From Streptomyces griseus (GTDB lineage: Bacteria > Actinomycetota > Actinomycetes > Streptomycetales > Streptomycetaceae): DNA of 64,000 nucleotides. Of the stretch, positions 1 to 64,000 are shown piece by piece. The translations under genes and the position numbers were made by a program. The stretch spans positions 1 through 64,000 of the forward strand of contig NZ_UAVD01000009.1 in NCBI RefSeq assembly GCF_900460065.1, written 5' to 3'. The notes under the pieces were generated by a model that made no database searches, was not told the DNA's origin, and was given only the letters and a program-made list of their open reading frames with translations. How positions within the stretch are numbered: the first letter of the stretch is position 1; each line of letters begins with the position of its first letter.

Positions 1-1
1 G

Positions 2-310
2 GACGAGGAGGCCCGCGCCAACTACCTCTCCCGGCACTCGCTGACCGGCCTCACCCCCCGCACCATCACCTCCCGGGAGGAACTGCTGCGGCAGCTCGAC
101 TCCGCCCCCGCGGGCCCGCTCTCGCTGGACCGGGGGGAGTACGCGCGCGGCACGACGTGCGCGGCGGCTCCCGTGTACAGCGGTGACCGGGTCGGGGCGA
201 TCGGCATCTCCTTCCGGTCGGACCGGATGTACCGGACCACCGAGGTCAGGGCACGGTTGCTGGATTCGGCGCTGCGCGTCACCCGGCGGCTGACCCTTCC
301 GGGGTCCTGA
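2..310 (+). CDS. IclR-family transcriptional regulator, C-terminal part
   Basis: The gene enters from the left edge; 102 codons and a TGA stop are visible. The residues resemble the end of the IclR effector-binding domain: a Leu-Thr-Pro-Arg-Thr-Ile turn, an alternating helix reading EELLRQL, a segment SLDRGEYARGTTCAAAPVY, and the strand VGAIGISFRSDRM. In IclR proteins this domain binds a small metabolite while an N-terminal winged helix binds DNA. The DNA-binding half lies outside the window, so the family call rests on the effector domain alone. It stops 142 bases before the molybdopterin oxidoreductase gene on the same strand, which it might regulate (inference). Confidence 0.75.
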   Translation, partial: DEEARANYLSRHSLTGLTPRTITSREELLRQLDSAPAGPLSLDRGEYARGTTCAAAPVYSGDRVGAIGISFRSDRMYRTTEVRARLLDSALRVTRRLTLPGS

Positions 311-452
311 CGGTTCGTCCCCCGCCCCCGGAACACGCCCCCGAGCCGAGTGGCAGCCCGGAATCACCGGACATAGCCTGCCCGGAAGGACCCGTTTCGC
401 GCCGCCGCACCGTCCGGTCCGTCGTACCCGCGGGTGGGAAGGTGGAAGTGTC

Positions 453-2768
453 GTGAGCATCGACGACGAAGCACAGGAGCCCCTGGAGCCCCGGGTCGGT
501 CCCGTCCCCGAGGACGATCCGGAGTTCCGGCCCTACCGCCACCCGGCGGCCGGCTGGGGAGCGGCGAGGAGTGTGACGCGCTTCCTGCTGGAGGAACGCG
601 CGCTGGTGGACGGTCCACGGGCCATCATGCGGATGAACCACGAGAACGGCGGCTTCGACTGCCCCGGGTGCGCGTGGCCGGACGACACCAAGGGCCTGCA
701 CCTGGACATCTGCGAGAACGGCATCAAGCACGTCACGTGGGAGATGACCCGCAAGCGCGTGGACCGCGACTTCTTCGCCGCGCACGCGGTGACCGAGCTG
801 GCCGGGTGGAGCGACTACGACCTGGAGAACCAGGGCCGGCTGACCGAGCCGATGGTGTACGACGCCGCGTCCGACCACTACGTGCCGATCAGTTGGAAGG
901 ACGCGTTCGAGCTGGTCGGAGCCACCCTGCGCGGGCTCGACAGCCCGAACCGGGCGGCGTACTACACCTCCGGGCGGCTCGGGAACGAGGCCACCTTCCT
1001 CTACCAGCTGATGGCCCGCGAACTGGGCACGAACAATCTGCCGGACTGCTCCAACATGTGCCACGAGGCCAGCGGGCGGGCCCTGCGGGCGTCCCTCGGC
1101 ACCGGAAAGGGGACGGTCGACCTCAAGGACTGGGAGTCCGCGGACGCCCTGTTCATCCTGGGTGTCAACGCCGCGTCGAACGCACCCCGGATGCTCACCG
1201 CCCTCGCCGAGGCCGACCGTCGCGGCGCCCGGATCGTGCACGTCAACCCGCTGGTCGAGGCGGCGGCCACCCGCACCATCGTTCCGCACGAGTTCACGGA
1301 CATGGCGCTGTTCAGGACCACGAGGACCAGCACGCTGAACCTCCAGCCGCGCATCGGCGGCGACATGGCGCTGCTGCGCGGCATGGCCAAGGCGGTCCTG
1401 GAGAAGTCGGCCAGTGACCCCAAGGCCCTGGACGTCGCGTTCATCGACCGCCACACCGCCGGCTTCGAGGAGTACCGGGCGCTGTGCGAGGCCACGCCCT
1501 GGGAGGAGTTGGAGCGCCAGTCCGGTCTGAGCCGCGACGACATCCTCGAGGCGGCGCGGGTGTACGGGGAGGCCGACCGCTCCATCGTCAGCTGGTGCCT
1601 GGGCCTCACCCAGCACGAGCACGGCGTCGACACCGTCCGCGAGATCGTCAACCTCCTGCTGCTGCGCGGCAATCTCGGCCGGGAGGGTGCGGGCCCCTCC
1701 CCCGTGCGCGGCCACAGCAACGTCCAGGGCAACCGCACCTGCGGCATCGACCACCGCCCCACCGACGCGTTCCTGGACCGGCTGGCCGATGCCTGCGGGA
1801 TCGACCCGCCCCGCGAACACGGCCTGGACACGGTCCGTACGATCCGGGCGATGCGGGAGGGCACGGTGAAGGTGTTCGTCGGGATGGGCGGCAACTTCGC
1901 GCTCGCCGCGCCCGACACCGCGGCCACGTACGCGGCGCTGCGCTCCTGCGACCTCACCGTTCAGGTGAGCACCAAGCTGAACCGCAGTCATGTCGTGCAC
2001 GGCCGCGCGGCGCTCATCCTGCCGTGCCTCGGCCGCACGGAGAAGGACCATCAGCGCAGGGGTGTGCAGAGCACCTCGGTCGAGGACTCGATGAGCATGG
2101 TGCACCTCTCCGTCGGGATGAAGCGCCCCGCCTCCCCGCACCTGCTCTCCGAGCCGGCCATCGTCGCCGGGATGGCGCGCGCCGCCCTGCCGGACAGCGA
2201 GACGCCCTGGGACTGGTACGTCGAGGACTACGACCGGATCCGGGACACGATGGCCGAGGCGCTGGAGGGTTTCGAGGACTTCAACCGCCGGGTCCGGCTG
2301 CCCCTCGGCTTCCGTATCAAGCAGCCCGCCCGTGAACTGGTCTTCCTGACACCGTCGGGCCGCGCCGAGTTCTCCTCGGCCGCCCTGCCCGACATCGTGC
2401 CCGAGCCCGGCACCCTGGCGCTCGGCACGATGCGGTCGCACGACCAGTGGAACACCACGATCTACTCCGACAACGACCGCTACCGGGGCGTCAAGAACCT
2501 GCGCACGCTGGTCTTCATGAACCGGGCCGACATGCGCGAGCGCGGCATCGCCGACATGGGTCCCGTCGACATCACGAGCACGGCCAAGGACGGCAGCAGT
2601 CGCTTCCTGACCGGCTACACGGCGATCCCGTACGACATCCCGCGCGGCTGCGCGGCCGGCTACATGCCGGAGATGAACGTACTGTGCGCGCTGGGCGACT
2701 ACAGCACCCAGAGCGACCAGCCCATCATGAAGCACCTCAAGGTGACCGTCGTCCCGGCCGCCGGCTGA
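453..2768 (+). CDS. FdhF/YdeP-family molybdopterin oxidoreductase
   Basis: The 771-residue protein has the usual length of the FdhF/YdeP group of bis-molybdopterin oxidoreductases related to formate dehydrogenase alpha chains. Near residue 70 the motif CPGCAWPD followed by ICENG fits the cysteine cluster of this group, and residues about 190-200 (SNMCHEASG) fit the molybdopterin-binding region. A C-terminal molybdopterin dinucleotide-binding domain (about 630-760) contains SHDQWNTTIYSDNDRYRG. No Tat signal is seen, so it is probably cytoplasmic. The GTG start follows GGAAGGTGGAAG. Substrate is unknown; YdeP is linked to acid resistance in enterobacteria, but formate is not assured here. It ends at a strong bidirectional terminator. 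Confidence 0.9.
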   Translation: MSIDDEAQEPLEPRVGPVPEDDPEFRPYRHPAAGWGAARSVTRFLLEERALVDGPRAIMRMNHENGGFDCPGCAWPDDTKGLHLDICENGIKHVTWEMTRKRVDRDFFAAHAVTELAGWSDYDLENQGRLTEPMVYDAASDHYVPISWKDAFELVGATLRGLDSPNRAAYYTSGRLGNEATFLYQLMARELGTNNLPDCSNMCHEASGRALRASLGTGKGTVDLKDWESADALFILGVNAASNAPRMLTALAEADRRGARIVHVNPLVEAAATRTIVPHEFTDMALFRTTRTSTLNLQPRIGGDMALLRGMAKAVLEKSASDPKALDVAFIDRHTAGFEEYRALCEATPWEELERQSGLSRDDILEAARVYGEADRSIVSWCLGLTQHEHGVDTVREIVNLLLLRGNLGREGAGPSPVRGHSNVQGNRTCGIDHRPTDAFLDRLADACGIDPPREHGLDTVRTIRAMREGTVKVFVGMGGNFALAAPDTAATYAALRSCDLTVQVSTKLNRSHVVHGRAALILPCLGRTEKDHQRRGVQSTSVEDSMSMVHLSVGMKRPASPHLLSEPAIVAGMARAALPDSETPWDWYVEDYDRIRDTMAEALEGFEDFNRRVRLPLGFRIKQPARELVFLTPSGRAEFSSAALPDIVPEPGTLALGTMRSHDQWNTTIYSDNDRYRGVKNLRTLVFMNRADMRERGIADMGPVDITSTAKDGSSRFLTGYTAIPYDIPRGCAAGYMPEMNVLCALGDYSTQSDQPIMKHLKVTVVPAAG

Positions 2769-2775
2769 GCGCACG

Positions 2776-2818
2776 ACGACCGGGACGGCCCCCTGCGGCA
2801 GGGGGCCGTCCCGGTCGT
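2776..2818. terminator. Perfect 20-bp stem bidirectional terminator
   Basis: A perfect 20-base inverted repeat (2776-2795 and 2799-2818) with a 3-base CGG loop lies 7 bases after the oxidoreductase stop. It sits between two convergent genes and probably serves both strands. Confidence 0.9.
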
Positions 2819-2836
2819 TCACGGTGTTCGGGGCGG

Positions 2837-2992
2837 TTACTTGTCCTGGTCCGGGGGCAGGCCCACGTCCTCGCGGTCCTCCTCCAGGCGTTCGTCGAGT
2901 CGCCTCTCGTCGGGGCGGCGCGGCATCCCGCGGCCGTGACCGGTGTCGGGGTCGCCCTCGACCTCTTCGTTCGACTTGTGGTGATGGGTCAT
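2837..2992 (-). CDS. Small hydrophilic protein downstream of ClpC-like gene
   Basis: A 51-residue product beginning MTHHHKSNEEVEGD and ending in a charged LEEDREDVGLPPDQDK tail. The ATG is 2 bases after the ClpC-like stop, which indicates translational coupling in one transcript. No hydrophobic segment, signal peptide or known domain is visible; it looks intrinsically disordered and acidic/arginine-rich. I do not recognise a family. Its position suggests a companion of the unfoldase (adaptor, substrate or simply a co-expressed stress protein), which is inference only. The transcript would end at the 2776-2818 hairpin. Confidence 0.65.
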   Translation of the reverse strand: MTHHHKSNEEVEGDPDTGHGRGMPRRPDERRLDERLEEDREDVGLPPDQDK

Positions 2993-2994
2993 CG

Positions 2995-5535
2995 TCACTC
3001 CTCGCCGTCGGGAGCGGCGGTCGCCGCGGCGGCCTCGGGGGCCTTCGGGGCGCCGTCGCCCTTGCGGATGGTGCAGTGCAGGGAGTCGTCGACCACGTCG
3101 GCGACGATCGTGTCCCCGGGGTCGGCCTCGCCGCCGAGCAGCAGGGAGGCCACGCGGTTGTCCAGTTCGGTCTGGATCGTGCGGCGCAGGGGACGCGCGC
3201 CGAACTCCGGCTGGTAGCCGTGGGCGACCAGGAGCTTCTTCGCCGCCTCGGTGACCTCCAGGGTCATGTTCTGGGCGTGGACGCGGTGCTTGCTGCGGTC
3301 CAGGAGGTGGTCGACGATCTCGGACAGATCGTCTTCGGTGAGGCTGTGGAAGACGATGATGTCGTCGATGCGGTTGAGGAACTCGGGCAGGAACCTCCCC
3401 CGCAGGTCCTCCATCAGCTCGTCCTTGAGATCGGCGGCGTCGCCCTGGTGGGCGAGGATGCGGTGGGCGCCGATGTTGGACGTCATGATGACGACGCAGT
3501 GGCGGAAGTCGACGGTTCGGCCCTGTCCGTCGGTGAGCCGGCCGTCGTCGAGGATCTGGAGCAGCGTGTTGAAGACGTCGGGGTGCGCCTTCTCGACCTC
3601 GTCGAACAGCACCACGCTGTAGGGGTTGCGCCGCACCTTCTCGGTCAGCTGGCCGGCCTCGTCGTAACCGACGTATCCGGGCGGTGCTCCGACGAGCCGG
3701 GCGACCGTGTGCTTCTCCTGGAACTCGCTCATGTCGAACCGGACCATGCGGTCGTCGGCGCCGAACAGCAGCTCGGCCAGGGTCTTGGCGAGTTCGGTCT
3801 TGCCGACGCCGGTGGGCCCGAGGAAGAGGAACGAGCCGACGGGCCTGTTCGGGTCGCCCATGCCCGCGCGGTTGCGCCGTACGGCTTCGGAGACCGCGGT
3901 GACCGCCTCGTCCTGGCCGACGATCCGGGCGTGCATCTCCTCCTCCAGCTTGAGGAGCCTCTCCTTCTCGCCGGCGGTGAGCTGGGAGACCGGGATGCCG
4001 GTGCGGCGGGAGACGATGTCGGCGATGTCGGCGGCCGTGACCGAGACGACGCCCTCCCGGCGCTCCTCGATCCCGGCGAGCTCCCCCTCCACCTCGGCGA
4101 TCTGCCGCTTCAGCCCGGAGGCCTTCTCGAACTCCTCGCCCGCGACGGCCTCGTCCTTCTCGCGCCGCAGCTTGGCGAGGCGGTCCTCGCGGCTGACGAC
4201 CTCGGTGGAGCGGTTGGCGCTGCGCAGCCGTACCCGGGCCCCGGCCTGGTCCACCAGGTCGATGGCCTTGTCGGGCAGGAAGCGGTCGCTGATGTAGCGG
4301 TCGGACAGCTCGGCCGCCGATGTCAGGGCGCCGTCGGCGAAGCGGACCTGGTGGTGGGCCTCGTAGGCGTCCCGCAGCCCTTCGAGGATCTGCACGGTCT
4401 CCTGGACGGTCGGCTCCGGGATCAGGACGGGCTGGAAGCGGCGCTCCAGGGCGGCGTCCTTCTCGATGTGCTTGCGGTACTCGTCGATGGTCGTCGCGCC
4501 CACCACGTGGAGCTCGCCGCGGGCGAGGGCGGGCTTGAGCATGTTGCCCGCGTCCATCGAACCCTCGCCCGTGGCGCCCGCGCCGACGACGGTGTGGAGT
4601 TCGTCGATGAAGAGGATGATCTCCCCTTCGGCCTTCTGCACGTCCTCGATGACCTTCTTCAGCCGCTCCTCGAACTGGCCCCGGTACTGGGCTCCGGCGA
4701 CCATGCCGGACAGGTCGAGCGAGACGACCCGCTTGTCCTTGAGGGTGTCGGGCACCTCGCCGGCGACGATGCTCTGGGCGAGGCCCTCCACGATGGCGGT
4801 CTTGCCGACACCGGGCTCGCCGATGAGGACGGGGTTGTTCTTGGAGCGCCGGGAGAGGATCTCGATGGTCTGCTCGATCTCGTCGGCCCGTCCGACGACG
4901 GGGTCGAGCCTCCCGGCCTTCGCCTCCTCCGTCAGGTCCCTGCCGAACTCGTCCAGGGTCTCCGAGGGCTGCTTCACTCCGCCGGAGGCCCCGTCCGCGC
5001 CCGCCGCCCGGTCCGCGGCGCCGCGCAGTTTCCCCACGTCCAGGTCGTCCGCGCGCAGGAAGCGGGAGGCCCCGGAGTCCGCGTCGTCGACGAGCGCGCC
5101 CAGGATGTGCTCGGGGCCGATGTAGGACACCCCCGCGGCCTGCGATCGCGCGTAGGCGGCGGTGAGGGTCCGCTTGGCCGCCGGGGTGAGACCGGGCTCG
5201 GCGGACGGTTCGCCGGACTCCCGGGGCAGCACCTCGTCGAGCCGTGCGGCGAGGTCGTCGGGGTCGACCCCCGCCCGGGACAGCAGCCCGCGCGAGGGCT
5301 CGACCCGGGTCGCCGCCCACAGCAGGTGCTCGGTGTCGAGGTCCGCCGTTCCGTCCTCGGCCGCGCGGCGGGTGGCCCGGCCCAGCAGTTCATGGGAGGA
5401 CTCCGTCAGCAGCCGCCCGATCGGGACGCGCTGCATGGCCGGCGGCGAGGAGGCCGGCGACATGCCGAAGAACCGGTTCAACAGGTCACTGAACGGATCG
5501 GACGGACCGAGGGGTGAACCGAACGCCATCGACAT
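2995..5535 (-). CDS. ClpC-like Clp/Hsp100 AAA+ unfoldase
   Basis: The 846-residue ATPase has an N-terminal double Clp repeat (about 40-170), a first AAA+ domain with GEPGVGKT and DELHT, a middle region holding a UVR-type motif ([17 protein letters not shown]), a second AAA+ domain with GPTGVGKT and [11 protein letters not shown], and a C-terminal D2 small domain ([12 protein letters not shown]). It unfolds proteins using ATP. Streptomyces has a main ClpC plus divergent copies; the unusual leader [22 protein letters not shown] suggests a secondary copy. I cannot confirm the ClpP-docking loop. The ATG at 5535 was chosen over an in-frame upstream ATG (5589) because GGAG lies at the right distance. 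A small gene follows immediately. Confidence 0.93.
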
Positions 5536-5634
5536 GTCAGCTCCAGGGAAGGCGAGGGGGCCCTCCCACTCAAACGCGATGTCCACCACCCCGCAAACGG
5601 AGGGGGCCCCGGCCCCGCCGACCCCGCCGGGGGG

Positions 5635-7365
5635 CTACTCCGCCATCTCGTACGCCCCCGACAGCGCCTCGACGCGCTCCCAGATCCGCGCCGAACGGGC
5701 CGCGTCGACGACGGGGCGGCGCACCGCGCCGAGCGCCCAGCTCTGCTGGTCCCCGGTGGCGGAGTCCTTGCCGTGCAGCTCGACGGCGTGCGCGGAGAAG
5801 TCGCGGACGAGCACGGCGAACAGTTCGTCGAGCAGTTCCTCGTCCAGGCCGGTCAGCCGGGCCTGCTCCAGGATCAGCTGGCCGTGGACGACGAGCGCGA
5901 ACAGCTGACCGACGGCGAGGAGGAGGTCGAGGTCGCGGCTCTGCTCCTCGTCGGGGGCGGCCGTCTCGACGAACGCGCACAGGGCGTCGGCCTGCTCGCG
6001 GAAGCGGGCGACGTTCGGCACCTCGGCGTACGCGTCGAAGGCGGGGCGCCAGTCGTGGAAGCGTACGGAACCGAGGCCGCGCGCCGGTCCCTGGCGGAAG
6101 AGGAACGCGTCGTCGGCGGCGTCCAGGCGCGTCGGGACGGCCGGGAAGTCGACCGGGTCCAGCAGGTGGTTCCGCAGGAACTTCAGGATCAGCGCGAGGT
6201 TCACGTGGACCGTGCCCTCCAGCTTCGGCAGGCCCCGGATCTCGACGGCGGCCTGGGCGAAGTAGGTGTCCTTCTCGAAGCCCTTGGCGGCGATGACGTC
6301 CCACATGAGGTCGATGACCTTCTCGCCCTCCGTGGTCACCTTCATCTTCGTCATCGGGTTGAAGAGGAGGTAGCGGCGGTCCTCGGGCCCGGCGGAGCGG
6401 AAGTAGTCGACCGCGCGGTCGCTGAACAGCTTCATCCCGACGAGCCGGACGTAGGCGTCGGTCAGCTCGCGGCGCACGTGCGGGAAGGCGGTGACGGGGC
6501 GGCCGTAGAGGATGCGGTTGCTCGCGTGGGTGACGGCCTCGTACATCGCGTGCTCGCAGATGCCGATCGAGGCGGTGCAGAGGTTGAACTTGCCGACGTT
6601 GACGGTGTTGAGCGCGGCGTCGAAGGCGGCGCGGCCGGTGTGCAGGATGTCGGCGGGCGCCACCGGGTAGCCGTCGAGGCGGAACTCGCTGACGTACTTG
6701 GAGGAGTCGACGACGTTCTTCACCAGGTGGTACGCCTCGTGGCGGCTGTCGGCCGCGAAGAAGACGTAGCCGTCGGGGCCCTCGACGTCCGTGCGGCGGC
6801 CGAAGACGGAGACGAGACCGGCGGCGTTGCCGTTGCCGATGTAGTACTTGGAGCCAAAGGCCCTGAAGCCGCCGTCGGCCTCGCCGTCCGGCTCCAGCAG
6901 CATGTCGGTGGAGTAGATGTCGGCGCCGTGGGTCTTCTCGGAGAGGCCAAAGGCGAACACCTCCCCCTGGGAGAGGAGTTCGGCCGCCCGCGCACGGGCC
7001 TCGGCGTTGTCGCTCTGCCAGACCGGACCGAGACCGAGGACGGTCACCTGCCAGGCGTACCAGTAGTCGAGGCCGTAGAAGCCGAAGATCTCGTTGAGGG
7101 CGGCGATCCGGGCGGTGTCCCAGCGCCGGTCCCGCCCCTTCCCCGCGGCCGTCGGGGTGAGGAAGGTGGCGAACAGGCCCTCCTTCGCCGCGAAGTCGAG
7201 GAAGTCCCCGAGCCAGGCGCGGGAACGGTAGTCCTCGATCAGCCGGCGCTTGCCGCGCGCCTCGAACCAGTCCACGGTGGCGCGGAGCAGCCTGCGGGTC
7301 TCCGGGTCGAAGTGCTCGGGGTCGTAGGTGCGCGGGTTGAACAGGAGCGACGCGGAGTCGGCCAT
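5635..7365 (-). CDS. Acyl-CoA dehydrogenase/oxidase family flavoprotein
   Basis: A 576-residue member of the acyl-CoA dehydrogenase fold, long for a classical dehydrogenase (about 380) and closer to the acyl-CoA oxidase-like or long-chain types. FAD/substrate-domain motifs are visible: FAFGLSEKTHGAD (residues about 142-155), YYIGNGNAAG, and the C-terminal helical region starting TVNVGKFNLCTASIG. Inferred role: flavin-dependent alpha,beta-oxidation of an acyl-CoA. It lies 65 bases after a PadR regulator gene on the same strand, so the two are likely co-transcribed and the regulator probably controls it. The ATG at 7365 (MADSASLLF) follows a GGAAGG sequence. Confidence 0.88.
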   Translation of the reverse strand: MADSASLLFNPRTYDPEHFDPETRRLLRATVDWFEARGKRRLIEDYRSRAWLGDFLDFAAKEGLFATFLTPTAAGKGRDRRWDTARIAALNEIFGFYGLDYWYAWQVTVLGLGPVWQSDNAEARARAAELLSQGEVFAFGLSEKTHGADIYSTDMLLEPDGEADGGFRAFGSKYYIGNGNAAGLVSVFGRRTDVEGPDGYVFFAADSRHEAYHLVKNVVDSSKYVSEFRLDGYPVAPADILHTGRAAFDAALNTVNVGKFNLCTASIGICEHAMYEAVTHASNRILYGRPVTAFPHVRRELTDAYVRLVGMKLFSDRAVDYFRSAGPEDRRYLLFNPMTKMKVTTEGEKVIDLMWDVIAAKGFEKDTYFAQAAVEIRGLPKLEGTVHVNLALILKFLRNHLLDPVDFPAVPTRLDAADDAFLFRQGPARGLGSVRFHDWRPAFDAYAEVPNVARFREQADALCAFVETAAPDEEQSRDLDLLLAVGQLFALVVHGQLILEQARLTGLDEELLDELFAVLVRDFSAHAVELHGKDSATGDQQSWALGAVRRPVVDAARSARIWERVEALSGAYEMAE

Positions 7366-7430
7366 GGCGGGTGCCTTCCGGGAGGGTGAGGGTTTCGTCG
7401 GTGGTACGGAGGTGGCGGGCGGCGCGCCGT

Positions 7431-7997
7431 TCAGGCGCCGGGGCCCGCGGCTTCGAGCCGGTGGAGCGTGGCGAGCACGTCGTCGAGCCAGGCGATCGTC
7501 ATGCGCTCGTACGCGATACCGCCCCGCAGCACGACGTGCTGGAGTTCCTGGCCGGCGTCCTGCGGCGCGGGGGCGTCGGGCCCGGTGAAGTCGCGGAGTT
7601 CCCCGGCGAGGTAGTGCGCGAGCCGGTCGCGGTGCGCCTGCCGGTGGCGCTCGACCTCGTCGATCAGGGCGGCCGGGTCGTCGAAGGCCGCGCCCCGGAT
7701 CTTCACGGCGAGATCGTGCCGCAGGCTCTCCGGCTCGATCGGCTTGTGCAGCCACGCGGCGAGGGCGGCGCGGCCGGGCCCGGCGACGGAGTACTCCTTC
7801 TTGTCCGGGCGGCCCTGCTGCTCCACCTCGCGGACCAGGAGGAGGCCGTCGGCCACCATGCGGCCCAGCACGCGGTAGATCTGCTGGTGGGTGGCGGTCC
7901 AGAAGTATCCGATGGACCGCTCGAACCGCCGGGCCAGCTCGTAGCCGGAGCCGGGCTTCTCCAGCAGGGAGACGAGGATCGCGTGGTCGAGGGCCAT
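7431..7997 (-). CDS. PadR-family transcriptional regulator
   Basis: The 188-residue protein starts MALDHAILVSLLEKPGSGYELARRF and continues with a winged helix (THQQIYRVLGRMVADGLL, KKEYSVAGPGRAAL), the standard PadR N-terminal domain, followed by a PadR C-terminal dimerisation domain (residues 95-180). PadR proteins usually repress and respond to small aromatic or lipophilic ligands. It is the first gene of a two-gene unit with the acyl-CoA dehydrogenase downstream. A perfect palindrome 13 bases upstream of the ATG is the likely autoregulatory operator. Confidence 0.93.
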   Translation of the reverse strand: MALDHAILVSLLEKPGSGYELARRFERSIGYFWTATHQQIYRVLGRMVADGLLLVREVEQQGRPDKKEYSVAGPGRAALAAWLHKPIEPESLRHDLAVKIRGAAFDDPAALIDEVERHRQAHRDRLAHYLAGELRDFTGPDAPAPQDAGQELQHVVLRGGIAYERMTIAWLDDVLATLHRLEAAGPGA

Positions 7998-8009
7998 ACG
8001 GCGATCCTT

Positions 8010-8029
8010 CTATGCAACTCGTTGCATAG
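8010..8029. promoter_or_regulatory. 20-bp palindromic operator upstream of padR-type gene
   Basis: Arms CTATGCAAC and GTTGCATAG are perfectly complementary, separated by TC. The position just upstream of the PadR gene, in a stretch AT-richer than its surroundings, suggests the autoregulatory binding site (inference). Confidence 0.7.
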
Positions 8030-8125
8030 ACAAGTCGTGGAGCCCGGGTGAGACACGGCTCACCCGGGTGCGCCGCGCCCGTGGGGGCGTCTCGGTCGCG
8101 TGGGACGGGCGCCCGGGGACCTCGG

Positions 8126-8854
8126 TCAGCCCCGGGGCTGGATGCGCCCCTCGGGCGGGACCTCGCCGGTGATGCTGGATATCAGCTCGGCGCAGAGTTC
8201 GCGCAGTTTGATGTTGCGGTGCTGCGATGCGGTGCGCAGGACGTCGAACGCCTTCTCCGGGGTGCAGCGCTGCTGTCCGACGACCACGCCGATCGCCTGG
8301 TCGATGACGGTGCGGGAGCGCAGGGCGGCCTCCAGGTCCGCGGCGAACTCCTCGGTGTCCGCGATGCGCTGGGCCAGGGCGATGGCCCCGGTGGCCTGTG
8401 CGGTGAGCAGCCTGAGCGCCGTCAGGTCGACCGCGTCGAAGGCGTGCGGGACGGGTGCGTACAGGTTGAGGGCCCCGGCCGTGTGGCTGTGCGGCGCGAT
8501 CGGCAACGACAGCGACGAGCGGGCTCCGCAGACGGCGGCGTAGGCGGGGTAGTCGGCCCAGCGGCTCTCCCGCAGGGTGTCGGGCACGCTGACCTCGCGG
8601 CCGGTGCGCATCGCCTGGAGGCAGGGGCCGTCGTCCTGCCCGTACTGGGCCTCGTCCAGCTTGGTGGCGCTGGCCCCCACGCTGGACACGGTGACGGGAC
8701 GCCCGAGCCGCTCCAGCGTGATGCCGCAGCCGTCCGCCTCCTCCACCAGGGCGAGGGCGCTGCGTGCGAGGGCGTGCAGGAACTCGTCCAGCGACGTCGT
8801 ATCCAGGAGCAGCGCGGTCGTGTCCGGCGCCTCGGCCACGGGCCTGTCAGTCAT
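8126..8854 (-). CDS. GAF-ANTAR domain protein (copy 1)
   Basis: A 242-residue protein with an N-terminal GAF sensor domain (residues about 15-165) and a C-terminal ANTAR domain (about 170-228: LRSRTVIDQAIGVVVGQQ, then AFDVLRTASQHRNIKLRELC). ANTAR domains bind paired RNA hairpins and prevent termination. It is clearly paralogous to the protein at 10092-10832: both carry DEAQYGQDDGPCL, SSLSLPIA.HSHTAGALNLY and TASQHRN.KLR. The start is between ATGs at 8860 and 8854; 8854 (MTDRP) is preferred because the paralogue starts MTDDG at the equivalent place. A 5-bp hairpin (GGCGG-GTCA-CCGCC) lies just upstream. The ligand is unknown. Confidence 0.9.
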   Translation of the reverse strand: MTDRPVAEAPDTTALLLDTTSLDEFLHALARSALALVEEADGCGITLERLGRPVTVSSVGASATKLDEAQYGQDDGPCLQAMRTGREVSVPDTLRESRWADYPAYAAVCGARSSLSLPIAPHSHTAGALNLYAPVPHAFDAVDLTALRLLTAQATGAIALAQRIADTEEFAADLEAALRSRTVIDQAIGVVVGQQRCTPEKAFDVLRTASQHRNIKLRELCAELISSITGEVPPEGRIQPRG

Positions 8855-8997
8855 GTTCATCTCGTTCTGGGCGGTGACCCGCCGCTGAGAGGGGCGGGGC
8901 AGAGCTGAGCGGCGCGGTCCGGGCCGCCGGGACGGGGCAGCCGCCACCTACGCACCGGCGCCGAGCGGGCTCCGGGCGTGGGGCGGTGAGGAGGAGG

Positions 8998-9210
8998 TCA
9001 GACGTCTCCGCGGGACGGCCGCTGGGGGGCGGGCACGCCGACGGCCGCGAGGAGAAGGGCCGTCGGTGGGGCGCCCGAGGGGCGGGACTTCGTCCCGGGT
9101 GGCCGGCGGCGGGGTGCCCGTACGGACGGGTGCGCGGCGCCCGAAGCGGCGGCGGCAGGAGGCAGGACCGGGGCACTGAGGGCGGCGCGGCCACGAGGAC
9201 TGATGTTCAC
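8998..9210 (-). CDS. Small Pro/Ala-rich protein of unknown function
   Basis: Predicted 70-residue product (MNISPRGRAALSAPVLPP...), rich in Pro, Ala and Arg, with no recognisable domain. The evidence for a gene is a GTG start with GGAG six bases upstream, and a leader that shares a duplicated motif with the STAS gene at 9422-9895. Composition alone does not prove coding, and low-complexity open frames are common in this GC range. It lies upstream of GAF-ANTAR copy 1 on the same strand, 143 bases away. Confidence 0.4.
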   Translation of the reverse strand: MNISPRGRAALSAPVLPPAAAASGAAHPSVRAPRRRPPGTKSRPSGAPPTALLLAAVGVPAPQRPSRGDV

Positions 9211-9243
9211 GGGAAACTCCACGGAGGCAGGAAGAATTCTCAA

Positions 9244-9280
9244 GGGCCGTTTCCTGACCTCCAGCGCTTCATTATGCCCT
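9244..9280 (-). promoter_or_regulatory. Duplicated leader motif, copy A
   Basis: On the minus strand GGGCATA is followed at fixed distance by AGGTCAGGAAACGGCC. The same two blocks with identical spacing occur at 9923-9960 before the STAS gene. Probably a promoter plus leader element or an operator shared by the two genes. Confidence 0.5.
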
Positions 9281-9421
9281 CTCGTCCGGCGCGGTCGGCC
9301 CGGCGTCGTGAAGCCGGGCCGACACGACCGGAATTCGCCGCGCCACGTCGGGACCGCGCCTCAGCGGGAGTCCAGCTCCCGGAGCCGATCCCCCGTCACT
9401 TTCCGGCCACCGGCCCGGCCG

Positions 9422-9895
9422 TCAGCGCACGCCGGGGAAACGGGGCCGGGAGGTGTCGGCGTACGGGCCGAGCACCCGCCGCGCGGCCCCGTCGGCGGGC
9501 GGGGCGCTCCGCCGGTCGCCCGGCTCTCCCTTCCGGGTCGTCTCGCGCTCCGGCCGGCACCCCCGGTTGCGGAATTCCGCGCCCGGGAGGGTGGGGGCGA
9601 CCCGCAGGGTGCGGTGGAGGCCGGCGGCGCTCAGGACCTCGCGGGCCGTCTCGTACCCGGCCACCACCGCCATCGAGACACCGCGGTCCGCGGCCTGGCC
9701 CCGTACCCGCAGGAGGAGCCCCAGGGCCCGGGGGGTGAGCAGGGGGGTGTGGAGGTCCACGATGATCGCCCGGGGCCCGCAGCACGGGAGCAGGCGGACG
9801 ATCTCGCGCTCGATCGCCGCCTCGTTGTCGAGGTCGACCACCTCACCGAGTTCCACGACCAGGTGGGCGGCGTCGAGGTGATAGCTGAGCAGCAT
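9422..9895 (-). CDS. STAS-domain (anti-anti-sigma-like) protein
   Basis: The 157-residue product has an N-terminal STAS-like fold (residues 1-105): strand LSYHLDAAHLVVELG, the VVDLDN turn, helix EAAIEREIVRLLP, strand RAIIVDLHTPLLTPRALGLLL, then RVRGQAADRGVSMAVVAGY. Bacterial anti-sigma antagonists have a phosphorylatable Ser/Thr where this protein reads TPLLTPRAL, so a threonine may substitute. The remaining 50 residues are polar and disordered. ATG 9895 follows GGAG at 5 bases. The SigB-type sigma gene 2.3 kb away makes a partner-switching role plausible, but no anti-sigma kinase gene is in the window. Confidence 0.75.
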   Translation of the reverse strand: MLLSYHLDAAHLVVELGEVVDLDNEAAIEREIVRLLPCCGPRAIIVDLHTPLLTPRALGLLLRVRGQAADRGVSMAVVAGYETAREVLSAAGLHRTLRVAPTLPGAEFRNRGCRPERETTRKGEPGDRRSAPPADGAARRVLGPYADTSRPRFPGVR

Positions 9896-9922
9896 GGGCA
9901 CTCCAGGGAAGCAGGGCTGAGT

Positions 9923-9960
9923 GCGCGGCCGCTTCCTGACCTGCGTGAGACGCGTATGCC
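9923..9960 (-). promoter_or_regulatory. Duplicated leader motif, copy B
   Basis: Minus-strand GGGCATA, then AGGTCAGGAAGCGGCC at the same spacing as copy A at 9244-9280. It lies 28 bases upstream of the STAS gene start at 9895. Confidence 0.5.
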
Positions 9961-10091
9961 CGTTCGCGGGCGCTCGACACCTGTCCGGCGGCGGCGGATG
10001 CGGGGCGGGTCCGGTGGCCGGGGGGAGTGGCGCGGCCGGGACCGTACAGTGCCATGCTGGTCCCAGGGTTCAGACCCGGAAGGGAGCGAAC

Positions 10092-10832
10092 ATGACCGAT
10101 GACGGAGTGCTCACACCGGGGCCGCCCGACCTTGTCTCCCTCCTGCTGGAGACGGACACGCTGGACGAGTTCCTCCGGGCGCTGGCCCGGAGCGCCCTGC
10201 TCATGTCCCCCACGGCCGACGGGTGCGGGGTGACTCTGGAGCGTGAGAACCGCCCCCTCACCGTGGCCAGCGCGGGCATCAGCGCGCTGCCGCTGGACGA
10301 GGCCCAGTACGGGCAGGACGACGGCCCCTGCCTGGAGGCGCTGCGCGAGGGGCACGAGGTGAGTGTGACCGACATGCAGGAGGAGGTCCGGTGGAACGGC
10401 TACCCGGCCTTCGCCGCCGCCGCCGGGACCCGGTCGTCGCTGTCCCTGCCGATCGCGGCCCACTCCCACACGGCGGGCGCCCTGAACCTCTACTCGCCCA
10501 AGGAGAACGGGTTCGCGGACGCCGATCTGAGCGGGCTGCGCGCGCTCGCCGCCCAGGCGACGGGGGCCGTCGCGCTCGCCCAGCGGCTCTCGGACACCCG
10601 GACCTTCACCGCCGACCTGGAGGCCGCCCTCCAGTCACGCGCCGTCATCGACCAGGCGGCCGGGATCGTCATGAACCAGCGCCGCTGCGGCCCGGAGGAG
10701 GCGCTCCGGACCCTGCGCACCGCGTCGCAGCACCGCAACGTGAAACTGCGCGACCTCTGTGCGCAGTTGGTCGGCAGCGTCTCCGGCGCCCCGCCTCCCC
10801 CCGGCGGCCCCGGCCTGCGACCCCGCCCGTGA
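10092..10832 (+). CDS. GAF-ANTAR domain protein (copy 2)
   Basis: A 246-residue paralogue of the protein at 8126-8854, in the opposite orientation. The GAF domain occupies about residues 20-170 (DGCGVTLERENRPLTVASAG, LDEAQYGQDDGPCLEAL) and the ANTAR domain about 178-236 (LQSRAVIDQAAGIVMNQRR, EALRTLRTASQHRNVKLRDLC). The predicted role is signal-dependent RNA antitermination. ATG 10092 follows GGAAGGGAG. The two copies flank the STAS gene, suggesting an old inverted duplication. Downstream, after a SigB-type promoter, begins the small stress-gene cluster. Confidence 0.92.
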   Translation: MTDDGVLTPGPPDLVSLLLETDTLDEFLRALARSALLMSPTADGCGVTLERENRPLTVASAGISALPLDEAQYGQDDGPCLEALREGHEVSVTDMQEEVRWNGYPAFAAAAGTRSSLSLPIAAHSHTAGALNLYSPKENGFADADLSGLRALAAQATGAVALAQRLSDTRTFTADLEAALQSRAVIDQAAGIVMNQRRCGPEEALRTLRTASQHRNVKLRDLCAQLVGSVSGAPPPPGGPGLRPRP

Positions 10833-10873
10833 CCTGAGGACGGAGAGGTGGGTCCGGACGTCGGCCGGGTCAT

Positions 10874-10897
10874 GTTTGGCCTCTGCAGCGGGGGTAC
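10874..10897 (+). promoter_or_regulatory. SigB-type promoter 1
   Basis: GTTT (10874-10877), 14 bases, GGGTAC (10892-10897): an exact match to the Streptomyces SigB-family pattern as I know it (GNNT, 14-16 bases, GGGTAC/T). It would start a leader of about 190 bases before the gene at 11095. Confidence 0.65.
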
Positions 10898-10931
10898 TCC
10901 AGGTGCAGGTATCCGGCGTACGCGGAGATCA

Positions 10932-10966
10932 GGCGCCGACCGGTTGGGAAAGCAGCCTTCGGCGCC
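10932..10966 (+). other. Hairpin between two tandem SigB-type promoters
   Basis: Arms GGCGCCGA (10932-10939) and TCGGCGCC (10959-10966) form a perfect 8-bp stem with a 19-base loop in RNA made from promoter 1. It may be an attenuator or an ANTAR target. The paired six-base loops typical of ANTAR sites are not evident. Confidence 0.4.
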
Positions 10967-11031
10967 GCCCGCCGACCTTCAGGGGCGCTACTCCGTTGCA
11001 CGCGCCCGGGAGCGGGACCCCAGGACGCGCT

Positions 11032-11055
11032 GTTTAGTGGATTCCGTACGGGTAA
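11032..11055 (+). promoter_or_regulatory. SigB-type promoter 2
   Basis: GTTT (11032-11035), 14 bases, GGGTAA (11050-11055), 40 bases upstream of the start codon at 11095. Close to the SigB-family consensus, except for a final A. Confidence 0.7.
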
Positions 11056-11094
11056 CGCGGGGATCGTCCCCCGAGACGGAGTCAGGAGCGCGTC

Positions 11095-11421
11095 ATGCCG
11101 GCCGGATCCAACAAGAAGCGTGAACGGCAGTACGAGCACATCAAGGAGAGCCAGGAGGAGCGGGGCGCGTCGAAGGCCCGCGCGAAGGAGATCGCGGCCC
11201 GAACCGTCAACAAGGAGCGCGCCCGGTCCGGCGAGTCGAGGACGGCGAGCAGGACGTCGACGCAGGACAGGAAGTCCGCCTACGAGCGCGGCGGCGAACG
11301 CTCCCACAAGGGAGCGCAGGGCCCCACGAGGGACCAGCTGTACGCGGAGGCGAGGAAGAAGAACATCGACGGGCGCTCCTCCATGAACAAGGAACAGCTC
11401 CGCAAGGCCCTCGGACGCTGA
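11095..11421 (+). CDS. Small Lys/Arg-rich protein (plasmid-stabilisation-like)
   Basis: A 108-residue, highly charged protein (MPAGSNKKRERQYEHIKESQ...), rich in Lys, Arg, Glu and Ser, ending with a Rho-N/SAP-like helical pattern (TRDQLYAEARKKNIDGRSSMNKEQLRKAL). Proteins of this type are commonly annotated as plasmid stabilisation proteins in Streptomyces, a label with little experimental support. The basic N-terminal part and C-terminal DQLY...NKEQL module suggest nucleic acid binding (inference). Two tandem SigB-type promoters precede it, so it is probably a general stress gene. The RBS is AGGAG, 7 bases before the ATG. Confidence 0.85.
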   Translation: MPAGSNKKRERQYEHIKESQEERGASKARAKEIAARTVNKERARSGESRTASRTSTQDRKSAYERGGERSHKGAQGPTRDQLYAEARKKNIDGRSSMNKEQLRKALGR

Positions 11422-11474
11422 CGGCCGGCACCATCCGGGCCGCAGCGCCCGCCCGCACGACGGAGGAGCAGGAC

Positions 11475-11948
11475 ATGCCCGCAGACGCACGCGGCGACGA
11501 TGTGTACCAGCCGCAGGACGACGACGGCCCGATGCCCCCGAACGACGAGCTCGACCTGGAGAACACGCTCGACGAACGGGATCTGGACGACCAGTTGGAA
11601 GAGGGCTACAGCCCGCCCGAACGTCCCCTGGGGGTGGACAAGTTCGGTACGACCGGGGCGGAGGAGCGCCGCGGCGAATCACTGGACCAGCGGCTCGCCC
11701 AGGAGGTCGACGACGTGGAGCCGCCCGCCGGCGACGGCATCGGCGACCTCGCCGAGGGCGACGGGGAACCGCGGGAAGGGTCCACCGTCGAGCCGCGGGC
11801 CGGCCGGCTCAGTGGCGCGGACGACGCGACCGGGCGGGGGAACGACGTCTTCGCCGAGGACGTGGGCATCGACGGCGGCGCCGCCTCGGCCGAGGAAGCG
11901 GCCGTGCATGTCACGGACGAGGCGGACATCCAGGGGCGCGAAGCCTGA
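11475..11948 (+). CDS. DUF5709 domain protein
   Basis: A 157-residue acidic protein, starting MPADARGDDVYQPQDDDG and containing the characteristic block LDERDLDDQLEEGYSPPERPLGVDKFGTT, then GESLDQRLAQEVDD, and a C-terminal segment ending HVTDEADIQGREA. This matches DUF5709 as I know it, a family of unknown function common in actinobacteria. No signal or membrane segment is seen. It begins 53 bases after the previous gene, with GGAGGAGCAGGAC as ribosome binding site, so it is likely co-transcribed from the SigB-type promoters upstream. Confidence 0.85.
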   Translation: MPADARGDDVYQPQDDDGPMPPNDELDLENTLDERDLDDQLEEGYSPPERPLGVDKFGTTGAEERRGESLDQRLAQEVDDVEPPAGDGIGDLAEGDGEPREGSTVEPRAGRLSGADDATGRGNDVFAEDVGIDGGAASAEEAAVHVTDEADIQGREA

Positions 11949-12062
11949 CGCGGGACGTCGCCGACCCGCTCGACCACGTCGACGCGGGCCCGTTCGGGGC
12001 GGACGAAGGCCACGGCGGTCATGTTCCCGGGCGCCCCGGGCCGCGTACGGCAGCCCGTCCAC

Positions 12063-12087
12063 GTTTAGTCATATTTTCCACGGGTAT
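12063..12087 (+). promoter_or_regulatory. SigB-type promoter of the sigma factor gene
   Basis: GTTT (12063-12066), 15 bases, GGGTAT (12082-12087) in a locally AT-rich stretch, 115 bases upstream of the sigma factor start. It fits the promoter type that SigB-family factors recognise, implying autoregulation. Confidence 0.75.
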
Positions 12088-12201
12088 GTGCCTTTTTGTG
12101 CTTCGGACAAGAGGCGCGCCCGTGGGATTCCGGGCCGCATCTGTCCGGCCCAGCGGCTTCCCGCGGCGACCCGAACGCATCGTCGACGAGGAGTGACCGC
12201 C

Positions 12202-12996
12202 ATGCGGGCAGCACCCGCCCCCCGGCCCGACCGGCCCACCGACGCCGCCCCGCCCGACCGGGCCTTCCAGCGACTCCGGGCGCTTCCTCCGGGGCCCGAG
12301 CGGGACGCGCTGCGCGACGAGACGATCTGCGCCTGGCTCCCGATGGCCCACCGGATCGCCACCCGCTTCCGCGACCGGGGCGAAGCCATGGACGACCTCC
12401 GGCAGGTGGCCGCGATGGGGCTCGTCAAGGCGGTGGACCGCTACGACCCGGATCGGGGCAAGGCCTTCGAGAGCTATGCGGTGCCCACCGTCACCGGGGA
12501 ACTGAAGCGGCACTTCCGCGACCACACCTGGGACGTCCATGTCCCGCGCCGCGTCCAGGACCTCCGCAACCGGGTGCGGGTGGCCCGGCGCGAACTGGCG
12601 CAGAGCAGCGGGGGCGCCGCCCCGACCTGCGCCGACATCGCCTCGGCCACCGGGCTCGGGGAGGAGGACGTGCTGCTGGGCCTGGAGGCCCTGGAGAGCT
12701 ACAGCGCCCTCTCCCTGGACGCCGGGCCCGCGGGCGTCGAGGGCGGCTCGCCCCTGGCCGACCGGCTGGGCTCCTGCGACGGGGCGCTGGACGTCGCCAT
12801 CGACCGCGAGGCCGTCAAGCCGGGGCTGCGGGGGCTTCCGGAGCGGGAGCGGACCATCCTGTACCTCCGCTACTTCCGGGACATGACCCAGTCCCGGATC
12901 GCCGAACAGCTGGGCATCTCGCAGATGCACGTGTCGCGGCTGCTCAGCCAGTCCTGCGAGCGCGTGCGCGACGGTGTGCTCCAGAAAGCGGCCTGA
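12202..12996 (+). CDS. SigB/SigF/SigG-family RNA polymerase sigma factor
   Basis: The 264-residue factor carries region 2 (DDLRQVAAMGLVKAVDRYD and GKAFESYAVPTVTGELKRHFRD), region 3 (RRELAQSSG...CADIASATGLGEEDVL) and region 4 with a helix-turn-helix (LPERERTILYLRYFRDMTQSRIAEQLGISQMHVSRLL). This is the architecture of stress sigma factors controlled by partner switching. ATG 12202 follows GACGAGGAG. A SigB-type promoter lies in its leader. No anti-sigma kinase gene is adjacent, which is unusual if regulation is by RsbW-type switching; the STAS protein at 9422-9895 is the nearest candidate component. It converges on the gene ending at 13028. Confidence 0.95.
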   Translation: MRAAPAPRPDRPTDAAPPDRAFQRLRALPPGPERDALRDETICAWLPMAHRIATRFRDRGEAMDDLRQVAAMGLVKAVDRYDPDRGKAFESYAVPTVTGELKRHFRDHTWDVHVPRRVQDLRNRVRVARRELAQSSGGAAPTCADIASATGLGEEDVLLGLEALESYSALSLDAGPAGVEGGSPLADRLGSCDGALDVAIDREAVKPGLRGLPERERTILYLRYFRDMTQSRIAEQLGISQMHVSRLLSQSCERVRDGVLQKAA

Positions 12997-13027
12997 CGGG
13001 TCCGGAACCGGCCGGGACGCTCCCTGC

Positions 13028-14071
13028 TCAGGGCCGCGTCAGCGGGGCGCGCAGCGCCGAGCGGCCCTCGCGCCACGCGGCCAGCAGGTGGTCCCCGAGG
13101 AGATCCTCCAGGTGCCCGGTCGCCTCGATGCCCAGCACGATGTCGGCCGCGAGGCCGGGCTCGTCCTCCAGCAGGCCGTCGATCACCTCGTGGCGCACCA
13201 CCTGTTCGTGGACCGCGTCGGCCTCCACGTGCTCGTCGTAGAAGCGTTGGGCGGCGGGGCCCGCGCCCGCGCGGCGCAGGGCCCGGGCCAGCCTCCTCGA
13301 TCCGGGGGACGAGGTGATCTCCACGGCGGCGAAGTGCCCGACGAGCGCGCCGCGCAGCCGCCGGTGCAGGCCGAAGAGGGACATCATGTTGACGGTGGCC
13401 AGGGCCTGGGCGGGCGCGACGTCGAGGTAATGGCCGTACCGGGCGTCGAGGCCGAGGTCGGTCATCAGGTCGGCGAACAGCCGCGCGTGGACGTCCTCCG
13501 CCCGCCCCGCCCCGAATTCGTCGAACTCGACGGCGACCATCGCCGCCTTCGCCCGGCCCCGGAGCCTGGGCACCACCCACAGGTGCGGATCGGCTTCCTT
13601 GAGGTGGTACAGGGAGCGCACGGCCGCGTATTCACGCAGTTGCCACAGCTCCCCCTCCCGCTGGAGGTGGTGGCTCACCCCCCGGCCGTCGTCCCCCACC
13701 GGCTCCAGCTGGAGCGTGTCCACCGCCTCCGCCACGTCGGTCCTGCCCGAGCCGCCGTCGCGGCGCAGCGCGTCCAGGAAGACGTCCTCGGCCGCCGCGC
13801 GCACGCCGAGCAGCGCGGGATCCCATTCCAGGCGCTCGTCCACCCCCGCGAACCCCCGGTAGTGGAGCTCGTACAGGACGTACAGGAGCAGCTGGAGGTC
13901 GTCCCCGTACGCGTCGGAGCGGTGGACCGCGCGGGTGTCGGGCAGCCGGGTTCCGCCGCCCGCCAGCACGGCGAGGACGCCCTCGCTCAGAGGTCCGCGC
14001 GCGGGAGGGAGCACGGGGGACGCCGCGGGGCCGGCGCCGTCAACGGGGTCGGCTGCCGGGGTCGTCGTCAT
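13028..14071 (-). CDS. Haem-oxygenase-like iron-containing redox protein
   Basis: A 347-residue protein of the haem-oxygenase-like helical superfamily (iron-containing redox enzyme type). Helices with possible metal ligands are visible: LYVLYELHYRGF (residues about 62-74), MVAVEFDEFG (about 180-190), GHYLDVAP, and FYDEHVEADAVHEQVVRHE (about 275-293). The E/H spacings fit a di-iron-type oxidase fold; the reaction is unknown. It is the last gene of a three-gene minus-strand operon, and its ATG lies inside the end of the CDGSH gene (32-base overlap), preceded by GAGGAGGAC. Pairing with a CDGSH protein suggests they work together (inference). Confidence 0.85.
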   Translation of the reverse strand: MTTTPAADPVDGAGPAASPVLPPARGPLSEGVLAVLAGGGTRLPDTRAVHRSDAYGDDLQLLLYVLYELHYRGFAGVDERLEWDPALLGVRAAAEDVFLDALRRDGGSGRTDVAEAVDTLQLEPVGDDGRGVSHHLQREGELWQLREYAAVRSLYHLKEADPHLWVVPRLRGRAKAAMVAVEFDEFGAGRAEDVHARLFADLMTDLGLDARYGHYLDVAPAQALATVNMMSLFGLHRRLRGALVGHFAAVEITSSPGSRRLARALRRAGAGPAAQRFYDEHVEADAVHEQVVRHEVIDGLLEDEPGLAADIVLGIEATGHLEDLLGDHLLAAWREGRSALRAPLTRP

Positions 14072-14327
14072 CGGGGTCCTCCTCGCCCTCCTGGGGCTGT
14101 CGGCCGTCCGGGCGGCTCTCCGAGGGCCCGGCGGGCTTGCGGCGGCGGTGGCTCGTGTCGCACCAGGGGTAGGCGCGGCTGCGGCGGCAGGTGCAGATCG
14201 CGACGACGAAACGGTCGGAGCGGGTGGTCGTGCCGTCGTCGCCGACGACCTCGACCGGCCCTTCCACCAGGACCGGGCCGTCCCGGTTCACCGTCACGCG
14301 GCGGGGTCTCTCATTTCTTCCGGCCAC
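14040..14327 (-). CDS. CDGSH iron-sulfur domain protein
   Basis: A 95-residue protein with CTCRRSRAYPWCDTSH (residues about 45-61), the CxCxx(S/T)xxxPxCDxxH signature in which three Cys and one His hold a 2Fe-2S cluster. Bacterial homologues are redox or cluster-transfer proteins. The C-terminal 30 residues are very acidic. The GTG start at 14327 overlaps the preceding methyltransferase gene by 17 bases, and its end overlaps the following gene by 32 bases, so all three are translationally linked. No membrane anchor is seen, so it is probably cytosolic. Confidence 0.9.
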   Translation of the reverse strand: MAGRNERPRRVTVNRDGPVLVEGPVEVVGDDGTTTRSDRFVVAICTCRRSRAYPWCDTSHRRRKPAGPSESRPDGRQPQEGEEDPDDDDPGSRPR

Positions 14328-15069
14328 GGATCACCACCAGTTCCTCCCTGTCCAGCCGGTCCCGCAGCAGGCCCCGGTCCCGCAGCCAGGCGGCCCGGCG
14401 GCGGGTGACCGGCCCGAAGGGGATCGTGACCCGGTCGGTCACGGAGACGGCGAAACCGCCCGCGGACAGTCGGCCGACCGTCTCCTCGGGGCGGCTCAGT
14501 CCCGACTGCACCAACAGGAGCAGGCCGCCGGGACGGAGCGCGGCGGAGGCGTCGTCACAGATGCGGTCGAGGATCACCCGGCCGTCGGGGCCCGCGTCCC
14601 AGGAGCGGCCGGGCCCGTACCGCGGCAGCGACAGGCCCGGGGCCGGAACGTAGGGGGGATTGCTGACGACGGCGTCGAACGTGTGGCCCGGCAGGGCCCT
14701 GAGCAGGTCGCCCCTGCGTACGGTGACGGGCAGGCGGGCGAGCGCGGTGTTGAGCCGCGCGGACGCCACGGCCCGGCGGCTGATGTCGACCGCGGTGACG
14801 CGGGCGCCGAGCCGGGCGGCGTGCAGGGCCAGCGCGCCGCTGCCGGTGCAGAGGTCCAGCAGGTCCGTGCCCGGGCCGATTCCCTCACGGCGCATGGCCA
14901 GGGCCAGCAGCAGCGTGTCCGTCTGCGGGCGGTAGACCCCGGGGAGCCGCACGACCCGGCCCGGGCGCGGCGCGGCCCCGGCCACCGGTGGAGCCGGGGC
15001 GGGGGCGTCCGCCGGGGTCCCGGGCGTCACGGGGCCGTCCTCGCCCTCAAAGAGCCGTACCCCTCGCAT
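14311..15069 (-). CDS. PrmC/HemK-like methyltransferase
   Basis: A 252-residue class I SAM-dependent methyltransferase. The SAM-binding motif is LLDLCTGSGALALHAARLGA, with acidic residue AVDISRRAV, and the catalytic NPPY motif is FDAVVSNPPYVPAPG (residues about 133-147), typical of N5-glutamine or N6-adenine methyltransferases. It is shorter than PrmC and has a Pro/Ala-rich leader (residues 15-40), so it is probably one of the PrmC-like paralogues common in actinobacteria, target unknown. ATG 15069 follows AGGAGGAC. It leads the operon with the CDGSH and haem-oxygenase-like genes. Confidence 0.88.
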   Translation of the reverse strand: MRGVRLFEGEDGPVTPGTPADAPAPAPPVAGAAPRPGRVVRLPGVYRPQTDTLLLALAMRREGIGPGTDLLDLCTGSGALALHAARLGARVTAVDISRRAVASARLNTALARLPVTVRRGDLLRALPGHTFDAVVSNPPYVPAPGLSLPRYGPGRSWDAGPDGRVILDRICDDASAALRPGGLLLLVQSGLSRPEETVGRLSAGGFAVSVTDRVTIPFGPVTRRRAAWLRDRGLLRDRLDREELVVIRGRKK

Positions 15070-15197
15070 CGTGTCCTCCTGTGCGGTCGGCCGTCGTTCC
15101 ACCGTCGAGCGGTTCGCGTCTCCTCGCCGGCGGGGCGGAGCCCGGTTCCGTCACCGGGCGGTCCGGTGCTCGGTGGCTCGGCGCCGCTGTACCGGAG

Positions 15198-15221
15198 TGA
15201 CCCCGTACGGCTCCGCCAAAC
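15198..15221 (-). promoter_or_regulatory. Possible SigB-type promoter for the methyltransferase operon
   Basis: On the minus strand: GTTT (15221-15218), 14 bases, GGGTCA (15203-15198), about 130 bases before the start at 15069. The -10 deviates from GGGTA, so support is weak, but spacing and strand fit. Confidence 0.35.
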
Positions 15222-15327
15222 CCGCGGTCCGCCGTTCGTCGGGCCGTCGTACGCTGAGTCTGCCGTCCCGGCGCACCGGCGGCGAGCGGGACAGCGGCGC
15301 CGGGGGACAGTCGGGAAGGAGACCGCG

Positions 15328-16014
15328 GTGGGGACAGGGAGTCCGGCCGGCGCGACGGTGGCGGAGGTCATGGCCGAGCTGGCCGAGCTGGATGACCCGC
15401 GGGTCCGTGCGGTGAACGAGAGGCACGGCGACGACCACGGGGTGAACCTCGGCAGGCTGCGGGCCGTCGCGAAACGGCTCAGGACGCAGCAGGAGCTCGC
15501 GGTCCGGCTGTGGGGGACGGACGACACCGCGGCGAGACTGCTGGCCCTCCTGATCTGCCGGCCGAAGGCGTTCGGGCGCGACACGCTGGACCGCATGGTG
15601 CGCGAGGCCCGCGCGCCCAAGGTGCACGACTGGCTCGTGAACCACGTCGTGAAAAAGAGCCCGCACGCCGAGGAGCTGCGGGTGGCCTGGTCCGCCGATC
15701 CGGACCCCGCGGTCGCGAGCGCCGGGTGGGCGCTCACCACCGAGCGTGTCGCGAAGAAGCCCGAGGGGCTCGACCTCCCGGGGCTGCTGGATGTCATCGA
15801 GGCCGGGATGAAGGACGCCCCGGACCGTCTGCAGTGGGCGATGAACCACTGTCTGGCCCGGATCGGCATCGACCATCCCGGCCTCCGCGCCCGCGCCGTC
15901 GGCATCGGTGAGCGGCTGGAGGTGCTCAAGGACTATCCGACCTCGGCGGGCTGCACATCCCCGTACGCACCGGACTGGATCGCCGAGATGGTGCGGAGGC
16001 AGGAGGCCGGGTAG
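15328..16014 (+). CDS. AlkD-like DNA alkylation repair protein
   Basis: A 228-residue all-helical protein with the HEAT-like repeats of the DNA alkylation repair family: LRTQQELAVRLWGTDDTAARLLALLI, then HDWLVNHVVKKSPHAEELRVAWSADPDPAVASAGWALTT. AlkD-type glycosylases remove bulky alkylated purines. In AlkD a tryptophan and an aspartate line the active cleft; W and D residues occur in the WSADPDPAVASAGW region, but I cannot assign them. GTG 15328 was chosen because GGAAGGAG precedes it by 6 bases. It is divergent from the PrmC-like operon and convergent with the MFS gene. Confidence 0.8.
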   Translation: MGTGSPAGATVAEVMAELAELDDPRVRAVNERHGDDHGVNLGRLRAVAKRLRTQQELAVRLWGTDDTAARLLALLICRPKAFGRDTLDRMVREARAPKVHDWLVNHVVKKSPHAEELRVAWSADPDPAVASAGWALTTERVAKKPEGLDLPGLLDVIEAGMKDAPDRLQWAMNHCLARIGIDHPGLRARAVGIGERLEVLKDYPTSAGCTSPYAPDWIAEMVRRQEAG

Positions 16015-16032
16015 CGGGGCGCCCCGTGGTTC

Positions 16033-17481
16033 TCACCTGCCGGCGGGTGCGGGCTCGCCGCCCTCCTCCGGCGTCGGGACGGCGACGGCACCGCCGGCGG
16101 GGACGCGGCGCGGCCCGAGAAGCGTGACGGTGGTGAGCACGGCGACGACGGCGAGCGCCGCGGACACGCCCAGTACGGCCCGGGTGCCGTCGGTGACCGC
16201 CCGGGCGGTCGCCCCTCCGGAGAGGGCGAAGACGGCGCCGAGCGCCGCGGTGCCGACACCGGCGCCGAGCGAGGCGAGGGTGGAGACCGTTCCCGCGACC
16301 ATGCCGACGCGTTCGGGGGCCGTGACCCGTACGGCGACCGCCATGACGGGTGCGCCGGCGATCCCGCCGCCCGCCCCCCAGGCGAGCAGCGGCGGAACCA
16401 GCGCCCACCCGGGGGTGTCGGGGGTGATCACCAGGGCCAGCGCGGCCAGGCCGACGCCCTTGAGCGCGTAGCCGGAGCCGATCACCAGGCCGGGGGGCCG
16501 GTCGCCGATGAGCTTGGAACCGACCATGCCCATGACGATCTGGGCAAGGAAGATCGGGGTCATCAGCAGGCCCGCCGCCGTCGGGCCCAGGCCGAGGCCG
16601 TCGGAGAAGTACAGCACCAGGTAGACCGAGCCGCCGATGGTCAGGGCGCGGGAGAGGAACACGGCCAGCATCGCGCCGGAGAACGCGGGACTGCCGAACA
16701 TCCGGGGTTCCAGCGTCGGCGCGGGCGCCGTGAACTGGACGGCCAGGAAGGCGGTCAGCGCCGCGCAGGCGGTGAGCAGCAGGGCGGTCTCCCGCCCGGA
16801 CCAGGGCGTGTCGCCGCTACGGAGCATCAGCAGCGTCGCCGCGCCGAGACCGGCCATGAGCAGCACGCTGCCGAGCCAGTCCGTGCGTCCGCCCCGCGAC
16901 GCCCCCCGGGAGCGGGGCAGCACGCGTACGGCCAGCGCCCAGGCGGCCACCCCGAGGGGCAGGTTGACCGCGAAGACCGCCCGCCAGCCGAAGGTCTCGG
17001 CCAGCACCCCGCCGAGAGTCGGCGCGAGCAGGCCGGCCGCGGTCGCGAACGAGCCCCAGGCGCCGATCGCGAGGTCGCGTTCCTCGCCCTCGTAGCGGTC
17101 GGAGAGCAGCGGAATGCCGTTCACCATGATCGCGGCGGCCCCGGCCCCCTGGAGCACCCGGGCGACGTTGAGCCACAGCAGATCCGGCGCCAGGGTCGCG
17201 GCCAGCGAGGCCAGGGTGAACACGGCGATCCCGGCGAGGAACAGGGGCCGTCGGCCCCAGCGGTCCGACAGGCTTCCCACGACCTGGGTGAGCGCGCCCA
17301 TGGCGACCATGTACGTCACCACCACGGACTCGACCGAGGCCCCGTCCGCGATGTCGGCGCTGATCAGCGGTGCCCCGATGGCCACGATCGTCAGGTCGAC
17401 GACGACCAGGCCCGTGGAGGCCATCACGAGCACCAGCACGCCGCTCAGCGGCGGCAGGCGGCGGGACTTCGGAGCAGGCAT
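16033..17481 (-). CDS. MFS drug efflux transporter (DHA2/EmrB-QacA type)
   Basis: A 482-residue integral membrane protein with about 14 hydrophobic segments, the length and pattern of DHA2 drug:proton antiporters. Motif A is in GSLSDRWGRRPLFLAG after segment 2, and motif C-like residues occur around GLLAPTLGGVLAETFGWR in segment 5. It would export a toxic compound. A divergent TetR gene begins 215 bases away and is its likely repressor. ATG 17481 (MPAPKSRRL) is preceded by GGAGG at a rather long distance. The intergenic region contains a 61-base hairpin within the likely 5' leader of this gene. Confidence 0.9.
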   Translation of the reverse strand: MPAPKSRRLPPLSGVLVLVMASTGLVVVDLTIVAIGAPLISADIADGASVESVVVTYMVAMGALTQVVGSLSDRWGRRPLFLAGIAVFTLASLAATLAPDLLWLNVARVLQGAGAAAIMVNGIPLLSDRYEGEERDLAIGAWGSFATAAGLLAPTLGGVLAETFGWRAVFAVNLPLGVAAWALAVRVLPRSRGASRGGRTDWLGSVLLMAGLGAATLLMLRSGDTPWSGRETALLLTACAALTAFLAVQFTAPAPTLEPRMFGSPAFSGAMLAVFLSRALTIGGSVYLVLYFSDGLGLGPTAAGLLMTPIFLAQIVMGMVGSKLIGDRPPGLVIGSGYALKGVGLAALALVITPDTPGWALVPPLLAWGAGGGIAGAPVMAVAVRVTAPERVGMVAGTVSTLASLGAGVGTAALGAVFALSGGATARAVTDGTRAVLGVSAALAVVAVLTTVTLLGPRRVPAGGAVAVPTPEEGGEPAPAGR

Positions 17482-17550
17482 ACGGGAATCGGCCTCCGGG
17501 CTCGGTGGACACACGTGGGCGCCCGCGGGGCGAGAGCAGGGAAAGGACCT

Positions 17551-17611
17551 GGTCCTGTCGTCGAACTGCCGCCTGCCCTCCGGGCGACGACGGCAGTTCG
17601 GCGACAGGACC
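17551..17611. repeat. 61-bp near-perfect hairpin (21-bp arms)
   Basis: Arms 17551-17571 (GGTCCTGTCGTCGAACTGCCG) and 17591-17611 are complementary at 20 of 21 positions, around a 19-base loop that itself can pair (GCCC-TCC-GGGC). It sits in the MFS/TetR divergent region and looks like an extragenic palindromic element or a leader hairpin. Confidence 0.8.
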
Positions 17612-17696
17612 CAGCGGCCCGCGACACGGCCAGCCTGGCGTCACCGGCCACTAAAGTCAACATGTGTGAAGTTCAAGGTGGCCGTACGCTGTCGCC

Positions 17697-18386
17697 ATGC
17701 CTGCCACGCCTCGCCGCCGACCCGCCACACGCAAGGGCCGTCCCGTCCTCACGCGCGGGATCATCGCCGCCAAGGCCCTGGAGATGGCGGGCTCACAAGG
17801 GTTCCCGTCCCTCACGATGCGAGCCCTCGCGGCCGAACTGGGCGTGACCGTGCGGGCGTTGTACAACTACGTCGAAGACCGCGAGGAAGTCGTCGCGCTG
17901 GCCGTCGACCTGATGCTGACCTCGTGGAACCCGCCCCCGCTCTCCCCCGCGGCCTGGGAGGAGTCCGTCGCCGACTACGCGGGCTCGCTGCGCGCGCTCT
18001 ACCGCCGTTGGCCCCGCGCCCTGCTGATCTCCCTGGACGAGGACACGCCCCCGGCCTCGGTGCACCCGGGACGCCTGCTCAACCTGGACCGGTTCCTGCG
18101 GCTGCTGCGGGACATCGGCCTGGATCTCCCGGCGGCGCTCGCGGCGCACCGTCAGCTGTCCCTGCTCGTGCTGTCCTTCGCGCTGGTGGTCGACGGGCCC
18201 GCCGCCCGGGCCGGGGCCGACCGGACCGCGCTCGTCCCCGACGCCTGGCTCACCGACCACGCCGACCTGGACATCCCCACCCTCAGGGAGGCCGCCGCAA
18301 CGCCGCTTCCCACGCCGGACGAGCAGTTCGACGAGCTCGTCTCGGCCGTCGTCGACCGGATTCGCGGCGGCCTCAGAGCCGGCTGA
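17697..18386 (+). CDS. TetR-family regulator (next to MFS efflux)
   Basis: A 229-residue protein with a TetR DNA-binding domain (residues 19-65: ITRGIIAAKALEMAGSQGFPSLTMRALAAELGVTVRALYNYVEDREEVV; written in pieces as helix 1 LTRGIIAAKALEM and recognition helix LTMRALAAELGVTVRALYNY), then a TetR C-terminal-type ligand domain. It is divergently arranged with the MFS exporter, the classic efflux-repressor pair. A small palindrome TGAAGTTCA (17667-17675) lies 22 bases before the ATG and could be part of its operator. Its 3' end overlaps the convergent XdhC-family gene by 14 bases. Confidence 0.9.
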   Translation: MPATPRRRPATRKGRPVLTRGIIAAKALEMAGSQGFPSLTMRALAAELGVTVRALYNYVEDREEVVALAVDLMLTSWNPPPLSPAAWEESVADYAGSLRALYRRWPRALLISLDEDTPPASVHPGRLLNLDRFLRLLRDIGLDLPAALAAHRQLSLLVLSFALVVDGPAARAGADRTALVPDAWLTDHADLDIPTLREAAATPLPTPDEQFDELVSAVVDRIRGGLRAG

Positions 18387-19518
18387 CGAGCCGCTGTTCC
18401 GGGCCGGGCTCCCGGTGGATGGGCTCCGCTCCCCCGGTCAGCGGCAGCCCCGTACCGCCGCGCCGGGCCGAGACGATCTCCGCCGCGATGGAGAGCGCCG
18501 TCTCCTCCGGCGTACGGGCCCCGAGGTCCAGGCCGATGGGCGACCGCAGCCGGTCCAGCTCACGGTCGCTCAGACCCGCCTCGCGCAGCCGCCGCGTGCG
18601 GTCCTCGTGGGTGCGGCGGGATCCCATCGCGCCGACGAACGCGACGGGCAGCCGCAGCGCCTCCGTGAGCAGCGGCACATCGAACCGGGCCTCGTGCGTC
18701 AGCACGCACAGCACCGTGCGCCCGTCGGTGGCGGTGCGCCGGAGATAGCGGTGGGGCCAGTCGACGACGACCTCGTCGGCCTCGGGGAACCGGGCCGGGG
18801 TGGCGAAGACGGGCCGGGCGTCGCACACCGTCACGTGGTGGCCCAGGAACTTCCCGGCCCGCACCAGGGCCGCCGCGAAGTCCACCGCGCCGAAGACGAT
18901 CATGCGGGGCGCCGGCACGCTGCTCTCGACGAGCAGGGTCAGGCCGCCGGGGCAGTGCGTCCCGTCCTCGGAGAGCCGGACGGTGCCGGTCCGCCCGGCC
19001 TCCAGCAGTGCGAAGGCCTCCGCCGCCGCCGTGCGGTCCAGCTCCGGGCTCCCGCCGAGCCCGCCCTCGCGGCTGCCGTCGCCGCGCACGAGCAGCGCCC
19101 GTCCCGGGAGACCGTCCGGGCCGCTCACCACCCGGGCGAGGGCCGCCGCGGTGCCGGAGACCGCGGCGGACAGCGAGGCCGCCAGCACCGCGCGTTCCGG
19201 TGAGTCGGCGCGGACCGGTGTGACCATGATGTCGATGACCCCACCGCAGGTCAGCCCGACCGCGAAGGCGTCCTCGTCGCTGTAGCCGAACTGTTCGCGC
19301 ACGGTCTCGCCGTCCCGGAGCGCCCGCGCGCACAGCTCGTAGACCGCGCCCTCCACGCAGCCGCCGGAGACCGACCCGATCGCCGTGCCGTCGCTGTCCA
19401 CGGCGAGCGCCGCACCGGGGCCGCGCGGCGCGCTGCCGTCGACGGAGACGACGGTGCCGACGGCGAACTCCCGGCCCTGCGCCATCCATCGGTGCAGCTC
19501 GCCGGCGATGTCAAGCAT
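18373..19518 (-). CDS. xdhC: XdhC/CoxI-family molybdenum cofactor maturation protein
   Basis: The 381-residue protein has an N-terminal XdhC/CoxI domain (residues 1-90: GTVVSVDGSAPRGPGAALAV, then GSVSGGCVEGAVYE) and a C-terminal Rossmann-like XdhC domain (about 205-350: RMIVFGAVDFAAALVRAGKFLGHHVTVCDARPVFA and VAFVGAMGSRRTHEDR). Family members insert or sulfurate the molybdenum cofactor of xanthine dehydrogenases. The ATG overlaps the molybdopterin subunit gene by 8 bases, so it is the fourth gene of the operon, as expected for a dedicated chaperone. Confidence 0.92.
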   Translation of the reverse strand: MLDIAGELHRWMAQGREFAVGTVVSVDGSAPRGPGAALAVDSDGTAIGSVSGGCVEGAVYELCARALRDGETVREQFGYSDEDAFAVGLTCGGVIDIMVTPVRADSPERAVLAASLSAAVSGTAAALARVVSGPDGLPGRALLVRGDGSREGGLGGSPELDRTAAAEAFALLEAGRTGTVRLSEDGTHCPGGLTLLVESSVPAPRMIVFGAVDFAAALVRAGKFLGHHVTVCDARPVFATPARFPEADEVVVDWPHRYLRRTATDGRTVLCVLTHEARFDVPLLTEALRLPVAFVGAMGSRRTHEDRTRRLREAGLSDRELDRLRSPIGLDLGARTPEETALSIAAEIVSARRGGTGLPLTGGAEPIHREPGPEQRLVSRL

Positions 19519-21664
19519 CCGCCGCTCCCCCGGCGGGGTCCGGCGCCGTCGCCGCGAGGATCCGGTCGGGGCGGATCGGGAGGTCCCGGTGGCGGACGCC
19601 GGTGGCGTGCCAGACGGCGTTGGCGACGGCCGCCGCCGCGCCCACGATGCCGATCTCCCCGATGCCCTTGATGCCGACCGGGTCGTCCGGGTCGTGGTCG
19701 TCCACCCAGTCCGCCTCGATGTCCGGGACGTCGGCGTGGGTGGCCACGTGGTAGCCGGCGAGATCGGGGGCGTAGTGGCCGCCGCTGTCGCGGTCGCGGA
19801 CCGCCTCCTCGTGCAGGGCCATGGAGATGCCCCAGGTCATCCCGCCGACGAGCTGGTTGCGGGCGGTGAGCGGATTGACGATGCGGCCGGCCGCGAAGAC
19901 GCCCAGCATGCGGCGCACCCGGACCTCGCCGGTGGCGGTGTCGACGGCGACCTCGGCGAACTGCGCCCCGTAGGAGTGCCGTTCCTTGCGCGCGAGGGCC
20001 CCGAGCGCGGCGGTGGTGTCGGACCGCACCGTGATGCCCTCCGGGGGCACGGCCGTGGTCACCGCGAGCCGCTCCCTCAGTTCGGCCGCGGCGGCCGTGA
20101 CCGCCCAGGCCCAGGAGCGGGTGCCCATGGAACCGCCGGCGATCATCGCGTGGCCGAAGTCGCTGTCGCCGATGCGGACCCGGACGCGGTCGGGCGCGGT
20201 CTCCAGCGCGTCGGCGGCGATCAGGGTGAGCGCCGTGCGGGCTCCGGTGCCGATGTCGGCGGCGGTGATCCGTACGGTGAACGAACCGTCCGCCTCCGCC
20301 GTGACCAGGGCGGTGGACGGGGCGGCCCCGGCGCCGAAGGAGGCCGCCGCCGTGCCGGTGCCCAGCAGCCAGCGTCCGTCGCGGCGGGTGCCGGGACGCG
20401 GATCGCGGTCCGCCCAGCCGAACCTGCGCGCGCCCTCGCGGAAGCAGGCCGCCAGGTTGCGGCTGCCGAACGGGAGCCCCGAGACGGGGCCCACCTCCGG
20501 CTCGTTGCGCAGGCGCAGTTCGATCGGGTCGACACCGGCGCGCGTCGCGAGTTCGTCGAGGGCCGCCTCGATCGCGAACGACCCCGGGGCCTCCCCCGGT
20601 GCGCGCATCCAGGTCGGGGACGGCACGTCGAGCCGTACGACGTGGTTGGCGGTGCGGTGCGCCTCGGCGTCGTACATCACCCGGGCCACGCCCGCGCTGG
20701 GCTCGACGAACTCGTACACCCTCGACGTCTGGTTCAACGAGAGGTGTTCCAGGGCCAGCAGCCGGCCGTCGGGGGCCGCGCCGAGCCTGATCCGCTGGGT
20801 GGTGGGGCTTCGGTAGCCGCCCAGGGTGAACGTCTGCCGCCGGGTCAGCACCACGCGCACCGGGCGCCCCAGAGCGGTGGCGGCCATGACGGCGGACACC
20901 TGGTGGGCGCGCAGGCCCTTGCTCCCGAAGCCGCCCCCGATGTGTTCGGAGCGGACCCGCACCGAGGAGGCGTCCAGCGAGAACATCGCGGCCAGCTCGG
21001 ACTGGACCCAGACGGCGCCCTGGTTGGAGTCGACGACCTCCAGCCGGCCGCCGTCCCAGCGGGCCGTCGCCGCGTGCGGCTCCATCATGCTGTGCTGCTC
21101 TTCGGGGGTGGTGTACCGCGCGTCCACCACGTGGGCGGACGCGGCCAGCCGTTCCTCCAGGTCGCCCTTCTCCGTCTCGGCCGGCATGTGGCTCGCGGCG
21201 GGGTAGGCGTCCGGGTGGCCTGCGACGAGCGCGGTGTCGTGGGGCTCCCGCTCGTACGTCACGACGAGCGCTTCGGCGGCCTCCCGGGCCTCCTCGGAGG
21301 TCTCGGCCACGACGAGCGCGACCGGCCAGCCGGCGAACGGCACCCCGTCGTGCTGGAAGACGGCGCAGGTCGGGTCCGGCGGGGTGCCGAGCATGCCGAC
21401 GTAGTCGAGGTTCAGGCGGGGGGCGTTGCCGTGGTGCAGCACGGTGAGCACGCCCGGCATGCCGAGGACGGGGGCGGTGTCCACGTCGAGGATCCGGCCG
21501 CGCGCGACCGTGGACAGCACGAGCCAGCCGTGGGCCAGGTCCGGGTGCGGGATCTCGCCCGCGTAGCGGGCGGCGCCGGTGACCTTGTCGCGGCCCTCGA
21601 CGCGGGTGTGGGCGACGCCGACGGCTCCGCGCACGGCCCGGGGTCCCGGCGTGGTGGTGGTCAT
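19511..21664 (-). CDS. Xanthine dehydrogenase-family molybdopterin-binding subunit
   Basis: The 717-residue large subunit carries the aldehyde oxidase/xanthine dehydrogenase a/b hammerhead (residues about 20-130) and molybdopterin-binding domain with GGGFGSKG (about 240-250), RAPGEAPGSFAIEAALDELA, and a C-terminal block KGIGEIGIVGAAAAVANAV holding the catalytic Glu of GxGE. It hydroxylates a purine, aldehyde or heteroaromatic substrate using water. It overlaps the FAD-subunit gene by 4 bases (ATGA). The exact substrate cannot be read from sequence; periplasmic versions have a Tat signal, absent here, so it is cytoplasmic. Confidence 0.93.
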   Translation of the reverse strand: MTTTTPGPRAVRGAVGVAHTRVEGRDKVTGAARYAGEIPHPDLAHGWLVLSTVARGRILDVDTAPVLGMPGVLTVLHHGNAPRLNLDYVGMLGTPPDPTCAVFQHDGVPFAGWPVALVVAETSEEAREAAEALVVTYEREPHDTALVAGHPDAYPAASHMPAETEKGDLEERLAASAHVVDARYTTPEEQHSMMEPHAATARWDGGRLEVVDSNQGAVWVQSELAAMFSLDASSVRVRSEHIGGGFGSKGLRAHQVSAVMAATALGRPVRVVLTRRQTFTLGGYRSPTTQRIRLGAAPDGRLLALEHLSLNQTSRVYEFVEPSAGVARVMYDAEAHRTANHVVRLDVPSPTWMRAPGEAPGSFAIEAALDELATRAGVDPIELRLRNEPEVGPVSGLPFGSRNLAACFREGARRFGWADRDPRPGTRRDGRWLLGTGTAAASFGAGAAPSTALVTAEADGSFTVRITAADIGTGARTALTLIAADALETAPDRVRVRIGDSDFGHAMIAGGSMGTRSWAWAVTAAAAELRERLAVTTAVPPEGITVRSDTTAALGALARKERHSYGAQFAEVAVDTATGEVRVRRMLGVFAAGRIVNPLTARNQLVGGMTWGISMALHEEAVRDRDSGGHYAPDLAGYHVATHADVPDIEADWVDDHDPDDPVGIKGIGEIGIVGAAAAVANAVWHATGVRHRDLPIRPDRILAATAPDPAGGAADA

Positions 21665-22653
21665 CGGGCGTCCCTCCCGGCGAGTTCGGTGAGTACGGAG
21701 ACCACGAGGTTGCGCATGAGGGTCACCTTGTATCCGTTGTCGGGCAGCGGCCGGGCGGCGGCCAGTTCGGCGTCCGCCGCGGCGGCGAAGGTCGCGCCGT
21801 CGGCCGGGGCGCCGGCCAGGACGGCTTCCGCCGCACGGGCACGCCAGGGCCGGGAGGCGACGGCTCCGAGCGCCAGGCGCGCTTCGCGTACGAGGCCGTC
21901 CTCGACGGTGAGGGCCGCGGCGACGGAGCCGATGGCGAAGGCGTAGGAGGCGCGTTCGCGCACCTTGCGGTAGCGGGAGCGGGCGGCGACGGGCGCGGCG
22001 GGCAGGCTGACATGGGTGATCAGGGCACCGGGCGGCAGGGCCGTCTCCCGGTGCGGGGTGTCGCCCACGGGGAGGTAGAAGTCGGTGAGCGGCGTCTCGC
22101 CGGGCCCGTCGGCGCTCGCGTAGGAGACCACCGCGTCGAAGGCCGTCAGCGCCACGCCCATGTCGGAGGGGTGCACGGCCACACAGTGGCCGGAGGCGCC
22201 GAGGACGGCGTGGTTGTGGTGTTCGCCGGTGACGGCGGGGCAGCCGCTGCCGGGGACGCGCTTGTTGCAGGGCTTGGAGACGTCGGTGAAGTAGCCGCAG
22301 CGGGTGCGCTGGAGGAGGTTGCCGCCCACGGTCGCCATGTTGCGCAGCTGCCCGGAGGCTCCGGCCAGCACGGCCTGGGCCAGCGCCGGGTAGCGACGGC
22401 GGACTTCGGGGTGGGCGGCGAGATCGCTGTTGGTGACGGTCGCGCCGATCCGCAGACCGCCGTCCGCCGTGGGCTCGACGCGGTCCAGGGGGAGATCCCG
22501 GACGTCGACGAGGCGGGCGGGGCGCTCCACGCCGGACTTCATCAGGTCGACGAGGTTGGTGCCGCCGCCGAGGAACCGCGCGTCCGGGTCGGCGGCGAGG
22601 AGCGCGAGGGCACCGGTGACGTCGTGGGCGCGCTGGTAGCCGAACTCCCTCAT
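21661..22653 (-). CDS. Xanthine dehydrogenase-family FAD-binding subunit
   Basis: The 330-residue protein matches the medium FAD subunit of three-subunit molybdenum hydroxylases: FAD-binding motif DARFLGGGTNLVDLMK (residues about 25-40), then ATVGGNLLQRTRCGYFTDVSKPCNKRVPGSGC (residues about 110-140), which is the TIGGN flavin site plus cysteines that in this subgroup bind an additional 4Fe-4S cluster, as in 4-hydroxybenzoyl-CoA reductase-like and PaoB-like proteins. The CO dehydrogenase C-terminal domain follows (220-325). ATG 22653 overlaps the 2Fe-2S gene by 4 bases. Confidence 0.93.
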   Translation of the reverse strand: MREFGYQRAHDVTGALALLAADPDARFLGGGTNLVDLMKSGVERPARLVDVRDLPLDRVEPTADGGLRIGATVTNSDLAAHPEVRRRYPALAQAVLAGASGQLRNMATVGGNLLQRTRCGYFTDVSKPCNKRVPGSGCPAVTGEHHNHAVLGASGHCVAVHPSDMGVALTAFDAVVSYASADGPGETPLTDFYLPVGDTPHRETALPPGALITHVSLPAAPVAARSRYRKVRERASYAFAIGSVAAALTVEDGLVREARLALGAVASRPWRARAAEAVLAGAPADGATFAAAADAELAAARPLPDNGYKVTLMRNLVVSVLTELAGRDAR

Positions 22654-23228
22654 GCGGCGGTCCCCTTCGCGGCTTCCGCCCGGTGCTCGGCGTGGGACTC
22701 CGCGGCGCGGGCGACGGCCCGGACGATCGAGACGTAGGCGCCGCAGCGGCACAGGTTGCCGCTCATGCGCTCCCGGATCTCGTCGGGCGTCAGCGGTGGC
22801 GGTCCCGCCTCGGGTCCGGGGTCGTCGGTGACGGCGCTCGGCCAGCCGGCCGCGTGTTCCTCGATGACGGCGATGGCCGAGCAGATCTGGCCGGGTGTGC
22901 AGTAGCCGCACTGGTAGCCGTCGAGGTCGAGGAAGGCCTGCTGGACGGGGTGCAGTTCGTCGCCCTCGGCCACGCCTTCGATGGTGGTGATCTCGCGTCC
23001 CTCGGCCGCGACCGCGAGGCTGAGGCAGGAGACGACGCGTCGCCGGTCGACCAGGACGGTGCAGGCGCCGCACTGTCCCTGGTCGCAGCCCTTCTTGGTG
23101 CCGGTGAGGTCGAGGCGCTCGCGCAGGGCGTCGAGCAGGGTGGTGCGGTGGTCGATGGGCAGGTGGTGCTTCTCGCCGTTGATGTTCAGGGTGATCGCAC
23201 TGGACGTCGACGAGGTCGCTGGGGCCAT
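22650..23228 (-). CDS. Xanthine dehydrogenase-family 2Fe-2S subunit
   Basis: The 192-residue small subunit has a plant-type ferredoxin domain (GCDQGQCGACTVLVDRRRVVSC, residues about 47-68) and a C-terminal helical 2Fe-2S domain with QCGYCTPGQI and NLCRCGAY (about 110-160). These eight cysteines hold the two clusters that pass electrons from the molybdenum site to FAD. No Tat signal is visible. First gene of a four-gene minus-strand operon; its upstream region carries paired operators shared with a divergent TetR gene. Confidence 0.95.
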   Translation of the reverse strand: MAPATSSTSSAITLNINGEKHHLPIDHRTTLLDALRERLDLTGTKKGCDQGQCGACTVLVDRRRVVSCLSLAVAAEGREITTIEGVAEGDELHPVQQAFLDLDGYQCGYCTPGQICSAIAVIEEHAAGWPSAVTDDPGPEAGPPPLTPDEIRERMSGNLCRCGAYVSIVRAVARAAESHAEHRAEAAKGTAA

Positions 23229-23330
23229 GTTCAGCCTTCTCCGGTCTCTGGTGACGAGGTATCGGACCGCCGGCCGGGACCGGCCGATCCGGCGGCCGGC
23301 GAACGCGACCGGCGCTAAGGTAGCCCTAAC

Positions 23331-23377
23331 CGGACTGTTGTCCGCTCACGGAAAAAAACGTAACGGACAGCTGTCCG
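23331..23377. promoter_or_regulatory. Two related 14-bp operators in the xdh/TetR divergent region
   Basis: CGGACTGTTGTCCG (23331-23344) and CGGACAGCTGTCCG (23364-23377) share CGGAC-N4-GTCCG; the second is a perfect palindrome. Centres are 33 bp apart, about three DNA turns, as expected for cooperative repressor binding. The TetR protein encoded next door is the likely ligand-responsive repressor. Confidence 0.8.
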
Positions 23378-23421
23378 GTTAACAAGGACGGGTTTCGGCC
23401 ACGAGCCCGCGAGGAGGATCC

Positions 23422-24003
23422 GTGTCCCAGCCGAAGAAGGACGCGCCCCTGCGTCTCGACGCGCAGCGCAATCGCGAGCGCATCCTGCGCGTGGCCATGG
23501 TCGAGCTGACGCTGCGCGCGGACGCCCCGCTGAGCACGATCGCCAGGAAGGCGGGCGTCGGGCAGGGCACGTTCTACCGCAACTTCCCGCACCGGGAGGC
23601 CCTCGTCCTGGAGGTCTACCGCTACGAGATGCAGCAGGTCGCCGACGCCGCGGGCGAGTTGCTCCGGACCCGGCCGCCCGAACGGGCCCTGCGCGAGTGG
23701 ATGGACCGCCTCGCCCGCTTCGCCATGACCAAGGCGGGACTCGCGGACGCGATCCGGCTGGTCACCAGCGCACCGGGCGGCCCCGCCAAGCCGGGCCCCA
23801 CCCCGGTCATGGAAGCGGCCGGAACGCTGCTCCGCGCCTGCGAGGAGGCCGGCGCCGTCCGCCCCGGGGTGACCCCGGACGACTTCTTCCTCGCCATCGC
23901 CGGTCTCTGGCAGCTCGATCCGCGCGAGGACTGGGAGCCGAGGGCCGGCCGGCTGCTGGATTTCGTCATGGACGGACTGCGCGTCGGGGCCGCCGGACGG
24001 TGA
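23422..24003 (+). CDS. TetR-family regulator of the xanthine dehydrogenase-type operon
   Basis: A 193-residue regulator with a TetR helix-turn-helix (residues 14-62: NRERILRVAMVEL, then LSTIARKAGVGQGTFYRNFPHREAL), followed by a TetR C-terminal ligand domain. It is divergent from the molybdenum hydroxylase operon, and the paired CGGAC-N4-GTCCG operators lie between 45 and 91 bases upstream of its GTG start, so control of both genes is expected. The RBS is GGAGGATCC, 5-6 bases from the start. Confidence 0.92.
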   Translation: MSQPKKDAPLRLDAQRNRERILRVAMVELTLRADAPLSTIARKAGVGQGTFYRNFPHREALVLEVYRYEMQQVADAAGELLRTRPPERALREWMDRLARFAMTKAGLADAIRLVTSAPGGPAKPGPTPVMEAAGTLLRACEEAGAVRPGVTPDDFFLAIAGLWQLDPREDWEPRAGRLLDFVMDGLRVGAAGR

Positions 24004-24108
24004 CGGGGCCGCTCGCCCCAGCGTGTCGGCGGCCCGTGTGATGATGCCCCGTACAGCGCCCGGACCTGGGGAGGGACCGAGCGCCACACACACGACGGGA
24101 GCGGCGGG

Positions 24109-25209
24109 TTGAGCAAGGGCGGGGCGTCCGTACCGGACGAGGAGTGGGAGCGTTTCCTGAAGGACGCCGAGGCCGGGGGCCGGGGGGCGCCCGAGGAGCC
24201 GTCGGCGCGGGCCCGGATGGTGGCGCGGCGCCTCCGGGAGGAGTCCGGCCCGCCCGCGGGGTGGCGGACGCACACGCCGGCCCGGCGGCGCGGGGGCAGG
24301 GGCTGGGCCGCCCTCGGTGTGGCTGCCGCCGTCGCCGTCGTGGTCGTGGCCGTCGGCCCCTGGGGGATCGGCAGTTGGTTCGACGAGGGCGACGGTGCGA
24401 ACGCCACGCCCCTGGCCGCGGAGTCGGAGCGCCCCACCGGTGCGCCCGCGCGGGAGGCCGCGGAACGCCCTCCCACCCTGGACGAGCCGTTCAGGGGGTC
24501 GCCGGCCGCGCGATGGGGCGACGGGGCGGCGGGCATCCATCTGCCGGAGGCGCGGGCGACCGGCTGGATGAGCAGGACCGAGGTCGCCCAGGCGCTCACG
24601 AGGACCAGGGACTTCCTCGCCGCGTCCAGCCTCGACCCCGCCGTGCTGCGCGGCGAGCGGCCGGACAGGGCCATCGCGCTGATCAACCCGCACCAGTCGG
24701 ACGTGCGGAGCTTCCTCGGGAAGGCGTTCGGCGCGCCCGACCGTGAGAACGATCCGCTCCTGCTGTTCAGCCGCTTCCGGTCCTCCGATGTGCGGCCGGC
24801 CGGGGACGTGGTCAAGACGCGCGGTCGGGTCACCTTCCGGGAGGGCGAGCGGGGTGCGCTGGAGGTGTCCACCGACATCACCTACGTCTACCCGGTCGTA
24901 CGCGCCGAGGGGGACAGCGACGAGGTGGCACGCACCATCGTGCGCCGCGAGGTGGTGATGAGCTGGGACGACCCGTCGAAGATCGTGACCGAGCCGGGGA
25001 CGTTCTCCCTCGTCTCCTACCGCATCGACACCACCAACGGCGGGTGCGACACCTACACCGGCTATCTGACCCCCGCGTTCCTCGCCGAGCGCACCGACGC
25101 CGCGGCGGGTGACGGCGCCGAGGTCGACCCGTACGACCGGAGCACGACGATGGAGGAGCGCATGCGGGAGACCGAGGACGAGGGCTGCGGAACCGCCACC
25201 CGCTCCTGA
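24109..25209 (+). CDS. Single-pass membrane protein of unknown function
   Basis: A 366-residue protein with a charged N-terminal cytoplasmic part (residues 1-62), one transmembrane helix (about 65-85: GWAALGVAAAVAVVVVAVGPW) and a large external domain (about 100-366). The external domain has cysteines in GGCDTYTGYL and EGCGTA that may pair, and strand-rich stretches such as ISTDITYVYPVVRAEG-like sequence. No known domain is recognised; similar proteins are annotated hypothetical in Streptomyces. Start: TTG 24109 with GGGAG 7 bases upstream. It stands alone and ends at a strong hairpin shared with the convergent nan operon. Confidence 0.75.
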   Translation: MSKGGASVPDEEWERFLKDAEAGGRGAPEEPSARARMVARRLREESGPPAGWRTHTPARRRGGRGWAALGVAAAVAVVVVAVGPWGIGSWFDEGDGANATPLAAESERPTGAPAREAAERPPTLDEPFRGSPAARWGDGAAGIHLPEARATGWMSRTEVAQALTRTRDFLAASSLDPAVLRGERPDRAIALINPHQSDVRSFLGKAFGAPDRENDPLLLFSRFRSSDVRPAGDVVKTRGRVTFREGERGALEVSTDITYVYPVVRAEGDSDEVARTIVRREVVMSWDDPSKIVTEPGTFSLVSYRIDTTNGGCDTYTGYLTPAFLAERTDAAAGDGAEVDPYDRSTTMEERMRETEDEGCGTATRS

Positions 25210-25278
25210 GCGCGCGGCCCGTGGCGTCCGGCCGGATGGAACACCGTGGTCCGGTGCCGGACAGCGTCGCGGACCGGT

Positions 25279-25310
25279 GGTCGCGCCCCGGGGCGGGGTG
25301 GGGCGCGACC
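25279..25310. terminator. Hairpin terminator between convergent genes
   Basis: GGTCGCGCCCC (25279-25289) and GGGGCGCGACC (25300-25310) form a perfect 11-bp stem with a 10-base loop, between the membrane protein gene and the end of nanE. Confidence 0.85.
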
Positions 25311-25331
25311 GGTGCGTCGCCGTCTGCCGGT

Positions 25332-26045
25332 TCAGCCCCGGGCGGGTCCGCCCGTGCCGTCGGCAGGTGTGCGCGCCAGTGCGTCGGCGAAGCGGGACGT
25401 CAGCGCGGTGGGTGCGGTGATGGCGGTGCCGACCACGACGCTGTGGGCGCCGCGGGCGAGCGCCTCGGCCGCCTCCTCGGGGGTGTTGACGCGCCCTTCG
25501 GCGACGACGGGTACGGAGATCGCGGCCGCCAGGGAGGCCACCAGGTCGAGATCCGGTCCGGTCTGCTGCACGGTCCCCGGCACATAGCCGGACAGGGTGG
25601 TGGAGACGAAGTCCGCGCCCTGTCCGGCGGCGGTGATCCCCTCGGCGAGGGTGGCGACGTCGGCCATGACGAGGGCGCCCGCTCCGTGCACGGCGGCGAC
25701 GAGTTCGGCGAAGGTGGAGCCGTCCGGGCGCGGCCGGTCGGTGGCGTCGGCGGCGACCACGGCGGCGCCCGAGGCGGCGACGGCCAGGGCGTGCCGGACG
25801 GTCGGGGTGATGTACACCCCGGTGTCGCCGTCCTTCCACAGGCCGATGACCGGCAGGTCCACCGCCGCCGCGATGGCCGCGACGACCTCCGGTTCGTTGG
25901 CGCGGATCGCGGCGCCGCCGCCGGCGGCTGCGGCGAGCGCGAGGCGGACGAGGGTGCCGGTCTCCCGCATCGGGTCCCCGGGGGGCGCCTGGCAGGAGAC
26001 GATCAGCCGGCCCCGGAGGGTGGCGGCCAGGTTCTGTGCGTTCAT
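25332..26045 (-). CDS. nanE: N-acetylmannosamine-6-phosphate 2-epimerase
   Basis: The 237-residue TIM-barrel protein converts ManNAc-6-phosphate to GlcNAc-6-phosphate in sialic acid catabolism. Typical NanE blocks are visible: LIVSCQAPPGDPM (residues about 14-26), AAIRANEP, VIGLWKDGDTGVYITPT (catalytic Lys in the LxK region), and the phosphate loop VAEGRVNTPEEAAEALARGAHSVVVGTAIT. It overlaps the kinase gene by 4 bases (ATGA) and is the third gene of the nanA-nanK-nanE operon. Its product enters amino-sugar metabolism through deacetylation to glucosamine-6-phosphate elsewhere in the genome. Confidence 0.93.
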   Translation of the reverse strand: MNAQNLAATLRGRLIVSCQAPPGDPMRETGTLVRLALAAAAGGGAAIRANEPEVVAAIAAAVDLPVIGLWKDGDTGVYITPTVRHALAVAASGAAVVAADATDRPRPDGSTFAELVAAVHGAGALVMADVATLAEGITAAGQGADFVSTTLSGYVPGTVQQTGPDLDLVASLAAAISVPVVAEGRVNTPEEAAEALARGAHSVVVGTAITAPTALTSRFADALARTPADGTGGPARG

Positions 26046-26986
26046 CGGTGGGCTCCCGGACGGTGGAGGGGAAGGGTGGCGGGCAGGGCCGCGGCGCCGC
26101 GTACGGCGGCGTCCCCGCCGTGCAGCGGGGGTTCGGGGAGGAGTCCCCGCAGGGGCGGCATCAGTTCGGCGGCGAAGGCCGCGGCCAGCGCGTCGTGGTA
26201 CAGCGCGCCGATCCGGGGGACTCCCCCGCCGACGACGACCCGGTCGGGGCCGAGGGCGTTGGCCAGGCCGCCGAGGACCCGGCCGGCCGCCGCCGCGCCG
26301 GTGGTGATGGCCCGTACGGCGGCCCGGTCGCCTCCGGCGGCGCGGGCGGCGACCGTTTCGAGCCGGTCCGGCGGGCTGCCGGTGAGCCGTGCGTAGTGGG
26401 CGGCGATGCCCGGACCGGAGGCGATGACCTCCAGGTGTCCGGTGGCGCCGCAGGTGCAGGGCAGTCCGGCCGCCTCGGCGCTGGGCAGATGGCCGAGGTG
26501 GCCGGCGATGCCGGCGGCGCCGTGCAGCATCCGCCCGTCGACGGCGAGGGCGCCTCCCACACCGGTGCCGACGGCCGCGTACAGCAGCGAACCGCGGTGG
26601 CCGGTCAGGGCGGCGAGTTCGGGTCCCGCCGTGGCGCGCACGTCGTTGTCGCAGGCCACGGGCAGGCCCGTACGGTCCGCGAGGCCGGCGCCGAGCGCGG
26701 TGCCGGCCCAGCCCCGGATGGAGTCGGTGGCGCTGGTGACCCTGCCGCTGCGGGGGTCGACGACCCCGGCGGCGGCGACGCCGATCAGGGAGGCCAGTCC
26801 CTCGGGGTCGACCTCGGCCGCCGCCGCGGCGAGCGCGTCGAGCACGGCGGCGGCGCCCTCCCGGGCGGGGGTGGCCCGGGTGCGCCGGACCAGCACCTCC
26901 CCGTCGGGGGCGAAGAGGGCCGCCGCGATCTTCGTGCCCCCGAGGTCGAGGCCGATGACCACGGCTCCGGTCGTCCGCCCGCTCAT
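26042..26986 (-). CDS. nanK: ROK-family N-acetylmannosamine kinase
   Basis: A 314-residue ROK kinase: ATP-binding GLDLGGTKIAAAL at the N terminus, the phosphate-2 motif GTGVGGALAVDG (residues about 138-150), and the ROK signature with zinc ligands GHLGHLPSAEAAGLPCTCGATGHLEVIASGPGIAAH (residues about 165-200; Cys-Thr-Cys). It phosphorylates ManNAc before epimerisation by NanE. The assignment to ManNAc rather than glucose is by operon context: lyase upstream, epimerase downstream, each overlapping by 4 bases. Confidence 0.9.
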   Translation of the reverse strand: MSGRTTGAVVIGLDLGGTKIAAALFAPDGEVLVRRTRATPAREGAAAVLDALAAAAAEVDPEGLASLIGVAAAGVVDPRSGRVTSATDSIRGWAGTALGAGLADRTGLPVACDNDVRATAGPELAALTGHRGSLLYAAVGTGVGGALAVDGRMLHGAAGIAGHLGHLPSAEAAGLPCTCGATGHLEVIASGPGIAAHYARLTGSPPDRLETVAARAAGGDRAAVRAITTGAAAAGRVLGGLANALGPDRVVVGGGVPRIGALYHDALAAAFAAELMPPLRGLLPEPPLHGGDAAVRGAAALPATLPLHRPGAHR

Positions 26987-27942
26987 CGGACCGGCGGCAG
27001 ACCGGCGCCGCGCAGCCGCTCCGCGACGGAGGCGGCGGACGCGGCGGACAGCGGGATCTGCGGGAAGGCGGTCGCGCCGCGGTCGATGACGCCGAGCAGC
27101 CGCAGCGCCTCCTTGAAGGATCCGAGCGCGGACGAGCTGCGGCCCATCTCCTGCTCGGGGCCGGCGTCGACCAGGGCGAACAGCTCGACGAGCCGCTCCT
27201 GTTCCCGGGCGGCGAGCGTCCAGTCCCCCGCCCGCGCGGCGTCGTACAGCCGTACGTAGCCGGCCGGATCGACGTTGCCGAGCCCGGGGACGACGCCGTC
27301 GGCTCCGGCCAGCAGGGCCGCGTCCACGGTGAGTTCGGAGCCGGTCAGCACGGTGAAGTGCGGTGCCGGACCCCGGTCCCTGCCCCCGCGTCCGCCCAGT
27401 TCGACGAGGAGCCTGCGCAGACCGCCCTCGTCGCCGCTGCTGTCCTTGAGGCCGGCCAGGGTGCCGTCCTCGGCCAGTTCGCGGATCAGGGTGGCGGAGA
27501 GCTTGGAGTGCACGGCGACCGGGATGTCGTAGGCGAACAGCGGCAGGTCGACGTCCGCCCGCAGCCTGCGGAAGTGCCCGGCGATCTCGTTGGGGTGGGT
27601 GCGGGTGTAGAAGGGCGCCGTCGCGACGAGGGCGTCGGCGCCCAGCTCCGCGGCGGTCCGGGCGTGGGCGAGCACCCGGGGGGTCGTGGTGTCGATGACC
27701 CCGGCCAGGACGGGGACCCGACCGGCGGCGGCGGTGACGACGGTCTTCAGGGCGGTGGCCCGCCGGTCGTCCGTCAGGTAGGCGACCTCGCTGGTCGAAC
27801 CGAGGGCGAACAGGGCGTGCACGCCGCCGTCGACGAGGTGGCCGACGAGCCGGGCGAGGGAGGCCGTGTCGACCTCGCCCCGGTCGTCGAGCGGAGTGCA
27901 GACCGGCGGTACGACGCCGCGCAGCGGTGCGGTCAGGGACAT
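26983..27942 (-). CDS. nanA: N-acetylneuraminate lyase (DHDPS family), copy 1
   Basis: The 319-residue dihydrodipicolinate synthase/NAL-family aldolase has the pattern LFALGSTSEVAYLT (residues about 46-59), the catalytic tyrosine region FAYDIPVAVHSK (about 135-146) and the Schiff-base lysine in LAGLKDSSGDEGG (about 160-172). NAL cleaves sialic acid to pyruvate and ManNAc. A related protein at 38047-38985 is the second copy. It is the first gene of the operon with nanK and nanE. ATG 27942 was chosen over a farther upstream frame because the operator at 28019-28040 lies in the extension. Confidence 0.9.
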   Translation of the reverse strand: MSLTAPLRGVVPPVCTPLDDRGEVDTASLARLVGHLVDGGVHALFALGSTSEVAYLTDDRRATALKTVVTAAAGRVPVLAGVIDTTTPRVLAHARTAAELGADALVATAPFYTRTHPNEIAGHFRRLRADVDLPLFAYDIPVAVHSKLSATLIRELAEDGTLAGLKDSSGDEGGLRRLLVELGGRGGRDRGPAPHFTVLTGSELTVDAALLAGADGVVPGLGNVDPAGYVRLYDAARAGDWTLAAREQERLVELFALVDAGPEQEMGRSSSALGSFKEALRLLGVIDRGATAFPQIPLSAASAASVAERLRGAGLPPVR

Positions 27943-28018
27943 GGTGGGAGAGCTCCAGCTCGCTCGGGACGCCGGTCTTTCGCCTTTCGCCCGGAAGGGA
28001 GGACGAGACCAGGACATG

Positions 28019-28040
28019 AGACGTAAGATGTCTTACGTCT
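28019..28040. promoter_or_regulatory. GntR-type operator 1 of the sialic acid regulon
   Basis: Arms AGACGTAAG and CTTACGTCT are perfectly complementary around ATGT. It lies between divergent nanA and the GntR gene. Shares the core AGACGT(A/C)AGATGTC with operators at 31372 and 32282. A second palindrome, GGCTTAGCTTAAGCC (28041-28055), adjoins it. Confidence 0.88.
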
Positions 28041-28115
28041 GGCTTAGCTTAAGCCGATGCCCCGGCGGCCGGTCAAGAGGCCGCGGCGGCCGACGACACC
28101 CCCAGGAGGACGGTT

Positions 28116-28874
28116 GTGGCCCGCCCCACCATGGCGCAGGACATCGAGCGCAGGATCAAGGAACTGATCCTCGACCGGGCGCTCGGCCCGGGCGATCCGC
28201 TCCCCACCGAACCGGAGCTGATGGAGCTGTTCGCCGCCGGGCGGGTCTCGGTGCGCGAGGCGCTCAAGGCGTTGCAGGCCGTGAACGTCGTGGAGATCCG
28301 GCGGGGCTTCGGCACCTTCGTCGGCTCGCTCTCGCTGACGCCCTTCGCCGAGGGGCTGGCCTTCCGGGCGGTCGTGCGCCACGGTCGGGGCGAGCCGGGG
28401 CTGCTGGAGCTGATGAAGGTGCGCGAGGCGCTGGAGACCGGCCTGGTCGGCGCCGTCAGCGCCGGCATCCCCGCCGGGGACCTGGCGGTGCTGCGGAGTC
28501 TGGTCGCCACGATGGAGGCCGAGGCGGCCCGGGACGGCCGGGTCGCCCGGGCGACCGACCGCGCCTTCCACCTGGCGCTCTACGCCTCGCTCGACAACCA
28601 CCTGCTCAGTGAGGTGCTGGACGCTTTCTGGGCGGCGATGGACCGGGTGCGCACCAGTACGGACGACGGCCACCAGGACCCCGGCACCACCTGCCGCCAG
28701 CACCACGAGATCGTCGTGGCGGTGGCGGCGGGCGACGGGGTCCGGGCGGCCTCGGCGATGCGCGCCCACTTCGACGGCATCCGCGCCCGTCTGGAGCGGC
28801 ACCCGTCCGGGGGCGGTTACGGGGTCACGGTCACCGACCGGCTGCCCGAGGCCTGCTTGCCGTCGGCCTTGTAG
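28116..28874 (+). CDS. GntR/FadR-family regulator (NanR-like)
   Basis: A 252-residue regulator with a GntR winged helix (residues about 8-70: GDPLPTEPELMELFAAGRVSVREALKALQAVNVVEIRRGFGTFV in fragments such as LPTEPELMEL and VSVREALKALQ) and an FCD ligand domain (about 95-235) with the conserved metal-binding Asp/His residues in DRAFHLALY and CRQHHEIVVAV. It probably senses sialic acid or ManNAc and controls the divergent nan operon through operator 1. GTG 28116 follows AGGAGGACG. Its 3' end overlaps the convergent sialidase gene by 58 bases. Confidence 0.92.
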   Translation: MARPTMAQDIERRIKELILDRALGPGDPLPTEPELMELFAAGRVSVREALKALQAVNVVEIRRGFGTFVGSLSLTPFAEGLAFRAVVRHGRGEPGLLELMKVREALETGLVGAVSAGIPAGDLAVLRSLVATMEAEAARDGRVARATDRAFHLALYASLDNHLLSEVLDAFWAAMDRVRTSTDDGHQDPGTTCRQHHEIVVAVAAGDGVRAASAMRAHFDGIRARLERHPSGGGYGVTVTDRLPEACLPSAL

Positions 28875-30256
28875 GTCACCGTCAGGCGGGCGTCGCCGGT
28901 CGCGCCCGCCGGGATCGTGACCGGGACCTTGATGTTCGCTCCCTGGCCGGGCCGGACCGCCGGGAACGCCACCTGCCTCGTGCTCCAGCCGGCGGGTACG
29001 GCCAGGTCGAGCGTGCCCGCGCTGCGCGTGACGTCCATCCGGTTGACGACGCGTACGGTCACCTCGGCGGTGGTCCCGGCCCTCAGCGTGGCCGGGGGCG
29101 TGATGGTGATGTCCGCGCAGGTGCCGCCGAGCCACTTCAGGTCGAAGGAGGAGTAGGTGATGTGCCGGTAGTCGGCGCGCTCGTAGAGCAGCCCGAGCCG
29201 GCCGTCCGGCAGCCGGGTCAGCGTCGAGTAGGCGGCGCTGCCCGGGTCGACGACCTTGCGGATCGGCCAGGTCCTGCCGTTGTCGCAGGACATCTTCACG
29301 GTCAGGTTCTTGCGCGCGGTGCTGTCGGTGTTGCTGAACAGCAGCCAGGATGCCTGGGGGTGGGAGGCGGGGACGTCGGGGGCGTAGCGGATGACCGAGC
29401 CGTTGTTCGCCGGGTCGGGGAGGTCGGTGTCCTGGACGAACGGTGTGTAGGTGACGCCGCCGTCGCTGGAGTACGCGACGGTCCGGTAGGGCGCGGAGCG
29501 GTTGTTGAGCATGATCCGGCCGTCGCTGAGCTCGACGGTCTTGTTCTCGTCGCCGCCGGGACCGACCGGGGTGCCCGTCTTCCAGGTCGCTCCGTGGTCG
29601 TCGCTGTAGGCGCTGACGGCGTAGTTGGCTCCGTTGTTCCGGATGGCGTACTGCTGGATCAGCCGCCCCTCGTACGCGCCGTGGCGCACCTGGATTCCTT
29701 CGCCGGAGGCCGCGAACATACCGGCCCAGGCGGGGTTCTTGATCTGCTTCGTGATGCGGCGGTGGGTCCAGGTGACGCCGTCGTCGTCCGAGTAGCTGTA
29801 GTCGGCCTGGAGGATGTTCGGGTCGCTCTCGTCGTTGCCGGTGCCCGAGCCGAAGAAGCCCTGGTTCACGGAGCCCGCGTAGAAGACGAAGATCCGGCCG
29901 GTCGTGCGGTCGACGAGGAGGCTGGGGTCGCCGAATCCCTTGGGGGCCGCTTCCTTGCGGACGACCTGCTGGCTCTCCCAGGTGGCGCCTCCGTCGGTGC
30001 TGCGCCGTACGACGACGCCGAGGTTGCCGGGGAGGTCGCCGAGCGTGGGGCGGGTGTCGTAGGCGGCGATCAGCGTGCCCCGGACGGAGGTGGTGAGCGC
30101 GGGGATGCGGTAGTGGGGGGAGCCGACGCCCTGGGTCGCGATGTCCTGGGAGGTCAGCTCACCGGGGGCGGCGGCCGGTGCGCCGTGGGCGGTGCCGGCG
30201 GTGGTGGCCACCAGGAGGGCGGCGGACAGCATGGCGACGGTGACTCTGCGCTGCAT
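28817..30256 (-). CDS. Secreted exo-alpha-sialidase (GH33 type)
   Basis: A 479-residue secreted enzyme: Sec signal peptide (residues 1-25, ending GTAHGA), the arginine motif YRIPAL (residue about 49), and five Asp-box repeats of the SxDxGxTW kind (STDGGATW, SDDDGVTW, SDDHGATW, SSDGGVTY, CDNGRTW), i.e. a six-blade propeller. Catalytic Arg, Glu and Tyr are expected; the late GLLYERADY fits the nucleophile region. A C-terminal NEW3-type beta domain (about 380-479) follows. It releases sialic acid from host or environmental glycans. It is co-transcribed after the esterase gene (65-base gap). Confidence 0.93.
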   Translation of the reverse strand: MQRRVTVAMLSAALLVATTAGTAHGAPAAAPGELTSQDIATQGVGSPHYRIPALTTSVRGTLIAAYDTRPTLGDLPGNLGVVVRRSTDGGATWESQQVVRKEAAPKGFGDPSLLVDRTTGRIFVFYAGSVNQGFFGSGTGNDESDPNILQADYSYSDDDGVTWTHRRITKQIKNPAWAGMFAASGEGIQVRHGAYEGRLIQQYAIRNNGANYAVSAYSDDHGATWKTGTPVGPGGDENKTVELSDGRIMLNNRSAPYRTVAYSSDGGVTYTPFVQDTDLPDPANNGSVIRYAPDVPASHPQASWLLFSNTDSTARKNLTVKMSCDNGRTWPIRKVVDPGSAAYSTLTRLPDGRLGLLYERADYRHITYSSFDLKWLGGTCADITITPPATLRAGTTAEVTVRVVNRMDVTRSAGTLDLAVPAGWSTRQVAFPAVRPGQGANIKVPVTIPAGATGDARLTVTYKADGKQASGSRSVTVTP

Positions 30257-30321
30257 GGGCGATCTCTCTTCTCATGAGGGGAGACGTGCGGACGGAGCGT
30301 TCCGTGGTCGGACGCGACCGG

Positions 30322-31329
30322 TCAGGCGCGGTCGGTCCGGTCGGCCGGGAGGCCCGCGAACAGGGCGCGCACCCAGGCCAGTTGTTCGGCCCGGTGGTGT
30401 TCGGCGCCGCCCTCGTGCCCGTTGAACTCGTAGACGCGCACGTCCTTGGGGCCCGCGTACCGGTTGTAGGCCGTGAAGCAGGTGGAGGGTGGACAGATGT
30501 CGTCCGCCATCGCGATGGAGAACAGCGCGGGGGCGGTGGCCCGGGTGGCGTGGTGGGCCCCGTCGAAGTACGACAGGGTGTGGAACACCGGCTCGACGCG
30601 GTCGCGGTGGAGCCGGAGGTAGGCGGCGATCTCGGTGTACGGGGGCGTCGCGGCGATCCGCGCGGCGCGGGGGATGTTGCACAGGAACGGCACGTCCGGC
30701 ATCACTCCGGCGAGCCCCGGCACGAGCCCGGCCACGGCCAGCGCGATGCCCCCGCCCTGGCTGACCCCGGTCACCACGATGCGGGCGGGATCGACCTCGG
30801 GGTGCTCGCGCATCGCCCGCACGCAGCGGACCGCGTCGGTGAACACCCGCCGGTAGTAGTGCGTCGCGGGACTCTCGACGCCCCGGGTCAGGAAGCCCGG
30901 CACGGACCCGGCGGAGCCGGGGTCGGTGTCGGGGGTGTCGCCGGTCGCCGAGGACCAGCCCTGGCCGCGGGTGTCCATGACCAGGTGCGCGTATCCGGCG
31001 CAGGCCCACATCAGCTGCTCGTGGGCCAGGCCCCGGCCGCGCCCGTACCCGAGGAACTCCACGACGCAGCCGAGCGGCCCGGTGGCCCCGGCGGGCATGC
31101 GCAGCCATCCCCGTACGGGACGGCCGTCGTGGCCCGGGACGCTCACGTCGTAAGCGCGGACCTGCACCAGCCCGCTGTCGACCTCGTCGAACCGGGGTCG
31201 CCGGTCCGGTGCGCCGCCGGGGGCCCGCTCGTCCAGGGTGTCGGACCAGAAGGCGTCGAAGCCGTCGGGAAGCGGCAGTTCGGGCCGGTAGGCGCGGCAT
31301 TCCGCGAGCGTGAGATCGGCCGACGGCAT
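30322..31329 (-). CDS. CE7-type acetylxylan esterase/cephalosporin-C deacetylase-like
   Basis: A 335-residue alpha/beta hydrolase of the acetylxylan esterase AXE1 (CE7) family: RGQG oxyanion/structural motif in MDTRGQGWSS (residues about 119-128), nucleophile elbow GVSQGGG (about 183-189), an Asp near ADDICPPST, and HE in NGHEGG (about 312-318). CE7 enzymes deacetylate xylo-oligosaccharides and cephalosporin C and have no signal peptide here, so this acts in the cytoplasm. Placed between operator 2 and the sialidase, it may de-O-acetylate imported sialic acids (inference). ATG 31329 follows CAGGAGGGCACC. Confidence 0.9.
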   Translation of the reverse strand: MPSADLTLAECRAYRPELPLPDGFDAFWSDTLDERAPGGAPDRRPRFDEVDSGLVQVRAYDVSVPGHDGRPVRGWLRMPAGATGPLGCVVEFLGYGRGRGLAHEQLMWACAGYAHLVMDTRGQGWSSATGDTPDTDPGSAGSVPGFLTRGVESPATHYYRRVFTDAVRCVRAMREHPEVDPARIVVTGVSQGGGIALAVAGLVPGLAGVMPDVPFLCNIPRAARIAATPPYTEIAAYLRLHRDRVEPVFHTLSYFDGAHHATRATAPALFSIAMADDICPPSTCFTAYNRYAGPKDVRVYEFNGHEGGAEHHRAEQLAWVRALFAGLPADRTDRA

Positions 31330-31371
31330 GGCGGTGCCCTCCTGGAGGGATGAGGAAAGCGACAGGACAGA

Positions 31372-31393
31372 AGACGTCAGATGTCCTGATGGC
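31372..31393. promoter_or_regulatory. GntR-type operator 2 of the sialic acid regulon
   Basis: AGACGTCAG, ATGT, then CCTGATGGC: left half and spacer match operator 1, right half is degenerate. It lies 43 bases upstream of the esterase start and would control the esterase-sialidase operon. Confidence 0.7.
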
Positions 31394-31489
31394 AAACCAG
31401 ACCGTAGGGAGCCGCGGGGCCGCCCGTCAAGGGCCGGGCCGCCCCGCGCTCCCACCGCGAAGGGCCGGGCGCGAGCGCGCCGGCCGCGA

Positions 31490-32221
31490 TCAGCCCTCGC
31501 TCTCCCCGCGCGCCCTGGCCTCCGCGATCCGGCGTCTGACCGGGGCGTAGTGCTCGCCGAGCGCCTTCAGGAACGCGGGGACGTCGCCCTCGCGGGCCGC
31601 GTCCACGATGTTCTGGTGGGCGGCGACGGTCTCGGCCTCGTCGGCGTGCGTGAACCCCTGCAGATGCGGCGCGACGATCGTGTAGACGTCCCAGAAGGCC
31701 ATCGAGAGCTGGCCGATCAGATCGTTGCCGAGCGGCGCCACGAGCAGCGCGTGGAAGGCGCGGTCCGCCGCGACGAAGCCGTGCCCGTCGCCCACGCCGG
31801 TCTCGCGCATGGTCGCCACCAGACTGTCCAGCCGGTCCAGCTCCTCGGCGTCCAGCGAGGAGATGATCCGGTCGGCCATGCCCCGTTCGAAAAGCTCGCG
31901 CACGTCGACGAGGTCGGCCATCACCTGGAAGTCGTCGTCGGGCGAGAGCAGCCCCCGGAAGGTGAGGCTCTCCACCAGCGCCGACAGGCTCAGCCGGCCG
32001 ACGTACGTCCCGTGGCCGTGACGGACTTCGACGATGTCGAGCGCGGCAAGGATCTTGACGGCCTCCCGGACGCTGGAACGGCTGGCGCCGAGCGTCTCGC
32101 ACAGGGCCGGTTCCGTCGGCAACGGGTCGCCCGGGCGCAGCCGTTCGTCGAGGATGTACCGCTTGATGCCCTCGACGACCTCCTGCCGCAACAGGGTGCG
32201 ACCGGGTCTCGCGCCGGACAT
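31490..32221 (-). CDS. GntR/FadR-family regulator, second copy in locus
   Basis: A 243-residue regulator with a winged helix (residues about 12-75: GDPLPTEPALCETLGASRSSVREAVKILAALDIVEVRHGHGTYVG) quoted here by its parts LPTEPALCETLG and SSVREAVKIL, and an FCD domain (85-235) with metal ligands in DRAFHALLV and EAETVAAHQNIV. ATG 32221 follows GGGGAG. It is divergent from the transporter operon; operator 3 lies between them. It resembles the regulator at 28116-28874 in the DNA-contacting helix (PLPTEPxL, SVREAxK), so the two may recognise overlapping operator sequences. Confidence 0.92.
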   Translation of the reverse strand: MSGARPGRTLLRQEVVEGIKRYILDERLRPGDPLPTEPALCETLGASRSSVREAVKILAALDIVEVRHGHGTYVGRLSLSALVESLTFRGLLSPDDDFQVMADLVDVRELFERGMADRIISSLDAEELDRLDSLVATMRETGVGDGHGFVAADRAFHALLVAPLGNDLIGQLSMAFWDVYTIVAPHLQGFTHADEAETVAAHQNIVDAAREGDVPAFLKALGEHYAPVRRRIAEARARGESEG

Positions 32222-32281
32222 AGGTGAACTCCCCACCTCTTGACCCCTCTCGATTGTCGAGCTACGTTCCCACGCTATCAA

Positions 32282-32303
32282 GGCATCAGACATCTGACGT
32301 CTG
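32282..32303. promoter_or_regulatory. GntR-type operator 3 of the sialic acid regulon
   Basis: On the minus strand AGACGTCAG, ATGT, CTGATGCCT; 7 of 9 arm positions pair. It lies between the second GntR/FadR gene and the ABC transporter genes, probably controlling both. Confidence 0.8.
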
Positions 32304-32385
32304 ACGCTCTCGCCGATCAGGCGTCCCGATAGCCTTCGAAAATCCGTTCTCCACCCATTCCTCACCAACGTCCTTTGGAGGACCC

Positions 32386-33981
32386 GTGCCCGAGCTGAGG
32401 CCAGCCGGCGTCGAGCGCCGCACCTTCCTGCGTTACACCAGTGCCCTCGGCGCGGCAGCCGCCATCACGGCAGGCCTTTCGGCTTGCGGCGGGCCCTCCT
32501 CGACCGCCGACGGAGCGGCCGCGAAGGGCGACGGCAACGGCACCATCGAGGCGGGTCTGTCGTACCCCCTCTCGACCGGTTTCGACCCGATGATCACGTC
32601 GGGCGCCACCCCGTACGCCGCCAATATGCACATCTTCGAGGGGCTCGTAGATCTCGATCCCGCAACACTCGTGGCACGCCCCGCGCTGGCCACCGAGATG
32701 CCGAAGAAGATCAACGCCACCACCTACCGCGCCACCCTGCGCGACGGCGCGACCTTCCACGACGGCTCACCGGTCACCGCCGAGGACGTCGTCTTCAGCT
32801 TCGAGCGCATCCTCGACGAGAAGAACGCGTCGCTGATGGCGCAGTTCGTGCCGTTCATCGACACGGTCACGGCGGTCGACGCGAAGACCGTCGAGTTCAA
32901 GCTCCGGCACGCCTTCGCACTCTTCCCCTCCCGGATAGCCGTCGCCCGGATCGTGCCCAAGAAGATCGTCGAGGCGGACGTCAAGGGCTTCGACGCCAAG
33001 CCCGTCGGCTCGGGGCCGTACCGGTTCGTCGAGGCGACCCGCGAGGACAAGATCGTCTTCGAGAAGTACGCGAAGTACAACGGCCCGCACCCGGCGAAGG
33101 CCCAGAAGATGGTCTGGCGCCTGATGTCCGACCAGTCGGCCCGCGTCAGCGCCATGGAGTCCGGCCGCGTCCAGGCGATCGAGGACGTCCCGTACATCGA
33201 CGTCCAGCGGCTCTCCGCCACCGCGAAGACCGAGTCCGTGCAGTCCTTCGGCCTTCTCTTCCTGATGTTCAACACGGCGGACAAGCGCTTCGCCGACAAG
33301 CGGGTGCGCCAGGCCCTGCACTACGCCCTGGACACCGAGAAGATCATCAAGACCGCGATGGTCGGCAACGCGACGGCCGCCACCGGCTACGTCCCCACCA
33401 CCCACCCCGACTACCACAAGGCCGCCACCGCCTACACCCACGACGTGGCGAAGGCGAAGAAGCTGCTGGCCGACGCGGGCGTGGGCAAGCTGAAGTTCAC
33501 CGTGCTCACCACGGACACCGGGTGGGTCAAGGACATCGCCCCGCTGCTCAAGGAGAGCTGGGCCGCGGCCGGCATCGAGGCCACCTTGGACATCGCCCAG
33601 TCCGCCGCCCAGTACGCCAAGGTCGACGGCGGGGACTTCGAGGTCATGGTGGCCCCGGGCGACCCCTCGGTCTTCGGCAACGACGTCGACCTCCTGATGC
33701 GCTGGTTCTACTACGGCTTCTGGCCCGAGAAGCGCTACGCGTGGGCCGGCTCCCCCGCGTACAAGAAGGTCAAGCAGCTCCTCGACAAGGCCGCCCGGGC
33801 GGCCGACGAGGCGACGCGCAAGCAACTGTGGGGCGAGATCACCGATCTGGTCGCCGACGAGGCCGCGCTCTACCCGATCCTGCACCGCAAGCTGCCCACC
33901 GCCTGGAACGACAAGGCGCTCCCCGGCTTCAAGCCGCTGCCCACCACGGGCCTGTCCTTCGTGGACGTCGGCCGCGCCTGA
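32386..33981 (+). CDS. Peptide-type ABC transporter substrate-binding lipoprotein (probable sialic acid uptake)
   Basis: A 531-residue family 5 solute-binding protein. The N terminus has a twin-arginine motif (ERRTFLRYTS) followed by the lipobox LSACGG, so it is likely a Tat-exported lipoprotein. The conserved signature is in ATFHDGSPVTAEDVVFSFERILD (residues about 126-147, quoted as DGSPVTAEDVVFSFERI). Peptide-type systems carry sialic acid in some bacteria (Sat-type); the genomic setting here supports that role. Start GTG 32386 is preceded by GGAGGACCC. It heads the operon with two permease/ATPase genes and a lyase. A hairpin follows the stop and may favour its higher expression. Confidence 0.9.
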   Translation: MPELRPAGVERRTFLRYTSALGAAAAITAGLSACGGPSSTADGAAAKGDGNGTIEAGLSYPLSTGFDPMITSGATPYAANMHIFEGLVDLDPATLVARPALATEMPKKINATTYRATLRDGATFHDGSPVTAEDVVFSFERILDEKNASLMAQFVPFIDTVTAVDAKTVEFKLRHAFALFPSRIAVARIVPKKIVEADVKGFDAKPVGSGPYRFVEATREDKIVFEKYAKYNGPHPAKAQKMVWRLMSDQSARVSAMESGRVQAIEDVPYIDVQRLSATAKTESVQSFGLLFLMFNTADKRFADKRVRQALHYALDTEKIIKTAMVGNATAATGYVPTTHPDYHKAATAYTHDVAKAKKLLADAGVGKLKFTVLTTDTGWVKDIAPLLKESWAAAGIEATLDIAQSAAQYAKVDGGDFEVMVAPGDPSVFGNDVDLLMRWFYYGFWPEKRYAWAGSPAYKKVKQLLDKAARAADEATRKQLWGEITDLVADEAALYPILHRKLPTAWNDKALPGFKPLPTTGLSFVDVGRA

Positions 33982-34021
33982 CGTCCACCCGGTCCGGGCC
34001 GCCGCCTGCCGGGCCCCGTCG

Positions 34022-34064
34022 TCACACCGCCGCCCGCCCACCACGGGCGACCGCGGCGGTGTGA
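34022..34064 (+). other. Intercistronic hairpin between binding protein and permease
   Basis: TCACACCGCCGC (34022-34033) pairs with GCGGCGGTGTGA (34053-34064), a perfect 12-bp stem around a 19-base loop with an inner CGCCC/GGGCG stem. Such elements often give partial termination or 3' protection so that the binding protein outnumbers the permease. Confidence 0.75.
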
Positions 34065-34120
34065 GGGCGGGACCCGGGCGGCCCTGACCCGCCCTCCGCC
34101 CGATCGCAAGGAACCCGACG

Positions 34121-35071
34121 ATGGTTGCTTTTCTCCGGCTCGCGCTGCGCCGCGTCGCGATGATGCCGGTGATGATTCTCGGCATCGCACTGCTGGTCTT
34201 CGTGGTGCTGCAGTTCTCGCCGGCCGACCCGGCCTACAACGCGCTCGGGGAGAGCGCCGGACCTGAGGCCAGGGAAGCCTTCGCGGAGGCCAACGGGCTC
34301 AACGACCCGTTGCCGGTCCGCTACTTCGACTTCCTCGGCCAACTGCTCCACTTCGACCTCGGGATGACCGTCCCACCGAGCCAGCCCGTGATCGACCGGA
34401 TCACGGCAGCGTTCCCGCTCACCCTCCAACTGACCTTCCTCGGGCTGTTCCTCGCGGTCACGCTCGCCGTCATCGGCGGTGTCCTGGGCGCGATGTACCG
34501 CGACCGGTGGCCCGACCAGCTGTTCCGGGTGCTGTCCATGGCCGGGGTCGCCATTCCCTCGTTCTGGCTCGGCGTCCTGCTCATCCAGCAGTTCGCGCTG
34601 AACACCCGGATCTTCCCGACCGGCGGGTACACCAACCCCGCCGACTCCTTCAGCGGCTGGCTCACGACCATGGCCCTGCCCGCCGTTTCACTCGCGGTGC
34701 CGGTCGCCGCGTCGCTCGCCCGGCTCGTCCGCACCTCGATGGTCGCCGAACTGGACCGCGACTACGTACGCACCGCCCGGGGCAACGGACTGCCGGTGTT
34801 CCTGGTGATCCGCTCGGTGCTGCGCAACGCGCTGGTCACCCCGCTCACCGTGCTCGGCGTCAAGGTCGGCTACCTGCTCAGCGGCGCCGTGGTCATCGAA
34901 GCGATCTTCGACCTGCCCGGCATGGGCAAACTCATCCTCGAAGGTGTCACCGGCGGCGACGTCGCCCTGGTCCAGGGCACCGTGCTGACCATCGCCATCG
35001 CCTTCCTGGTGGTCAACGTCGTCGTCGACCTGCTCTACCTGCTGGTCAATCCGCGCATCAGGACGGTGTGA
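34121..35071 (+). CDS. ABC transporter permease (DppB type)
   Basis: A 316-residue binding-protein-dependent permease with six predicted membrane helices (first at about 8-30: MMPVMILGIALLVFVVLQF). The EAA loop that contacts the ATPase reads DYVRTARGNGLPVFLVIRSVLRNALVTPLTVLG in pieces: residues about 205-240, including DYVRTARGNGL. This is the DppB/OppB-type permease of the peptide-class transporter, imported as the first permease of the operon. ATG 34121 follows AAGGAACCC. It is followed, after one base, by the fused permease-ATPase gene. Confidence 0.93.
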   Translation: MVAFLRLALRRVAMMPVMILGIALLVFVVLQFSPADPAYNALGESAGPEAREAFAEANGLNDPLPVRYFDFLGQLLHFDLGMTVPPSQPVIDRITAAFPLTLQLTFLGLFLAVTLAVIGGVLGAMYRDRWPDQLFRVLSMAGVAIPSFWLGVLLIQQFALNTRIFPTGGYTNPADSFSGWLTTMALPAVSLAVPVAASLARLVRTSMVAELDRDYVRTARGNGLPVFLVIRSVLRNALVTPLTVLGVKVGYLLSGAVVIEAIFDLPGMGKLILEGVTGGDVALVQGTVLTIAIAFLVVNVVVDLLYLLVNPRIRTV

Positions 35072-35072
35072 C

Positions 35073-37046
35073 ATGTTCGCCACGGGCCGTCTGGCCAAGA
35101 AGCTCTCCCGACCGGGCATCGCCTTCCGCGCCCTGCCGGTCACCTCCCGCGTCGCCCTCGGGGTGCTGGTCCTCGTGATCCTCGGCGCCGTACTCGCCCC
35201 CCTGCTCACCCAGGACCCGCTGACCACCGGCACCCCGGTCCAGGCCCCGAGCGCCGACCACTGGTTCGGCACCGACCGGGCCGGCCGCGACGTCTTCGCC
35301 CGCGTGGTGCACGGATCGCGCTACTCCCTGGTCATCGGCCTCGGGGCGACCGCCGTCGCGTTGATCGCCGGGGCCGTGCTCGGCTCGCTCGCCGCCACCT
35401 CCCGCAGGCTCGGCGACGAGTCCGTCATGCGGACGCTCGACGTGGTGATGTCGTTCCCGCCGATCGCCCTCGCGGCCGTCCTGGTCGCCGTGTTCGGCAC
35501 CAGCGTGCCGGTGATCATCTTCACCATCGCCTTCGTCTACACCCCCTCGCTCGCCCGCGTCGTCCGGGCCAACGTGCTCGCGCAGTACGGCGAGGACTAC
35601 GTCGCGGCCGAGAAGGTCATCGGCGCCCGGCGCGGGTACATCGTGCTCCGCCACGTCGCCGTCAACTGCATGGCGCCGGTGATGGTGTTCGCCACCGTCA
35701 TGGTCGCCGAGGCGATCATCTTCGAGGCCAGCCTCTCCTTCATCGGGGCCGGCGTGCAGGACCCCGACCCCAGCTGGGGCAGCGTCCTCGCCTACGGCCG
35801 GCAGATCCTCCTGGCCGGCGGCTGGTGGGCCACCTTCTTCCCCGGTCTGGCCCTCCTGATCACCGTCCTGGCCCTCAACATCCTCTCCGAGGGACTCACC
35901 GACGCCTCGGCCGCGCCCAGGAGCGCCCGCACCTCCCCCGCGCCCGACGCCACCACGGCGCCCGACCCGGTCGAGGCCGCCGCCACCGTCGACATCGACG
36001 CCGCCCTCGCCAAGCTGGCCCGGCACATCAGCGCCACCGAGCCGGCCGTCACCCCGGTCCGCGAGGACGCGGAGGAGCTCCTCGTCGTCCGCGACCTGGC
36101 GATCCGCTTCCCCGACCGCTACGGCGACATCCCCGTCGTCGACCGGCTCGACTTCACCGTGCACGAGGGCGAGACCCTCGGTCTGGTCGGCGAGTCCGGC
36201 TGCGGCAAGTCCATCACCAGCCTCGCCGTCATGGGCCTCCTCGCCCGCAACGCCGAGGTCAGCGGCGAGATCCTCTACCGGGGCCGGGACCTGCTGAAGC
36301 TCCCGCCCAAGGAGCGCCGCGCCCTGATGGGCCCCGAGATCGCGATGGTCTACCAGGACGCGCTCTCCTCCCTCAACCCCTCCGTGCTCGTCGGCACCCA
36401 GCTCAGGCAACTGACCTCGCGCGGCGGTACGAAGACCCCCGCCGAGCTGCTCGAACTCGTCGGCCTCTCCCCCGAACGCACCCTGCGCAGCTATCCGCAC
36501 GAACTCTCCGGCGGACAGCGCCAGCGGGTCCTCATCGCCATGGCGCTCTCCCGCAGCCCGCGCCTGCTGATCGCGGACGAGCCGACCACCGCCCTCGACG
36601 TCACCGTCCAGGCCCAGGTCGTCGAACTCCTCATCCGGCTCCGCGACGAGCTCGGCTTCGCCATGGTCCTGGTCTCCCACGACCTCGCCCTGGTCGGCGA
36701 CCTCTCCCACCGGGTCGCCGTGATGTACGCGGGGCGGCTCGCCGAGGTCGGCGACACCCGGTCCGTCCTCACCGGGCCCGCCCACCACTACAGCCGCGGC
36801 CTCCTCGGTTCCGTCGTCTCCCTGGAGGCCGGCGCGGACCGGCTCCACCAGATCCGGGGCGTCGTGCCCGCGCCCCAGGGCTTCGGCGAGGGGTGCCGCT
36901 TCGCCGGGCGCTGCGGAGCCGCCACCGACCTCTGCCGCACCACGACACCCGCGCTCACCCCGCGCGGCACCACGGACGACCACGGCTTCGCCTGCCACCA
37001 CCCGGCCAGGACGACCGCCGGGGTACGGGAAGGAAGCGCCCTGTGA
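35073..37046 (+). CDS. Fused ABC permease-ATPase (DppC-DppD type)
   Basis: The 657-residue protein joins a DppC-type permease (residues about 1-295, six helices, EAA loop EDYVAAEKVIGARRGYIVLRHVA around 185-205) to a DppD-type ATPase (about 340-650) through a Pro/Ala-rich linker (295-335). The ATPase has Walker A GESGCGKS, signature LSGGQRQRV, Walker B LLIADEPTTALD, and a C-terminal oligopeptide/dipeptide cysteine cluster (GCRFAGRCGAATDLC). Such permease-ATPase fusions occur in actinobacteria. It starts 1 base after the upstream permease and overlaps the next ATPase gene by 4 bases. Confidence 0.93.
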   Translation: MFATGRLAKKLSRPGIAFRALPVTSRVALGVLVLVILGAVLAPLLTQDPLTTGTPVQAPSADHWFGTDRAGRDVFARVVHGSRYSLVIGLGATAVALIAGAVLGSLAATSRRLGDESVMRTLDVVMSFPPIALAAVLVAVFGTSVPVIIFTIAFVYTPSLARVVRANVLAQYGEDYVAAEKVIGARRGYIVLRHVAVNCMAPVMVFATVMVAEAIIFEASLSFIGAGVQDPDPSWGSVLAYGRQILLAGGWWATFFPGLALLITVLALNILSEGLTDASAAPRSARTSPAPDATTAPDPVEAAATVDIDAALAKLARHISATEPAVTPVREDAEELLVVRDLAIRFPDRYGDIPVVDRLDFTVHEGETLGLVGESGCGKSITSLAVMGLLARNAEVSGEILYRGRDLLKLPPKERRALMGPEIAMVYQDALSSLNPSVLVGTQLRQLTSRGGTKTPAELLELVGLSPERTLRSYPHELSGGQRQRVLIAMALSRSPRLLIADEPTTALDVTVQAQVVELLIRLRDELGFAMVLVSHDLALVGDLSHRVAVMYAGRLAEVGDTRSVLTGPAHHYSRGLLGSVVSLEAGADRLHQIRGVVPAPQGFGEGCRFAGRCGAATDLCRTTTPALTPRGTTDDHGFACHHPARTTAGVREGSAL

Positions 37047-38050
37047 TCAGGCTCGACGGCGTCCACGTACGCCACAAGGCACGCAGTGGCGGGATCTTCT
37101 CCCGCGATGCCGTCCACGCGCTCACCGACGCCTCACTGAAGGTCGGGCGCGGCGAGATCGTGGGCCTGGTCGGAGAGTCCGGCTGCGGCAAGTCCACGCT
37201 CGCCCGCGTGCTGACCGGACTCCAGAAGCCCACCGAGGGCGAGGTCCTCTTCCACGGGCGCGACCTGTGGAAGATGTCCGGCGCCGAGCGGCGCGACGAC
37301 TTCGGTTCGGCCGTCGGCGTCGTCTTCCAGGACCCCGCGACCGCCCTCAACCCCCGCCTCACGGTCCGCCAGATCCTCCGCGACCCGCTGGACGTGCACC
37401 GCCGCGGAACGAGGGAGGCGCGCGAGGCCCGGGTGGAGGAGCTGCTCGACCTGGTCGGGCTGCCCGGCCACACCCTCGCAGCCCTGCCCGGTCAGCTCTC
37501 CGGAGGCCAGCGCCAGCGCGTCGCCATCGCCCGCGCCCTGGCCCTCGAACCCGAGCTGATCGTCGCCGACGAACCGACCTCCGCGCTCGACGTCTCCGTA
37601 CGCGCCCAGGTGCTCAACCTCCTGGTCGACCTGCGCGAACGGCTCGGCCTGGGCATGGTCTTCATCAGCCACGACATCCAGACCGTGCGCTACCTCGCCG
37701 ACCGCATCGCCGTGCTCTACCTCGGCCGCATCGTCGAGGAGGGCCGGGCCGCCGATGTGGCGGGCTCCCCCCAGCACCCGTACACCGAGGCGCTGCTCTC
37801 CGCCACGCCCAGCCTGCTGGAGGCGACGGAGCGCATCGTGCTCACGGGTCCGGTGCCCTCCGCCACCAACCCGCCGAGCGGCTGCCCGTTCCGCACCCGC
37901 TGCTGGAAGGCCGACGACGCCTGCGCCGAGGTCTTCCCCGTGACCACGTTCGGCCCCGCCGAACACCGCTGGCACTGCGTCCACCCCCAGAACTCCGCCT
38001 CCCCCTCGGAGACCCGGACCCCCGTACCGCCCGCAAGGAGCACCGCATGA
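37043..38050 (+). CDS. ABC transporter ATP-binding protein (DppF type)
   Basis: A 335-residue ATPase with Walker A GESGCGKST (residues about 40-48), Q-loop VFQDP, signature LSGGQRQRVAIARAL (about 155-170), Walker B LIVADEPTSALDV and switch His in ISHDIQTV. The C-terminal oligopeptide-transport domain includes GCPFRTRCWKADDAC. It supplies the second ATPase half of the peptide-type importer. The GTG start overlaps the TGA of the fused gene (GTGA), and its end overlaps the following lyase ATG. Confidence 0.93.
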   Translation: MIRLDGVHVRHKARSGGIFSRDAVHALTDASLKVGRGEIVGLVGESGCGKSTLARVLTGLQKPTEGEVLFHGRDLWKMSGAERRDDFGSAVGVVFQDPATALNPRLTVRQILRDPLDVHRRGTREAREARVEELLDLVGLPGHTLAALPGQLSGGQRQRVAIARALALEPELIVADEPTSALDVSVRAQVLNLLVDLRERLGLGMVFISHDIQTVRYLADRIAVLYLGRIVEEGRAADVAGSPQHPYTEALLSATPSLLEATERIVLTGPVPSATNPPSGCPFRTRCWKADDACAEVFPVTTFGPAEHRWHCVHPQNSASPSETRTPVPPARSTA

Positions 38051-38985
38051 CCGCCCCCTCCTCCGCGTACTCCGGAGTGATCCCGCCCGTCGTGACCCCG
38101 CTCACCGCCGACGGCGAGCTCGACCGCGCCTCCCTGGAGCGGGTCGTCGGCCACCTCCTCGACGGTGGCGTCAACGGCCTGTTCGCCCTGGGCAGTTCGG
38201 GCGAGACCGCCTATCTGACGCCGAGCCGGCAGGACGAGGTCATCGAGGTGATCACGGCGACGGCGGCCGGCCAGGTCCCGGTCCTCGTCGGGGCCATCGA
38301 GACCACCACCGACCGGGCCGCCGAGCGGGCCCGCGCGGCGGCCGCCCGGGGCGCCGACGCGGTCGTGGCCACCGCGCCCTTCTACACCCGCACCCATGTC
38401 ACCGAGATCGACCGGCACTTCCGGGAGCTCGCTGCGGCCGTGGACCTGCCGCTCCTGGCGTACGACGTACCGGTCTGCGTCCACAGCAAGCTGGACCCGG
38501 AGCTCCTGCTGCCGCTCGCGGCGGACGGGGTGCTCGCCGGGGTGAAGGACTCCAGCGGGGACGACGGCTCGTTCCGGCGGCTGGCCATCGGGGCCCGCGG
38601 CCTTCCGGGGTTCTCGGTGCTCACGGGCCACGAGCTGGTGGTCGACGCGATGATGCTGAGCGGCGCCGACGGTTCCGTGCCCGGCCTGGGCAACGTGGAC
38701 CCGCACGGCTATGTGCGGCTGCACGAGGCGGCCGTGAAGGGCGACTGGGACGCCGCCAGGACCGAGCAGGACCGGCTCGTCGGGCTGTTCGACATCGTCC
38801 GCGCGGCCCGCCCCGGCACGGCTTCGGCGACGGCCGCGGGGCTGGGGGCGTTCAAGACGGCCCTGATGCTGCTGGGCGTCATCGACACCCATGCGATGAG
38901 CTCACCGATGCGCCGTCTGGACGAGGCGGAGACGGCGGCGGTCGCGGCCTGCCTGGAGCGGGCGGGGCTCTCCCCGGTCCGATAG
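38047..38985 (+). CDS. NanA-like DHDPS-family aldolase, copy 2
   Basis: A 312-residue paralogue of the nanA product at 26983-27942; both have (L/V)DGGV..LFALGS..E.AYLT, ATAPFYTRTH..EI..HFR and Schiff-base lysine in GVKDSSGDDG (residues about 160-170). The tyrosine region is LAYDVPVCVHSK. Encoded at the end of the importer operon, it is likely a second N-acetylneuraminate lyase, possibly for a modified sialic acid such as an O-acetylated or glycolyl form (inference). ATG 38047 overlaps the ATPase stop by 4 bases. The operon ends at a strong terminator. Confidence 0.85.
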   Translation: MTAPSSAYSGVIPPVVTPLTADGELDRASLERVVGHLLDGGVNGLFALGSSGETAYLTPSRQDEVIEVITATAAGQVPVLVGAIETTTDRAAERARAAAARGADAVVATAPFYTRTHVTEIDRHFRELAAAVDLPLLAYDVPVCVHSKLDPELLLPLAADGVLAGVKDSSGDDGSFRRLAIGARGLPGFSVLTGHELVVDAMMLSGADGSVPGLGNVDPHGYVRLHEAAVKGDWDAARTEQDRLVGLFDIVRAARPGTASATAAGLGAFKTALMLLGVIDTHAMSSPMRRLDEAETAAVAACLERAGLSPVR

Positions 38986-39011
38986 GGCGCCCTCGCCCGG
39001 CGCTGGAGCAC

Positions 39012-39052
39012 GCCGCCCGGGCCACGGCGTCCGCGTCGTGGGCCCGGGCGGC
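39012..39052 (+). terminator. Strong GC hairpin terminator after the sialic acid importer operon
   Basis: GCCGCCCGGGCC-ACG (39012-39026) pairs with CGTGGGCCCGGGCGGC (39037-39052) with one bulged base, about 15 bp of stem and a 10-base loop, 27 bases after the lyase stop. Confidence 0.85.
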
Positions 39053-39225
39053 GGCCGTCAGCCGGCCGGGCCGCTTCCCTCTCTCACCCGATCGGTCCAC
39101 GGGTACGGGCACCCCTGACACACTGCCCGAAGCGCCCCGATATGCCCTCTTTCGTGAAACGTCTTAGCCTGCTGACACTGCTCGGATTGTCGACAGCCGG
39201 CGCCGTCGGCGGAGGGCGAGCTCCC

Positions 39226-40071
39226 ATGGCTGAACTACGTAAGAGGTCCGGACTGCTCGGCGAACTGTCCGCCGAGTTCGCGGGCACGATGATCCTCATC
39301 CTCTTCGGATGCGGCGTCGTCGCCCAAGTGGCGGCGGGCGGAGCCCTGACGGACCCCGCCGGTGGACTCGGTGACCACGACAGCATCGCGTGGGCCTGGG
39401 GGCTGGGCGTCACGCTCGGCGTCTACGTGGCCGCGCGGCTGAGCGGGGCCCACCTCAATCCCGCGGTGACGCTCTCCCTGGCCGCGTTCAAGGGGTTCCC
39501 GTGGCGGAAGGTGGCTCCGTACGCGCTGGCGCAGACGGCCGGCGCCTTCGTGGCCGCGCTCCTCGTCCGGTGGAACTACAGCGAGGCGCTGGCGAAGGCC
39601 GACCCCGGACACACCATCAAGACGCAGACCGTGTTCTCCACCCTGCCGGCCAACGGCAACCCGGCGCTGCCGGTCCACGAGTGGGGAGCGTTCCGCGACC
39701 AGGTCATCGGCACCGCGATCCTGCTGCTCCTGATCATGGCCATCACGGACATGCTCAACACCCCGCCCGGCTCCAACCTGGGCCCGTTCATCATCGGCCT
39801 GGTCGTGGTCGCGATCGGCATGGCCTGGGGCACCAACGCGGGTTACGCGATCAACCCGGCCCGCGACTTCGGCCCCCGGCTGGCGAGCTTCCTCACCGGT
39901 TACGGCGGCGCGTGGCGGGACCAGTACGGGAACCTCTACTTCTGGGTGCCCATCATCGGCCCGCTGGTCGGCGGCCTGCTGGGCGCGGGTCTCTACAAGG
40001 CCTTCATCGGACGCTTCCTGCCGTCCGCCGAACCCGAACCGCCGGGACGCGTCCCGGCGTCCGAGGCCTGA
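39226..40071 (+). CDS. glpF: Aquaglyceroporin (glycerol uptake facilitator)
   Basis: A 281-residue MIP-family channel with six membrane helices and two NPA motifs, GAHLNPAVT (residues about 80-88) and YAINPARDFGPR (about 206-217). The Asp after the second NPAR favours a glycerol-type channel. It admits glycerol, which the adjacent kinase (27 bases downstream) traps. ATG 39226 with GAGGGCGAG upstream was chosen; an in-frame ATG at 39142 lacks a ribosome binding site. Streptomyces control such operons with an IclR-type GylR regulator; a small inverted repeat TTTC-GT-GAAA at 39150-39159 is the only palindrome I note upstream. Confidence 0.92.
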   Translation: MAELRKRSGLLGELSAEFAGTMILILFGCGVVAQVAAGGALTDPAGGLGDHDSIAWAWGLGVTLGVYVAARLSGAHLNPAVTLSLAAFKGFPWRKVAPYALAQTAGAFVAALLVRWNYSEALAKADPGHTIKTQTVFSTLPANGNPALPVHEWGAFRDQVIGTAILLLLIMAITDMLNTPPGSNLGPFIIGLVVVAIGMAWGTNAGYAINPARDFGPRLASFLTGYGGAWRDQYGNLYFWVPIIGPLVGGLLGAGLYKAFIGRFLPSAEPEPPGRVPASEA

Positions 40072-40098
40072 CGACACCGGCCGGAGAGGCGACACATC

Positions 40099-41616
40099 AT
40101 GGCGGAATTCATCGGCGCGGTGGACCAGGGGACCACCAGCACCCGGTTCATGATCTTCGATCACGGCGGCAACGAGGTCGCCAAGCACCAACTGGAGCAC
40201 GAGCAGATCCTGCCCCGCTCCGGCTGGGTGGAGCACGATCCCGTGGAGATCTGGGAGCGCACCAACTCGGTGATGCAGAACGCCCTGCGACACGGCGGCC
40301 TCTCGCCGAGCGACCTGGTGGCGATCGGGATCACCAACCAGCGCGAGACCACGGTGGTCTGGGACCCGCGCAACGGGCGGCCCTACTACAACGCCATCGT
40401 GTGGCAGGACACCCGTACGGACGCCATCGCGGCGAACCTCGAACGCACGGGGCAGGGCGAGGTCATCCGCCGCAAGGCCGGGCTGCCGCCGGCGACGTAC
40501 TTCTCCGGCGGCAAGATCCAGTGGATCCTGGAGAACGTCGACGGCGTACGGGAGGCGGCCGAGGCCGGTCACGCGATCTTCGGCAACACGGACGCCTGGG
40601 TCCTGTGGAACCTGACCGGCGGCCCGAACGGCGGTATCCACGCCACCGACGTGACCAACGCGAGCCGCACCATGCTGATGAACCTGGAGACGCTCGACTG
40701 GGACGAGGAACTCCTGGGCTTCTTCGGCATCCCCCGGGCGATGCTCCCGAAGATCAACCCCTCGTCGCATCCGGAGGCCTACGGGTCCACCCGTACCTCC
40801 CGGCCGCTGAGCGCCGCCATCCCCATCGGGGGCGTCCTCGGCGACCAGCAGGCGGCCACGGTCGGCCAGGTCTGCTTCGAGCCCGGCGAGGCCAAGAACA
40901 CCTACGGGACCGGCAACTTCCTGGTGCTCAACACCGGCACCGAGCTGGTCCGCTCGGAGCACGGGCTCCTCACCACGGTGGCCTACCAGTTCGGCGACAG
41001 TCCGGTGGTCTACGCGCTGGAGGGGTCCATCGCCGTCACCGGGTCGGCGGTGCAGTGGCTGCGCGACCAGATGAAGATCATCAAGTCGGCGCCCGAGAGC
41101 GAGGAGCTGGCCCGGAGCGTCGAGGACAACGGCGGCATGTACTTCGTGCCCGCGTTCTCCGGTCTGTTCGCGCCGTACTGGCGGTCCGACGCCCGCGGCG
41201 CGATCGTCGGCCTCGCCAGGTACAACGACGGCGCCCACCTGGCACGGGCCACGCTGGAAGCCATCTGCTACCAGAGCCGCGACGTGGTCGAGGCCATGGA
41301 GCAGGACTCCGGGGTCCACCTGGACGTGCTCAAGGTCGACGGCGGGGTCACCGCCAACGACCTCTGCATGCAGATCCAGTCCGACGTCCTCGGCGTCCCG
41401 GTCAGCCGTCCCGTCGTCGCCGAGACGACCGCTCTCGGCGCCGCCTACGCGGCGGGGCTCGCCACCGGCTTCTGGCAGAACACCGACGAGCTGCGCACCC
41501 AGTGGCACGAGTCGAAGCGCTGGTCGCCCCAGTGGTCCGAGGAGCAGCGCACGGAGGGCTACGCGGGCTGGAAGAGGGCGGTGGAGCGCACCCTCGACTG
41601 GGTGAAGGTCCCCTGA
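40099..41616 (+). CDS. glpK: Glycerol kinase
   Basis: The 505-residue FGGY-family kinase has the full length and motifs of glycerol kinase: [11 protein letters not shown] near the N terminus (phosphate-binding), VWQDTRT (residues about 103-109, glycerol/sugar region), [16 protein letters not shown] and the second signature [21 protein letters not shown] (residues about 414-434). It phosphorylates glycerol to sn-glycerol-3-phosphate. Translation probably follows glpF in one transcript. Its end is 100 bases before a small orphan gene. Confidence 0.96.
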
Positions 41617-41716
41617 ACCGCTCCGACGTCACGACGGTCCCGGCCGGGGCCCGTCGAGGTGTTCTCCGGCACGCGTGCGTACGGCATGCTGGAGGACACC
41701 CGACGAGGAGGACCCG

Positions 41717-42133
41717 GTGTACGCGGAGCCCATGGCCCGGGCAGTGGTGGGACCCGCCGTGGTCGAGCTGCTCCAACGCTTCCCCCGCGGGCGGGAATTC
41801 ACCACCACCGTGTCGTTCGGCGGGGATGACTTCACTCTCCGCGCCCATGTCCGGGTGAGGCGCACGACCCCCGGGCTCGCGCAGGTCTCCCTCGCCTGTT
41901 GGGTCGTCGGCAAGGACGCGGCCCGCTACCTCGGGGGCCATCCCCCGCGCGAGGCCGAGGACTTCCTCCCTCCCGAAGGCACCGCCGTACCGGACGCCTC
42001 GCTGACCGCCCGCGTGCTGGACTCTCTGGCCGCACGACTGAACCCCGGCGCCGTCTCCCGGCCGGACGGCGACGGTCACCTCGCCATCGATGTCCCCACC
42101 TCCGGCCAAGGGGCCCCGGACGTCTTCGCATAG
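41717..42133 (+). CDS. Hypothetical protein of about 138 residues
   Basis: A 138-residue acidic/neutral protein without signal or membrane segment. It begins MYAEPMARAVVGPAVVELL (GTG start at 41717, with GAGGAGGA 4-5 bases upstream) and alternates strand-like and helix-like stretches, e.g. FTTTVSFGGDDFTLRAHVRV and SLTARVLDSLAARLNPG. I do not recognise a family. The GNAT gene begins 42 bases downstream on the same strand, so the two may be co-transcribed. Confidence 0.6.
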   Translation: MYAEPMARAVVGPAVVELLQRFPRGREFTTTVSFGGDDFTLRAHVRVRRTTPGLAQVSLACWVVGKDAARYLGGHPPREAEDFLPPEGTAVPDASLTARVLDSLAARLNPGAVSRPDGDGHLAIDVPTSGQGAPDVFA

Positions 42134-42175
42134 CGTTGGCGGTCCCATCCGACGCACCGCGACGAGGACCGGCCC

Positions 42176-42703
42176 ATGACCAGCCGTACCGGAATCCGCC
42201 TGATAGAGCCGACCGACGCCGCCCCGATCGCGGCGCACCGGGTACGTGACGCCGAGGCCTTCCGGCCGTGGGAACCGGCCCAGCCGGCCGACTACTTCAC
42301 CCCGCAGGGGCAGGCGGAGCGGATCGAGGGCCTGCTGGCCGGGTACCGGGCCGGCACGGTCTGGCCGGGTGTGGTGCTCGCCGACGGCCAGGTGATCGGG
42401 CAGGTCACCGTGGGGGGCATCCTGCCGCAGCCGCATCTGCGCCGGGGTTCCGTCGGCTACTGGACAGCGACCGTCGCCCAGAATCAAGGGCACGCGGGGA
42501 ACGCCGTCGCCCTCGTGCTCCGGGTGATGAGGGAGGAGCTCGGCCTGCACCGCGCCGAGGCGTCCACCAACCTGGAGAACCTGCCCTCGCAACGGGTGCT
42601 GCGCCGCAACGGGTTCACCCCGTACGGCGTCGCGCACTCGGCGATCTTCCTCGACGGGAACTGGCGGGACGGACTGCTGTGGGAGCGGATCCTCGGCGAC
42701 TGA
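42176..42703 (+). CDS. GNAT acetyltransferase (RimJ/RimL-like)
   Basis: A 175-residue GNAT protein with the RimJ/RimL pattern: IRLIEPTDAAPIAAHRVRD at the N terminus, acetyl-CoA-binding region RRGSVGYWTATVAQNQGHAGNAVALVLRVM (residues about 95-125) in which QGHAGNA replaces the usual RGxG(Y/L)A loop, and the C-terminal LGLHRAEASTNLENLPSQRVLRRNGFTPYG typical of RimJ. It transfers an acetyl group to an amine, perhaps a protein N terminus; the target is unknown. ATG 42176 follows GAGGACC. Confidence 0.88.
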   Translation: MTSRTGIRLIEPTDAAPIAAHRVRDAEAFRPWEPAQPADYFTPQGQAERIEGLLAGYRAGTVWPGVVLADGQVIGQVTVGGILPQPHLRRGSVGYWTATVAQNQGHAGNAVALVLRVMREELGLHRAEASTNLENLPSQRVLRRNGFTPYGVAHSAIFLDGNWRDGLLWERILGD

Positions 42704-42866
42704 GCAGGTCACGGCGTGCCCGGGTGGAGAGGGGCGCCCCGTCGACCGCGCTTGGATGTGGGCCACTAAGTTGATTAGTATGCGTGGCTCGGCCTCCGAA
42801 CGGCCGGTCGCCCGCCCGGGTCACCGGTGGAGGTGTCGCTGAAGCCGCGATCCCTGAGCGGTACTT

Positions 42867-42884
42867 GACGGTCCGTGGACCGTC
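42867..42884 (+). other. Leader hairpin upstream of the NlpC/P60 gene
   Basis: GACGGTCC, GT, GGACCGTC: a perfect 8-bp inverted repeat (7-bp stem, 4-base loop in practice) 33 bases before the GTG start. The 214-base leader also holds ACTAAGTTGATTAGT (42765-42779). No recognisable c-di-AMP riboswitch is present. Confidence 0.6.
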
Positions 42885-42917
42885 GCGCAGCGGCCGAGGA
42901 AGAAGGAGCTCGCCTCA

Positions 42918-43955
42918 GTGGCGTCCCACCGTCGTCCCAAGCAGCCCAGTCACGGATACACGTCCGTGCTCACCGCGACCGCGGCGGTGACGGTCGCGCT
43001 CTCCGCGCAGTCGGCCTCGGCCGATCCGCTGCCGGACCCCAACAAGAAGGGTGTCCAGGCACAGGTCGACCGGCTGTACGAGCAGGCCACCCAGGCCACC
43101 GAGAAGTACAACGGGGCGAAGGAATCCGCCGGGAAGCTGCAGAAGGAGGCGGACAACCTCCACGAGGAGGTCGTCCGCAAGCAGGCGGCGCTCAACGAGC
43201 TGCGGCAGCAGCTCGGTTCGGCGGCCACGGCCCAGTACCGCAGCGGTGGTCTCGATCCCTCCCTCCAGCTGCTGCTCTCGACCGATCCCGACGCCTACCT
43301 GGACCAGGCGTCGGGCCTCGACCGGCTCAGCGCCCGGCAGTCGGACACGCTCCAGCGGTTCCTCTCGCAGCAGCGCGCCCTGCAACAGCAGCGCGCCCAG
43401 GCGGCGGAGAAGCTCGGCAGCCTCCAGGAGACCCGCAAGGAGCTGGGCAGCAAGAAGAAGGAGATCCAGGGCAAGCTGGCCGAGGCGCAGCGGCTCCTCA
43501 ACACCCTCACGGCCGAGGAGCGGGCCGAGCGGGTCGCCAAGGAGGAGCGGGCCAACCGGGCGAGCGAGCGGGTCGAGCTGGGCAACGAGGCCAGTGCGTC
43601 CGGGCGTACGGCCGCGGCGTTCAACGCGGCCAAGAGCCGGGTCGGCATGCCGTACGTGTGGGGAGCGACCGGGCCCGGGTCCTTCGACTGCTCGGGTCTG
43701 ACCTCCTGGGCGTTCCAGCAGGCCGATGTCTCCCTGCCCCGTACGTCGCAGGCCCAGGCCAACGCCGGCACCCGGATCAACTCGATCGGCGCGCTGAAGC
43801 CCGGCGACCTCGTCATCATGCGCACCGACCTGAGCCATGTGGGCTTCTACGCCGGGAACGGCCAGATACTCCACGCGCCGAAGCCCGGCGCGCAGGTGCG
43901 GTACGAGTCGATGGCCCGCAGCGGGATGCCGTTCATGTGGGGCGTACGGATCTGA
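42918..43955 (+). CDS. Secreted NlpC/P60 peptidoglycan hydrolase
   Basis: A 345-residue exported protein: signal peptide (about 1-36, ending QSASA), a long coiled-coil region (about 45-215, rich in Gln, Glu, Ala, Lys), and a C-terminal NlpC/P60 domain (about 230-345) with catalytic Cys in GSFDCSGLTSW, His in LSHVGFYAG and a third residue in ILHAPKPG. It cleaves cell-wall peptide cross-links (D-gamma-glutamyl-diamino acid endopeptidase type), with the coiled coil likely autoregulatory or docking, as in RipA-like proteins. The RBS is GAAGAAGGAG, and the start is GTG 42918. Confidence 0.93.
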   Translation: MASHRRPKQPSHGYTSVLTATAAVTVALSAQSASADPLPDPNKKGVQAQVDRLYEQATQATEKYNGAKESAGKLQKEADNLHEEVVRKQAALNELRQQLGSAATAQYRSGGLDPSLQLLLSTDPDAYLDQASGLDRLSARQSDTLQRFLSQQRALQQQRAQAAEKLGSLQETRKELGSKKKEIQGKLAEAQRLLNTLTAEERAERVAKEERANRASERVELGNEASASGRTAAAFNAAKSRVGMPYVWGATGPGSFDCSGLTSWAFQQADVSLPRTSQAQANAGTRINSIGALKPGDLVIMRTDLSHVGFYAGNGQILHAPKPGAQVRYESMARSGMPFMWGVRI

Positions 43956-43957
43956 GG

Positions 43958-43988
43958 CGCCGGCCGGCCTGTTCGCGGCCGGCCGGCG
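43958..43988. terminator. Bidirectional terminator between NlpC/P60 and M56 genes
   Basis: CGCCGGCCGGCC (43958-43969) and GGCCGGCCGGCG (43977-43988) form a perfect 12-bp stem with a 7-base loop, 3 bases after one stop and 4 before the other. Confidence 0.88.
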
Positions 43989-43992
43989 GGTG

Positions 43993-44892
43993 TCACCCTA
44001 GACCGGCGTGGCAGGTCAGCAGTACGGGCAGGACGGGCGTGATCAGGGCGCCGGTGCCGACCGCGCACCGCAGGGCGGGATGGGCCCGGTGCGCCGGGGC
44101 CAGCACGCGCCGGAGGCGGACCAGGGCCGTCCGCCCGCCCGCCGCCAGGGCCCCGTTCGGCGCCTCGCCCGCCGCGAGGGTGTACATGGCGGCGGCCAGC
44201 GCCCCGCGCGGGCAGCGGCGCAGCGCGTGGTCGTCGGCGGCCATCTCCAGCAGCAGGGGAACCTGCTGCTGGAGATGGCGGGTGAGCGGCACGCCGGGGA
44301 AGACCCGGGCGAAGGCGTGGGCGACCGCGAGGACGAGGTGGTGGCGGCCGCGGATGTGGGCCCGCTCGTGTTCGACGACGGCGTCGAGTTCGCCGCCGGA
44401 CAGCAGGCGGACGGCCCCGCTGCTGAGGACGATCCTCGGGCGGCGTCCGGGCAGGCAGTAGGCGGCGGGCTCGGCGTGCTCCACCACGGTGGCCCGGGAA
44501 CAGGCCGACCGTCGGCCGACCTTGTCGAGGATCTCGCGGTGCCGGGCACGGGCGGCGTACGCCCGCACGGTGTGCTCGGCGAAGCCGGCGAGGTGGGCCA
44601 CGACCAGGACGCCGACCGCGGCGAGCCCCAGGCCCGGCAGGAGGCCGCCGCCGGACGGGCCGAGACCCAGGGCCGAGCGGCAGGAGTAGAGGATGCCGTG
44701 CAGGTGGGCGCCCGGAGTGGTGAGGTGCAGGGCGGCCAGGGCGACGCAGACGGAGAAGGACGCCGCCAGCGCGAACCAGACGGCGACCGCCAGCAGCGGT
44801 GACCGCTGGGGCCAGTTGCTGCGGAGCAGCGCGGGCGGGGCGAGGACGCCGACGGCCGCGGCGTAACCGAGGAAGAAGGGCGCGGCGTTCAC
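43993..44892 (-). CDS. M56-family BlaR1-like membrane metallopeptidase
   Basis: A 299-residue integral membrane protease with several N-terminal hydrophobic segments (about 1-70 and 95-120), the zinc motif VEHERAHIRGRHH (HExxH; about 185-197), and a conserved membrane-end. BlaR1/MecR1 proteins of this kind sense beta-lactam or wall stress and cleave the partner repressor. There is no large extracellular penicillin-binding sensor domain in this short version, so the signal is unknown. GTG 44892 overlaps the repressor gene stop by 4 bases. Confidence 0.88.
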   Translation of the reverse strand: MNAAPFFLGYAAAVGVLAPPALLRSNWPQRSPLLAVAVWFALAASFSVCVALAALHLTTPGAHLHGILYSCRSALGLGPSGGGLLPGLGLAAVGVLVVAHLAGFAEHTVRAYAARARHREILDKVGRRSACSRATVVEHAEPAAYCLPGRRPRIVLSSGAVRLLSGGELDAVVEHERAHIRGRHHLVLAVAHAFARVFPGVPLTRHLQQQVPLLLEMAADDHALRRCPRGALAAAMYTLAAGEAPNGALAAGGRTALVRLRRVLAPAHRAHPALRCAVGTGALITPVLPVLLTCHAGLG

Positions 44893-45257
44893 AGCTCGCC
44901 GCCGCGGCCCGTCGCGCGCAGCGCCTCGCGGAGCGCGGCGACCTCCTCGTCCGTCATCCGCTCCACGAAGTGCACGAGGGCCGCCGACCGGTCCCGGCTC
45001 GCCCCGAGGGCGTCCTCCATCAGGGCCGCGGAGTAGGCCTCGCGGCTGCGGACCGGCGTGTAGAGCCACGCCTGCCCCTGCTTCCGCCGGGTCAGCCACC
45101 CCTTGTTGTAGAGGATGGTGGCCACGGTCATCACGGTCGTGTAGGCGGCCTGGCGGCGGAGGTTGATGTCGTCGACCACCTCACGGACCGTCGCCGGCCG
45201 GTCCCACTTCCACAGGCAGTCCATGATCTCGGCCTCGAGCTCTCCGAGCCGTCGCAT
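44889..45257 (-). CDS. BlaI/MecI/CopY-family repressor
   Basis: A 122-residue winged-helix repressor: LGELEAEIMDCLWKWDRPATVREVVDDINLRRQAAYTTVMTVATILYNKGWL (residues about 4-55; recognition helix TTVMTVATILYNK) and a C-terminal dimerisation helix. It is coupled with the M56 protease that is expected to inactivate it by cleavage. A half-site resembling the TACA/TGTA of BlaI operators (CTACAATGG region, about 45311-45319) lies upstream. No beta-lactamase gene is adjacent, so the regulated target may be elsewhere or the local NlpC/P60 hydrolase (inference). ATG 45257 (MRRLGELE) preferred. Confidence 0.9.
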   Translation of the reverse strand: MRRLGELEAEIMDCLWKWDRPATVREVVDDINLRRQAAYTTVMTVATILYNKGWLTRRKQGQAWLYTPVRSREAYSAALMEDALGASRDRSAALVHFVERMTDEEVAALREALRATGRGGEL

Positions 45258-45338
45258 ACCCCGTCCCCACGTCCCCGCGCCCCGTGCGCCTTCGCGCGCA
45301 CGGGAGACCATTGTAGGTTCACGCCCGGACCGGCGGAT

Positions 45339-46373
45339 CTAGAATCCCCGCCGGGACTCCCGGACCAGCAGCACCAGGAGGTACGCCCCGCCGACGCACA
45401 CGGTGACCGCGCCGGTCGGCAGCACCACTCCCCCGATCGCGTGCTGCGCCGCGATGTCGGCGCCGAGCAGCAGCAGCGCGCCGACGAGCGCCGATCCGGC
45501 GAGGTCGACGGAGGTTCCGCGCCCGGTGAGGCGGCGGGCGATCTGCGGCGCCGCCAGGGCCACGAAGGCGATGGGGCCGGCCGCGGCGGTCACCGCGGCC
45601 GTGGCGGTCACGCCGAGGACGACCAGCAGCAGTTTCGTCCGCTCGACGCGTACGCCCAGCATCGCCGCCGTGTCGTCGCCCAGTTCGAGCCAGCGCATCC
45701 GGCGCTGTGCCACCGGGGCGGCCAGGGCGACCACGGCCACCAGGACGGAGGCCATCAGGACGGCGGGCCAGCCGATGGCGCTGAGCGAGCCGGCGCCCCA
45801 CACCGCGGCCCGCAGCGCGGTGTCCACGTCGGCCTTCACGGAGAACCACGTGTTGACCGAGGAGAGCAGCGCGCCGACCGCGATCCCCACGATGATGAGC
45901 CGGAAGCCCCGGACGCCCCGCCGGAACGACAGCAGATACACGGCGAGTGCGGTAACGAGTCCGCCGGCGAGGGCGCCCGCCGCGAGCGCCGAGTAACTGC
46001 TCGCGCCCGCGAGCAGGGTGAGGACGACGCCGGTGTAGGAGCCGGTGGTGAAGCCGATGACGTCGGGGCTGCCGAGCGGGTTGCGGGTCAGGGACTGGAA
46101 GACCGCGCCGCCCAGAGCGAGGGCGGCCCCGAACACCACGGCGGCGACGATGCGCGGCGCCCGCCATTCCAGGACGACGGTGCGGACGCCGTTGCCGGCG
46201 GTGCCCGACACGACGGCGGCGAGGTCGCCGAGGCTCAGCGCGTAGCTGCCGAGGGTGAAGGCCCACAGGGCCAGGGCGAGCAGCGCGGCCGACAGCAGCC
46301 CGCACACGAGGACTCCGCGGCGCGACGCCCGCAGGCTCAGCGACCCCGCCCGGAGGACGAAGGTCCCGCTCAC
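45339..46373 (-). CDS. FecCD-family siderophore ABC permease 2
   Basis: A 344-residue permease of the BtuC/FecCD family with about 9-10 membrane helices (first at about 20-40: VLVCGLLSAALLALALWAF) and FecCD motifs RAPRIVAAVVFGAALALGGAVFQSLTRNPLGSPD (quoted as RAPRIVAAVV and QSLTRNPLGSPDVIG, residues about 80-110), typical of Fe-siderophore transporters. GTG 46373 overlaps the stop of permease 1 by 4 bases (GTGA). It forms a heterodimer with permease 1. No ATP-binding subunit gene is found in this locus. Confidence 0.92.
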   Translation of the reverse strand: MSGTFVLRAGSLSLRASRRGVLVCGLLSAALLALALWAFTLGSYALSLGDLAAVVSGTAGNGVRTVVLEWRAPRIVAAVVFGAALALGGAVFQSLTRNPLGSPDVIGFTTGSYTGVVLTLLAGASSYSALAAGALAGGLVTALAVYLLSFRRGVRGFRLIIVGIAVGALLSSVNTWFSVKADVDTALRAAVWGAGSLSAIGWPAVLMASVLVAVVALAAPVAQRRMRWLELGDDTAAMLGVRVERTKLLLVVLGVTATAAVTAAAGPIAFVALAAPQIARRLTGRGTSVDLAGSALVGALLLLGADIAAQHAIGGVVLPTGAVTVCVGGAYLLVLLVRESRRGF

Positions 46374-47428
46374 AGTTGCCTCACCCGGTTTCCGCGCACC
46401 AGCAGGATCAGTACGGGCGCTCCGATGAGCGGCATCATGACGCCGACCTGGAGTTCGGACGGAATGACGATCAGTCGGCCCAGCACATCGGCGAACAGCA
46501 CGATCGCCGGGGCGAGGACGGCGGAGTAGACCAGGATCCAGCGCCAGTCGGGCCCGGTGAGCCGGCGCACGGCGTGCGGGACCATGAGGCCGACGAACAT
46601 CAGCGGGCCCGCGGCGGCCGTCGCCGAACCGCACAGCAGGGCCACCGCGACCACCACACCGCACCGGGTCGCGCCGACCCGCAGCCCGACGGCCCGCCCC
46701 GCGTCGTCGCCGAGCGCGATCGCGTTGAGCGGGCGGGCGCAGAGGGCGGCGGCCAGCAGTCCGGCCAGCACGAAGGGCGCGATGTCGGCGGCGGTGCCGG
46801 TCGGGCGGTCGGTGATGGTGCCGGCTCCCCAGAACCGCATGCGGTCGAAGGTGTCCGTGTCGATCAGGGCGAGGGTCTGGGAGATGCCGAGCAGCACCGC
46901 CGAGAAGGCGACCCCGACCAGGGTGAGGCGCAGCGGTGTGGGTCCGCCCCGTCCGCCGCTCGCGGCGAGGTAGACGACCGCCGAGCCGACGACGGCGCCG
47001 GCGAAGGCGAAGGGCAGGTACTGGTCGATGCGGGTGACGCCGAAGGCGGCGACGGCCAGGGTGACGGCGAAGCTCGCGCCGGCGTTGACGCCGAGGACAC
47101 CGGGGTCGGCGAGCGGATTGCGGGTGAGCGCCTGGATGAGCGCCCCCGCGACCCCGAGGGACGCGCCGACGACGATGCCGAGCAGCGTGCGGTCCACGCG
47201 GGCGCCGCTGATCGTGGCGTGCGAGGCGGAGCCGTCGGGGGCGGTCAGCGCCTGCCACACCACGTCGAGGGGGAGCATCGCCGAGCCGATCGCGACGCTG
47301 AGGACCACCGCCACCAGGAGCGTGCCGAGGGCGACGCCCAGGCCGAGGAGCCGACGGGTCCTGCGACGTGACGACCTCGACGGCGCGGCCGGTGGTGGCG
47401 CGGTCGTCGGCGCGAGCGCCTGTGCCAT
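46370..47428 (-). CDS. FecCD-family siderophore ABC permease 1
   Basis: A 352-residue FecCD permease with a disordered N-terminal region (about 1-25), then about 9-10 membrane helices and the motif LGVAGALIQALTRNPLADPGVLGVNAGASFAV (residues about 92-123, quoted as QALTRNPLADPGVLGVNAG). It imports ferric siderophore with permease 2 and the lipoprotein encoded at 48404-49390. The ATG follows GGGAGAACAG. The AraC regulator gene is 91 bases upstream on the same strand, so they may be co-transcribed. Confidence 0.92.
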   Translation of the reverse strand: MAQALAPTTAPPPAAPSRSSRRRTRRLLGLGVALGTLLVAVVLSVAIGSAMLPLDVVWQALTAPDGSASHATISGARVDRTLLGIVVGASLGVAGALIQALTRNPLADPGVLGVNAGASFAVTLAVAAFGVTRIDQYLPFAFAGAVVGSAVVYLAASGGRGGPTPLRLTLVGVAFSAVLLGISQTLALIDTDTFDRMRFWGAGTITDRPTGTAADIAPFVLAGLLAAALCARPLNAIALGDDAGRAVGLRVGATRCGVVVAVALLCGSATAAAGPLMFVGLMVPHAVRRLTGPDWRWILVYSAVLAPAIVLFADVLGRLIVIPSELQVGVMMPLIGAPVLILLVRGNRVRQL

Positions 47429-47519
47429 CTGTTCTCCCTGTGCAACCCGCCACCCGGACAGGCCGGAGTGCCGTGTGTGATCGACGTACGTGGACCGCTG
47501 GAGCGGCCCGGCTCCCGGC

Positions 47520-48266
47520 TCAGCGGCCGCCGAGCGCCCCCAGCGCGTCCGTGGTGAGCGCGCTCACGGGCACCCCGGACTCGCGGCTCAGCGCGCGCAG
47601 CAGTCCGGCCCGGGTCGCATAGCCGGCCGCCCTGGCCGCGGCCGTCAGCTCGCCTCCGCCGCGGAGGTGTTCGACGGCGGCGTTCATCCTGGCCCGGTTG
47701 CGCCACCGTGTGAAGGGCAGTCCGGTCTCGTCGAGGATGACGCGCTGCACCTGGCGGGGGCTCATCCGGTGCCGTTCGGCGAGCCGTTCCAGGGTGAGGG
47801 AGGGGGCGCGCAGGGCCTCGCGGGCGAGTGCGCGCACCGCGGGGTGGACGGGCAGCACGACCGGGAAGTACTGCCGGGAGATGCCCCTCAGGACCCGCCC
47901 CAGTTCCTGGCGGAAGGGCTCGACCTGCTCCGGGGTGGACGGCGCCGCGCCCAGTGTGGTGGTCATGACCTCCACGATCGCGGGGACCGCTCCGAGCGGC
48001 TGGACCCGGCGTCGTGGCTGGTCAGCGGGGTCGAGGAGGGGGCCGAGTGCCATGCCGCCCGGGTCGATCCGCAGCGCGTGCGGCACGCGCGGAGCGAGCC
48101 AGAGGGCCTCGTGCCGGCCGAGCCGCCACTCCTCGCCGTCGGCGGACAGGCGGGCGCTGCCGGTCACCAGGTAGATGAGGTGCGGCGCGTCGTGCCGATG
48201 CGTGTCGTGCCCCAGAAAGCGGATGGCGTTCTCGGCGACCACCGTGCCGAGCGATGTCGTCGGCAA
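47520..48266 (-). CDS. AraC-family transcriptional regulator
   Basis: A 248-residue AraC-type regulator with an N-terminal cupin-like sensor part (HDTHRHDAPHLIYLVTGSARL; residues about 18-40) and a C-terminal pair of helix-turn-helices (about 155-245: LTLERLAERHRMSPRQVQRVI and AGYATRAGLLRALSRESG). Located between siderophore permeases and the binding-protein gene, it may activate uptake when iron-siderophore is present. The TTG start is favoured by GGGAGG six bases upstream. The intergenic region to the SBP gene carries an iron box. Confidence 0.88.
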   Translation of the reverse strand: MPTTSLGTVVAENAIRFLGHDTHRHDAPHLIYLVTGSARLSADGEEWRLGRHEALWLAPRVPHALRIDPGGMALGPLLDPADQPRRRVQPLGAVPAIVEVMTTTLGAAPSTPEQVEPFRQELGRVLRGISRQYFPVVLPVHPAVRALAREALRAPSLTLERLAERHRMSPRQVQRVILDETGLPFTRWRNRARMNAAVEHLRGGGELTAAARAAGYATRAGLLRALSRESGVPVSALTTDALGALGGR

Positions 48267-48340
48267 GCGTGCCTCCCGTTGTGCGACGCGTCGTGTCCGT
48301 CACTGGCGATGTCGTACGCGGATCGACGCAGCGGAACCAG

Positions 48341-48359
48341 CGAGGTTAGCCTCACCTTA
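48341..48359. promoter_or_regulatory. Iron box (DmdR1/IdeR-type operator)
   Basis: CGAGGTTAGCCTCACCTTA matches 15 of 19 positions of the consensus TTAGGTTAGGCTCACCTAA as I recall it. It lies 45 bases before the binding-protein start and between divergent promoters, so iron-dependent repression of both the uptake genes and the AraC gene is likely. Confidence 0.8.
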
Positions 48360-48403
48360 CCAACAGCTCGAATCTCCGAGCCTACCCAGCCACATGAGGT
48401 CCC

Positions 48404-49390
48404 ATGTTTGCTCCTGCCCGCCTTCTCGCCGTCGCGGTCGTCGCCGCGCTGGCCCTCACCGGCTGCTCGGCCGCCGACCCGTCGGGCGACGGGGACAAGG
48501 CCTCCGCCGCGAAGACCCGAACGGTCACGACCGACTACGGCAAGGTGGAGGTGCCGACCGAGCCCAAGAAGGTGGTCGTGCTGAACCACGCCCTCGCCGG
48601 GTACCTCTACGACCTCGATGTGCCGGTGCGGGCCACCATCCCCGAGGACGCCGAGAGCAAGGGCGAGTTCTCGCCGAACTGGGCGAAGGAGGCGAAGGCG
48701 GACGGGACGACCTTCCTGCCGTGGAGCGTCGACGGCTTCGACCTGGAGGCGATCCTCGCCCTGGAGCCCGACCTCATCGTCGGTGGCGGCATCGGCTTCC
48801 CGCTGTTCCAGGCGGAGAAGGTGTACGACGAGCTCACCGACATCGCCCCCACCGTGCTGGTGGGCAAGAAGCTCGGCGACTGGCGGGCCCAGTTCTCCTT
48901 CCTCGCCGGCGACGTGTTCGGCAAGGCCGACGTCTACGACAAGCACCTGGCCGCCTACGACAAGCGGATCGGCGAGGTGAAGAAGGCGATCCGGCCGCCG
49001 GCCGGCCCGGTCTCCTTCCTGACCTTCACCGGCGACGGCACCGCCTTCGGCCTGGTGGAGAGCGTGGGCCTGCCCACCGAGCTGAAGAAGGTCGGCATCG
49101 AGCCGGCGCCGGTCTTCGCCGACGGCGGCTTCAAGGTGTACGGGCAGGGCGGTGACATGTTCGAGCTGTCGACGGAGAAGGTGGGCCAGACGATCACCCA
49201 GCCGTCCGTGTTCGTGATGGGCTTCAACGCCGACACGACGGACGTCGCCACCCTCAAGAAGAACCCCGTCTACGGCGCGCTGCCCGCCTTCAGGGCGAAC
49301 CGGGCCTACGACCTGCCGCACTGGGTGCTGCGCGGCGACTACGACGAGTCGATGGCCCTCCTCGACATCATCGAGAAGCAGTTCTCCTGA
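48404..49390 (+). CDS. Siderophore-binding lipoprotein (FecB/FepB-like)
   Basis: A 328-residue periplasmic-type binding lipoprotein: signal with lipobox LALTGCSA, then the helical-backbone fold of class III binding proteins (VVVLNHALAGYLYDLDV, residues about 55-72; DLEAILALEPDLIVGGG, about 110-125). It delivers ferric siderophore to the FecCD permeases. Its stop and the next start overlap by one base (TGATG), so it is translationally linked to the reductase fusion. Upstream iron box 48341-48359. No ATPase gene is nearby. Confidence 0.92.
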   Translation: MFAPARLLAVAVVAALALTGCSAADPSGDGDKASAAKTRTVTTDYGKVEVPTEPKKVVVLNHALAGYLYDLDVPVRATIPEDAESKGEFSPNWAKEAKADGTTFLPWSVDGFDLEAILALEPDLIVGGGIGFPLFQAEKVYDELTDIAPTVLVGKKLGDWRAQFSFLAGDVFGKADVYDKHLAAYDKRIGEVKKAIRPPAGPVSFLTFTGDGTAFGLVESVGLPTELKKVGIEPAPVFADGGFKVYGQGGDMFELSTEKVGQTITQPSVFVMGFNADTTDVATLKKNPVYGALPAFRANRAYDLPHWVLRGDYDESMALLDIIEKQFS

Positions 49391-51159
49391 TGGCCGCCCA
49401 GCGTGCGTACACGACGCACCCCCTCGTCCTGCGCCGGGTCACCGTGCGCCGCGTCGAGGAGGTCACCCCCCGGATGCGGCGCGTCGTCCTCGGCGGCGAG
49501 GAGCTCGCGGCGTTCACCCGTGACGGGATCGACCACCCCGGCTTCACCGCGCCCGGGTTCGACGACCACATCAAGCTGATCCTGGCCGCCGACGGGGACG
49601 TCCGGGCGGCGCTCCCGGCCCAGTTGCCGCACGGCATCGAGTGGACGCCGGCCGAGCACCGGCTGACCCGCGACTACACGCCCCGGCGGGTGGACCACCG
49701 GGCGGGAGAGCTCCACCTCGACTTCGTGGTGCACGGCGAGGGGCCCGCGGAGGCCTGGTCGGCGTCGGCACGGGAGGGCGACGAGCTGTGGTTCGTGGGG
49801 CCCAAGTCGTCGCTCCGGCTGCCGGAACGGCTGGACTGGATCCTCCTCATCGGGGACGAGACGGCGCTGCCCGCGATCGGCCGCTTCCTCGACGAACGTC
49901 CCCTCGACGCCCCGGCGCACGTCCTGGTCACCGTCCCGGACGAGGCGGCACGCCAGGAGCCGGTGCTGCGCGACGGCGACACGATCACCTGGGTGGTCGC
50001 CGAGCCGGGCGACGCCGCGGCGCTGGACGCCGCCGTGCGCGCCCTGCCGGTGCCGGCGGGCGAGGGGTACGTCTGGGCGGCGGCGGAGAGCCGGGCGCTG
50101 CTGCCGGTACGCCGGTATCTCCAGCGGGAGCGGAAGCTCCCCAAGGACCGGCTGAACATCACGGGTTACTGGCACCGGGAGGAGGCCGCCGCAGCCGAGG
50201 CGCCGGACACCGCCGACGCCGCCGCGCAGGGCCCTGCCGAGATCCCGTCGCCGCTGCCGTGGCTGGTGGCCCGCGCCGCACTGCGACTCGGCGTCGTCGA
50301 CGCGGTGGCCGACGCGCCGGGGCTCTCCGCCGACGCGCTCGCGGCCCGGCTGGGCGTGTCCGGGACCGGGATCGGCGTACTGCTTCCGCTGCTCGCCGCG
50401 TACGACGTGGTCGTCGGCGCGGACGGCGGGGCCGGGCTGCGCCTGGGCCCGGCGGGCGAGGAGCTCCTGGACGACCACGAGCGGGAGGAGTACACCGGCC
50501 ACGAGGCCGAACTGCTGCTGGCTCTCACGCACCTGGCTCCCGCGGTCCGGGACGGCACGTCCCCCTGGCGGCTCGCCGCGGGCGCCACCCTGCACGACAC
50601 GGTGACGCACGACGCCGACCGCTACGCCGAGCTGGTCGAGGAGTGCGAGCAGTTGGTCTTCCTGCTGACCGGTCTGACGGCCGACCCCCTCTGGGCGGAC
50701 GTCGGGACCTGTCTTCTGACCGGTCCCGGCAGCGCCTCGGTGGTCGCCGCTCTCGACGACGCCGGGCGGCGGCCCCGGCTGCGGATCGCGGAGGAGTCCG
50801 TCCCGGCCGAGGTCCTGCGCGGGCATCTCACGGCACCGGACCGGATCGACTGGACGGCCGGCCCCGCCGATGTCGCCGTCGCCGCGAAGGCTCTCGCCCA
50901 CCGCACCGACGAGGAGGCCGTGGCGCTCCTCACGCGGCTGGCCGAATGGACCGGGACCGCTGTGCTCGTCGAGGCCTCCCGCCCCGACGGGCTGAGCCCG
51001 CACGCGGCCGAGGCGGCTCTGCACGCGTACACCGCGACCGGCAGTCCGCTGCGCGACTCCGCCGCGCTCGCCGCGCTCGCGGGGCGCTCGGGATGGAGTG
51101 TCGACCGGACGATCGCGCTCGGCTGGGGCACCGAGGCCACGGTGCTGCGCCGGGCCTGA
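49390..51159 (+). CDS. Siderophore-interacting reductase fused to a methyltransferase-like domain
   Basis: The 589-residue protein has two parts. Residues about 1-273 are a siderophore-interacting protein (FAD-dependent ferric-siderophore reductase): RDYTPRRV (flavin-binding RxYT), GPKSSLRLPERLDWILLIGDETALPAIGRFL, and terminal WHRE. Residues about 290-589 resemble an O-methyltransferase family 2 protein: dimerisation winged helix (ARAALRLGVVDAVADAPGLSADALAARLG) and a Rossmann-like part, but the SAM-binding GxGxG is replaced by LLTGPGSASVVAAL, so methyl transfer is doubtful. Fe(III) reduction releases iron after import. The second part is probably a regulatory or docking domain. ATG overlaps the upstream stop. 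Confidence 0.85.
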   Translation: MAAQRAYTTHPLVLRRVTVRRVEEVTPRMRRVVLGGEELAAFTRDGIDHPGFTAPGFDDHIKLILAADGDVRAALPAQLPHGIEWTPAEHRLTRDYTPRRVDHRAGELHLDFVVHGEGPAEAWSASAREGDELWFVGPKSSLRLPERLDWILLIGDETALPAIGRFLDERPLDAPAHVLVTVPDEAARQEPVLRDGDTITWVVAEPGDAAALDAAVRALPVPAGEGYVWAAAESRALLPVRRYLQRERKLPKDRLNITGYWHREEAAAAEAPDTADAAAQGPAEIPSPLPWLVARAALRLGVVDAVADAPGLSADALAARLGVSGTGIGVLLPLLAAYDVVVGADGGAGLRLGPAGEELLDDHEREEYTGHEAELLLALTHLAPAVRDGTSPWRLAAGATLHDTVTHDADRYAELVEECEQLVFLLTGLTADPLWADVGTCLLTGPGSASVVAALDDAGRRPRLRIAEESVPAEVLRGHLTAPDRIDWTAGPADVAVAAKALAHRTDEEAVALLTRLAEWTGTAVLVEASRPDGLSPHAAEAALHAYTATGSPLRDSAALAALAGRSGWSVDRTIALGWGTEATVLRRA

Positions 51160-51225
51160 CGCCCGCCCCCACAGGGGAGGGGCGGGCGGGGAGGCCGCCG
51201 GGGTCAGCCCGACCCCGGCGGCCTC
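51160..51225. terminator. Tandem hairpin terminators after the siderophore operon
   Basis: First: CGCCCGCCCC (51160-51169) with GGGGCGGGCG (51179-51188). Second: GAGGCCGCCGGGGTC (51191-51205) with GACCCCGGCGGCCTC (51211-51225), a perfect 15-bp stem. The second overlaps the stop of the convergent kinase gene, so it is bidirectional. Confidence 0.9.
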
Positions 51226-53438
51226 CGCGCGTCGAAGGCGAAGAGGGTGTTGTCGGCCGCGGCCACGAACACCGCGCCCCCCGCGACGGCCACTCGAGGG
51301 CTCGCGTCCTGCTCGCCCGTGAGCGCGTCGATCCGGGGGTCGGTCGCCCACAGCGGTTCGCCGTCCTTCGGCGAGAGCGCGACGACCCGGCCGGTGGCCG
51401 AGCTGAAGAACAGCGCACCCGCTCCCGCCGCGGGGCCCGAAGCACCCTCCACGCCGGTCTGACGCGACCACTTCCGGCGCCCCGTCGCGGAGTCGAGCGC
51501 CGTGACGAGACCGGCCTGCCCGCTCACGTAGACCGTGCCGTCCGCCATGCCCGACGTGCCCTCGTACACCTTGTCGAACCGTGCGTACGTGACCTTCCGC
51601 GCGTCCGGGTCGAACCGCGCCACTCCGTCGTACCCGGCCGGCGCCGGTCCCTCGTAGTGCTTCGAGAGGAGGACGAGCCCGCCGCGGGCGGCGCCCACCG
51701 GTACCACCGGGCCGTCGACGGTGACGGGCCTGCCCGGGGTACCGGAGGGGAGGGCGAGCGTACGCAGGGTGGGACGGCTCACCCGCAGGTCGTCCACCTC
51801 CGCGTCGGCCGCGCACATCGCGAGGAGCCGGGACCCGAGCGGCACGGGGGCGCACTGCGTGCCGGCGGGGAACGGCGTCGTCCAGCGGACCTCGCCGCTG
51901 TGGGCGTCCCGGGCCTCGAAGCGGGAGTTGGAGTCGTCGACCGTCACGACGGCGGTGCCGACCACGACGGCGTCCATGGTCCGGCCCGTGACGGCCGTCG
52001 ACTGGCCGCCGGACGGTGCGGACCACAGCTCCCGGCCGCTGTCGGCGTCGAGGGCGACCACCTCGCTGCGCGGGCTCTCGGGGTCGTCCTGGGCGGCGAT
52101 GCGGTACCCGAGCACCGTGTCGTCGGTGGCGCCCACCAGGTGCACGCCCTGGGCGGGGACGCCGGGGCTTTTCACGGTCCACACCCGGGACCCGTCGTGT
52201 GCCCTGATACGGGTCGCGACGACGCCGCCGCCCCCGCAGAACAGCGCGTCGCCCCGCACGACGCACCGCAGTTCGTCGGGGATGTCCTCGCGACCGCCCG
52301 GCACCGTCCCGTGCCACGGCGCGAACCCGTCCGGAAGCGCGCCCGCCAACGCCGCGGTGCTCTGCCCGGCGCCCGCGCCACCGGGGCCCGCGCCGCCGCC
52401 ACCGTCGAAGGCGCCCGTCGTCAGCGCGGCGACCCCGCCGCCGATCGCGGCCACCGCGACCGCCGCGGCGAGTACGGGCCGACGGCGGCGGCGCGGACGG
52501 GCACCCGCCTGCGCCCCGGCACCCTCCGTGCCGGAGGCCGCCGGGGCGGCGCCCCCCGTCGCGAGGTGGGCCTGCGTGTTCATGTCGCGGGTGCGGCCCG
52601 CGCCCGGAGCACCGGCCCGGGTCCCGCCGAGTTCGGCGGGCAGGTCCCGCAGCAGCACGAGGAGTTCGTCCGCCGAGGGGCGCCCCTCGGGCTCCTTGTC
52701 CAGGCACGGTTCGACGACCGCTCGCAGCGCCTCCGGGACGGCGTCCAACGACGGCTCCTCGTGCACCACCTGGTAGGCCGTCATATAGGGGCTGTCCGCG
52801 TCGAAGGGACCGTGGCCGGTCGCCGCGTACACCAGGAGCGTTCCCAGCGAGAAGACGTCGGACCGCGGTCCCACACCGCGCGGCGCCTGCAACTGCTCGG
52901 GCGACATGAAGGGCGGTGTGCCGATGACCCGCCCGGTCATCGTCAGCGTCTGCTGGTCCACCGCCCGCGAGATGCCGAAGTCGATGACGCGGGGCCCCTC
53001 GGCCGAGAGGACGACGTTCGAGGGCTTCAGGTCACGGTGGACGACGCCCACCCGGTGGATGTCGCGCAGCGCCTCCGCCAGTCCGATGGCGAGGCGTCGC
53101 AGCTCCGCTCCGCCCAGCGGACCCCCCTCGGCGATGCGCTGCGTGAGCGTGGGCCCCTCGATGTAGGCCGTCGCCATCCACGGCTGCTCGGCCTCGGGGG
53201 CGGCGTCGACGACGGCGGCGGTGAACGCGCCGCTCACCCGTCGGGCGGCAGCCACCTCCTGCCGGAAACGGATGCGGAACTCGTCGTCCCCCGCGAACTG
53301 CTGATGGATCAGCTTGATCGCGACCGGCCGGCCCGAGCTCGTACGGGCCAGGAAGACCGTGCCCATGCCGCCCGAACCGAGCCGCTCCTCCAGCGGATAA
53401 CCGCCGATCTCGACCGGATCACCTCCGCGCAGCGACAC
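51204..53438 (-). CDS. Ser/Thr protein kinase with PQQ-repeat sensor region
   Basis: A 744-residue kinase. The cytoplasmic Hanks-type domain occupies about residues 10-265: G-loop RLGSGGMGTVFLA, Lys in VAIKLI, catalytic HRDLKPSN, DFGISR, and MSPEQ. One membrane helix lies at about 320-345 after an Arg-rich stretch (RPRRRRRPVLAAAVAVAAIGGGV). The external part (about 375-744) consists of repeated PQQ/WD-like blades (VALDADSGRELWSAP, ALDSATGRRKWSRQ, ALSPKDGEPLWATD). The signal is unknown. GTG 53438 (MSLRGG) is preferred because GGGAGG is 9 bases upstream; other in-frame GTGs exist. Confidence 0.93.
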   Translation of the reverse strand: MSLRGGDPVEIGGYPLEERLGSGGMGTVFLARTSSGRPVAIKLIHQQFAGDDEFRIRFRQEVAAARRVSGAFTAAVVDAAPEAEQPWMATAYIEGPTLTQRIAEGGPLGGAELRRLAIGLAEALRDIHRVGVVHRDLKPSNVVLSAEGPRVIDFGISRAVDQQTLTMTGRVIGTPPFMSPEQLQAPRGVGPRSDVFSLGTLLVYAATGHGPFDADSPYMTAYQVVHEEPSLDAVPEALRAVVEPCLDKEPEGRPSADELLVLLRDLPAELGGTRAGAPGAGRTRDMNTQAHLATGGAAPAASGTEGAGAQAGARPRRRRRPVLAAAVAVAAIGGGVAALTTGAFDGGGGAGPGGAGAGQSTAALAGALPDGFAPWHGTVPGGREDIPDELRCVVRGDALFCGGGGVVATRIRAHDGSRVWTVKSPGVPAQGVHLVGATDDTVLGYRIAAQDDPESPRSEVVALDADSGRELWSAPSGGQSTAVTGRTMDAVVVGTAVVTVDDSNSRFEARDAHSGEVRWTTPFPAGTQCAPVPLGSRLLAMCAADAEVDDLRVSRPTLRTLALPSGTPGRPVTVDGPVVPVGAARGGLVLLSKHYEGPAPAGYDGVARFDPDARKVTYARFDKVYEGTSGMADGTVYVSGQAGLVTALDSATGRRKWSRQTGVEGASGPAAGAGALFFSSATGRVVALSPKDGEPLWATDPRIDALTGEQDASPRVAVAGGAVFVAAADNTLFAFDARRPPGSG

Positions 53439-54214
53439 TCTTCCCGACCTCCCGTCCCCCGTGCGTCCGTGCACCACGGGCCCGCTCACCTGTGCTGCAC
53501 CCAAACTAGCCGCAGGGTGGTGCGGCGGAGCGAAGCGGGTGACGGTCGGCGCCGCTCACGGCGGCTCCCGGGCGGAGACCGTCCTCGACGAGGAGGGCCG
53601 CCGGCCCACCCGCCGGTTCCGCGTCCGTCTTCCCGCCGGCCCCGAGCCGTACGGCGTGCCTCCCCGACGTACGGGCCGGGGAACGCCGACACCGCCGAAT
53701 TGCTCCTCATGACCGCATGCGGAGATTCATCGCCGGTCCGGAATGGGGCGCCCGGTCCGGGGATTCCGGCGTACGCCCATGGCCCCTCCATCTGTTCGTA
53801 TACCCCGACAGGTTGTACAGAGGTAGGAAGCGTCCCGCTTGAACGGGTGAATAGCTGAGGTACCCGGACAGCCCAGGTCACAAAGGTGAGCCCAGGGTGT
53901 TCGCGGACTGCCGAAGGAAGATTTTTCTCTTGCGATGCGGCAGCGCGCACCGCGGCGTACAAGTAGATTGCCAACATCACCACGGGGATTGATATCGACC
54001 TCCCAAGTGCAGTTCACCGACGAGCATTTGGCGGTCAGTCAGCACGTGAAGAGTTCCTGACGAATACCGAGTCCGGACAGTCCGCCGGTCCGCTGTCGAG
54101 CCCGGTCGGGCCGATCGTGCTGCGCGGTCGCGGTGTTCGCTTTTTCGTTTCCGACCTGATCCGGCTGTCCGGGACACCCCCCACACGGCCGACCGAGAGC
54201 ATGAGGAACGTTCT
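53439..54214. other. 776-bp intergenic region, AT-richer than its surroundings
   Basis: No convincing long gene is present. The right half (from about 53780) is markedly AT-richer than the flanks, e.g. the ATTTTTCTC and TTTTTCGTTT stretches. It holds an open frame of 17 residues on the minus strand (53727-53780), a TCAC-AAAG-GTGA hairpin (about 53879-53890), and probably the promoter of the substrate-binding gene at 54215. Open frames such as 53486-53983 on the minus strand lack a ribosome binding site. Confidence 0.55.
53727..53780 (-). CDS. Possible 17-residue peptide gene
   Basis: A minus-strand reading frame encodes MGVRRNPRTGRPIPDRR and has an unusually good GGAGGGG ribosome binding site 2 bases before its ATG region (GGAGGGGCC ATG). 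The peptide is very basic. I know of no matching family. The spacing is short, and the frame may be fortuitous or part of a leader peptide. Confidence 0.25.
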   Translation of the reverse strand: MGVRRNPRTGRPIPDRR

Positions 54215-55786
54215 GTGAAGGTTCGCACGAGGTGGCCGAGCATCCTGATCGTCGGGGGTGTGGCGGCGCTGTTATCGACGGCATGCAGCCCCCAGGACTC
54301 CGAGAACGCGATGACCGTCGGGATGTCCGACGACATCCTCGCCACGGATCCGGCCTCGGGCTACGACCCGGGGTCCTGGCTGCTGTTCAACAACGTCTTC
54401 CAGTCCCTGCTGAGCTTCCCGCCCGGAGCGTCCACTCCCGTGCCGGAGGCCGCCGAGAAGTGCGCGTTCTCCGACGGCAGCAAGACGTACACCTGCACCT
54501 TGCGCGACGAGCTGAAGTTCAGCAACGGCAACAGCCTCACGTCGGCGGACGTCAAGCACTCCTTCGACCGGACGATCAGGATCAACGACCCGGCGGGCCC
54601 CGCGCCGCTGCTCTCCACGATCGCGTCGATCAGCACCCCGGACGACCGGACCGTCGTCTTCCGCCTCAAGGTGCCCGACGCGACGTTCCCCAGCAAGATC
54701 GCCTCGGGGGGCGGTTCCATAGTGGACCGCCAGGTCTACCCCGAGGACAGCCTGCTCGAAGGCGGCAAGGCGGTCGGTTCGGGTCCCTACGAGCTGAACT
54801 CCATCGACAAGAGAAAAGCGGTCTTCTCGGTCTACCCGGGCTATCAGGGCACCGCCGAGGTGAAGAACGCGGGTGTGACCCTGGAGTTCTTCCGGGGTGA
54901 CCAGCAGGCCCTCCAGTCGGCTCTGGAGAAGGGCGACGTCGACATCGCCTACCGCGGCCTCAGCGCCAAGGCGATAGCCGACCTGGACACCTCCTCCACC
55001 GCGGAGAAGGACGGCATCGAGGTGGTCCAGGGCAACAGCGCCGAAGTCCAGCACCTGGTCTTCAACGTCGACGACCCGGTCGTCGGCAAGCTCGCCGTCC
55101 GGAAGGCCATCGCCTACCTCGTCGACCGCCACTCCCTGGTCAGCGAGGTCTACCAGTCCACGGCGGCACCGCTCTACTCGATCATCCCGGGCGGCATCAC
55201 CGGCCACGGCACCTCCTTCTTCGACACCTACGGGGACAGCCCGAAGCCGCAACAGGCGAAGGCGGCGCTGCGGAAAGCGGGTGTGACGGAGAAGGTGGGA
55301 CTCACCCTCTGGTCCACCCCCAGCCGGTACGGGCCGGCGACCGACGAGGCCCTGGACACCATCGCGGATCAGCTGAACCGGAGCGGGCTGTTCGACGCCC
55401 GCATGAGGTCCGTCCCCTTCGACGAGTACGAGAGGGGCATCGCCGAGGGGAAGTACGGCATCTACGTCAAGGGCTGGGTGCCGGACTACCCCGACCCGGA
55501 CAACTTCACCCAGCCCTTCTTCGGCGAGGGCAACGTCCTGTCGAACAACTACGACAACGAGGAGATCGTGGACCGGATCATCCCGCGGACCTCGTCCATG
55601 ACGGATCGCGCGAACACCCGGCAGGAGTACATGAAACTGCAGGACATCGTGGCGCGGCAGCTGCCGATCCTGCCGCTCTGGCAGGGAAAGCAGTACGCCG
55701 TCGCCCACGAGAACGTCCGGGGCCTGCAGAACTGCCTGGACACCTCGACCGTCTTCCGCTTCTGGGAACTCAGCACGGCCTACTGA
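54215..55786 (+). CDS. Orphan peptide-type substrate-binding lipoprotein
   Basis: A 523-residue family 5 solute-binding lipoprotein: signal with lipobox LLSTACSP, then LKFSNGNSLTSADVKHSFDRTI (quoted as SADVKHSFDR), and LEKGDVDIAYRG. It is a peptide/nickel-class binding protein, like those of DppA/OppA. No permease or ATPase gene is adjacent, so it probably uses subunits encoded elsewhere. It is flanked by a 776-base AT-rich leader upstream. GTG 54215 follows GAGGAACG. Its 3' end overlaps the convergent oxygenase gene by 7 bases. Confidence 0.9.
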   Translation: MKVRTRWPSILIVGGVAALLSTACSPQDSENAMTVGMSDDILATDPASGYDPGSWLLFNNVFQSLLSFPPGASTPVPEAAEKCAFSDGSKTYTCTLRDELKFSNGNSLTSADVKHSFDRTIRINDPAGPAPLLSTIASISTPDDRTVVFRLKVPDATFPSKIASGGGSIVDRQVYPEDSLLEGGKAVGSGPYELNSIDKRKAVFSVYPGYQGTAEVKNAGVTLEFFRGDQQALQSALEKGDVDIAYRGLSAKAIADLDTSSTAEKDGIEVVQGNSAEVQHLVFNVDDPVVGKLAVRKAIAYLVDRHSLVSEVYQSTAAPLYSIIPGGITGHGTSFFDTYGDSPKPQQAKAALRKAGVTEKVGLTLWSTPSRYGPATDEALDTIADQLNRSGLFDARMRSVPFDEYERGIAEGKYGIYVKGWVPDYPDPDNFTQPFFGEGNVLSNNYDNEEIVDRIIPRTSSMTDRANTRQEYMKLQDIVARQLPILPLWQGKQYAVAHENVRGLQNCLDTSTVFRFWELSTAY

Positions 55787-56802
55787 GGCGTTCCGCCACG
55801 CTCCGCGGCACCCGCCGACGCGGGGCCCGGCGCGGCACCGGCCCGCCCGGGGCGGCCGGCTTCCGGCACGTAGTGCTGGGGGCCGCGCCACTCCTCGGGC
55901 GGCAGGTTCCGGGCCGGCGTCTCCACCGGTCCCGGCGCCGGGCGGCCCCGCTCGCGGTCCCAGCCGGCGCGGGCGCGCGGGTGGAAGCGGTGGCGCTCGG
56001 GAACGCGTCGCCAGGCGTGGTGCACCAGCCGGCCCAGGAGGCCGAGCAGCCGTTCGTCGCGGGGTGTCCAGCGAAGCCCGAGCCGGTCGCGTACGGCCTG
56101 CGGATACAGGCCGACCGTGATCCACAGGGTCAGCCGGACGATCGGGACGCGGACGAGGGCCCACAGCGGGGTGGGCAGCAGCCGCAGGAGGGGCGGCTTG
56201 GCGATGCGGCGCATGTTCAGCACGTCCCGGGTGGGCCGGTTGTCCTCCAGGACGTCGGCGCACATGTGGTCCCAGTACCGTTGGAACTCCTCCCAGCTGC
56301 GGGGAACGGGCTTCATCGAGAGGCCGTACAGCGCGTACCAGCGGACGTGCTCGTCGAAGAGTGTGTGCCGCTGCGCTTCGGTGAGACCGCCGCCGAACCG
56401 CTCGGCCACCTGCACGGTCAGCATGAAGAACGTGGCGTGCGCCCAGTAGAAGGTGCCCGGGTTGAGCGCGTGGTAGGGCCGGCCGCGTTCGTCCACCCCG
56501 CCGATCGAGGCGTGGTAGCCGCGCACCTCGCGGGCCGTCCGGGCGGCGAGCGGGCCGTCGTAGACCACTCCCCCGATCGGATACAGCGAGCGGAAGAGGC
56601 GCTCCCAGCGCTCCTCGAAGAAGCGTGAGTGCTCGGCGACGCCCGCGCCCAGTTCGGGGTGCATGTTCTGCATCGATCCGGCCCAGGGGGCCAGGAGGAG
56701 GCCTCTCCAGTCGCCGAACCAGCGCCAGGTGAGGGTGTCGGGGCCGAGAGGTTCGGCCGTTCTCGGGTCGATGGGGTCGGGTTCGTGGGCCGACGGTGTC
56801 AC
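55780..56802 (-). CDS. MpaB/DUF2236 oxygenase-family protein
   Basis: A 340-residue DUF2236 protein related to MpaB/latex-clearing protein oxygenases, with the conserved Arg/His region ARTAREVRGYHASIGGVDERGRPYHALNPGTFYWAHATFFMLTV (residues about 80-125, quoted as REVRGYHASIGG and FYWAHATFF), where haem-binding His in the family is expected. It lacks a signal peptide. The Pro-rich C-terminal tail is disordered. GTG 56802 is favoured by GGAGG five bases upstream. It is divergent from a TetR gene, likely its repressor. Confidence 0.85.
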   Translation of the reverse strand: MTPSAHEPDPIDPRTAEPLGPDTLTWRWFGDWRGLLLAPWAGSMQNMHPELGAGVAEHSRFFEERWERLFRSLYPIGGVVYDGPLAARTAREVRGYHASIGGVDERGRPYHALNPGTFYWAHATFFMLTVQVAERFGGGLTEAQRHTLFDEHVRWYALYGLSMKPVPRSWEEFQRYWDHMCADVLEDNRPTRDVLNMRRIAKPPLLRLLPTPLWALVRVPIVRLTLWITVGLYPQAVRDRLGLRWTPRDERLLGLLGRLVHHAWRRVPERHRFHPRARAGWDRERGRPAPGPVETPARNLPPEEWRGPQHYVPEAGRPGRAGAAPGPASAGAAERGGTPQ

Positions 56803-56934
56803 GTGTACCTCCGCTGAGGAATTCCGGTGCGGGGCCGCGCTGTTCGGGACGCCGCACGTGGCGCTGTGCATGGCGCTGCTCGTGACGGTGCGTTGATGGG
56901 TTCGCCCTGCCGGTTGCACCGAGGGCAATCTGAG

Positions 56935-56972
56935 GACATCCGTCATCAGGCTAGAATGTGCGGACACCTGTC
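56935..56972. promoter_or_regulatory. Possible paired TetR operator sites
   Basis: GACATCCGTC (56935-56944) and GACACCTGTC (56963-56972) have the same outline; the second is a perfect 4-2-4 inverted repeat. Centres are 28 bases apart between the divergent oxygenase and TetR genes. Weak. Confidence 0.35.
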
Positions 56973-57006
56973 GCCAATTGGTCGACGAGCAACGGAGGCA
57001 ACGGAG

Positions 57007-57606
57007 TTGGCGGAACGGAGCTGGGGCGGCACCAAGCTCGCCGATCGTCGCGCCGCCCGTCGGCAGGTCCTCCTGGACGTGGCCGAGCGCCTGGCCGGCG
57101 AGGAGGGATGCGCGGCTGTCACGGTCCGGTCCGTCTGCCGGGAGGCACGCCTGACCGACCGCTACTTCTACGAGAGCTTCACCGGCCGCGACGACCTGCT
57201 CCTCGCCGCCTTCGAGCGGGTCGCCGACGAGGCCAGGGGCGCCCTGGAGGAGGCCGTGGCGCTCAGCGACCCGCAGCGCGACATCCGGGCCGGGGCCGTG
57301 GTGTCCGCCTTCGTCGCCCTGGTTCTGGACGCGCCGCACAAGGGCCGCCTGCTGCTCCTGGAACCCTTCGCCGACCCGGCCCTCGGAGCCCACAGCCACC
57401 GGCTCATGCCCGTGTTCACCGACCTCGTCGGCGGCCAACTCGCCGGGACCGGGGACGACATCGACCGCCGCATGGCCGCGCACGCCCTGGTCGGCGCCCT
57501 GGCGAACCTCTTCGCGGGGTGGTTGCACGGCACGCTCGACGTACCGCGCGAGCGGCTGGAGGCGCACTGTGTGGAACTGGTGCTCGCGGCGACCTCGCGG
57601 GAGTAG
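57007..57606 (+). CDS. TetR-family regulator (divergent from MpaB/DUF2236 gene)
   Basis: A 199-residue regulator with a TetR helix-turn-helix (residues about 10-60: ARRQVLLDVAERLAGEEGCAAVTVRSVCREARLTDRYFYESFTGRDDLL in parts ARRQVLLDVAER and VTVRSVCREARLTDRYFY). The rest is a ligand-binding helical domain. The TTG start at 57007 follows GGAGGCAACGGAG; an in-frame ATG at 56956 is further upstream, inside the candidate operator. It is divergent from the oxygenase-family gene it probably controls, and 112 bases upstream of the OFA transporter gene. Confidence 0.88.
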   Translation: MAERSWGGTKLADRRAARRQVLLDVAERLAGEEGCAAVTVRSVCREARLTDRYFYESFTGRDDLLLAAFERVADEARGALEEAVALSDPQRDIRAGAVVSAFVALVLDAPHKGRLLLLEPFADPALGAHSHRLMPVFTDLVGGQLAGTGDDIDRRMAAHALVGALANLFAGWLHGTLDVPRERLEAHCVELVLAATSRE

Positions 57607-57718
57607 CCGTGCCTCCCGGCGAGCGGCCCGGACACCGCACCGCCACGCGAGCCGGACACGGTGAAGATTTGTCAACGACCTTCTCAAAAGGTTTCCCGCT
57701 CACTACGGTGAGGGACCC

Positions 57719-59074
57719 ATGAGTCCCCCCATCGCCCCCGTGGGCTGGAGTCGCTGGCTGGTGCCGCCCGCCGCCCTCTCGATCCACCTCTCCATCGGCC
57801 AGGCCTACGCCTGGTCCGTGTTCAAGCCGCCGCTGGAGGACGCGCTCGGTCTGAGCGGCACCCAGAGCGCGCTGCCCTTCCAGCTCGGCATCGTCATGCT
57901 CGGCCTCTCCGCCGCCTTCGGCGGCACGCTCGTCGAGCGCCGCGGGCCCCGATGGGCCATGACCGTGGCCCTCGTCTGCTTCTCCTCCGGGTTCCTGCTC
58001 TCCGCGCTCGGCGCCGCGACGGGCCAGTTCTGGCTGATCGTCCTCGGGTACGGCTTCGTCGGAGGCATCGGGCTCGGCATCGGCTACATCTCACCCGTGT
58101 CGACGCTCATCAAGTGGTTCCCCGACCGTCCCGGCATGGCCACCGGTATCGCCATCATGGGGTTCGGCGGCGGCGCGCTGATCGCCTCGCCCTGGTCGGC
58201 GCAGATGCTGGAGTCCTTCGGCGGCGACGGCTCCGGCATCGCGCTCGCCTTCCTCGTCCACGGGCTGGTCTACGCCGTCTTCATGCTGCTCGGCGTGGTG
58301 CTGGTGCGGGTCCCGCGCCCGCGCGCCGAGGAGCCGACGGGCGGCCGGCCCGCGACACCGGAGGGGCCTCAGGTGTCGGCGCGCCGGGCGCTCCGCACCC
58401 CGCAGTTCTGGCTGCTGTGGATCGTTCTCTGCATGAACGTCACCGCCGGCATCGGCATCCTGGAGAAGGCCGCGCCGATGATCACGGACTTCTTCGTGGA
58501 CACCTCCGCCCCCGTGTCGGTGACCGCCGCCGCCGGGTTCGTCGCCCTGCTGTCCGCGGCCAACATGGCCGGCCGCATCGGCTGGTCCTCCGCCTCCGAC
58601 CTGATCGGGCGGAAGAACATCTACCGCGTCTATCTCGGCGCGGGCACGCTCATGTACGCGCTGATCGCGCTGGTGGGAAGCTCCTCCAAGCCTCTGTTCG
58701 TCCTGTGCGCGCTGGTCGTCCTCTCCTTCTACGGGGGCGGCTTCGCCACGATTCCCGCCTACCTCAAGGATCTTTTCGGGACCTATCAGGTCGGCGCGAT
58801 CCATGGACGTCTGCTCACCGCCTGGTCCACCGCGGGCGTCCTCGGGCCGCTGATCGTGAACTGGATCGCCGACCGCCAGGAGGCGGCGGGGAAGCACGGC
58901 GCGGATCTGTACGGGACGTCCCTCCTCATCATGATGGCCCTGCTCGCGGTCGGCTTCGTGGCCAACGAGCTGGTCCGCCCGGTGCACCCGTCCCACCACC
59001 TCGACGCCGTACCGGCCGAGCCGGCGGAGAAGGGAGCGCCCCGTGCACGACGACAGCGGGCAGAGTCCGCCTGA
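57719..59074 (+). CDS. OFA-family MFS transporter
   Basis: A 451-residue MFS protein with about 12 membrane helices, in the oxalate:formate antiporter (OFA) family: QAYAWSVFKPPLEDALG near residue 28, GFVGGIGLGIGYISPVSTLIKWFPDRPGMATGIAIMGFGGGAL (quoted as GIGLGIGYISPVS and KWFPDRPGMATG), and GRLLTAWSTAGVLGPLIVNWI. The family exchanges small carboxylates; substrate unknown. It starts with ATG 57719 after GAGGG. The small-subunit gene overlaps its end by 32 bases, a conserved layout in Streptomyces. Confidence 0.92.
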   Translation: MSPPIAPVGWSRWLVPPAALSIHLSIGQAYAWSVFKPPLEDALGLSGTQSALPFQLGIVMLGLSAAFGGTLVERRGPRWAMTVALVCFSSGFLLSALGAATGQFWLIVLGYGFVGGIGLGIGYISPVSTLIKWFPDRPGMATGIAIMGFGGGALIASPWSAQMLESFGGDGSGIALAFLVHGLVYAVFMLLGVVLVRVPRPRAEEPTGGRPATPEGPQVSARRALRTPQFWLLWIVLCMNVTAGIGILEKAAPMITDFFVDTSAPVSVTAAAGFVALLSAANMAGRIGWSSASDLIGRKNIYRVYLGAGTLMYALIALVGSSSKPLFVLCALVVLSFYGGGFATIPAYLKDLFGTYQVGAIHGRLLTAWSTAGVLGPLIVNWIADRQEAAGKHGADLYGTSLLIMMALLAVGFVANELVRPVHPSHHLDAVPAEPAEKGAPRARRQRAESA

Positions 59075-59186
59075 GGTGAGGGACCGGCGGCCCCTGATCG
59101 TCCTCACCTGGCTGTGGGTGGGCGCTCCGCTCGCCTACGGGCTGTACGAACTGGTCCGCAAGGCGACCCAGTTGTTCACCGGCTGA
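59043..59186 (+). CDS. MFS transporter small subunit
   Basis: A 47-residue product with one membrane helix, reading RRPLIVLTWLWVGAPLAYGLYELVRKATQLFTG in its second half (quoted as LIVLTWLWVGAPLAYGLYEL). This matches the short protein commonly encoded directly after OFA-type MFS carriers in Streptomyces (annotated MFS transporter small subunit). GTG 59043 has GGGAG 8 bases upstream. It overlaps the carrier gene by 32 bases in another frame, so the two are co-translated. It probably stabilises or modulates the carrier (inference). Confidence 0.8.
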   Translation: MHDDSGQSPPEVRDRRPLIVLTWLWVGAPLAYGLYELVRKATQLFTG

Positions 59187-59203
59187 TCCCGGAGCGCCCC
59201 GGG

Positions 59204-61165
59204 TCACCCCACCAGGTCCGGGGCGCGCAGCAGCTCGGGCGGGATGCCCCAGGCGTCGACCAGGTCGCCCGCCAGGGGCCGGACCTTGCGGCAGAGGTCG
59301 TTCACCTCCCGGGTGATCGCCTTGGACCGCTGGACGGTCAGCCGGCCGTGCTCCATGAACCACGCCCGGTCCGCCTCGATCGTCGAGAGGGCGAAGAGGT
59401 CGCACAGCAGGCCCAGGGCGACCTTGTTGCCGCCCTCGGGCAGCGCGCGCATCTTGTCGACGAACGCCTCCAGCACCAGCCGCTCCACGTGTGCGCGGGC
59501 GACGGCGATGACGTGGTCCTGCACCTGCGAGAAGACGGTGCCGGGGTCGCCCTTCTGGTCGATGCCGCGCTTGAGCCTGCGGGCCGCCCCGGCGAGCATG
59601 TGCTCCTCGCGGTAGCGGAACATGGCCAGCTGGTACTCCGAGTCCAGCAGCCCGGCCTCCTGGTCCCACTCGTCTCCCCCGGGCAGCAGATCACGCACCC
59701 GTTCGAGCAGCTTGTGGGCCGATGTCTTCTCGATGACCGTCTCGACGGCGAGGCTGGTGACGTGGCGGACCATGCCGAGCTGGTCCAGATCCTCGAACTC
59801 GCTCGCGTAGTCGGTGAGCAGCCCCTTGGCGACGAGTTGCAGCAGGACGTGGTTGTCGCCCTCGAAGGTGGTGAAGATGTCGCTGTCGGCCTTGAGGGCG
59901 GCGAACCGGTTGACGGCGAGATAGCCGGCGCCGCCGCACGCCTCGCGGCACTCCTGGATCGCCCGGGTGGCGTGCCAGGTGCCGAGCGCCTTGGTCCCGG
60001 CGGCCCGGGCCTCCAGCCGGCGCCGGGCCCCCGGGTCGTCCTCCAGGCCGGAGAAGACGTCGTGCAGCTGCGCGCGCAGGACGTCCTGGGCGAAGTGCAG
60101 TGCGTAACTCTGCGCGATGAGCGGCAGCAGGCGGCGCTGGTGCAGGCCGTAGTCGAGGAGCAGTTGCTCCTCCCCCTGGGAGCCCGTCGCGAACTGGCGG
60201 CGCCGCAGGGCGTACTTCGTGGCGACGGCGAGGGCGACCTTGGCGGCGTTGACCCCGGCTCCGCCGACGCTGACCCGGCCCTGGACCAGGGTGCCGAGCA
60301 TGGTGAAGAAGCGGCGGTCGGGGTTGTCGATCGTGCTCTTGTAGACGCCTTCGGGGGTGACGTCGGCGAACCGGTTGAGCAGCGCCTCGCGCGGCACCCG
60401 CACACCGTCGAACCGGATGCGGCCGTTGTCCACCCCGTTGAGGCCCATCTTGCGGCCGTCGTCCTCGATGCGGACGCCGGGCGCCACCTCGCCGGCGGTC
60501 CGGATCGGCACGACGAACGCGTGCACGCCCTCGGCGGTCCCGCCCACCTCCAGCTGCGCGAAGACCACGGCCAGTTCCCCGTGGCGGGCCGCGTTGCCGA
60601 TGTAGTCCTTGCGCGCCTGGTCGCCCTCGGTGGTGATGACGAACTCCCGGGCGTCCGCGTCGTACCGTGCGACGGTGCCGAGCGCCTGCACGTTGGATCC
60701 GTGCCCGGTCTCGGTCATCGCGAAGCAGCCCATCAGCTTCCCGGTGATCAGGTCGGGCAGATAGGCGTCGTGGTGGCGTTCGGTGCCCAGGTGCAGGATC
60801 GCTCCCCCGAAGAGCCCGAACTGCACGCCGACCTTCACGAGGACCGACAGGTCGCCGAAGGCGAGCGTCTCGAACGCGGCGATGGACGCCCCGATGTCGC
60901 CGCCTCCGCCGTAGCGTTGCGGGAATCCCATGCCGGTCTGGCCCGTGGCCGCCATCTCGACGACGCGTTCGCGCACCCGCTCGCGGAAGGCGTCGACGTC
61001 GAGCTCGTCGGCCTCCTCGAGAACCGGGAGGTGCGTCACCAGGTTGGCCCGGACCAGGTCGCGGACCTCGGCGTACTCGCCGTCGAGCACCTCGGTCAGC
61101 GCCCGCACGTCGAGCTCCGGCCGCACGTATCCGCCGGGAGCGGTGGCTGCTTTGTCAGTGGTCAT
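59204..61165 (-). CDS. Acyl-CoA dehydrogenase/oxidase-like flavoprotein (653 residues)
   Basis: A 653-residue member of the acyl-CoA dehydrogenase/oxidase superfamily: [22 protein letters not shown] (FAD-binding middle region, residues about 152-175, quoted as MTETGHGSN), then a C-terminal acyl-CoA oxidase-type extension from about 460. The catalytic base is expected in [13 protein letters not shown] (about 415-430) or nearby. It differs from the 576-residue protein at 5635-7365 in length and N terminus. It faces the mfnB-type gene divergently, with 307 bases between their start codons. Confidence 0.9.
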
Positions 61166-61472
61166 ACCGCTTCGCTACCCGGCCCGGGGACGATCAAGCA
61201 GCCGGCCGGCGTATGTCCCACCGGCGCCGGGGGCGTCCGCCCGCCGGGCCGCTCGGGCCGGGTGCGGGCCCGGCGGGCCCGGTCAAGGGGCAACGGAGGG
61301 CGAACGGCGCGTCGCGAGGGGCGTGAGCACGTCGGATCAGTGCCCCCTTCGCCATCGCTCGCGCCCTGCCGGGCGCCCCGCGGCGCAGCGAGGATGGGCC
61401 GACCGCACCAGATCCCGGCTGCTCCGCGCACCCGCCGTCCGGCGGGTGGACCCGCGGTGGAAGGAATCCACG
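61166..61472 (+). other. 307-bp divergent region with structured leader before mfnB-type gene
   Basis: No gene is seen. Two hairpin-forming stretches lie on the mfnB side: imperfect pairing of CATCGCTCGCGCC (61353-61365) with GGCGCAGCGAGGATG (61382-61396), and a perfect 9-bp inverted repeat CACCCGCCG / CGGCGGGTG (61429-61437, 61440-61448) 11 bases before the ribosome binding site. They may form a regulatory leader. Confidence 0.5.
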
Positions 61473-62225
61473 TTGCTGCTTCTCATCTCCCCGGACGGTG
61501 TCGAGGAAGCCCTCGCGTGTGCGACGGCGGCGGAACACCTCGACATCGTCGATGTCAAGAAGCCCGACGAGGGGTCGCTCGGCGCCAACTTCCCGTGGGT
61601 CATCAGGGAGATCCGCGCGGCGGTGCCCGCGGACAAGCCGGTGTCGGCCACCGTCGGGGACGTGCCCTACAAGCCCGGCACAGTGGCCCAGGCGGCGCTC
61701 GGCGCGGCCGTCTCCGGAGCCACCTACATCAAGGTCGGCCTCTACGGATGCGCGACGCCCGACCAGGCGATCGACGTCATGCGGGGAGTCGTCCGGGCCG
61801 TGAAGGACTTCCGGGCCGACGCGTTCGTCGTCGCCTCGGGGTACGCGGACGCCCACCGGATCGGCTGCGTCAACCCGCTCGCGCTGCCCGACATCGCCCG
61901 CCGCGCGGGAGCCGACGCGGCCATGCTCGACACCGCGATCAAGGACGGGACCCGGCTGTTCGACCATGTGCCGCCCGAGGGCTGCGCGGAGTTCGTGCGG
62001 CTGGCCCACGAGGCCGGTCTGCTCGCCGCCCTCGCGGGCAGTGTCAAGGCCGCCGACCTCGCCACGCTGACCCGCATCGGGACGGACATCGTGGGCGTGC
62101 GCGGGGCGGTCTGCGAAGGGGGCGACCGCGACGCCGGGAGGATCCAGCCGCGGCTGGTGGCCGCCTTCCGGGCGGAGATGGACCGGCACGCCCGGGCGTT
62201 CGCGGCCGCCCCGGCCGCGAGTTGA
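61473..62225 (+). CDS. mfnB: (5-formylfuran-3-yl)methyl phosphate synthase (MfnB type)
   Basis: A 250-residue TIM-barrel protein beginning [14 protein letters not shown], the classic start of MfnB. The family joins two glyceraldehyde-3-phosphate molecules into 4-(hydroxymethyl)-2-furancarboxaldehyde phosphate, the furan of methanofuran. Residues matching those I recall as essential in the methanogen enzyme are present with a constant +2 offset: Asp27 and Lys29 ([15 protein letters not shown]), Lys87 (YIKVGLYG), Asp153 and Lys157 ([15 protein letters not shown]). TTG 61473 fits GGAAGGA seven bases upstream. It overlaps the aldehyde dehydrogenase gene start by 4 bases. Such a gene is unexpected outside methanogens and methylotrophs. 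Confidence 0.9.
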
Positions 62226-63637
62226 CCGCCGGCGTGGAGCCGCACCTGCGCCGTCCCGGTCGCGCACTCCGCGGTGAGCGTTTCACCGTCCTCGATCCGG
62301 CGACGGGCGAGCCCTTCGACGAGGTTCCCGACCAGCAGGCGAAGGAGCTGGACGCCGTGGTCGCCCGCGCCCGCGAGGCGTGGCCGGGCTGGCGGGCCGA
62401 CCCCGCCGCCCGCAGCGCCGCGCTGCTCGCGTCGGCCGACGCCGTGGAGGCGGCCGGGGCGGACCTCGCTCCCCTGCTCACCCGTGAGCAGGGCAAACCC
62501 CTGGCCGAGTCGTACGCGGAAGTCGCCCGCACAGCGGCCCGCCTGCGCTACTTCGCCGCGTGCGTCCCCGAGACCCGTACGATCGACGACGGGCGGGCGG
62601 TGCACAGCGAGGTCCGCTGGCGGTCGCTCGGGCCCGTCGCCGCCATCGTCCCGTGGAACTTCCCGCTCCAGCTCGCCTCCGCGAAGTTCGCGCCCGCGCT
62701 CGCGGCGGGCAACACGGTGGTGCTCAAGCCCTCCCCGTACACGCCCCTGGCCACCCGGCTGCTGAGCTCCGTCCTGTCCGCCGCCCTCCCCGAAGGCGTG
62801 CTGACGACGGTCACCGGGCGTGAGCCGCTCGGCGCCTGCCTCGCGTCGCATCCGGGGATCCGCCATGTGACCTTCACCGGTTCGGTCGCCGCCGGGCGGG
62901 CCGTGGCGGCGGGTGCGGCGTCCGGTCTCGCCCGGGTCACCCTGGAGCTCGGCGGCAACGACGCCGCCGTCCTGCTGGACGACGTGGACGTGGAGCGGAT
63001 CGCGGACCGGCTGTTCTGGGCGGCTTTCCGCAACTGCGGGCAGGTCTGCATGGCGGTCAAGCGGGTCTACGCCCCGGCCCGGCTGCACGCGCGGGTCGTC
63101 GAGGCCCTGGCGGAGCGGGCGAAGCGCGTGGTCGTCGGAGCCGGTCTCGACCGGGCCACGGAGCTGGGGCCGCTCAACAACGCCGCCCAACTGGCGCGGG
63201 TGGAGCGCTGCACGGCCAGGGCCCTGGCGGACGGGGCCCAGCCGGTGGCCGGCGGCCACCGGCTGGACCGGCCGGGCTACTTCTACGCCCCGACCGTCCT
63301 GTCCGACGTCCGGCCCGACAGCCCGGTGGTGACCGAGGAGCAGTTCGGTCCGGTGCTGCCGGTGCTGTCGTACGGAAGCCTCGACGAGGCCGTCGAGGCG
63401 GCCAACGCCACCCGGTTCGGACTCGGCGGCTCGGTGTGGGGGACCGATCTGGACCGGGCCGAGGCCGTCGCCGACCGGCTGGAGTGCGGGACGGCCTGGA
63501 TCAACCACCACGCCGAGCTGTCCCTCGCCCAGCCCTTCGCCGGTGTCAAGGAGAGCGGCGTCGGTGTCGCGGGCGGGCCGTGGGGCCTGTACGGGAACCT
63601 GAGACCGTTCGTCGTCCACCGTCCCCGGGAGGTCTGA
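62222..63637 (+). CDS. NAD(P)-dependent aldehyde dehydrogenase
   Basis: A 471-residue aldehyde dehydrogenase: [34 protein letters not shown] (substrate/NAD region, about residues 142-175, quoted as VPWNFPLQL and [14 protein letters not shown]), general base in [12 protein letters not shown], catalytic Cys in CGQVCMA (about 282), and [10 protein letters not shown]. It oxidises an aldehyde to the acid. Translational coupling to the MfnB gene (TTGA overlap) suggests that the formyl group of the furan phosphate or a derivative is its substrate (inference). A GTG at 62234 is an alternative start. Confidence 0.9.
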
Positions 63638-63639
63638 CG

Positions 63640-64000
63640 ATGAGGTTCGGCGCGGCGGTACTGCGCGATTATGAGGCCCCGTTCGCCGTCGAGGAGGTGA
63701 TCCTGGACGCGGGGCCGGCCGAAGGCGAGATCCTGGTCCGCATCGCGGGTTGCGGGCTGTGCCGGACCGATCTCGCCGTACGCCGCTCGGCGGGCCGCTC
63801 TCCGCTGCCCGCGGTGCTCGGCCACGAGGGGGCCGGGGTGGTGGTGGAGACGGGCGGCCCGGACACCGGCCTGGCCCCCGGTGACCACGTGGTGCTGAGC
63901 TTCGACTCCTGCGGGCGGTGCCGGAGCTGCCTGGGCGGGGCCCCCGCCTACTGCGACCGGTTCGCCGCGCTCAACCTCTTCGGGGGGCGCTCCGAGAGCC
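63640..64000 (+). CDS. Zinc-dependent alcohol dehydrogenase, N-terminal part
   Basis: The gene runs off the right edge; 120 codons are visible. MRFGAAVLRDYEAPFAVEEVIL, then GCGLCRTDLAV (catalytic zinc Cys), GHEGAGVVVETG (catalytic His-Glu) and the structural zinc loop CGRCRSCLGGAPAYC identify a medium-chain zinc alcohol dehydrogenase, closest in pattern to aryl-alcohol/S-(hydroxymethyl) types. It starts 2 bases after the aldehyde dehydrogenase stop (ATG 63640, RBS GGGAGG), so it is in the MfnB operon, interconverting the furan aldehyde and alcohol (inference). Confidence 0.88.
   Translation, partial: MRFGAAVLRDYEAPFAVEEVILDAGPAEGEILVRIAGCGLCRTDLAVRRSAGRSPLPAVLGHEGAGVVVETGGPDTGLAPGDHVVLSFDSCGRCRSCLGGAPAYCDRFAALNLFGGRSES

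Follow-up and report, generated by a model that had tools for sequence, protein, structure and literature searches.

Two related operator classes accompany two sister GntR/FCD regulator genes in a sialic-acid locus of Streptomyces griseus

The window analyzed here, a 64-kb stretch of DNA from the soil bacterium Streptomyces griseus, contains a locus for sialic-acid use in which two sister genes for putative repressors, R1 and R2, are embedded. Its genes are given below with the basis of each assignment.

25332 to 26045, minus strand: nanE, ManNAc-6-P epimerase (family scan, score above the cutoff)
26042 to 26986, minus strand: nanK, ROK-family kinase (family scan, score below the specific NanK cutoffs)
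26983 to 27942, minus strand: nanA1, NanA/DapA-family lyase that heads the catabolic operon (58% identity to nanA2)
28116 to 28874, plus strand: R1, GntR/FCD regulator of 252 aa, recognition helix GRVSVREALKALQ (family scan)
28817 to 30256, minus strand: sialidase with BNR domain (family scan)
30322 to 31329, minus strand: AXE1-family esterase (family scan)
31490 to 32221, minus strand: R2, GntR/FCD regulator of 243 aa, recognition helix SRSSVREAVKILA (family scan)
32386 to 33981, plus strand: importer solute-binding protein, SBP_bac_5 (family scan)
34121 to 35071, plus strand: importer permease (position and sequence)
35073 to 37046, plus strand: importer permease-ATPase fusion (family scan)
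37043 to 38050, plus strand: second importer ATPase (sequence)
38047 to 38985, plus strand: nanA2, second NanA/DapA-family lyase (family scan)

The importer solute-binding protein matched PDB entries 5ZA4, 5Z99 and 5YYB at about 610 bits. According to the accessible parts of two reports (PMC8754123, PMC8749437), Streptomyces nan clusters combine nanA/K/E with fadR-type regulators and ABC importers, fadR-type regulators are given for 96.58% of the clusters in the class Actinomycetia, an extra nanA adjoins the cluster in seven Streptomyces species, and the free-living S. olivaceus grows on sialic acid. The present locus matches this description in its nanA/K/E genes, fadR-type regulators, ABC importer and extra nanA.

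R1 and R2 each carry the N-terminal GntR winged helix and C-terminal FCD domain of the FadR subfamily, with scores of 63.9 and 87.1 bits for R1 and 65.2 and 71.8 bits for R2, all above the Pfam gathering scores. They are 40% identical over 218 aligned positions, with R2 starting 5 residues earlier, and neither has a closer paralogue in the genome (140 bits, next 54). The NanR model NF003011 was the top match of both (102.3 bits for R1, 99.6 bits for R2), below its curated cutoff of 260. Both proteins contain the sequence DRAFH (at 148 in R1 and 153 in R2) and two further aligned His residues, a D-x3-H arrangement which we take to be the FCD metal site. The D and His positions of E. coli NanR, presumably zinc ligands, align with those of R1. 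The first-pass annotation had described two GntR/FadR regulators with similar recognition helices beside operators 1 and 3; two related regulators of this kind at O1 and O3 were borne out, whereas the helices differ in the residue after the conserved Arg, which is Val in R1 and Ser in R2.

The same annotation had placed copies of AGACGT(A/C)AGATGTC ahead of the nan catabolic, esterase-sialidase and importer operons, and the gene positions agree with this. Exact matches to AGACGTMAGATGTC in the window lie at 28019-28032 (+), 31372-31385 (+) and 32289-32302 (-); the third had been put at 32282, off by about 7 bases because this copy is on the minus strand. Six other matches were found at up to 3 mismatches, one with 2 mismatches, which overlaps O1, and the rest with 3. 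The sites can be decomposed into heptamers of the form RT-N3-AY.

28016 to 28036: O1, three heptamers ATGAGAC, GTAAGAT and GTCTTAC, R1-type
28046 to 28051, minus strand: candidate -10 box TAAGCT of nanA1 (by eye, from position and conservation)
31373 to 31386, upstream of the esterase gene: O2, R2-type heptamer GTCAGAT at 31376-31382, neighbours partial
31401 to 31406, minus strand: candidate -10 box TACGGT of the esterase gene (by eye)
32272 to 32277, minus strand: candidate -10 box TAGCGT of R2 (by eye, from position and conservation)
32276 to 32281, plus strand: candidate -10 box TATCAA of the importer operon (by eye)
32285 to 32305: O3, three heptamers ATCAGAC, ATCTGAC and GTCTGAC, R2-type

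O1 lies between the divergent nanA1-nanK-nanE operon and R1, and O3 between the divergent R2 and importer operon; in each, three heptamers follow one another head-to-tail in a 7-base register, and a GATGTC junction is common to both. O2, about 43 bases upstream of the esterase gene of the esterase-sialidase pair, has one full heptamer and is a weaker, mostly single-heptamer site. The heptamers fall into two classes: R1-type, RTRRGAY/RTCYYAY, at O1, and R2-type, RTCNGAY, at O3 and O2.

We asked how often such sequences occur elsewhere. The 13-mer GACGTMAGATGTC has four exact matches in the 8.53-Mb genome, namely O1, O2, O3 and one on contig C31, and the non-exact matches listed carry 2 mismatches each. 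The copy on C31 was considered as a fourth target and rejected, as it covers the ribosome-binding site and start codon of an unrelated gene and has no second half. The 8.5-Mb genome holds three in-register triples of RT-N3-AY, namely O1, O3 and one on contig C53. In tblastn searches, no sialic-acid gene of the locus adjoined the C53 triple or the three other RTCNGAY pairs (contigs C37, C45 and C52). Arrays of at least three RT-N3-AY heptamers appeared on average 0.015 times per dinucleotide-shuffled window, compared with 2 observed, and two arrays per window were reached in 0/200 shuffles; since the pattern was defined post hoc, with the sites already in view, conservation in relatives outweighs this test as evidence.

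Such conservation was evident. Slots -2, -1 and 0 hold an RT-N3-AY heptamer in 35, 38 and 38 of 39 R1 (Val) promoters and, among R2 (Ser) promoters, in 62, 75 and 77 of the 77 with the junction, a count that excludes the 11 of 88 promoters lacking it. The choice of anchor partly determines slots -1 and 0, so that the free test is slot -2. A heptamer in slot -3 was seen in 0/39 and 1/77 promoters, respectively. Reading the sites as single palindromes was dropped because the third slot, beyond the dyad, is filled (35/39 and 62/77 promoters). Among 150 genomes, the R1-type 21-mer was present in 12 of the 15 with R1, always about 0.1 kb upstream of this gene, and in 1 of the 135 others, while the R2-type triple was found in 18 of 24 R2 genomes, always adjoining R2. 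R2-type triples in genomes lacking R2 lie upstream of another FadR-type regulator in eight cases and elsewhere in three. In three genomes without an R2 match (G086, G137 and G064), R1-like regulators face nanA, and R1-type heptamers are found there. Matches with at most two mismatches are indeed frequent genome-wide (111 versus 19 for the reversed pattern), as chance likeness or the codon bias of Asp-Val (GAC GTC) would have it. However, the sites are intergenic, exact and phased, and they are conserved among relatives whereas their upstream flanks are not; this conservation refutes such an origin, to which we assign next to no probability. All three sites are genuine and conserved, and chance does not account for them.

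The two classes are associated with which regulator gene is present. At least two R1-type heptamers lie upstream of nanA1 in 44/44 loci with R1 and in 4/24 without it, and R2-type heptamers lie upstream of 55/55 esterase genes and 76/80 R2 genes. In 20 of the 24 loci without R1, the sequence directly upstream of nanA1 lacks an R2-type heptamer; in most of these 20, nanA1 comes after esterase-sialidase. This tally covers loci L015-L111, mostly found via R2 and therefore subject to sampling bias; matches starting far from the N-terminus and intergenic stretches of 30 bases or less were dropped, and the controls were untrimmed 250-base stretches, including a glpK control of two rows, both with an R2-type match. 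The first-pass annotation had tied all three sites into one regulon through one shared operator. If so, R1 and R2 would both act on every site, redundantly or in competition, much as Corynebacterium glutamicum has two functionally redundant GntR-type regulators, GntR1 and GntR2, according to the accessible part of PMC2230225. The common 14-mer and GATGTC junction, the 40% identity of the proteins and the mixed promoters speak for such sharing: an R2-type heptamer also occurs in 19/44 R1-bearing nanA1 promoters and an R1-type heptamer in 20/80 R2 promoters, 6 of which hold two or more. In contrast, the class split follows the regulator present, the helix residue differs, and an R1-type heptamer occurs in 0/28 esterase promoters of R1-bearing loci. 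We therefore consider full sharing unlikely, and the proposed single switch is apparently better read as two related switches, judging from the sequences. As the junction is shared, cross-binding may occur. The two regulators may respond to different signals, as the annotation had suggested, or in common at the level of the pathway.

The helix residue points in the same direction. Heptamers with RTC in both halves accounted for 223/235 at Ser regulators, 6/119 at Val regulators and 11/82 at Asn regulators. This comparison reduced 201 regulator hits to 180 distinct ones, left out 5 with another or unrecognisable helix residue, and used the longest array only, with no array at 8/88 Ser, 0/39 Val and 15/48 Asn regulators. 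The link rests on about two changes in a tree of 82 thinned rows out of 176 plus 2 typed ones, in which the long rows L181 and L182 are unsure. In FadR-subfamily sites, the outer two bases of the middle three correlate with a helix position (position 39), according to the accessible part of PMC4494728, and we infer that this position is the one following the conserved Arg. It is these outer bases that differ between R1-type and R2-type sites.

Alternatively, R2 could be the master of the pathway, with R1 tuning only itself or serving another ligand. R2 (at least 67% identity) is present in all 15 R1 genomes and in 9 without R1, out of the 150, and in R1-less loci R2-type sites precede the same genes. 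Nevertheless, O1 adjoins the candidate nanA1 -10 box and is conserved in all 44 R1-bearing nanA1 promoters, and we regard this alternative as highly improbable. Orphan R1-type sites, such as the heptamers upstream of nanA1 in four R1-less loci (L048, L050, L051 and L054), might be taken as proof that R2 reads O1. This argument is weakened because R1 and/or nan genes are fragmented in L048, L050 and G066 (R1 itself in L048 and L050), and nanK and nanE were not found within the stretch covered for L051. These reasons do not extend to L054, which has nanAKE and no close R1 in its genome.

Overall, we consider it probable that two NanR-like repressors of the FadR subfamily each have their own operator class, R1 with O1 and R2 with O3 and O2. 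R1 would bind O1 and repress nanA1-nanK-nanE as well as itself, and R2 would bind O3 and O2 and repress its own gene together with the importer and esterase-sialidase operons. The RT-N3-AY units at O1, O3 and in relatives provide putative GT-N3-AC-type sites near the regulators' own genes. As each heptamer resembles one FadR-subfamily dimer site, dimers would probably assemble side by side across the promoters, three on O1 and O3 and mainly one on O2. R1 and R2 would then be released when a metabolite of the pathway, such as Neu5Ac or ManNAc-6-P, binds in the FCD domain.

The heptamers resemble the FadR-subfamily consensus GTM-N0-1-KAC in the accessible part of PMC4494728, but they stand edge to edge in threes, and their ends allow R instead of G and Y instead of C; several depart from strict GTM-N-KAC, for example the first unit of O1, ATGAGAC. 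E. coli NanR, the closest known system, is likewise a FadR-subfamily GntR regulator of sialic-acid operons, and the accessible part of PMC8012715 describes three dimers bound to three tandem repeats, (GGTATA)3 (PDB 6on4, 6wfq, 6wg7), with cooperativity provided by a 32-residue N-terminal extension. Three tandem repeats are also present at O1 and O3, and one complete heptamer at O2; however, the repeat is the 7-bp RT-N3-AY and not GGTATA, of which the 64 kb hold one copy, at 53799, the chance level. Residue 2 of R1 aligns with residue 28 of NanR, so that most of the extension is absent, and the residues at the proposed base contacts Arg59 and Asn89 are Pro and Arg in R1 and Pro and His in R2. 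In contrast to the single regulator of the E. coli system, the S. griseus locus has two. The sialic-acid cluster of C. glutamicum, also with an actinobacterial GntR repressor (NanR, cg2936), has one regulator named in the accessible parts of PMC4974736 and PMC6165865, where the words "operator", "binding site" and "motif" do not appear; "operator", "GntR" and "NanR" are likewise absent from that of PMC8754123, which contains no operator analysis. Open-access titles and abstracts, among the matches listed, described no Streptomyces sialic-acid operator and no heptamer-array FadR sites.

More tentatively, and with somewhat less than even confidence, we propose for a group of Streptomyces FadR-type regulators a modular code in which dimers stack on 7-bp-phased RT-N3-AY units without the NanR extension, the choice of outer middle bases depends on the single residue that follows the helix Arg, and two diverged sisters divide the pathway. 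The shared motif thus becomes two precise operators, each testable, with a one-residue specificity prediction of Val versus Ser in the helix for RTR..GAY versus RTC..GAY in the DNA. If true, the tandem-repeat mode of E. coli NanR would also hold for free-living actinobacteria, there with a different repeat and no N-terminal extension, and the locus would provide a natural example of a regulator and its operator co-diverging. The sister regulators would then let some streptomycetes tune the catabolism of sialic acid, through R1, separately from its release and uptake, through R2.

The window DNA is Streptomyces, the closest R2 genes found being those of Streptomyces sp. rh34, S. fimicarius, Streptomyces sp. 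McG3, and S. anulatus (97-98%). The sialic acid locus spans 25.3 to 39.0 kb of the window and encodes two GntR/FCD regulators, R1 and R2, with sites O1 between nanA1 and R1, O2 before the esterase gene, and O3 between R2 and the importer operon.

Genes and triple sites of the sialic acid locus
Minus strand: nanE, nanK, nanA1
28016-28036: O1, ATGAGAC.GTAAGAT.GTCTTAC, three contiguous RT-N3-AY heptamers
Plus strand: R1 regulator
Minus strand: sialidase and AXE1 esterase
Minus strand: R2 regulator
32285-32305: O3, ATCAGAC.ATCTGAC.GTCTGAC, three contiguous RT-N3-AY heptamers
Plus strand: importer (solute-binding protein, permease, permease-ATPase fusion, ATPase), then a second NanA/DapA-family lyase (nanA2) last

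NanE passes its NCBIfam cutoff. Both NanK and nanA2 fall below their specific cutoffs and are named from Pfam family and context, the top NCBIfam match of nanA2 being DapA, likewise below cutoff. NanA1 is so named because it shares 58% identity with nanA2. The solute-binding protein matches PDB 5ZA4, 5Z99, and 5YYB, which we take to be the sialic acid protein SatA of Haemophilus ducreyi, at about 610 bits, compared to 154 for the next sequence. In the importer, one protein (35073-37046) joins permease and ATPase. R1 and the convergent sialidase gene share 58 bases tail to tail (28817-28874), and the R1 proteins of many relatives are shorter.

The first-pass annotation had proposed one GntR operator, shared by sites at 28019, 31372, and 32282, that joins the locus into one regulon. 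The shared motif is real: AGACGTMAGATGTC occurs exactly at 28019 (+), 31372 (+), and 32289 (-), the third position being slightly shifted. Genome-wide, the 13-mer core has a single extra exact match, over a start codon elsewhere. Triple RT-N3-AY heptamers are found three times across the 8.5-Mb genome, O1 and O3 included. The two arrays in the window compare with a mean of 0.015 and a maximum of 1 after shuffling its dinucleotides 200 times. O2 has a single complete heptamer of the R2 type (RTCNGAY) and partial neighbours. Directly after its conserved Arg, the helix carries Val in R1 and Ser in R2; further R1-like proteins have Asn at this position. The three heptamer slots are filled in 35/39, 38/39, and 38/39 of the Val-type R1 promoters of relatives, and in 62/77, 75/77, and 77/77 of the Ser-type R2 promoters that bear the junction, which is missing from 11 of 88; the anchor used partly fixes the two inner slots, and the third is free of it. 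The next slots outward are filled in 0/39 R1 and 1/77 R2 promoters on one side, and in 5/39 and 11/77 on the other. The heptamers resemble the FadR-subfamily consensus GTM-N0-1-KAC given in PMC4494728, although several depart from it.

All three sites are conserved, and two operators, each matched to its own regulator, are a more likely reading than a single shared one. The units of O1 combine one RTC half with one RTR half (R1-type, RTRRGAY or its complement RTCYYAY), whereas both halves are RTC in O2 and O3. We tallied promoters in 97 loci (L015-L111; 80 found through R2, the others through R1), counting only rows that passed start and length filters. At least two R1-type heptamers precede nanA1 in 44/44 loci with R1 compared to 4/24 without it. 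One or more R2-type heptamers stand before the esterase gene in 28/28 loci with and 27/27 without R1, and before R2 itself in 31/31 and 45/49, respectively. Counter to this split, an R2-type heptamer is also present in 19 of the 44 R1-bearing nanA1 promoters, and R1-type heptamers in 3/55 esterase and 20/80 R2 promoters (two or more in 6/80); cross-talk between R1 and R2 on these sites is possible. In untrimmed 250-base control stretches, R2-type matches precede perB in 5/63, perC in 11/62, the ATPase gene in 1/62, nanA2 in 2/33, nanE in 0/28, nanK in 4/27, aqp in 0/2, and glpK in 2/2; the R1-type counts are 3/63, 0/62, 4/62, 2/33, 0/28, 0/27, 0/2, and 0/2, respectively.

Regulator presence and site class can also be compared among 150 Streptomyces genomes, of which 15 carry R1 (at least 67% identity) and 24 carry R2 (at least 65%), including all 15 with R1. 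The R1-type 21-mer is found in 13 genomes, namely 12 of the 15 with R1, in each of which it lies some 0.1 kb upstream of R1, plus G066, in which nanA1 is fragmented and R1 was not found. R2-type triples occur in 29 genomes: they adjoin R2 in all 18 of the 24 R2 genomes that have them, and in the 11 without R2 they lie before a different FadR-type regulator (8) or elsewhere (3). In S. tendae-like loci without R1, esterase-sialidase is followed by nanAKE, and no R2-type heptamer lies directly upstream of nanA1; two such genomes (G159, G160) encode an R1-like protein of 53-54% identity next to a further nanA-like gene, where an R1-type pair is present. In G086, G137, and G064, R1-like regulators face nanA with R1-type heptamers, and the R2 search gave no match. 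As exceptions, L048, L050, and L051 keep R1-type heptamers with R1 fragmented or absent and nan genes missing or broken, and L054 has nanAKE and R1-type heptamers, with no close R1 found in its genome.

Fragments of R1 and/or nanA/nanK lie beside surviving R1-type heptamers in L048 (13357-13647), L050 (11094-11234), and L231, in which the catabolic module is apparently decaying. The different FadR-type regulator of genomes without R2 has the helix SRLTVREAVKQL (locus centres L193, L194, L195, L205, L214, L216, L217, L219), with a kinase-like gene (LDDDPTGTQT) after or before it in 4 of the 8 loci as seen. The heptamer array mode also occurs outside sialic acid loci.

Heptamers with both halves RTC make up 223/235 for Ser-type, 6/119 for Val-type, and 11/82 for Asn-type regulators. 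The analysis in PMC4494728 links position 39 of the helix to the two outer bases among the middle three; we infer that this is the residue after the helix Arg, because position 40 is described there as Pro/Ser. In the tree, R2 forms one clade (100/100) and Val-type R1 is nested within the Asn-type group; the link between helix and site class therefore goes back to roughly two events in history rather than to numerous independent changes. R1-like regulators with the helix SRNS (L112, L113, L133, L137, L138, L144-L163) mostly have upstream heptamer pairs or triples, e.g. RTGGGAY or RTCCTAY, and the first five loci have a solute-binding protein homologue (40-45%) nearby. Other R1-like regulators (L114-L118, L121-L123) lie directly downstream of a tRNA-like sequence, as judged by eye, and no heptamer pair was found within 350 bases upstream of them. 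Separately, a near-dyad, GGGTCTGATGTCAGACCC, lies directly upstream of an HU-like gene (L190 centre, G000 C45:306097-306110).

Published Streptomyces nan clusters include fadR-type regulators and an extra nanA (PMC8754123), and free-living strains of S. olivaceus have been shown to grow on sialic acid (PMC8749437); our searches of an open-access library revealed no report on operators of such clusters. The site of S. coelicolor HypR, also an FCD regulator, differs from these (PMC6608401). E. coli NanR binds (GGTATA)3 as three dimers, and its ligand Neu5Ac weakens this binding (PMC8012715). For the NanR of Streptococcus pneumoniae, which is of the RpiR type, the reported effector is ManNAc-6-P (PMC12713135). 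GGTATA is absent from the present sites, and R1 and R2 lack most of the N-terminal extension of E. coli NanR, so that any cooperativity here would need a source other than that extension or repeat. Judged by sequence, a dimer may occupy either a single heptamer or two. Candidate -10 boxes, picked out visually, abut the sites or overlap with them at four promoters (nanA1, esterase, importer, and R2), a placement that fits repression with self-control.
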